Virus record (IMG/VR): IMGVR_UViG_3300050010_000747
Span: 1-22,969 of that record
DNA: 22,969 bases
Source: a virus
Strand: one strand, 5' to 3'
How positions within the stretch are numbered: position 1 is the stretch's first letter; every line of letters begins with the position of its first letter. The position numbers and the translations under genes are program-made. Below the pieces are notes generated by a model. That model saw only the letters and a program-made list of their open reading frames with translations, searched no databases and was not told where the DNA came from. Shown in pieces: positions 1 to 22,969 of this stretch.

Positions 1-1
1 A

Positions 2-100
2 GAACTGCTCGAATGCCTCCAGGCCGCCTGCCGACGCGCCCATGCCGACGATGTAAGGGACGACTTGACCGGCGAGGTCTGGTCCCACTGCTTTCGATGA
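2..100 (+). CDS. C-terminal end of an unidentified protein (cut by the window edge)
   Basis: From base 2 one frame stays open for 32 codons and ends in TGA at 98-100. The peptide (starting ELLECLQAAC, ending VWSHCFR) has an ordinary mixed composition, with acidic, basic and hydrophobic residues in balanced use, unlike the Arg/Pro-rich shadows in other frames. The start lies outside the window, so the family cannot be named. It could also be a chance open frame, since only 32 codons are visible. Confidence 0.35.
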   Translation, partial: ELLECLQAACRRAHADDVRDDLTGEVWSHCFR

Positions 101-269
101 GGAGGGGGTGGACCCTTCCACGCGTTTCTTTCGGGACTTCTTCACCGAAAACCTCCCCGTTTTCCTGGGGATCGCTGGAAAGAACCATCGCTATGCTGAC
201 AGCAGAAAAGGGGGCGCACGATGCGCGCCGGCGATCGCTCACGCCGAGCGCACGCGGCCGTGATACGAA

Positions 270-286
270 GGTTCTCGCCGAGAACC
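270..286. promoter_or_regulatory. Short inverted repeat, possible operator
   Basis: GGTTCTC and GAGAACC form perfect 7-base arms around GCC. It lies in the gene-free left region and is a protein-binding or hairpin candidate only. No promoter elements beside it are clear. Confidence 0.25.
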
Positions 287-360
287 CTCACGTCGCCGGG
301 GCAATAGCACCCTTCAATCTCTCCTCGCAATCCTTGCTGATCCATGCGTCCCATGAGTTG

Positions 361-374
361 CCCCCCCCCCCCCC
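361..374. repeat. Homopolymer run of 14 C
   Basis: Fourteen consecutive C follow GTTG and precede GAGG. Such tracts change length easily during replication and are also prone to sequencing error. No convincing gene spans it, so a phase-variation role is not supported. Confidence 0.85.
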
Positions 375-492
375 GAGGTATACGCATAGCGCAAACCGGG
401 GTACGGACTTCACGGGCGGAGAGGTTTTGAGTGTGAATCGTGCTGAGAGGCCAATTTAAGAATATGACCGATAATGGTTTCGGATGCAAGTG

Positions 493-521
493 TCGCACAG
501 GAACAGTATCGCACAGGAACA
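493..521. repeat. Two near-tandem copies of a 13-base unit
   Basis: TCGCACAGGAACA occurs at 493-505 and again at 509-521, a 16-base period with three unlike bases between the copies. It may be a paired protein-binding site or a replication-slippage duplication. Nothing nearby tells which. Confidence 0.6.
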
Positions 522-1011
522 AAGATACGCCCTATGGATTCGCCAGTCGGCGCTACGCTGTTCTATCCGGGCCGCCCACAAGAGTCAGGACGAGGGCATC
601 AGCCGCAGCGATGCCGTCGCTTGGGTCAAAGCAAGTGGCGAGTCGGCCGTCTCGACAATGGTTCCTTTTGCGCGTCAGTCGGCCGGTCACCAGCAGAGTG
701 ATGCGACCCCTGGGGCGGACGTCCGATCTTGTCTTCTCGCAAATCAGAACGCCGAGAACCCGCCGCGGGCCCCGATTTGTCGGACGCGGGGGACCAGTCT
801 ACCGCAGACGATCGAGCAGTTATCCCACTACCTGAACCGGTGACGGGCCTACGTCGGCTTCTGCCAGACCCTCTCGATGCTGGCCGAATTGGACTCGTGG
901 ATTCGACGATGCTTGCGAAGCGTCGTTTGGAAGCAGTGGAAGCGTTGGAAGCGACGGTTTGCCTTACCGAGACATCACGAGTCCGCCAGCCACAACGTGT
1001 GAGCGGCCGGA

Positions 1012-1530
1012 TCATTTCTGCTCTCGCTGAGCCTCCAAGACCGCCTTGTCCATCTGCATGGCCAGTTGCGTAAATGCGCGATTGCTGCGGTGCTCCAGTT
1101 TGAAGGCCGCGCAGCGGGGGTGATCGGGATCGCCCGTCTCGATCAGCAAGGCCCGGTAGACCTGGCCGGGCGGCGGCGCGGGGTGCGTGTCGATAATGTA
1201 CCGCCCGGCCGGGATAAAGCCGTCCAGGCAGAGCACGTTGAGGATCAGGCCCACGTTGCGGGTTCGATGGCCTTGGCGGATGCGGTCGGCCTCCTGCCGG
1301 GCGCTCAAAGCCGGCGGCAGCGCCGGGCCGACCAGGTATTCCGGGCACATTCCCGGCGTGGCCCCGGCCGCCAGCAGGAAGTCGAAGCCGTCCATCCGGT
1401 AAACCCTCGCCAGGTAGGCTTCCAGGTGCCGCTGTTTCACGCGGTAGATCGGAAGCTGAATCATCGGCAGGACGGGTTTTTGGCTGCTCTGACGCGGCGG
1501 GGATGGTGGCAAACGTCGGTGATGTTGCAC
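1012..1530 (-). CDS. Unrecognised phage-type protein, about 150-172 aa
   Basis: The - strand frame shows balanced amino acid use and a protein-like pattern (for example MDGFDFLLAAGATPGMCPEY and RYIIDTHPAPPPGQVYRALLIE). I do not recognise a family. The frame can start at ATG 1545, but a GGAGG lies 8 bases before an in-frame GTG at 1530, which I prefer. A further in-frame ATG at 1464 begins MIQLPIYRVK, where the better-conserved-looking part starts, but it lacks a clear ribosome site. The C-terminus is charged and probably helical (LEAQREQK). There is no signal peptide or membrane segment. It is transcribed divergently from the main + strand operon across an 87-180 base gap with a palindrome. 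A regulator or early accessory role is possible but there is no motif for it. Confidence 0.6.
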   Translation of the reverse strand: MQHHRRLPPSPPRQSSQKPVLPMIQLPIYRVKQRHLEAYLARVYRMDGFDFLLAAGATPGMCPEYLVGPALPPALSARQEADRIRQGHRTRNVGLILNVLCLDGFIPAGRYIIDTHPAPPPGQVYRALLIETGDPDHPRCAAFKLEHRSNRAFTQLAMQMDKAVLEAQREQK

Positions 1531-1580
1531 TTGGCGGTCCTCCATTTGTCACATCAACAAACGTGGCGGCCGTCAGGGTG

Positions 1581-1596
1581 AAAATCCGTGGATTTT
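1581..1596. promoter_or_regulatory. Palindrome in the divergent intergenic region
   Basis: AAAATCC-GT-GGATTTT is a perfect 7-base inverted repeat in a locally AT-richer stretch between the divergent genes at 1530 (-) and 1711 (+). Position and symmetry suit an operator controlling one or both genes. No unambiguous -35/-10 pair was seen, so the role is inference. Confidence 0.35.
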
Positions 1597-1710
1597 TCCC
1601 GATAGCCTAAGAAAAACGATCCGTTTTGGCCTTTGGTTATGGTAGAGGAACTCACTGAAGAGCCTTCGCGTCGGCTTCGTAGGCGACAACGTGTTAGTCA
1701 AGGTGAGACG

Positions 1711-2280
1711 ATGGAGCGCGTGACCGACCCCGCTGATCCCCAACGGTGCCAGGCCCCGAGCGGCAATGGCCAGTGTTGGGGTGTCAAGGTGGAAGGATCG
1801 GACTACTGCCGGGCTCACGCCTGCGCGCACCGCCCTCTTGAGAAGGGGATGCGGCAATACTTCCTTGCCAAGGCCCAGGACCGCGCCCGGCTGGCGTCGT
1901 TCGCCGAGCACGACGACATCAAATCGCTCCGTGACGAAATCGCCCTGACCCGCATGATGATCGAGGGGCTGTGGAATTCGGCCCAATCGGACGTGGAGCG
2001 GCTGGCAATCTATGGGCGTGTAAACAGCCATATCCTCACGCTCGAAAAGCTGGTCAAGACCTGCAACCAGATCGAAGAACGCCTTGGCAACCTGTTGGCG
2101 AAATCCACCTTGTTGCGTGTTGGGACGCAGATTTGCCAGTTGCTCGTGACGCGCCTCGAAGGGCTGCCCAATTACGAGCAGCTTGTGGACACGCTGATCC
2201 ATGACATCATCGCCGTCATTCAACAGGCCCGCAACGATGCGGTGCCTGCACTTCCGGCCCCGACTCAATCAGAGTCCTAA
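1711..2280 (+). CDS. Cys/His-finger protein at the start of the phage operon; possible small terminase
   Basis: This 189-aa protein opens with a likely zinc-binding knuckle, RCQAPSGNGQCW...DYCRAH (C-x7-C, then C-x2-H). The rest is largely helical, with heptad-like stretches around DDIKSLRDEIALTRMMIEGLW and HILTLEKLVKTCNQIEERL. The frame is open from 1633, but AAGGTGAG lies just before ATG 1711, and the finger follows directly, so I choose that start. It is the first gene of the rightward cluster. Phage small terminase subunits are short, helical DNA-binding proteins encoded upstream of the large subunit, so that role is possible. Here about 4 kb of other genes intervene, and no helix-turn-helix is evident, so the function is a guess. 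Confidence 0.75.
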   Translation: MERVTDPADPQRCQAPSGNGQCWGVKVEGSDYCRAHACAHRPLEKGMRQYFLAKAQDRARLASFAEHDDIKSLRDEIALTRMMIEGLWNSAQSDVERLAIYGRVNSHILTLEKLVKTCNQIEERLGNLLAKSTLLRVGTQICQLLVTRLEGLPNYEQLVDTLIHDIIAVIQQARNDAVPALPAPTQSES

Positions 2281-2522
2281 TGCAACTTCCCGTTTGGTGC
2301 TCCTGCGGTCGCGTTGTCACGTCTCCGGGTGAGACCCGCTGCGAAGACTGCTGGGCGAACGATCAGCAGTACCACGAAATCAGCCACAACGGCCAATCCC
2401 GTCGCATCCTTAACGTCCGCACGGCACTCTTCAGCGATCCAGAGGTGGTGCATGTTTCCAATGCTTCAAAAATGTGGCCAGTTGCTCGCCACGGCGGCGC
2501 CGCCGGTACAAGCCCTGCGTAG
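2280..2522 (+). CDS. Small zinc-ribbon-like protein, 80 aa
   Basis: The start codon overlaps the stop of the previous gene (TAATG), which implies translational coupling. Near the N-terminus CSCGRVV...TRCEDCW gives two CxC/CxxC pairs typical of a small zinc ribbon. The remainder has no recognisable domain. The C-terminal third overlaps the beginning of the next gene in another frame (2452-2522). No function can be assigned. Zinc-ribbon miniproteins of this kind are common in phages and often bind nucleic acid or a partner protein. Confidence 0.6.
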   Translation: MQLPVWCSCGRVVTSPGETRCEDCWANDQQYHEISHNGQSRRILNVRTALFSDPEVVHVSNASKMWPVARHGGAAGTSPA

Positions 2523-3120
2523 ACGCGAGGCGGGCAAAATTGTCAGCCCGGTCGATCTCAAGGCCGGCGATGTCATCGGCTTCTCCGGCAACAGTTGGAT
2601 CAGCGGGCTTATCAACATCGGCACCTACGGGATTCCGGGATGGGGCATCAGCCATGTTGGGATCATGGCTCACGCCGACGACGGCCGGATGCTGCTCTTT
2701 GAATCGACGACGCTGGAAAACATGCCCTGCGAGATTTCCGGCGAGTGCTTCAATGGCACGCAGGCCCATGACTTGGGCAAGATTCTCAAGGCATACGACG
2801 GCAAGCTCTGGCACTACCCGCTTTATCGGCCGCTCTACGAAAACGAAGACAAGCGGCTGACCAAGTTCCTGATGGCGACGATCCACACGCCTTACGACGC
2901 GATGGGGGCGTTCCGTTCGGCCGGCGTCGGCTTGTCGTGGGTCGAATCGTGCTTCCGCGAGCAAGACCTGCACATGATCTTTTGCTCGGAATGGGTGGCC
3001 GCGGCCTACGCGGACATCGGTATTCTGCCGACTGTCGATGCGGCTCGCTGGAATCCGAACCATCTGTGCCGGACGCTCCGGCGCAGGGAATTGGTATTCA
3101 AACCACGGAGGCTGCGATGA
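2452..3120 (+). CDS. Permuted papain-fold (YiiX/NlpC-P60-like) hydrolase
   Basis: The 222-aa product has the signature of circularly permuted NlpC/P60 or YiiX-like enzymes. A beta-strand region DVIGFSG is followed by GISHVGIM with His68, then an acidic residue in LLFES (Glu84), and near the C-terminus FCSEWVAAAY with the candidate nucleophile Cys178. Family members cleave amide or ester bonds in peptidoglycan peptides or lipids. The frame is open further upstream, but GAGGTGG precedes ATG 2452, and upstream sequence is Arg/Ser/Thr-rich shadow of the zinc-ribbon gene. The N-terminus (LLATAAPPVQAL) is weakly hydrophobic, not a clear signal peptide. Its stop overlaps the next start (ATGA). In a phage, a role in lysis, DNA entry or modifying the host envelope is inferred, not shown. 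Confidence 0.78.
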   Translation: MFPMLQKCGQLLATAAPPVQALRRREAGKIVSPVDLKAGDVIGFSGNSWISGLINIGTYGIPGWGISHVGIMAHADDGRMLLFESTTLENMPCEISGECFNGTQAHDLGKILKAYDGKLWHYPLYRPLYENEDKRLTKFLMATIHTPYDAMGAFRSAGVGLSWVESCFREQDLHMIFCSEWVAAAYADIGILPTVDAARWNPNHLCRTLRRRELVFKPRRLR

Positions 3121-3668
3121 AGCGAATCGCCCTCGTAGTGCTGTTGCTGGCCACGGTTGCCGGCTGCGAATCACCGAGACGCTTTGCGCCGCCGGTGCGC
3201 AAGGAACGCCCGACCGTCAACCTGCCGCTCGCGCTGCGACAGAGCAATTGGTGGGGAGAGGATGGTCAAGGCTCTTGCACCTGGGCCACGATGGTGTCCT
3301 TGCTGCGTTGGCAGGGGCGATACAAGACGGCCGACTGGGTGCGGCAAAACTGCGGTGACGGCGAGTGGCCGGACGACATGGCCCAACGGATGGACCAGGC
3401 CAACATTCGCTATGCCTATGTCAGCAACGGTGACGTGAAGTTTTTGGAGTGGGCCTGCCACACGCGACGTGGTTGCGGCATCACGATCATGGGAGGCGGT
3501 CACATGGTCGCCTTGGTGCATCTCGACGCCCATTGGGCCGCCCTTTTGGATGACAACGCCGTCGAGAACTACATCTGGCTTCCGCGCGAGACGCTGATTG
3601 CCGAGTGGAAGGCAAGCAACGGTTGGGCGGTAGCGCCAGTCTACACTCCGGCGGCTCCGCTTCCCTAA
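3117..3668 (+). CDS. Lipoprotein with C39/papain-like cysteine peptidase domain
   Basis: The 183-aa protein starts MKRIALVVLLLATVAGCES, a lipoprotein signal with lipobox cysteine at 17. The mature part contains GQGSCTWATM (candidate nucleophile Cys54), then GGGHMVALVHLD (His129) and LLDDN (Asp145 or Asn147). That Cys-His-Asn/Asp order and spacing fits a small papain-like (C39-type) peptidase. Its ATG overlaps the previous stop by ATGA, so the two hydrolases are probably made together. A longer open frame begins at 2937, but that part is a shadow of the upstream gene. The substrate is unknown. The location predicted from the signal is the periplasmic side of a membrane. Confidence 0.78.
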   Translation: MKRIALVVLLLATVAGCESPRRFAPPVRKERPTVNLPLALRQSNWWGEDGQGSCTWATMVSLLRWQGRYKTADWVRQNCGDGEWPDDMAQRMDQANIRYAYVSNGDVKFLEWACHTRRGCGITIMGGGHMVALVHLDAHWAALLDDNAVENYIWLPRETLIAEWKASNGWAVAPVYTPAAPLP

Positions 3669-3699
3669 CAACGTCCTATTTTCACAAGAGAGAAAAGCA

Positions 3700-4392
3700 A
3701 TGAATAGATTGCTGCTGTGCGTGCTGTGTGTTCTCGCCCTCTTCGTTTCCGTGGCTCCCTGCCTCGCCGACACGGTGAACGGCGTTCTGGCCGAAGAGCG
3801 GGTGGTCAACCTCCCGCAGGACCAAGACAAGTGGTACATCAGCGTGGTCGGTGATGCCGCCGATGGCCGCTACAAAGAGGTCTCGGGCTGGTTTGACAGC
3901 AATCCGAGTCTGCTCAAACTGAAGACTCAAGTCCAGTTTTGCCCCGTGGAGACGAACACGCCGATCTACCAGGAGCGGTATGCCGGCAACATCAAGGGAC
4001 TGCCAACGGTGCGAATGCAGAAACCCGATGGCACCGTGGTTTACGAGAGTGCCGGTAAGGACATTCCCTTGACGGCGGCCGGGCTGAATGCTGCCTTTGC
4101 CAGCGCGGTCAATGAGGCCCAAGGACTGCGACCGATCCTACCGTGGCGGCGCGACGTGGATCGTCGGCTGAATAAATGCCAACCCCAACCCAAACTGGAA
4201 CCTCAACCGCAGCGTGACTCCGACCCCGAGCCACAACCGATCAATGACGGGGACACGCCGGATGTGGAGCCGGATGCGGTGGTGTGGGCCGCCTGGTTAC
4301 TGGCACCGATCTGCGGTGCCGCGCTGTTGGCCGGCCTCTGCCTGGGCTATGGCAAGAAGCTGACCGCGAAGTGGACGCCTAGCCACTGGTAA
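3700..4392 (+). CDS. Secreted, membrane-anchored thioredoxin-like protein without CxxC
   Basis: The 230-aa product has a Sec signal peptide ending near CLADT (about residue 23), then a domain of about 110 residues resembling a thioredoxin fold. It has QFCPVETNTPIY where the active site would lie and LPTVRMQKPDG, like the cis-proline loop and following strand. Only one cysteine (81) is present at the active-site position, so redox exchange by CxxC is not possible. A proline-rich linker (about 161-191) leads to a C-terminal membrane helix (about 193-217, VVWAAWLLAPICGAALLAG) and a short basic tail. An A/G-rich ribosome site precedes ATG 3700. It lies 31 bases after the peptidase gene. The role may be binding or chaperone-like. 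The fold call is moderate. Confidence 0.7.
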   Translation: MNRLLLCVLCVLALFVSVAPCLADTVNGVLAEERVVNLPQDQDKWYISVVGDAADGRYKEVSGWFDSNPSLLKLKTQVQFCPVETNTPIYQERYAGNIKGLPTVRMQKPDGTVVYESAGKDIPLTAAGLNAAFASAVNEAQGLRPILPWRRDVDRRLNKCQPQPKLEPQPQRDSDPEPQPINDGDTPDVEPDAVVWAAWLLAPICGAALLAGLCLGYGKKLTAKWTPSHW

Positions 4393-4488
4393 GAGGCGGC
4401 CGGCTTCGCGTCTTCGTGGTCCTGCGTGTCCTTTGTCTTGTAACTACATTGCTGCTGATGCGGCACTTTCAAACTCGGAGAAGCAAAG

Positions 4489-4944
4489 ATGAACCCCACT
4501 GTTGTGATTTGGATTCTGGCCGCCATCGCCTGCGTGCTCGTTGGTCGTGAGATCGGCAAGTGGCTGTTCGGCAAGAACGAAACGTTGACGGCCAAGAAGC
4601 GGTCGGCCCAAGTCCTGGCGATCAAGCTGCGGGCCGCCGGCCTCAAGCTGTTGCCGTCGCTGCTGGAAGACTTCGCCGTGGGTGACGTGAACGACCTGCT
4701 CCAGAAGATCCACGACACCGCCAAGCTAGTGGAGTCCGGCAACGACGCGATCGAGAGAGAATTGGAATCCACCTACGAGAGTGTGTTGGATAAGAAGCTC
4801 GCTACGCCCGAGGGCATGGCCCTGGTGAAGGCGAAGATCGCCGTGATCGAGTCTGCGGCTTCGGCTCCGACCCCGGTGGCTCCGGTTCCGGCGGCACCTG
4901 CGCCGGCTGCCGTGGCGGCTGCCCCTGTTGCTTCCAAGTCGTAA
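4489..4944 (+). CDS. Small membrane protein with helical body and Ala/Pro tail
   Basis: The 151-aa protein begins with one membrane helix (MNPTVVIWILAAIACVLVG) followed by a charged, helical region (about 35-120) and an Ala/Pro/Val-rich tail rich in APAP repeats. GGAGAAG precedes the ATG at 8 bases, so the start is firm. I do not recognise a family. The layout of an N-terminal anchor with a cytoplasmic or periplasmic helical domain resembles small phage membrane proteins near lysis genes, but there is no second helix or dual-start motif to call it a holin or spanin. Confidence 0.65.
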   Translation: MNPTVVIWILAAIACVLVGREIGKWLFGKNETLTAKKRSAQVLAIKLRAAGLKLLPSLLEDFAVGDVNDLLQKIHDTAKLVESGNDAIERELESTYESVLDKKLATPEGMALVKAKIAVIESAASAPTPVAPVPAAPAPAAVAAAPVASKS

Positions 4945-5058
4945 GCAGGGATAGCATCCCGGGGTCATCGACTCGACGCTGCCGGGTCGATTCAGCAAAC
5001 CTGCCGGGCCTCTGCTGTTGCACGCTCGCTCTCGGCGGGTCTTTCTGGCATTCCTGTG

Positions 5059-5086
5059 CCCCGGCTGGTGTCGTAACCGGCCGGGG
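5059..5086. other. GC-rich hairpin between genes
   Basis: The intergenic stretch 4945-5124 contains an 11-bp stem (one G-T pair) at 5059-5069 and 5076-5086 with a six-base loop. No T run follows, so it is not a typical intrinsic terminator. It may stabilise or pause the transcript. A smaller 5-bp hairpin lies at 4948-4960. Confidence 0.4.
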
Positions 5087-5124
5087 CCGGCTTCCGCGCT
5101 CAGCAGCGAGAAAGGCTGGTCGAT

Positions 5125-5541
5125 ATGAAGACGCGATGCTTTTGCAAATCGGTGCTCGTGCCATTGTCGGCCATCCTGGCAACCATCCTGATCCTGGGCT
5201 GCAAGCCGCCAACGCCTGTGGCCCCGCGGCCGACGCCTGACCAACGACGCCAGGTACAGCCGGACAGGCAACATAACCAGTGCTGCACGCGGCCAAAGAT
5301 CATTGCCTTTGGTGCCGATTGGTGTCCTGCCTGTTGCGCCGGTCATGCGAAGCTGGACGCCTTGGAGCAGATGGGCGTGGAAGTCGAGCGCATCAACATC
5401 GACCAGCATCCTGATCTGATGGCTCAGAACCACATCACGAGCATCCCCGTCTACCTGGTGATCCGCTGCGGTCACGAAACCGTGCGGACCCAGGACATCG
5501 ACGAGGCCGTCCGGCTGATGAACGAAGTGTTCGGGAGGTAG
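5125..5541 (+). CDS. Thioredoxin-like lipoprotein with WCPAC active site
   Basis: The 138-aa protein has a lipoprotein signal (hydrophobic core then LILGC, cysteine 26), a Pro-rich linker, and a thioredoxin domain. The domain contains FGADWCPAC (Cys67 and Cys70), a predicted beta-strand VERINIDQHPDL, and the cis-proline at SIPVY (Pro108). This is a complete redox centre, so it should reduce, form or shuffle disulphides outside the cytoplasm. An AAAGG precedes the start. Most thioredoxins carried by phages are cytoplasmic, so an exported, lipid-anchored one is unusual. It sits in a cluster of exported cysteine-dependent hydrolases that could be its partners. That link is inference. Confidence 0.85.
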   Translation: MKTRCFCKSVLVPLSAILATILILGCKPPTPVAPRPTPDQRRQVQPDRQHNQCCTRPKIIAFGADWCPACCAGHAKLDALEQMGVEVERINIDQHPDLMAQNHITSIPVYLVIRCGHETVRTQDIDEAVRLMNEVFGR

Positions 5542-5543
5542 CG

Positions 5544-5810
5544 ATGGCCGAGCGACGGTGTGCGAACTGCCCGCCGACGCCGGTGAAACCGAAGCTGCCG
5601 CCGGTCTCCGGCCTCGTGCTGGAAGACGGCAAGCGCCTCTGGCACCATGCCCTCGTCACCTGCAATGCGGTTGTGGAAATGATGCACGTTTACACGCTTC
5701 TCGGTGCGCCGGGCGGCGATCCCAGCCATCTTCGCCAGATGGCGTCACGTCTTTTGGGAGTGGCCCAACACTGCGAGGAAAACAATGCGAGTCAAAGTTC
5801 CGCACAATGA
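5544..5810 (+). CDS. Unrecognised small protein, 88 aa
   Basis: It starts two bases after the thioredoxin-like gene, with GGGAGG in front of ATG, so the two are co-translated. The protein starts with a Cys/Pro-rich stretch (RRCANCPPTP), then appears mostly helical (WHHALVTCNAVVEMMHVYTLL). No membrane segment or known motif was seen. Its 3' end overlaps the next gene by 26 bases. Function unknown. The four cysteines make it a possible substrate or partner of the adjacent thioredoxin-like protein, but this is speculation. Confidence 0.6.
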   Translation: MAERRCANCPPTPVKPKLPPVSGLVLEDGKRLWHHALVTCNAVVEMMHVYTLLGAPGGDPSHLRQMASRLLGVAQHCEENNASQSSAQ

Positions 5811-6330
5811 CAGCCTGCCGCTGGTGACGATTATCCTCTTCACTCCCCAAGGCGAGATTTCCACGACCGTGGACAACCGCCATTATTCGGTGGACATTCC
5901 GCTCCCGGATGGCGTCCAGGAAGACGAAGTGGACGTGTACTCCTGCTTCCTTGGACCAGACCAACGGCCGCCCGTTGGCTGCGGCCCTGCCTTGTTGAAG
6001 GCCGCCACGCGGAAGAGTGAACCCGCTCCGGCGGCCGATGCGTCCGCGACCGCAACCGATGCATCCGCCAGCCATGCGACCGCGAGCGATATGGCCGCTC
6101 CGGCGAGCGATGCGGTTGCTCCGGCGACCGATGTCTCCGCTGCCGATGCGCCCACTCCGGCGACCGACCAGGCTGCTCCGGTGACCGATACGCCCGACGC
6201 GACCACGCTGGATGCGACTGCGGCGAATGCGACTGCCCCGGCGGACCAAGCAGCACCGGCGGCCGATGCGACCACGGCCAATGCATCCGATGCGACCACG
6301 GTGGATGCGACTGCTCCGGCGGCCAGCTAA
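5785..6330 (+). CDS. Protein with a long Ala/Asp/Thr-rich repeat tail
   Basis: The 181-aa product has an N-terminal part of about 70 residues with beta-strand pattern (LVTIILFTPQGEISTTVDN...YSVDIPL) and then about 110 residues made almost only of Ala, Asp, Thr, Ser and Pro in irregular ATDA/APA units. The DNA repeats GATGCGACT-like words imperfectly. The tail is acidic, likely disordered, and resembles linker or surface-display segments. GAGG precedes ATG 5785. An upstream open frame from 5704 overlaps the previous gene and looks spurious. No function recognised. A capsid decoration or exported adhesin-like role is possible. Confidence 0.65.
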   Translation: MRVKVPHNDSLPLVTIILFTPQGEISTTVDNRHYSVDIPLPDGVQEDEVDVYSCFLGPDQRPPVGCGPALLKAATRKSEPAPAADASATATDASASHATASDMAAPASDAVAPATDVSAADAPTPATDQAAPVTDTPDATTLDATAANATAPADQAAPAADATTANASDATTVDATAPAAS

Positions 6331-6338
6331 GGAAACAT

Positions 6339-6403
6339 GAGGTTGCACAGGATGAACGCAAACTGACCGAGCGAGACGCCATGCGAACCTGACATGCAAC
6401 CTC
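6339..6403. other. Inverted repeat upstream of the terminase gene
   Basis: GAGGTTGCA (6339-6347) and TGCAACCTC (6395-6403) are perfect 9-base arms separated by 47 bases. The left arm overlaps a possible ribosome-site-like sequence. It could fold the leader of the terminase message or be a binding site. A nine-codon ORF (6337-6366) lies within it. Confidence 0.3.
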
Positions 6404-6425
6404 TGCTACAACGGTGGCTACACGA

Positions 6426-8120
6426 ATGACCCAGCGACGCGATAGCCGCGATGATTTGTGGGACACCTTTGAGCTGGGTGTGACGACGGGCTTGACCACC
6501 TCGTCGCTCAAGTCGTGCAGCCGGTGGGCTGAGTATCGCAGGGTGATGGGAGCACCCTTCCCTGGTCCTTACAGCTTCCTGCATCACCCTTGGTGCCGAG
6601 AGATTCACAACAGCAAGGCGGCCTTCACCGTGGCGATGAAGGCCGCCCAGTTGGGTATCACGGAAGCGGGGATCAATCGAGCATTCTACACGCTCGACCA
6701 GTTGAAGCGTGATGTGCTGTACGTGCTTCCCACGACGTTGAATGCGAGCGACTTTTCCAAGGCCCGTTTCGCCACCGCACTGAAGCTCAGCCCGTATCTC
6801 AAAGCGTTGTTTGTGGACACCAACACCGTAGGCCTCAAGTCCACGGGCACCAATGTCCTGTACATTCGCGGCTCCCGCGGCGATTCCAACCTGAAGTCCA
6901 TTCCGGTTTCGGAACTGGTCCTGGACGAATTGGATGAAATGGACACCAAGGCCATCTGGCTGGCCTTGGAGCGGTTGTCCGGCCAGATCGAGAAGCACGT
7001 CGTCGCCATCTCGACGCCGACCGTGCCGAAGTACGGCATCCACAAGCTCTTCCTGACCAGCACGCAGGAACATTTCTACTTCAAGTGCCCGCACTGCGGC
7101 CGATCGACCGAGCTACTTTGGCCGGACTGCGTGGAGATCATCGGTGAGACGGTGAGCGATCCGCGCTGCGTGGAGTCGTTCATCAAGTGCAAGGAGTGCA
7201 AGCACAAGCTGGACCACCAAGCCAAGACGGAGTTCCTCTCCGGCGGCCTGTGGCAGCCGACCAATCCGCAGGCGGACCCGCGGGAATCCCGTGGCTTTTA
7301 CGCCAACCAGCTTTACTCGTCCACCGTGACCCCCGGTGAGATTGTCATCGCGCATTTCCGCGGGCAGGGGGACGAAGCAGCCAACAAGGAATTCCACAAC
7401 TCGAAGATCGGCATCCCCTTCCTTGGCGAGGGCGCGCAGGTCTCCGATGCGATGCTGGACGCCGCGGTGCGGAAGCACACGACGCGCGACGTGCGGCCAG
7501 CGGTCGGCGGCCGACGCTGCATCACGATGGGCGTGGACCAGGGCAAGACCGGCTACATCACGGTCGTCGAGTGGATATTCGACGGCGACCGGCGTGTGGA
7601 CATCAACCTGGCGGCGGTGGGCAAGCTGCTCTGGTATGGCAAGTTTCGGGAAGAGGACTGGAACTATGTCGGCCAGTTGATGCGGGAGTGGCAAATCCTG
7701 TCCTGCGTAGTGGACGCTGATCCGAACATCAACGACGCCCGGCGGTTTGCCCGCAAGTTCTACGGTTATGTCCATCTGTGCCGTTATCGGCGAGGCATCA
7801 CGGCGAAAGAGATAGCGGTCAGCGAGGAAGACACCGGCGCGCCGATGGCGACCTGCGACCGCAGTAATTGGTTGAGTTGCACGCTCAGCCGCTTCAAGAC
7901 CAATCCCTCACGGCTGTTGTTGCCGGCCGACATTTCGCTGGAGTTCCGCGAGCACGTCAAGAACCTCGTGCGGACCTACGAAAAGGACGATCACGGCAAC
8001 CCGGAGGCGACCTACGTGAACACCGGACCCGACCACTACGCCCACGCGCTGTGTTACTCCGACATCGCACTGACTTTTGTACCGTCAGTGGGCGGCACCA
8101 ACATTGGTAAGGTTCTCTAA
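6426..8120 (+). CDS. Terminase large subunit, lambda GpA type
   Basis: The product (564 aa from ATG 6426, or 568 aa from GTG 6414) is a DNA-packaging motor with nuclease. Counting from the GTG start, KAAQLGITE (Lys76) matches the deviant Walker A of lambda GpA, where the lysine comes first. SELVLDELDEMD (Asp171, Glu172) is Walker B. A zinc knuckle CPHCG...CKECK lies in the middle (about 220-260). The nuclease part shows MGVDQGKTG, VVDADPNINDARRF and a late DHYAHALCY, typical acidic residues of the RNase H-like fold. A GGTGG lies eight bases before ATG 6426, so I prefer that start. It heads the head-gene module and is followed at once by an HNH gene and the portal gene. Confidence 0.93.
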   Translation: MTQRRDSRDDLWDTFELGVTTGLTTSSLKSCSRWAEYRRVMGAPFPGPYSFLHHPWCREIHNSKAAFTVAMKAAQLGITEAGINRAFYTLDQLKRDVLYVLPTTLNASDFSKARFATALKLSPYLKALFVDTNTVGLKSTGTNVLYIRGSRGDSNLKSIPVSELVLDELDEMDTKAIWLALERLSGQIEKHVVAISTPTVPKYGIHKLFLTSTQEHFYFKCPHCGRSTELLWPDCVEIIGETVSDPRCVESFIKCKECKHKLDHQAKTEFLSGGLWQPTNPQADPRESRGFYANQLYSSTVTPGEIVIAHFRGQGDEAANKEFHNSKIGIPFLGEGAQVSDAMLDAAVRKHTTRDVRPAVGGRRCITMGVDQGKTGYITVVEWIFDGDRRVDINLAAVGKLLWYGKFREEDWNYVGQLMREWQILSCVVDADPNINDARRFARKFYGYVHLCRYRRGITAKEIAVSEEDTGAPMATCDRSNWLSCTLSRFKTNPSRLLLPADISLEFREHVKNLVRTYEKDDHGNPEATYVNTGPDHYAHALCYSDIALTFVPSVGGTNIGKVL

Positions 8121-8150
8121 TCCTTTGGAAACGTGCGGAGGTTGTTTGTC

Positions 8151-8588
8151 ATGGAACAAACTGCCCCGCTGACAAAGAAATGCAAAGGACCGTGCAGTCA
8201 AGTTCGGCCGTTGAGTGATTTCCACAGGGACAGGAATCAGTCGGATGGTCGGGTGCCTTGGTGCAAGGCGTGTACACAGGAGCGAGTACAACGTCAGCGA
8301 ACTCCCGCACGGAATCGCAAGTATAACCTGAAAAAGTGTTACGGCATTACACCTGACGACTATGCACGGCTGCTAGCTGCCCAAGGTGGCGTGTGTGCAA
8401 TCTGTGGCTCGCCCAGTCCTGGTCCAAAGGAAACGAATTTTCACGTTGACCACGACCATGCGACGGGTCACCTGCGTGGTCTCCTCTGTGAATGTTGTAA
8501 CCTCGGCATCGGTTACTTCGACAGTCCGGACCATCTTGACAAGGCCGCCGCTTACCTGAGACATAAGGAGTGCCCTCTTGACTGTTGA
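8151..8588 (+). CDS. HNH endonuclease, endonuclease VII family
   Basis: The 145-aa protein has an N-terminal zinc-finger-like part (CKGPCSQVRPLSDF...WCKACTQ) and a C-terminal domain GVCAICG...FHVDHDHATGHLRGLLCECCNLGIG, which is the Cys4-zinc plus DHD signature of endonuclease VII-like recombination endonucleases. GGAGG lies nine bases before ATG 8151. A GTG at 8133 is possible but lacks a site. HNH enzymes beside large terminases can support packaging, and this family also includes mobile endonucleases. By eye its base composition is less GC-rich than its neighbours, hinting at separate acquisition. Its last bases overlap the portal gene start. Confidence 0.9.
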   Translation: MEQTAPLTKKCKGPCSQVRPLSDFHRDRNQSDGRVPWCKACTQERVQRQRTPARNRKYNLKKCYGITPDDYARLLAAQGGVCAICGSPSPGPKETNFHVDHDHATGHLRGLLCECCNLGIGYFDSPDHLDKAAAYLRHKECPLDC

Positions 8589-10476
8589 ATTCATCACCAA
8601 CATCGTCGAGGTCAGGCACCCGAGCTACCTCAGCAGCCTGCTGGACTGGCGCAAGTGGCGTATCTGCTACAACGGCGGCGATTACTTTCGGAAGTTGTAC
8701 CTCCGCAAGTTCACCGCTCGTGAAGACGAGCAGGACTTCCAAGTACGCTCGGACATGACGCCCACCCCCACGTATGCGCGGGTGGCGATCGACGACGTGC
8801 GCAACGCCATTTTCCAACGGCTCAAGGACACCACCCGCCGTGGCGGCAGCCCAGCCTATCAGCGCGCGGTCGGCGGCCTCGACCTGGGCGTCGATCTCCG
8901 CGGCAATACCATGAACGGCTTCCTCGGCATCAAGGTGCTGACCGAGTTGCTCATCATGGGGCGCGTGGGCGTCTACGTAGATTCTCCCTCGGTCCCCGGC
9001 AACGCAACCCTGGCGGACGTGCAAAGGTTTCGTCCCTACTTGTATTTCTACCCCATCGAAGACATTTTGAGCTGGACCTGTGCCAAGCCGGACGAACCGT
9101 CCACGTTCCAGGCGCTCTTGCTCCGCGACGTGGTGCTGAACTTCGATCAGCGGACCTACCTGCCGACTACGACCGTCGAGCGGTTCCGCATGTTGTGGAT
9201 CGACCGCGACACCGGCAAGGTCAACCTGCAATTCCTGGACACCGCCGGCAATCCCATCGACCGCGAGGGGAATCCCGCCGGGGCCGTGGAGTTGGAGTTG
9301 ACCCGCATCCCCTTCGTGCTGTTGGACCTTGGCGACAGCATGATTAAGGATGTCATCAATCACCAGATCGCGCTGCTGAACCTGGTCTCCAGCGACGTGA
9401 ATTACGCCCTGAAGAGCAACTTCCCCTTCTATATCGAGCAGAAGGACCAGCGCGCCGGCGGCCAACACTTGAAGCAAGGGGTCGATGACGACGGCACGGC
9501 GACCACGGGCAGACAAGGCGCTGCGGACACCGACATCAAGGTCGGTGCGACCCAGGGCCGCCATTACGACAAGGGGATGAATGCGCCCGCGTTCATCAAT
9601 CCGTCCGCCGAACCGCTCAAGGCGTCGATGGACCTGCAAGCCAAGCTGGAGGACGACATCCGCAAGCTGATCCATCTGGCCGTGGCGGACACGGCAAACC
9701 GGGCCACGGCGGAATCGAAGTCGATGGACAACCAGGGCCTTGAAGCCGGTTTGTCTTATATCGGCCTGGTGCTGGAAGCAGCGGAGCGGCAGATCGCCGA
9801 GTTTTGGGCGGCTTACGAGGAACGGAGTCCTTCGCAACGGAACGTGGCCACGGTCAAGTATCCTGACCGCTACAGCCTCAAGACGGATTCCGACCGGATT
9901 GCGGAGGCCCAAAGCCTGGTCAAGCTGATGTACGCCGTGCCTGGCCAGAGGGTGAAGCGCGAGTTGGCGAAGAACATTGTGCTGGCTCTTTTGGGCGGCA
10001 AGATCGGCGTCGGTGACATCCAGGCCATCTTCGACGAGATTGACAAAGCCCCTTATGCCACCAGCGACCCCACCACCATCATTGCGGCGGTCGAGGCGGG
10101 CTTGTGCGGCGAGAAGACCGGCTCGATGGCCTTGGGCTTCAACGATGACGAGCACGTCCAGGCGGCTGCGGATCACGCCGCCAGGGCGATTCGGATTTTG
10201 CAGGCGCAGCAGAAGGGCGGTCAACTGGGTTCGCAGACCACCGGGTCCACCAGCCGTGATCCGGCCACCGAGAAGTTTGCTGGTTCGGAATCGACGGCCT
10301 TGAACGAGGTCGCTGGGAACATGAACAGCGACGCCGGGGCACGGGGCGTAGGCGATCTTTCGGCGAATCCCGGTGCTGGCAAGGAAGAGAAAGCGGCCAG
10401 CCGGGATACCACGTTGAGTGACAAGACGAAGCCACCGGTCCGCGGGCCAGGCAAGAACTCTCAACAGGAATCATAG
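8578..10476 (+). CDS. Portal protein (DUF4055-like)
   Basis: The 632-aa protein has the length, position and overall pattern of phage portal proteins, the dodecameric ring through which DNA enters the capsid. Parts include the N-terminal [10 protein letters not shown] and [23 protein letters not shown] region, and the helical stem region with [16 protein letters not shown] and [21 protein letters not shown]. It ends in a polar, likely disordered tail. The start is TTG at 8578. AAGGAG sits seven bases upstream, and no ATG is suitable. The gene overlaps the HNH gene by 11 bases. The match is to the DUF4055-type portals by recall, not by search. Confidence 0.85.
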
Positions 10477-10478
10477 CC

Positions 10479-10802
10479 ATGTTGGAAATCAAAGAAACCT
10501 CGCCCACCAGCGAGTTGCAACACGGACACGTGGTGGTTGGTCCAACAGCGGTGCAGTTGACCATTTTGAATTCTCAACTGAATCGCGGCGTCTTGCTGCG
10601 TGCGCCGGGTGCTGGCGACCTTTATCCGAACACCGACATCATTTTCATCGGCCGCAGCACCGTGACGGCCGACGCAAACCCGGCTACGGGTGGGATGCCC
10701 CTTTTGCCGGGTGCCGTCCTCGAACTGCCAGTGGACGACGCTTCGCAGATTTATGCAGTCTCCCTGACTCCTGCACAAGACCTGGCGTGGATGGGGGTAT
10801 AG
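10479..10802 (+). CDS. Small structural protein, possible capsid decoration or fibre-base protein
   Basis: The 107-aa product follows the portal stop by two bases, with AGGA in front. It is beta-rich ([55 protein letters not shown]). This fits small jelly-roll-like head or spike proteins that sit between portal and capsid genes in many phages. No specific family recognised. It is two bases upstream of the collagen-like gene, so the two are probably made together, and it may be its anchor on the virion. Confidence 0.65.
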
Positions 10803-10804
10803 TC

Positions 10805-11665
10805 ATGTTCGTATACAGCACACCTACTGGCGCGAGCGGTCCGGAAGGGGCGACCGGTCCTTCCGGCGGCCCTACGGGTCCGAGTGGCGCGACAGGCGCT
10901 ACTGGCCCTTCAGGGCGCATCGGACCGACTGGCGCGCAGGGTGCAACTGGCCCTGTTGGTGCTACGGGTGCTGTAGGAGCTACTGGTGCCGCTGGCTACA
11001 CAGGTGCGAGCGGTCCCACAGGGCCTTCTGGACCCAGCGGGGCTACCGGCATCGGGGCTACCGGACCTGCTGGTGCGACTGGCCCTGCTGGCGCGACCGG
11101 GCCAACCGGCGTTGGCGCGACCGGGGCTACCGGTGCGACAGGCCCATCAGGTCCGATTGGTGAGACAGGCCCCGATGGTGCTACAGGACCCCAGGGTGTC
11201 GCCGGAGCAACGGGGCCCGATGGCGGCCCCACGGGACCGGTGGGCGCGACTGGGCCGCAAGGCGATGTTGGAGCAACGGGACCTACTGGGGCGACCGGGC
11301 CCATTGGCGTCGGAGCTACCGGCGCAGTGGGACCGACTGGCGTTACCGGAGCTACGGGACCTAGTGGTGCGACCGGACCTATTGGTGTCGGGGCTACCGG
11401 AGCTACGGGACCTAGCGGTGCGACCGGGCCTTTCGGCGTCGGGGCGACTGGCCCAACCGGACCTGTCGGTGATGTAGGAGACACAGGCCCTACAGGTGCG
11501 ATCGGCCCAACGGGCGCGCGCGGCCCTGCGGGGTCAATTGGCGCGACAGGGCCCACTGGCGCGACTGGCCCGAGCAACGGCGTGCCCAATCCGTCCACTT
11601 TGGCGGACGGCGTGTACTCTTTGAGCGTCACCGGCGGCGTAGCAACCTGGACTCCTGCCAGCTAG
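10805..11665 (+). CDS. Collagen-like fibre protein
   Basis: The 286-aa product is almost entirely Gly-X-Y triplets (about residues 9-257), mainly GAT, GPT, GPS and GAS, with a few short breaks. A capping segment ([29 protein letters not shown]) follows. Such collagen-like runs form trimeric rods in phage fibres. GGGGG precedes ATG 10805. An upstream in-frame extension to 10418 runs through two real genes and is spurious. Many Thr residues in the Y position are potential glycan sites, and a glycosyltransferase gene follows directly. Repetition makes length variation between relatives likely. Confidence 0.9.
10829..11575 (+). repeat. Collagen-type repeat tract (GGN-rich 9-base periodicity)
   Basis: About 249 codons in Gly-X-Y order form a degenerate tandem repeat with 9-base periodicity and recurring words such as GCGACCGG and GCTACGGG. 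Its reverse strand reads as a spurious proline-rich frame. Confidence 0.85.
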
Positions 11666-11721
11666 TGTCACCGTGAGATGCAGGCACGTGCTTCCCACTT
11701 GAACAGCCACACGAGAACCCA

Positions 11722-12876
11722 ATGCGATTTCACGTTGTCGCGCTGCCCCACACGCAAACGGCCATGAGCCATTCGGCCTGCGCCTTCACGATGAAGATTT
11801 TGCACTTCTGCCAGATGATGAGCAGCCTTGGACACGAGGTGTACCATTACGGCGTGGAAGGGAGCGAGGTCCAGGATTGTTGCATCGAAGACGTGACCAT
11901 CCTCTCCAAGGCCGAGCAGGGAGGTTTTTTCGGCGCGTATGATCCCAACGCCCTCTACGAAGTCGATTGGAGCGGCCGGGCACCCTACTGGCAGTTGACC
12001 AATGAGCGGGCAGCGGCCGAGATCAACAAGCGGAAGCGGCCGGGCGACTTCGTGTGCCTCATCATGGGCACCATCAACATCCCTCTGGCGAACGCCGTGG
12101 GCACGGACGTGATGGTGGTGGAGTACGGCATCGGCTACAACGGCACCTTCGCCAAGTACCGCGTGTTCGAGTCCTACGCCCACATGCACAAGATTTGGGG
12201 AGCCGAGGGCGGCTTCAACCCGGACGGCCGCTTTTACGACACCGTGATTCCCAACTACCTGAACCCGGCGGACTACCCGCAGGCGTCAGGCGTCAAGGGA
12301 GACTACTACCTTTACCTCGGCCGGCTGATCCAGCGGAAGGGCATCCACATCGCGGTCGAGACCTGCAAGCGGCTGGGAGCCAAGCTGAAGATCGCCGGGC
12401 AGGGATGCGTCAAGGTGGAAGGGAACCGCATTTTCTGTAAAGACGGCGAGGTCTACGAAGGCGACAACTTGGAGTACGTGGGCTTCGCCACGGGCAACAA
12501 GCGGGCCCTGCTTTACCAACAAGCGATCGCCACCTTTGTCCCTACGACATATATCGAGCCCTTCGGCGCGGTAGCGATCGAGAGTCAGATGGCGGGGACG
12601 CCGGCCATCACCACCGACTTCGGGGCTTTTCCCGAGACCGTAGAGCACGGCAAAACGGGCTTCCGCTGCCGCACACTCAACGAGTTTGTGCAGGCGGCCA
12701 AGCACGCACCGTCGCTGGACCCGCAGTACATCCACGATCACGCGGTAGCCCGCTACGCGATGGACAAGGTGAAGTGGAGCTACGAGACCTACTTCAGGCA
12801 GTTGCAGGACTTGTGGGGTGAGGGCTGGTATGCAGTCCACTCCGCGCCAGACGCACGGTGGTTGAACGGCGATTAG
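11722..12876 (+). CDS. Glycosyltransferase, GT4-type
   Basis: The 384-aa protein starts MRFHVVALPHTQTAMS and has the two-domain GT-B look. LGRLIQRKGIHIAVE (Arg201, Lys206) gives the donor-phosphate binding region, and EPFGAVAIES (Glu279, Glu287) is the E-x7-E motif of retaining group 1 transferases. NGTFAKYRVFESYAHMH is in the N-terminal domain. No membrane segment. It follows the collagen-like gene by 56 bases inside the head cluster. Likely acts in the cytoplasm of the infected cell, adding a sugar to a virion protein. The collagen-like fibre, rich in Thr, is the obvious candidate. Modifying host surface sugars is the alternative. Confidence 0.88.
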   Translation: MRFHVVALPHTQTAMSHSACAFTMKILHFCQMMSSLGHEVYHYGVEGSEVQDCCIEDVTILSKAEQGGFFGAYDPNALYEVDWSGRAPYWQLTNERAAAEINKRKRPGDFVCLIMGTINIPLANAVGTDVMVVEYGIGYNGTFAKYRVFESYAHMHKIWGAEGGFNPDGRFYDTVIPNYLNPADYPQASGVKGDYYLYLGRLIQRKGIHIAVETCKRLGAKLKIAGQGCVKVEGNRIFCKDGEVYEGDNLEYVGFATGNKRALLYQQAIATFVPTTYIEPFGAVAIESQMAGTPAITTDFGAFPETVEHGKTGFRCRTLNEFVQAAKHAPSLDPQYIHDHAVARYAMDKVKWSYETYFRQLQDLWGEGWYAVHSAPDARWLNGD

Positions 12877-12902
12877 AGGCAGCAGGCATTGGGAGGCAAA
12901 GC

Positions 12903-13472
12903 ATGGCCATTGACGCCGATTACTACGGTGATCTCAGCGACGCCGAAGCCTATTTCGCCGGCCGCCTGCACTCGCGAGCCTGGAACGACGCTGACGATGC
13001 CGACAAGCCGAAAGCCTTGTTGATGGCCCGGCGGCTGATCGACAACCTGAATTTCAAAGGCTGCAAACACGCCGTCTGGTTGTTCAAGCAGAACACCCCG
13101 CCGCCGTGGCGCAACCCGTATACCGAAATGTACAAGCGGGAGGCGGAAAGGATATACCGCGCGGAGGAGCGTGCGGCCGAGGCGAGTCAGCCGTTGGAGT
13201 TTCCCCGCGGCGCGGACACGACGGTGCCGGATGCGATCTGCCAGGCCCAATACGAGTTGGCCTACAGCCTCTTGGACGGCATCGACCCGCAGATGGAACT
13301 GGAAAACCTCTCCGTCACGGCCCAAGGCTATGCCGAGGTGCGCACGCACTTCGAGCGGAACATGGTGCCGATCGAACACATCATCAATCTCGTGCCGAAT
13401 CCCTTGGCCTGGTCGCTGCTGAAGCCGTTTCTGCGCGACGATCAGGCGGTTCGGCTGTCACGAGTTTCGTAG
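12903..13472 (+). CDS. DnaT-like/head-tail adaptor protein
   Basis: The 189-aa protein opens with DLSDAEAYFAGRLHSRAWNDADDADKPKALLMARRLIDNLNFKG, the pattern of the phage DnaT-like/gp6-type family: helical bundle, AYFA...W...KA...A...LI, later LEFPR. Despite the name, such proteins sit at the head-tail connector in phage gene order. GGGAGG lies in front of ATG 12903. An earlier in-frame start at 12858 overlaps the previous gene and has no site. The later part (AICQAQYELAYSLLDG...) is helical. It lies upstream of scaffold and capsid genes, which is an unusual place for an adaptor. Confidence 0.7.
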   Translation: MAIDADYYGDLSDAEAYFAGRLHSRAWNDADDADKPKALLMARRLIDNLNFKGCKHAVWLFKQNTPPPWRNPYTEMYKREAERIYRAEERAAEASQPLEFPRGADTTVPDAICQAQYELAYSLLDGIDPQMELENLSVTAQGYAEVRTHFERNMVPIEHIINLVPNPLAWSLLKPFLRDDQAVRLSRVS

Positions 13473-13490
13473 CCCGGCGTCTGCCGGGCT
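13471..13490 (+). other. Perfect GC hairpin at the end of the adaptor gene
   Basis: AGCCCGGC and GCCGGGCT form an 8-bp stem around GTCT. It overlaps the TAG stop codon (13470-13472). There is no T run, so it is at best a weak terminator. It may block 3' decay or slow ribosomes. Confidence 0.5.
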
Positions 13491-13600
13491 CCATTGCTGG
13501 GCCAACGCGGCGGCCCGTTTCAAGGCCGTGGCTTCGAGACACCAAGGCGGACCACGACGCTTGGAGTCTGCACCTTCATCGTGGGTGTGGGAATCGTGTG

Positions 13601-14512
13601 ATGCAGAATCTCTATTTGTCGCAAGCGGTGTTGGCTTCTTACGAGGGCGAGGGCGGTGCGGGTGCCGGCGTAGGCTCGGGTGCCGCTGGAGGCGCGGGCG
13701 TCGGTGATGCCGGCGCGGGCGCTGGTGCGGGTGCTGGTGTTGGCGCTGGCGCTGGCACGAACGCAGGTGCCGGAGCGGCCGATGCCCGTTTCACGCAGGA
13801 TGACTTGAATCGCATCCTCGCCGAGGACAAGCGAAAGCACCAACAGCAGTTGCAGCGGGTCGAGAAGATGCTGGAGGAGGTGTCGGCGTCCAAGAACCTT
13901 ACCCTCCAAGAGCGTGAGCAGATGGCCCAGCAGTTGGAAGACCTGCGGAAGGAGACGCGGACGAAGGAACAGCAACAGGCTCACGAGAAGAAGCAACTGG
14001 AAGAGCAGTATCAGAAGAATCTGACGGACGAAAAGAAGGCCCGCGAGGTGTGGGAAATCCGCTACCGTGGCGAAACGGTGGAGCGGGCCTTGATGGATGC
14101 CGCCGTCAGCGGTGATGCGTTCAACACCAACACGGTCATGTCCGTGTTGCGTCCCATGACTCGCTTGACCGAAATCACGGACGAAAAGACGGGCAAGGGA
14201 GCGGGGAAATTCAAGGTCGTGGTGGACTTCCCGGACACCGATCCCAATACCGGCGAGCCGACAGTGACCTTGCACACGCCCGAGAGCGCTGTGAAGCGGA
14301 TGAAAGAGTTGCCGCAAGTCTACGGCAACCTCTTCAAGTCCGGAGTCGTCAGCGGCATCGGGTCGAGTGCGGCAACCGGCGGCCTGGCGTCGGGCAGCGG
14401 CGGCAAACTTGATCCACGGAGGCTGACTCAACAGCAATACATGGAAATCCGCGAGAAGAACCCTGAACTTCTCGGGCTGCGTGCCCCCAAAAAGGGCAAG
14501 TTGAGCCGCTAG
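13601..14512 (+). CDS. Scaffold-like protein with Gly/Ala-rich segment and coiled coil
   Basis: The 303-aa protein precedes the major capsid gene and shows the usual scaffold profile: a long charged coiled coil (about residues 65-160, rich in Glu, Lys, Gln), followed by a C-terminal part ending in a basic tail (APKKGKLSR) suited to binding coat protein. Residues 20-60 are nearly pure Gly/Ala/Val repeats. The first residues MQNLYLSQAVLA resemble the beginning of the capsid protein. ATG 13601 follows GTGTG with no strong ribosome site. The frame is open back to 13106, but that part overlaps the adaptor gene and is Arg/Gly-rich noise. Scaffolds guide capsid assembly and are then released. Confidence 0.8.
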   Translation: MQNLYLSQAVLASYEGEGGAGAGVGSGAAGGAGVGDAGAGAGAGAGVGAGAGTNAGAGAADARFTQDDLNRILAEDKRKHQQQLQRVEKMLEEVSASKNLTLQEREQMAQQLEDLRKETRTKEQQQAHEKKQLEEQYQKNLTDEKKAREVWEIRYRGETVERALMDAAVSGDAFNTNTVMSVLRPMTRLTEITDEKTGKGAGKFKVVVDFPDTDPNTGEPTVTLHTPESAVKRMKELPQVYGNLFKSGVVSGIGSSAATGGLASGSGGKLDPRRLTQQQYMEIREKNPELLGLRAPKKGKLSR

Positions 14513-14543
14513 TAGTTTTCTTCATCAGGGGTTCGTCGTCAAG

Positions 14544-14565
14544 AAGCCGCATGTCGCGGCTTTTT
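14544..14565 (+). terminator. Intrinsic terminator between scaffold and capsid genes
   Basis: AAGCCGC and GCGGCTT (14544-14550, 14556-14562) form a 7-bp stem with loop ATGTC followed by a T run. It lies 32 bases after the scaffold stop. It would lower readthrough, so the capsid gene may also have its own promoter. Confidence 0.7.
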
Positions 14566-14599
14566 GTGTTTCTTGAACTGACAACTACGGAGCAAAACG

Positions 14600-16018
14600 A
14601 TGAATCCGTTGTACCTCTCTCGCGCCGTCGTGGCGTGCTTCGACAACGACAACAGCGCCTTCATTCCGGAACTGTGGGCCGCGGAAGGCTTGGCGATCCT
14701 CCAGGAAAACATGGTCATCGCCAACCTCGTCCACCGCGACTTCGAGAACGAAATCCGCCAGTTCGGCGACGTGGTGAACACCCGCCGGCCGGGCACGTTC
14801 CAGATTCGCCGCAAGGCGGACGGCGACGTTCTCCAGAACCAGGACGCCACGGCCACCAACGTCCAGGTGCCGTTGAACCAGTGGTTCTACACCAGTTTCA
14901 CCATCAAGGATGGCGAGGCCAGCAAGTCGTTCCAAGACCTGGTGGACATCTACCTCCGGCCGGGCATGATGACCATCGCCCGCTCGGTGGACCGCGCCGT
15001 CTTGGGCCGCATCCCCGCCTTCCTCGGCGGCCCGAGCAATCGCGTCGGCCGCCTGGGCAACCTCTCCGCGGCCAACAGCAAGGACTTCGTGCTGGAGGCC
15101 CGCGAGCAACTGAACGTCCAGAAGGCCCCGCTGGAGGGGCGCAACCTGGTGCTCGCCCCGGTGAGCGAGACCGCGCTGTTGAAGAACGAACTGTTCATCG
15201 CCGCCCAGATGCGCGGCGACTTCGGCACGGCGTTGGAAAGCGCCACCCTGGGACGGATTCTCGGGTTCGACACCTACATGGACCAGAACGTGAACAGCGT
15301 CTACGTCGCCAACTGCGACGCGGACACCACGGGCACGGTCACCAACGCCCTGGCCGCGGGATTGGGCGGGTCGCAAGCCGTCACCCTGGCCGACCGCGCC
15401 GTGAGCGTCGGCGAATTCGCCGTCGTGGCCGGCAACGACCAGCCGACCTACATCACCGCCGCGACCACCGGCAGCGGTGCCACCACGGCCATCACCTTGA
15501 ACGAGGTGAACAAGTATGCCACGGCCGGTTCTGCCGCGCTGACGGTTTACCGGTCGTGCGCGGCGAGCGCGACCTATCCCGCAGGCTACGTGGAAGGGAT
15601 GGTCCTGACCGGTTGGAACACCGCGCCGCAAATCGGGCAGATGGTCGCTTTCGGCACCGGTTCGGGCCGCGTGACCTACACCGTGATCGAGTCCTACCTG
15701 TCGAGCGCCGGCCAGCAGACGGTCTACCTGGATCGGCCGCTGGAGCAGACGGTCAACAGCGCCGATCTGTGCTTCCCCGGCCCGGCCGGCGCGCTCAACA
15801 TGGCCTTCCACCGGAACGCCATCGCCCTGGTGACTCGGCCGCTGGCCATCCCCAACAACGCGATGGGCGTACTGTCGCACGTCGGTGTCTACAACGACAT
15901 CGCCATGCGGGTTTCGATGCAGTACAGCATCGCCAACGGCGGCACGGTGGTCAACCTGGACATCCTCGCGGGTGTCGCGGTCTTGGACACCAACCTCTGC
16001 GTCGTGCTCCAGGGCTGA
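14600..16018 (+). CDS. Major capsid protein, P22 coat (gp5) family
   Basis: The 472-aa protein begins MNPLYLSRAVVACFDND and contains PELWAAEGLAILQENMVIANLVHRDFENEI, GDVVNTRRPGTFQIRRK, FTIKDGEASKSFQDLVDIYLRPGM and a later ALLKNELF. This pattern matches P22-type coat proteins (HK97 fold with N-terminal arm, E-loop region and inserted beta domain). Length is close to the 430-residue P22 protein. CGGAG precedes the ATG. It is flanked by terminators on both sides, which fits high independent expression. It should be the shell subunit assembled on the upstream scaffold. Confidence 0.9.
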   Translation: MNPLYLSRAVVACFDNDNSAFIPELWAAEGLAILQENMVIANLVHRDFENEIRQFGDVVNTRRPGTFQIRRKADGDVLQNQDATATNVQVPLNQWFYTSFTIKDGEASKSFQDLVDIYLRPGMMTIARSVDRAVLGRIPAFLGGPSNRVGRLGNLSAANSKDFVLEAREQLNVQKAPLEGRNLVLAPVSETALLKNELFIAAQMRGDFGTALESATLGRILGFDTYMDQNVNSVYVANCDADTTGTVTNALAAGLGGSQAVTLADRAVSVGEFAVVAGNDQPTYITAATTGSGATTAITLNEVNKYATAGSAALTVYRSCAASATYPAGYVEGMVLTGWNTAPQIGQMVAFGTGSGRVTYTVIESYLSSAGQQTVYLDRPLEQTVNSADLCFPGPAGALNMAFHRNAIALVTRPLAIPNNAMGVLSHVGVYNDIAMRVSMQYSIANGGTVVNLDILAGVAVLDTNLCVVLQG

Positions 16019-16043
16019 CGTAAGGCTGTATCAAGGCACCAAT

Positions 16044-16085
16044 CCACCCGGCCCGGAGCGATCCGGGCCGGGTGGCCCTTTTCTT
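16044..16085 (+). terminator. Strong intrinsic terminator after the capsid gene
   Basis: A perfect 14-bp stem (16044-16057 with 16062-16075) closes on a GCGA tetraloop and is followed by CCCTTTTCTTT. It lies 26 bases after the capsid stop, as expected for a heavily expressed gene. Confidence 0.88.
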
Positions 16086-16105
16086 TCCCTGATGGAGACC
16101 CCGCG

Positions 16106-16270
16106 ATGGATGCGTCCAATCTGTTGGTGTTGCTCAAGCAGTACGGGCCGCTGGCGCTGGTGGTCGCGTATTTTCTCTGGCAGAACTGGCTCCGCGAACT
16201 GCGGATGAGCGACCGCATCACGAAGCTGGAAGACGAGCAGCGCGAGGTGTTATTGCCGCTGGTCGAGCGA
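16106..16270 (+). pseudogene. 5' part of a holin-like membrane/coiled-coil gene, split by insertion
   Basis: Fifty-five codons encode MDASNLLVLLKQYGPLALVV... with one membrane helix (about residues 8-24) and a charged coiled coil (RMSDRITKLEDEQREVLL). GGAGAC lies upstream. After ...LPLVER the frame enters the palindrome of the inserted block and stops at 16297 (TAG). The matching 3' part is at 22423-22524. Joined, the protein would have about 88 aa, which is typical of small single-helix phage holin-like proteins. The truncated form may still be made, with nine foreign residues. Holin function is inferred from shape only. Confidence 0.75.
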
Positions 16271-16291
16271 TTATGTGGTGGACCACATAAT
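16270..16291. repeat. Palindrome at the left edge of the block with the RIT-end motif
   Basis: ATTATGTGGT and ACCACATAAT are perfect 10-base arms separated by GG. The ATTATGTGG core also appears in both inner repeats of the RIT ends (19118-19126 and 22334-22342) and, as GTTATGTGG, in both terminal repeats. Two inverted arms around a short centre are what a tyrosine recombinase recognises. Confidence 0.8.
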
Positions 16292-16296
16292 GTGTA

Positions 16297-16338
16297 GGGT
16301 TTTATCGCGTCGTCGCGCAGCGATGACCGATAAAACCC
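16297..16338. other. Stem-loop near the transposase-3' end of the IS91-type unit
   Basis: GGGTTTTATCG (16297-16307) and its reverse complement (16328-16338) form an 11-bp stem with a 20-base loop. IS91-family elements have hairpin structures at the origin end, downstream of the transposase gene. This hairpin is in the right place. It could alternatively be a terminator for the - strand genes. Confidence 0.5.
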
Positions 16339-16629
16339 CATTGAACTGAGCCGCGGAGCGTGAGGGGGCTGAGATCTTCTTCTCTTGCAGATTGGATCAC
16401 AAGGGAGCAAGAGTCGAGTGTTGCTCAGAGGGCGGTGTGGAGGCGGACGTGAGCTGGGAAGGGCAGGAAACGGGAAAGCCGAGGAATTGTGACCAGAGCC
16501 GGAGTGTCTGGGAACGGGATTGCCATGGGGCGAACCCGTCGGTGGGCGCAGAGCATCTCCACAGGCAGAGCGGAGAGCTTGCGATCGCGATAGGGAAGGC
16601 TGTGGTCTGAATCATCATGACGTTGGAAT
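16339..16629. other. Non-coding stretch downstream of the transposase gene
   Basis: Between the hairpin and the transposase stop there is no convincing gene on either strand. The stretch contains the left copy of the 14-base inverted repeat (16341-16354) and is otherwise featureless purine-rich sequence. It is probably the origin-side non-coding end of the IS91-type unit. Confidence 0.5.
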
Positions 16630-17883
16630 TCAGGAGGTATCCCATGGCGGAAGGTGCCTCGGATGCGGTGAATCTGTGGCCTGCGGTGATGAGGATCGCA
16701 CGGGGGGAAGGGTCTCGCAGTGCAGATCCTTGCCGCAGCAAGGACACCGTGCAATGTCGATCCCGAGGAGGACTCGCATCCAGTCGGCGGCTGACTGGGG
16801 CGGGTCGTCTGTCGCTTTCGGCCGAGCCCCCAGCAATTGGCGGCAGTGTGTCAAGAGCGGGCCTTTGACGCAGTTGGCCAGCAAGCCGTAATGCCGGATG
16901 CGAAGGAAGCGGTCCGGCAGGACGTGTTGGAGAAAGCGGTGGAGGAATTCCTCGGCGGGCAGGATATCCGTTTTGAGCCGGTCCCCGTCGCGGCGGTCGC
17001 GATAGCGATATTGCACTTGGCCGTCCTTGCAAGCGAGGATGCGGTGGTTACTGATCGCGACACGATGCGTGTAGCGTCCCAGGTAATCCAGGAGCTTGCG
17101 TGGCCCGGCAAAGGGAGCCTGCGAATACACCACCCACGGTTTCTTTCGGCAGTGCCGCAGCCAACGGCGGCGGGCGGTAGCCTCGGCCAGTTCGGCCAAC
17201 TGAGGCGGCAATTCCAATTGGTCGCGTTCCAACAGTTCGGCCAAGCCATCCAGATACTTGGCACGGAACATCTTGCTCAGCCCACACACCGGAAACAGGA
17301 ATTGCCGCCCCCCGGCGATCCACCGTGAACCGTCGTCGGCCAGCGCGCCGGAAGCAATCAGGCCATGGAGGTGATAGTGGGCCCGCAACTGTTGATCCCA
17401 CGTATGCAGCACGAGCGTGAATCCGACCTTGCCGCCGAACTCGGTGCGGCCGAACTCCAGGAGGGTCTGGGCCGCCGCATCGAACAACAGGCCCAATAGC
17501 GATCGCTGGTTGCGCTCGCTCCAGAGGATCAGTGGATTCAACTCGTGCGGCAGAGTGAACACGTTGTGAAAGTACGGCACCGGCAAGAGTTCTTCCTGGC
17601 GGGCTGTCACCCAGGCGGCCGTGGCTATGGTCTGGCACTTCGGGCAATGACGGTTGCGGCAACTATGGTAGGTGTACCGCTCGAAACCGCAAGACGGGCA
17701 CCAATGGCGATGGCCACCCAAGGCGGCGGTCCGGCAATGGGTAATCGCCCATGCCGCCTTGCGTTGCGACGGTGTCAGGTGATGCGTCTCTTGGTATGCC
17801 TGACCGTACTGCCGAAAGATGTCGGCCAGTTCGCAGGAAGCAGTTTCCACCGGCACCGCACCGCAGGGCGCGGCATCGGACAT
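16630..17883 (-). CDS. IS91-family transposase (HUH, two-tyrosine)
   Basis: The 417-aa protein appears full length. An N-terminal zinc-binding part has CPSC (62, 65) and CRNRHCPKC (75, 80, 83). The HUH metal site is AHYHLHGLI (His171, His173), and the two catalytic tyrosines are in YLGRY (267, 271), followed by THRVAISNHR, a hallmark of this family. A late CPCCG is another zinc knuckle. The enzyme nicks and rejoins single strands during rolling-circle transposition. ATG 17883 lies five bases after the stop of the recombinase gene, so the two are coupled. No frameshift or missing catalytic residue, so it may be active. Confidence 0.95.
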   Translation of the reverse strand: MSDAAPCGAVPVETASCELADIFRQYGQAYQETHHLTPSQRKAAWAITHCRTAALGGHRHWCPSCGFERYTYHSCRNRHCPKCQTIATAAWVTARQEELLPVPYFHNVFTLPHELNPLILWSERNQRSLLGLLFDAAAQTLLEFGRTEFGGKVGFTLVLHTWDQQLRAHYHLHGLIASGALADDGSRWIAGGRQFLFPVCGLSKMFRAKYLDGLAELLERDQLELPPQLAELAEATARRRWLRHCRKKPWVVYSQAPFAGPRKLLDYLGRYTHRVAISNHRILACKDGQVQYRYRDRRDGDRLKTDILPAEEFLHRFLQHVLPDRFLRIRHYGLLANCVKGPLLTHCRQLLGARPKATDDPPQSAADWMRVLLGIDIARCPCCGKDLHCETLPPVRSSSPQATDSPHPRHLPPWDTS

Positions 17884-17888
17884 AGCGA

Positions 17889-18869
17889 TTACTCCGCAAT
17901 GCCGGAGCCCTTGGGCACCCCAGCGTCGGAACCCTTGGGTGTCGGAACGGGGGGTTCCTCGGGCACGAGAACATCGAAGTCCTTGGAGACCGGAACGCCG
18001 GAATCCTGGGGCACCACGCAGTCGGAGTCCTGGGGCAGACGCAGCAGATCGAGGGGGCTGTGGACACCGTCAAGATGTTGACTGGTCACGTGCAAGTACT
18101 TCGCTGTGCTGTTCAGGCTGGCGTGGCCCATCAGACGCTGGATCGTCGGCAACGGCACGCCCGCTTCCATCAGGTGCGTGGCGAAAGAATGTCGCAGGCA
18201 ATGGATACCATGGCCATGCACAATCCCCGCCCGCTCTTTGGCCGCGTAGAAAATCCTTTTCGCTGCGTCCGCCGACAGCGATCCCTTACCGTTTGCGCCC
18301 GGGAACAGCCACCCTTGCTGCGGTCGGTACTGACGCCAGTAGGCCCGCAGTTCCTCCAGCAGTCGGGCCGAAAGCAACGTGTATCGATCCTTGTGCCCCT
18401 TGCCCTGGTTGACTCGAATCAGCATCCGCTCGGAATGAATGTCCTGGGGCCGCAGTTGCACCACCTCGGACACGCGCAACCCGCCGCCGTAAACGGTCAT
18501 CAGCAGGACGCGGTGCTTGAGATTGTTGGTAACCTCGAACAGTTTGGCGATCTCGTTGCGGCTGAGCGGTTCCGGCAACCGGCCGGAACGCTTGGCCGGA
18601 ACGCGAAGAGAGAATTCTTCCTGCCCCAAGACATGGTGGTAGAAGAATTGGATGCCTGCCAGCTTCTGATTGCAAGTGCTGTAGGCCACCTTCCGCACGG
18701 TGATCAGATGATGGAGAAAGTCGCGGATTTCATCGACCGCGATTCCATCAGGCGAACGCCCATAGTGTTGTGCCAACTGCGCGACCGCAGTGACGTACGC
18801 CTCGATGGTGTTGGGAGACTTGCGGTGCAGTTCGAGTTCGTGGATCATTCGTTGACGCAGGGGAGTCAT
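17889..18869 (-). CDS. Tyrosine recombinase of the IS91-type unit, with repeat tail
   Basis: The 326-aa protein starts MTPLRQRMIHELEL at ATG 18869. AAGGAG lies nine bases upstream, and the longer frame to 18989 is unlikely. It has the SAM-like N-terminal domain (SPNTIEAYVTAVAQLAQHYG) and a full catalytic set: Arg in GGLRVSEV, Lys in GKGHKD, HCLRHSFATHL, LMGHASLNSTAKYLH with the tyrosine nucleophile. After the catalytic domain come 49 residues made of six octapeptide repeats. Some IS91-family elements have an accessory recombinase gene upstream of the transposase. The role may be resolution or integration. It ends five bases before the transposase start. Confidence 0.93.
   Translation of the reverse strand: MTPLRQRMIHELELHRKSPNTIEAYVTAVAQLAQHYGRSPDGIAVDEIRDFLHHLITVRKVAYSTCNQKLAGIQFFYHHVLGQEEFSLRVPAKRSGRLPEPLSRNEIAKLFEVTNNLKHRVLLMTVYGGGLRVSEVVQLRPQDIHSERMLIRVNQGKGHKDRYTLLSARLLEELRAYWRQYRPQQGWLFPGANGKGSLSADAAKRIFYAAKERAGIVHGHGIHCLRHSFATHLMEAGVPLPTIQRLMGHASLNSTAKYLHVTSQHLDGVHSPLDLLRLPQDSDCVVPQDSGVPVSKDFDVLVPEEPPVPTPKGSDAGVPKGSGIAE
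17895..18038 (-). repeat. Six tandem copies of a 24-base unit in the recombinase 3' end
   Basis: Read in the gene's direction, the units encode LPQDSDCV, VPQDSGVP, VSKDFDVL, VPEEPPVP, TPKGSDAG and VPKGSGIA. The period is exactly 24 bases. The copies have diverged but keep the Pro/Asp/Ser/Gly pattern and a common CCTKGGG-like core on the + strand. The encoded tail is acidic and likely disordered. Confidence 0.85.
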
Positions 18870-19035
18870 GTCGACAGCTCCTTGGGGAAAACGTTGGAAA
18901 CGGAGATTCGGAACACAACCTCCAGTTTCCTCCCCCCAGTTGCTGCCGACACCCCTACGCACGAAAAAGCCCGACCGAAGCCGGGACAATATCCTCTACC
19001 GTGACCCACTGCCTGCCGCGGAGCGGCTTAGTTCA

Positions 19036-19068
19036 AGTGCTCTTCTGTGGCGCAGTCAGTTATGTGGC
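19036..19068. repeat. Left terminal inverted repeat of the RIT element
   Basis: Starts AGTGCTCTTCTGTGGCG and ends GTTATGTGGC. It matches the reverse complement of 22391-22423 with one difference (T versus C). Confidence 0.92.
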
Positions 19069-19125
19069 GTCCAGCACGCTTCCTCCGTGATTTCTGGACT
19101 CGTTGCTGTGCTGGACGCCACATAA
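19060..19125. repeat. Long inverted repeat inside the left RIT end
   Basis: An 18-base arm (19060-19077) has its perfect reverse complement at 19108-19125, with a 30-base loop. It contains the TTATGTGGCG core in both arms. The right end has only the core part of this symmetry, so the 18-base match is special to the left (3') end of the element. Confidence 0.85.
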
Positions 19126-19133
19126 TCTTTGCC

Positions 19134-20144
19134 CTACAAGGTTCGCAGGAATTCCATGAGCCCTGGATTCTTGCGCCACGGCTTCTTCGTCTTGCCGCCC
19201 TTGATGTCGCACTTCACAAGCGCCTTGGCCTTCATCTCCAGATCGACCTCGGCATACACATTGGTCGTGCTGATGGATACATGGCCCAACCAGGCGCGAA
19301 TGGTGTTGATGTCCACCCTGGCTCGAAGCAAGTGGGTTGCGGTCGTGTGACGGATCGTGTGGGGACTCACACGCTTCTTCGCCACGGACGGCAGTGTCGC
19401 TGCCGTGCGGGCAGCGTGGCGTTCGACCAGCGCATGGACCCCGAATCGCGTGAGCGGTTGCCCGCGGCGGTTGAGAAAGACATGCTCCGATGCCGCTCGA
19501 CGGTCAAGGAGTGGTCGTAATTCGTCAACTGTCCGCGGCCACAACGGACAGCGGCGGCGCTTGTTTCCCTTGCCGCGCAGCACGACGGCCGAGCCGTCGC
19601 GGCTGGATGCCGCACCGAGTTCGAGATCGCCGATCCGCACCTGGGCTACCTCGTCGGCCCGAGCGCCGGTGTTGTACAGAAACAGAAGCACCGCGTAGTC
19701 CCGACGGCCTTGGGGAGTGCGTTGGTTGGGTGCTTTCAGCAACGCATCCAGTTCGTCCTTCTCCAAGTATCCGATCAGCGGGCGCGCGACTTTCTTCGAC
19801 GCGATGGTCTGAATTTGACCGGACCATTCCAGGTGTTCCGGGCTGTACCGACCGATGAATCGCGCCAAGGAATGGATCGCCGCGAGGCGCTGATTTCGCG
19901 TGGCGATCCCGCAGCCGCGAGTTTTCTCCAAATCTTGAAGGAAAGCGCGGGTGCGCGCCGGCGAAACGTCCTCCACCCGAAGCGCTTCGATCCGTCGATG
20001 GGCGGCGCGAGCTATGAACGGCAGAAATTGCTGCAACGTATCCCGATAGCTCGCCTGCGTGTTGCGGGCGAGATTCCGCTCCGCAACGAGGTACTCCAAC
20101 AAGAACCGGCGGACCCAAGGGCTAAGCAAGTCGGTGTTAGTCAT
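19134..20144 (-). CDS. RIT tyrosine recombinase C
   Basis: The 336-aa protein (start MTNTDLLSPWVRRFLLEYL) is the third gene of the trio. Catalytic residues appear in NTGARADEVAQ (Arg), RGKGNKRR (Lys), HTIRHTTATHLL (His, Arg) and WLGHVSISTTNVYAEVD (His, Tyr). It ends in a basic tail (KGGKTKKPWRKN) that may contact DNA. AAGGAGG lies seven bases before ATG 20144. The start overlaps the stop of recombinase B by eight bases. Sequence up to 20192 is in frame but without its own site. In RIT elements the three proteins are thought to act together on the element ends. Confidence 0.92.
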   Translation of the reverse strand: MTNTDLLSPWVRRFLLEYLVAERNLARNTQASYRDTLQQFLPFIARAAHRRIEALRVEDVSPARTRAFLQDLEKTRGCGIATRNQRLAAIHSLARFIGRYSPEHLEWSGQIQTIASKKVARPLIGYLEKDELDALLKAPNQRTPQGRRDYAVLLFLYNTGARADEVAQVRIGDLELGAASSRDGSAVVLRGKGNKRRRCPLWPRTVDELRPLLDRRAASEHVFLNRRGQPLTRFGVHALVERHAARTAATLPSVAKKRVSPHTIRHTTATHLLRARVDINTIRAWLGHVSISTTNVYAEVDLEMKAKALVKCDIKGGKTKKPWRKNPGLMEFLRTL

Positions 20145-21072
20145 GGCGTCCCTCCTTCCCGGCGTAGCGCTCGAAGCGCTGGCTGGCTTCACGAAGAAGC
20201 TCGGGCGTCATGCTCAGGTACACTTGCGTGTCCTGCAAATGGGCGTGGCCCAGATAGACCGACAATTGGTGCAGGAGTCGCTGTACGTCGGCACCCTGCT
20301 TGTACCAGGAGGTGAGACGGTGAACGGCGAACGCATGGCGCAGGTCGTGAATCCGCGGTTGTTGGCGTGCGTCAGTCCGGCGGATGCCCGCGCGATCACA
20401 CGTAACGCGGAAGTTCCTGTCGAGCAGCCTCATGCCGATGAGGCCGCCCTTTGCGGTTACGAAAAAGGGGGCGTCGGCAGGCCGTCCCTTCGGCCGAGTG
20501 CGGTCGTACTGAACCAAGACCCGGTTCAGTTGCGATCCCACGGGAACCAGTCGTGTCTTGCCGAACTTCGTGTTCCGAATCGTCAGGATGGACTTGCTCA
20601 AATCCACGTCGGCGCGCGTGAGCTGTGTCGCCTCCCGCAGGCGCAAGCCGGCTCCATAGTAGACCAGAATCAGCACGCGAAACGTTGCCGGCTCCAAGAC
20701 GGTGTTGCCATGCGGGTGAGGCTCAATCGCTTGAATAAGGCGGCGGACTTCTTCCTGCGTGTAGACGTAGGGAACGAATGCCGGCGGGCACTTCGGCATG
20801 ACGGTCGGAAGAGGGGCTGTGGTGATGTAGCCACGGCTCACGGCGTATTGGAAGAAGCCCCGCAGGCGGCTCAACTTGCTGAACCAGGTTTCGGTTACGG
20901 GCCTGGCTTTGCCCAGAAAAGCATCCACGTGCTCCGTGCGAATACCGGCAATGGTGGCTCGTGCGCCACGGGCACGGCCCAAGGCCCGGAGATGTTTTGC
21001 ATCCGTGGTGAATGGCGATCCAAGCGACTGGCGCAAGGAAATGTACTGTTCGATCAGACGTTGGAGGTTCAT
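20137..21072 (-). CDS. RIT tyrosine recombinase B
   Basis: The 311-aa protein starts MNLQRLIEQYISLRQSLG. Catalytic set: YYGAGLRLREATQL (Arg), TKFGKTR (Lys), IHDLRHAFAVHRL (His, Arg), YLGHAHLQDTQVYLSM (His, Tyr). The insertion TSWYKQGADVQRLLHQLSVYLGH between box II halves is typical of the second RIT protein type. ATG 21072 overlaps the stop of gene A (ATGA), and GGGAGG is just upstream, so an upstream extension to 21282 is spurious. The tight overlaps argue for production of all three proteins in fixed ratio. Confidence 0.92.
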   Translation of the reverse strand: MNLQRLIEQYISLRQSLGSPFTTDAKHLRALGRARGARATIAGIRTEHVDAFLGKARPVTETWFSKLSRLRGFFQYAVSRGYITTAPLPTVMPKCPPAFVPYVYTQEEVRRLIQAIEPHPHGNTVLEPATFRVLILVYYGAGLRLREATQLTRADVDLSKSILTIRNTKFGKTRLVPVGSQLNRVLVQYDRTRPKGRPADAPFFVTAKGGLIGMRLLDRNFRVTCDRAGIRRTDARQQPRIHDLRHAFAVHRLTSWYKQGADVQRLLHQLSVYLGHAHLQDTQVYLSMTPELLREASQRFERYAGKEGRHD

Positions 21073-22274
21073 AGGACACCTCCCATGTCGAAATCGGCCA
21101 CTTCCCGGAGGCCGGGAAGATCGACTTTGGCATAAATCCGTGTGCTTTCGGGGTTCGTGTGTCCCAGTTGATCGCCAATCTCCTTCAGCGACAGGCCAGC
21201 GGCCAGCAATTGCGTGGCGCAGGCATGACGCAGGGCATGAGGACCGTAGTGTGGAAGTGAGACGTGTAGGGATCGCAACCACTTGCTGACCACATCCGAA
21301 AGCGAACTCTGCTTAATCGGGCGGAGAGGAGCCCTCAGCGATAAAAACAATTCCCGATGCGCGGATCGCGGTCGCGCCTCTTGCAGATAACGCAGGATTG
21401 CATCCCCGACAGACCGCGTTAGCGGATAGGTTCGGACCCGCCCCGACTTGGAAGATACGACACGGAACACTTCATGCTCCCAGTCGAAATCTTCAAGCCG
21501 CAGGCGGTTCACCTCCCCAGCCCGGAGACCGTAAATGGCGAGTAGCATCAGCATTGCTCGGGCACGGATGCTGTGCGGCTGGTCGCCTTCGGTCATGGCG
21601 AGCAACCGCCGCACATCGTCCCACGACGGTCCCAGTGGCAACGATGCCTGCGAGTAGACCCGCGGAGCGCAAATGGATGCCGCCAATCCCTTGCGGCACC
21701 AACCGCGTGCTTCCGCAAAACGAAAGAAAGCCCGCAGTGTGCCGGCAGCGGTCTGAACCGTATTTCGTGAATAGCCTCCGGGGGCGAGCATCTTCTGAAA
21801 CGCCGTGTCGATCCGATGAGGAGTGATCGCGTGCAGAGAACCACCTTGGACACGCAGTTGCTTGAAAAACTGCCCCACCCGCGAGCAACGGCTGCAAATG
21901 GTCGCGGGCGACAGTTCCGCTTCATGCTCCATGTAATCAGCGAACGCTTTGATCTTCTTCGCCCAGGGCGTCAGCGGGGCGGGGCGCTGTTGCAGACGCC
22001 CCATGAATTGGAGCCATCGGACGGCAAGTCGATAGAGCCAGCGCCGCTTGGCCGTCTTGCGCTTGACTTCGTTGGGAGTCAGGGCCTTTCGAGGTCGGCT
22101 GGTCAATCCACGCATCTGTGCAATTGCGAGCAGCCCCTGCGCCGTCACCCGCAAACCCTTCCGGGTGTAGCCCTGGTCCGCGAGATGTGCCAGGAAGGCA
22201 AGGCGTTCTTCCAACATCGGGCCTTTGCGGTAGCGCGCCACAACACCGGGAACCTTGAAAATCTGATCGAACAT
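21069..22274 (-). CDS. RIT tyrosine recombinase A
   Basis: The 401-aa protein starts MFDQIFKVPGVVARYRKGP. It is the first and largest of the trio, with an extra N-terminal region of about 100 residues before the SAM-like domain (FADYMEHEAELSPATICSRCSRV). Catalytic set: IYGLRAGEVNRL (Arg), SSKSGRVR (Lys), HALRHACATQLL (His, Arg), QLGHTNPESTRIYAKVD (His, Tyr). GGAGG lies seven bases before ATG 22274; a longer frame to 22319 lacks a site. A possible weak promoter (TTGGTG, 17 bases, TATTTC on the - strand) lies upstream, inside the right end, so the recombinases could regulate their own expression. Confidence 0.92.
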   Translation of the reverse strand: MFDQIFKVPGVVARYRKGPMLEERLAFLAHLADQGYTRKGLRVTAQGLLAIAQMRGLTSRPRKALTPNEVKRKTAKRRWLYRLAVRWLQFMGRLQQRPAPLTPWAKKIKAFADYMEHEAELSPATICSRCSRVGQFFKQLRVQGGSLHAITPHRIDTAFQKMLAPGGYSRNTVQTAAGTLRAFFRFAEARGWCRKGLAASICAPRVYSQASLPLGPSWDDVRRLLAMTEGDQPHSIRARAMLMLLAIYGLRAGEVNRLRLEDFDWEHEVFRVVSSKSGRVRTYPLTRSVGDAILRYLQEARPRSAHRELFLSLRAPLRPIKQSSLSDVVSKWLRSLHVSLPHYGPHALRHACATQLLAAGLSLKEIGDQLGHTNPESTRIYAKVDLPGLREVADFDMGGVL

Positions 22275-22333
22275 AGTCGAACCTCCGGGGAGAAAGGGGA
22301 AACGAAATACTCTCCCCATAGCGTAACACCAAA

Positions 22334-22423
22334 ATTATGTGGCGCAGAAAATCGGCGAAACGCTGAAATACCGAGGAAGGAACGAGCTAGGCCACATAAC
22401 TGGCTGCGCCACAGAAGAGCACT
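22334..22423. repeat. Right RIT end with terminal inverted repeat
   Basis: The 33-bp terminal repeat is 22391-22423. An inverted ATTATGTGGCG copy is at 22334-22344. The 90-base layout mirrors the 91-base left end (19036-19126), although the spacer between the two repeats differs in sequence. Confidence 0.88.
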
Positions 22424-22524
22424 GCACCGACGTAATCACGCTCAATACGAGCATGATGGAGCGTTTGGAGAAGTCGCTGAGCGAGCGTTCCGACTGCCCT
22501 CTGCGAAACAACAAGTGCCCTTAG
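22423..22524 (+). pseudogene. 3' part of the split holin-like gene
   Basis: From the edge of the RIT end the frame reads CTDVITLNTSMMERLEKSL and ends DCPLRNNKCP at TAG 22522-22524. TDVI.NT..MERL is the sort of helical tail seen after LEDEQREVLLPLVER in small phage membrane proteins, so it continues the part at 16106-16270. A frame starting at 22339 runs through the RIT end into it but is a chance fusion. The first base of TGC belongs to the terminal repeat, so the exact junction is uncertain. Confidence 0.72.
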
Positions 22525-22534
22525 GGATAGCGCC

Positions 22535-22969
22535 ATGCACCAGGCCAACCCGATCCACAACCGTTTCATGCGGTTGTCCATGTACATCCACGAGCGTCAG
22601 CACGGCGTGACGCTGGTTGTCCGCCGCAAGCTGGCGGTCGTTTCCAGCACAGAGACGGGCCAGACGACGTGGACGATTACGCAGTGGAAGATACCGCGGG
22701 TGGTGGTGCTTCCCGAGAAGCGTCAACGCGAGGTGCGCCAGAACGCCGGGGCGATGGCAGCCAACCGGGCGATCATACAGGGCTCCTCTTTTGACACCGG
22801 CGGCCGACACTTTTTGTTCGATCGCTCGGAAGTTCCCCGTGAGTTGGTGCTGCAAAAGGACGACTGGATCGTCTTCAACAACAAGCACTATGACATCGAA
22901 AGCGTCACGGACTACGAGTACGGCAGGGCTTGGTTGGTGATTGCCAAGGAACTGGAGGGGCGCGTGGAA
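22535..22969 (+). CDS. Phage neck/head-closure-like protein, 3' end outside the window
   Basis: The frame is open from ATG 22535 to the window end (145 codons, no stop). AGGGATAG lies just before it, and it starts 10 bases after the split gene, so it continues the phage operon. The protein has VTLVVRRKL...TGQTTWTITQWKI (beta) and a late DDWIVFNNKHYDIESVTDYEYGRAWLVIAKEL, which is like the D-x-I-x-x-x-x-x-x-Y-x-I strand pattern of head-closure/joining proteins. That role also fits its place after the capsid gene. The family call is by pattern only. Insertion of the mobile block upstream may reduce its transcription. Confidence 0.7.
   Translation, partial: MHQANPIHNRFMRLSMYIHERQHGVTLVVRRKLAVVSSTETGQTTWTITQWKIPRVVVLPEKRQREVRQNAGAMAANRAIIQGSSFDTGGRHFLFDRSEVPRELVLQKDDWIVFNNKHYDIESVTDYEYGRAWLVIAKELEGRVE

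Follow-up and report, generated by a model that had tools for sequence, protein, structure and literature searches.

RIT elements (recombinase in trio) contain three overlapping tyrosine recombinase genes in a fixed order, are about 3.4 kb long, have terminal inverted repeats and occur as insertions in genes that belong to other mobile elements (Van Houdt 2012, PMC3414803; Cupriavidus metallidurans CH34, PMC2864759). Sequence variation at the ends of RITs was noted in 2012 (PMC3414803). In the sections of PMC3414803, PMC2864759 and PMC10214605 consulted here, the ends and the transposition of these elements are treated as unresolved, and a 2023 table in the last of these gives all three of RIT target specificity, empty site and movement as untested.

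SE elements, GInts and Tn554 resemble the system described below in having several cooperating tyrosine recombinases, a 6-bp spacer or footprint at the ends and target specificity. They differ from RITs in having non-recombinase partners (Srap, GinD, TnpC) or an inactive recombinase-like protein (Tfp, GinC), and no outboard palindrome with an inverted core is described for them; these statements apply to the consulted sections of PMC10214605 and PMC5385486.

The stretch of DNA analyzed here, a 22,969-bp virus record of IMG/VR (the window), contains a RIT in a phage gene. It is like the RITs of PMC3414803 and PMC2864759 in its trio in fixed order, its length of about 3.4 kb, its inverted repeats and its insertion within a mobile-element gene. 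The features added here are a 20-bp palindrome 6 bp outboard of one RIT end, three related 6-bp cores, a polarity rule and a gene of a phage structural module as a repeated target. We found none of these described in the consulted sections of PMC3414803, PMC2864759 and PMC10214605.

The split phage gene and the inserted DNA

The initial annotation proposed that 16106-16270 and 22423-22524 are the two parts of one small phage membrane-protein gene, and that their join gives the outer limits of a mobile block. The join is exact to the base and yields a translation of 88 amino acids plus a stop; the split separates the C-terminal 33 amino acids from the rest. A homologue without gap or stop through residues 48-64 of the joined protein is present in 73 of 80 related coat-protein loci, and the homologues among these loci are up to 97.7% identical to the joined protein. 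In the DNA of the relatives, the equivalent of window positions ~16265-16269 runs directly into that of 22417-22422. For example, the uninterrupted site L034, which is 94.5-94.8% identical to the window DNA, reads GTC-GAGCAC-TGCACGG at the point where the window holds 6.15 kb.

These empty sites and gap-free homologues establish that one gene was split by an insertion, that the join marks the outer limits of the inserted DNA and that the phage module continues past it. As was also proposed, the next phage gene begins 10 bases after the joined stop, at 22535. Neither a natural end of the homologues near residue 55 nor a 3' part confined to RIT elements was observed; the 3' part has its matches in phages. 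A search of the joined 88-residue protein against phage genome records gave no match.

The inserted DNA was at first taken for one 6-kb block, but it is really a RIT, an IS91-family element and an outboard palindrome. The order is X1 (6 bp), 20-bp palindrome, IS91-family element, s (6 bp), RIT and X2 (6 bp), where X1, s and X2 are the cores (Table 1).

Table 1. Positions of the phage genes, cores and mobile elements in the window.
Feature	Position	Strand	Basis
Major coat protein (P22-like), upstream of split gene	14600..16018	+	Pfam P22_CoatProtein 4.4e-24; PHROG major head protein 1.1e-51
5' part of split phage gene, codons 1-55	16106..16270	+	gap-free homologue of the join in 73/80 relatives
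X1, 6-bp core GAGCGA, still within the phage gene	16265..16270	+	placement beside the palindrome; L034 has GAGCAC
Outboard palindrome of RIT unit, TTATGTGGTGGACCACATAA	16271..16290		same 20-mer in 9 viral contigs; absent from empty sites
IS91-family element, 2,746 bp, exactly between palindrome and s	16291..19036	-	limits inferred from adjoining RIT parts
IS91 family Y2 (HUH) transposase with zinc-binding domain	16630..17883	-	NF033538 416 bits; Y2_Tnp 4.6e-58
Tyrosine recombinase of IS91-like element	17889..18989	-	Phage_integrase 1.7e-34
s, inner 6-bp core GTGCTC	19037..19042		reverse complement of X2
RIT element, 3,374 bp	19043..22416	-	inverted repeats and three recombinases
RitC, third RIT tyrosine recombinase gene	19134..20192	-	Phage_integrase 4.9e-32
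RitB, second RIT tyrosine recombinase gene	20137..21072	-	Phage_integrase 4.7e-19
RitA, first RIT tyrosine recombinase gene	21069..22319	-	Phage_integrase 4.6e-34
X2, 6-bp core GAGCAC	22417..22422	+	same as uninterrupted L034 site
3' part of split phage gene, 33 codons and stop	22423..22524	+	translation of the join; relatives
Next phage gene, runs off the window	22535..22969	+	kept after the split gene in relatives

The assignment to the RITs follows from three adjacent, overlapping tyrosine recombinase genes, all on the minus strand, and from a length that agrees with the ~3.4-3.5 kb expected of an element with terminal inverted repeats. The repeats (19036-19068 and 22391-22423) are 33 bp long and 97% complementary. 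Over its full length RitA is 44-47% identical to that of trios in Mesorhizobium and Paraburkholderia phytofirmans OLGA172, and the empty sites, together with near-identical copies in different phages, would suggest that the element is mobile. SE elements and GInts would be expected to have Tfp or GinC and the partners Srap or GinD, whereas the three recombinase genes, all with Phage_integrase domains, are the only ORFs within 19043-22416.

The second element is assigned to the IS91 family by its transposase, whose score lies well above the curated NF033538 cut-off of 125 bits. The hallmarks of this family are oriIS and terIS ends, a GAAC or CAAG target and no target duplication. The window's element has a hairpin at its left end and TTCAAG at its right junction, although its relatives (42-46% identity) are too distant to fix the ends. 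It is like the IS91 family in its Y2 transposase with a zinc-binding domain and differs in its added tyrosine recombinase gene and in its site exactly between the RIT palindrome and a core. The added recombinase scores 175 bits against TIGR02249, below the integron integrase cut-off of 265. Since the element parts the palindrome from s, and these two are neighbours elsewhere, it was probably inserted after the RIT. In a Defluviicoccus bin (L167:4085-4372) the end of an IS91-like element, with a tyrosine recombinase start MTQLRQRM, abuts the 6-bp core of a RIT in exactly the manner of the window, and so IS91-like elements may favour this spot.

Some other ORFs of the phage were noted. One between terminase and portal (8133-8588) resembles, by eye, a phage nuclease of the HNH or endonuclease VII type, and an ORF at 5125-5541, recognized by eye only, is thioredoxin-like with a WCPAC motif. 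The structural region contains a collagen-like protein with GXT repeats (10418-11665), which is followed by a glycosyltransferase (11722-12876; PHROG 3408, 1.7e-77). A search for the host with the coat protein, made in 294 genomes from the phylum to which an Anammoximicrobium bin belongs, gave only weak matches of 25-30% identity.

The outboard palindrome and the 6-bp cores

Nine viral contigs contain the window's palindrome as an exact 20-mer. Eight of them have it 6 bp from a RIT end; the ninth, almost identical to the window, has the IS91-like element between palindrome and RIT. The M. huakuii plasmids p_2 and p_3 carry two RITs with identical bodies, each with a palindrome, AAATGTGTTTGAGCACATTT, 6 bp from opposite ends. 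A genome scan added 80 RIT loci, including loci from Planctomycetota, Acidobacteriota, several proteobacterial groups, Bacteroidota and Nitrospirota; an earlier genome scan with one M. huakuii RitA had given no confirmed locus, and a second scan of the viral data with a RitA alignment yielded no additional contigs.

Both ends and flanks are readable in 43 RIT loci (the near-duplicates L175 and L177 are counted as two). A palindrome of about 20 bp lies 6 bp outside exactly one RIT end, and never both, in 38 of the 43, which come from many phyla; it is at the RitA end in 21 loci and at the RitC end in 17. None of 359 control windows held a palindrome in which all eight outer pairs match. When the spacing was left free and only a palindrome was required, the half-site matched the RIT arm best at a distance of 6 bp in 33 of 34 loci, with an agreement of 6.24 of 8 positions at that distance and 1.3-3.2 at others. 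Palindrome half-site and RIT arm also covary between families; the observed sum was reached in none of 20,000 shuffles. Judged from these sequences, the layout X-palindrome-X'-RIT-X is general among RITs. The five loci with no recognizable palindrome are L120, L121, L140, L158 and L167. That of L167 is perhaps missing through the IS91-like insert, and the other four may represent decay, mis-called ends or a different layout.

The three cores of a locus are related to each other. Over the 38 loci the mean agreement is 5.03 of 6 bases between X1 and the reverse complement of s, 5.00 between X2 and the reverse complement of s and 5.26 between X1 and X2, compared with 1.7-1.9 for the neighbouring six bases and 1.73 when cores are compared across loci. 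Therefore, the outermost six bases of the apparent RIT inverted repeats are core or target sequence, which accounts for the variation at the ends noted in 2012 (PMC3414803). All three (X1, X2 and the reverse complement of s) are identical in 15 of the 38 loci; however, all three differ in eight, and s is unlike X in L136 and L175, so core identity is not strictly needed. In five loci X1 equals X2 and both are unlike s. Some of the agreement comes from shared target genes, because in the subfamily with GTATGG arms and a common target (n = 8) it is only slightly higher within a locus (5.25) than between loci (4.68).

Empty sites, polarity and repeated insertion in phages

Empty sites are also found in bacteria. 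When the flanks of the P. phytofirmans RIT (L105) are joined through a single core, 300 of 300 bases align to istA of IS21 on several Caballeronia and Paraburkholderia plasmids. For the M. huakuii locus L104, uninterrupted group II intron regions on plasmids of Agrobacterium tumefaciens and M. mediterraneum read GAGCCG-GATGCG-GGAATTCC. The palindrome, s and the RIT are all missing from both kinds of empty site, and therefore they arrived together.

The side on which the palindrome lies displays a simple pattern. Sixteen loci could be grouped by the similarity of their flanks into five bacterial target families of two to five loci each, namely two IS21-type sites, a site common to Accumulibacter and a Ktedonobacterales bin, a tyrosine recombinase gene associated with IS91, and group II introns. 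Within a family the palindrome never changes sides relative to the target, which holds for all 16 loci (by chance, 1 in 2,048), whereas both RIT orientations occur in each of the five families. For example, one Accumulibacter genome has two RITs, 99.94% identical and in opposite orientation, with the same palindrome and the same flank (one of them, L130, is truncated at its RitA end). In the phage gene, the palindrome adjoins the 5' part in the window, L087, L093 and L096.

A RIT occupies this same phage codon in at least four phage lineages, and so the codon looks like a preferred RIT target. The RIT ends (460 bp) are 90.4% identical between the window and L087, 99.6% between L087 and L093 and 95.9% between L087 and L096, and the phage flanks of the same pairs are 71.7%, 68.1% and 66.5% identical. 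Overall, identity is 88-99.6% in the RIT ends but no more than 66-72% in most of the phage flanks (one pair 85%), so the RITs arrived separately in most lineages. A second phage gene is the site of RITs of the same family in L088/L194 and L189, and the first gene is intact in L194 and L189, which are related phages. L085 (whole) and L086:1-13242 display another arrangement, in which a RIT lies between outward-facing copies of the 3' part of the split gene and its downstream genes, from two different phages. These contigs probably represent misassembly across RITs that are present in both orientations, though they come from two metagenomes; real genomes with two tail modules were judged less likely.

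How the RIT unit may move

A unit consisting of the RIT and the 20-bp palindrome was inserted at codons 54-55 of the small phage membrane-protein gene, and we think it somewhat likely, and likelier than the alternatives below, that it moves as a circle with two equivalent cores. The circle would have the order RIT-x-palindrome-s, with the palindrome between two inverted core sites, each made up of a RIT arm, 6 bp and a palindrome arm. Either core, x or s, could recombine with the target, and since both are flanked in the same way, both would offer it the same polarity. The palindrome would thus always land on the same side of the target and the RIT in either orientation. The reacting core and the target would become X1 and X2, and the other core would stay inside as s. 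In the window, the IS91-family element would have come later, exactly between the palindrome and the inner core. Presumably there is a division of labour among the three recombinases.

The M. huakuii loci L103 and L104 fit integration by alternative cores, in that a circle from L103 (GGCATC, CGCATC) reacting through GGCATC with CGCATC would give X1, s and X2 of L104 and the flip of the RIT. No circle, excision product or recombination event was seen, and the pattern of a circle junction had no matches in the viral contigs. Exact core triplets (15 of 38) are commoner than the circle alone requires; flipping of the RIT in place would equalize the cores and may explain why they are so many.

Tn916-type coupling sequences have a 6-bp overlap that tolerates mismatch, and integron attC and the att site of the CTX phage have inverted half-sites that are able to form a folded core. 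The RIT differs from these in having two cores that flank a separate palindromic module, which would travel with the element. A folded core is also the basis of the main alternative, a single-strand route, which we regard as possible but rather doubtful. A strand of RIT-x-palindrome-s-RIT would fold so that x pairs with s to make a full core, and one strand exchange would be followed by replication. Such a hairpin is possible by design, because x is an inverted copy of s and the RIT arms are matched by the half-sites of the palindrome. According to the consulted sections of PMC10214605, SE elements, which are related, show strand bias and leave 6-bp footprints. However, this route predicts that X1 or X2 equals the reverse complement of s, as opposed to the five loci in which X1 and X2 agree and s does not, and the free orientation of the RIT requires an extra step.

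The other explanations are less persuasive. That the palindrome-RIT unit spreads in some other way, e.g., by homologous recombination between carrier phages, so that the shared codon reflects one old insertion, is unlikely; all phage-gene cases are indeed at one codon, but recombination would bring the flanks along, and these are far less alike than the RIT ends. We consider it very unlikely that the arrangement arose through an assembly misjoin, or as a defective prophage decayed, and not by insertion within a phage population. These are metagenome contigs, and repeated RITs are prone to misjoining, of which L085 and L086 are probable examples. However, the arrangement recurs at 99.96% identity in contig 3300031524_001228, which may stem from a separate assembly of one and the same sample, and L087, L093 and L096 share the junction in other phages. 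The decaying prophage suggested in the initial annotation is not supported: the terminase, portal and coat genes are intact ORFs with family matches, RITs lie at one codon in several phage lineages, and decay is not needed to explain the insertion. Finally, it is scarcely credible that the palindrome belongs to the target, or is a hairpin that arose by chance or serves regulation, with the RIT confined to the DNA between its inverted repeats. Earlier work does give only inverted repeats with variable ends (PMC3414803), but phage and bacterial empty sites without the palindrome rule it out as a pre-existing target, and its spacing and covariation with the RIT arm are far from chance.

More generally, we give about even weight to the view that RITs are two-part elements, in which a recombinase-coding part with symmetric ends is joined by a separate palindromic module of 20 bp, and two equivalent cores obtain their other half from this module. 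The module would fix the polarity toward the target, the RIT could insert either way and the inner core would record an earlier site.

In conclusion, the outboard palindrome suggests how these poorly understood elements move, and the repeated insertion of RITs at one phage codon is a further surprise. The layout defines the RIT ends exactly and supplies 6-bp cores, named plasmids with empty sites and a rule of polarity, and RIT transposition is therefore directly testable.
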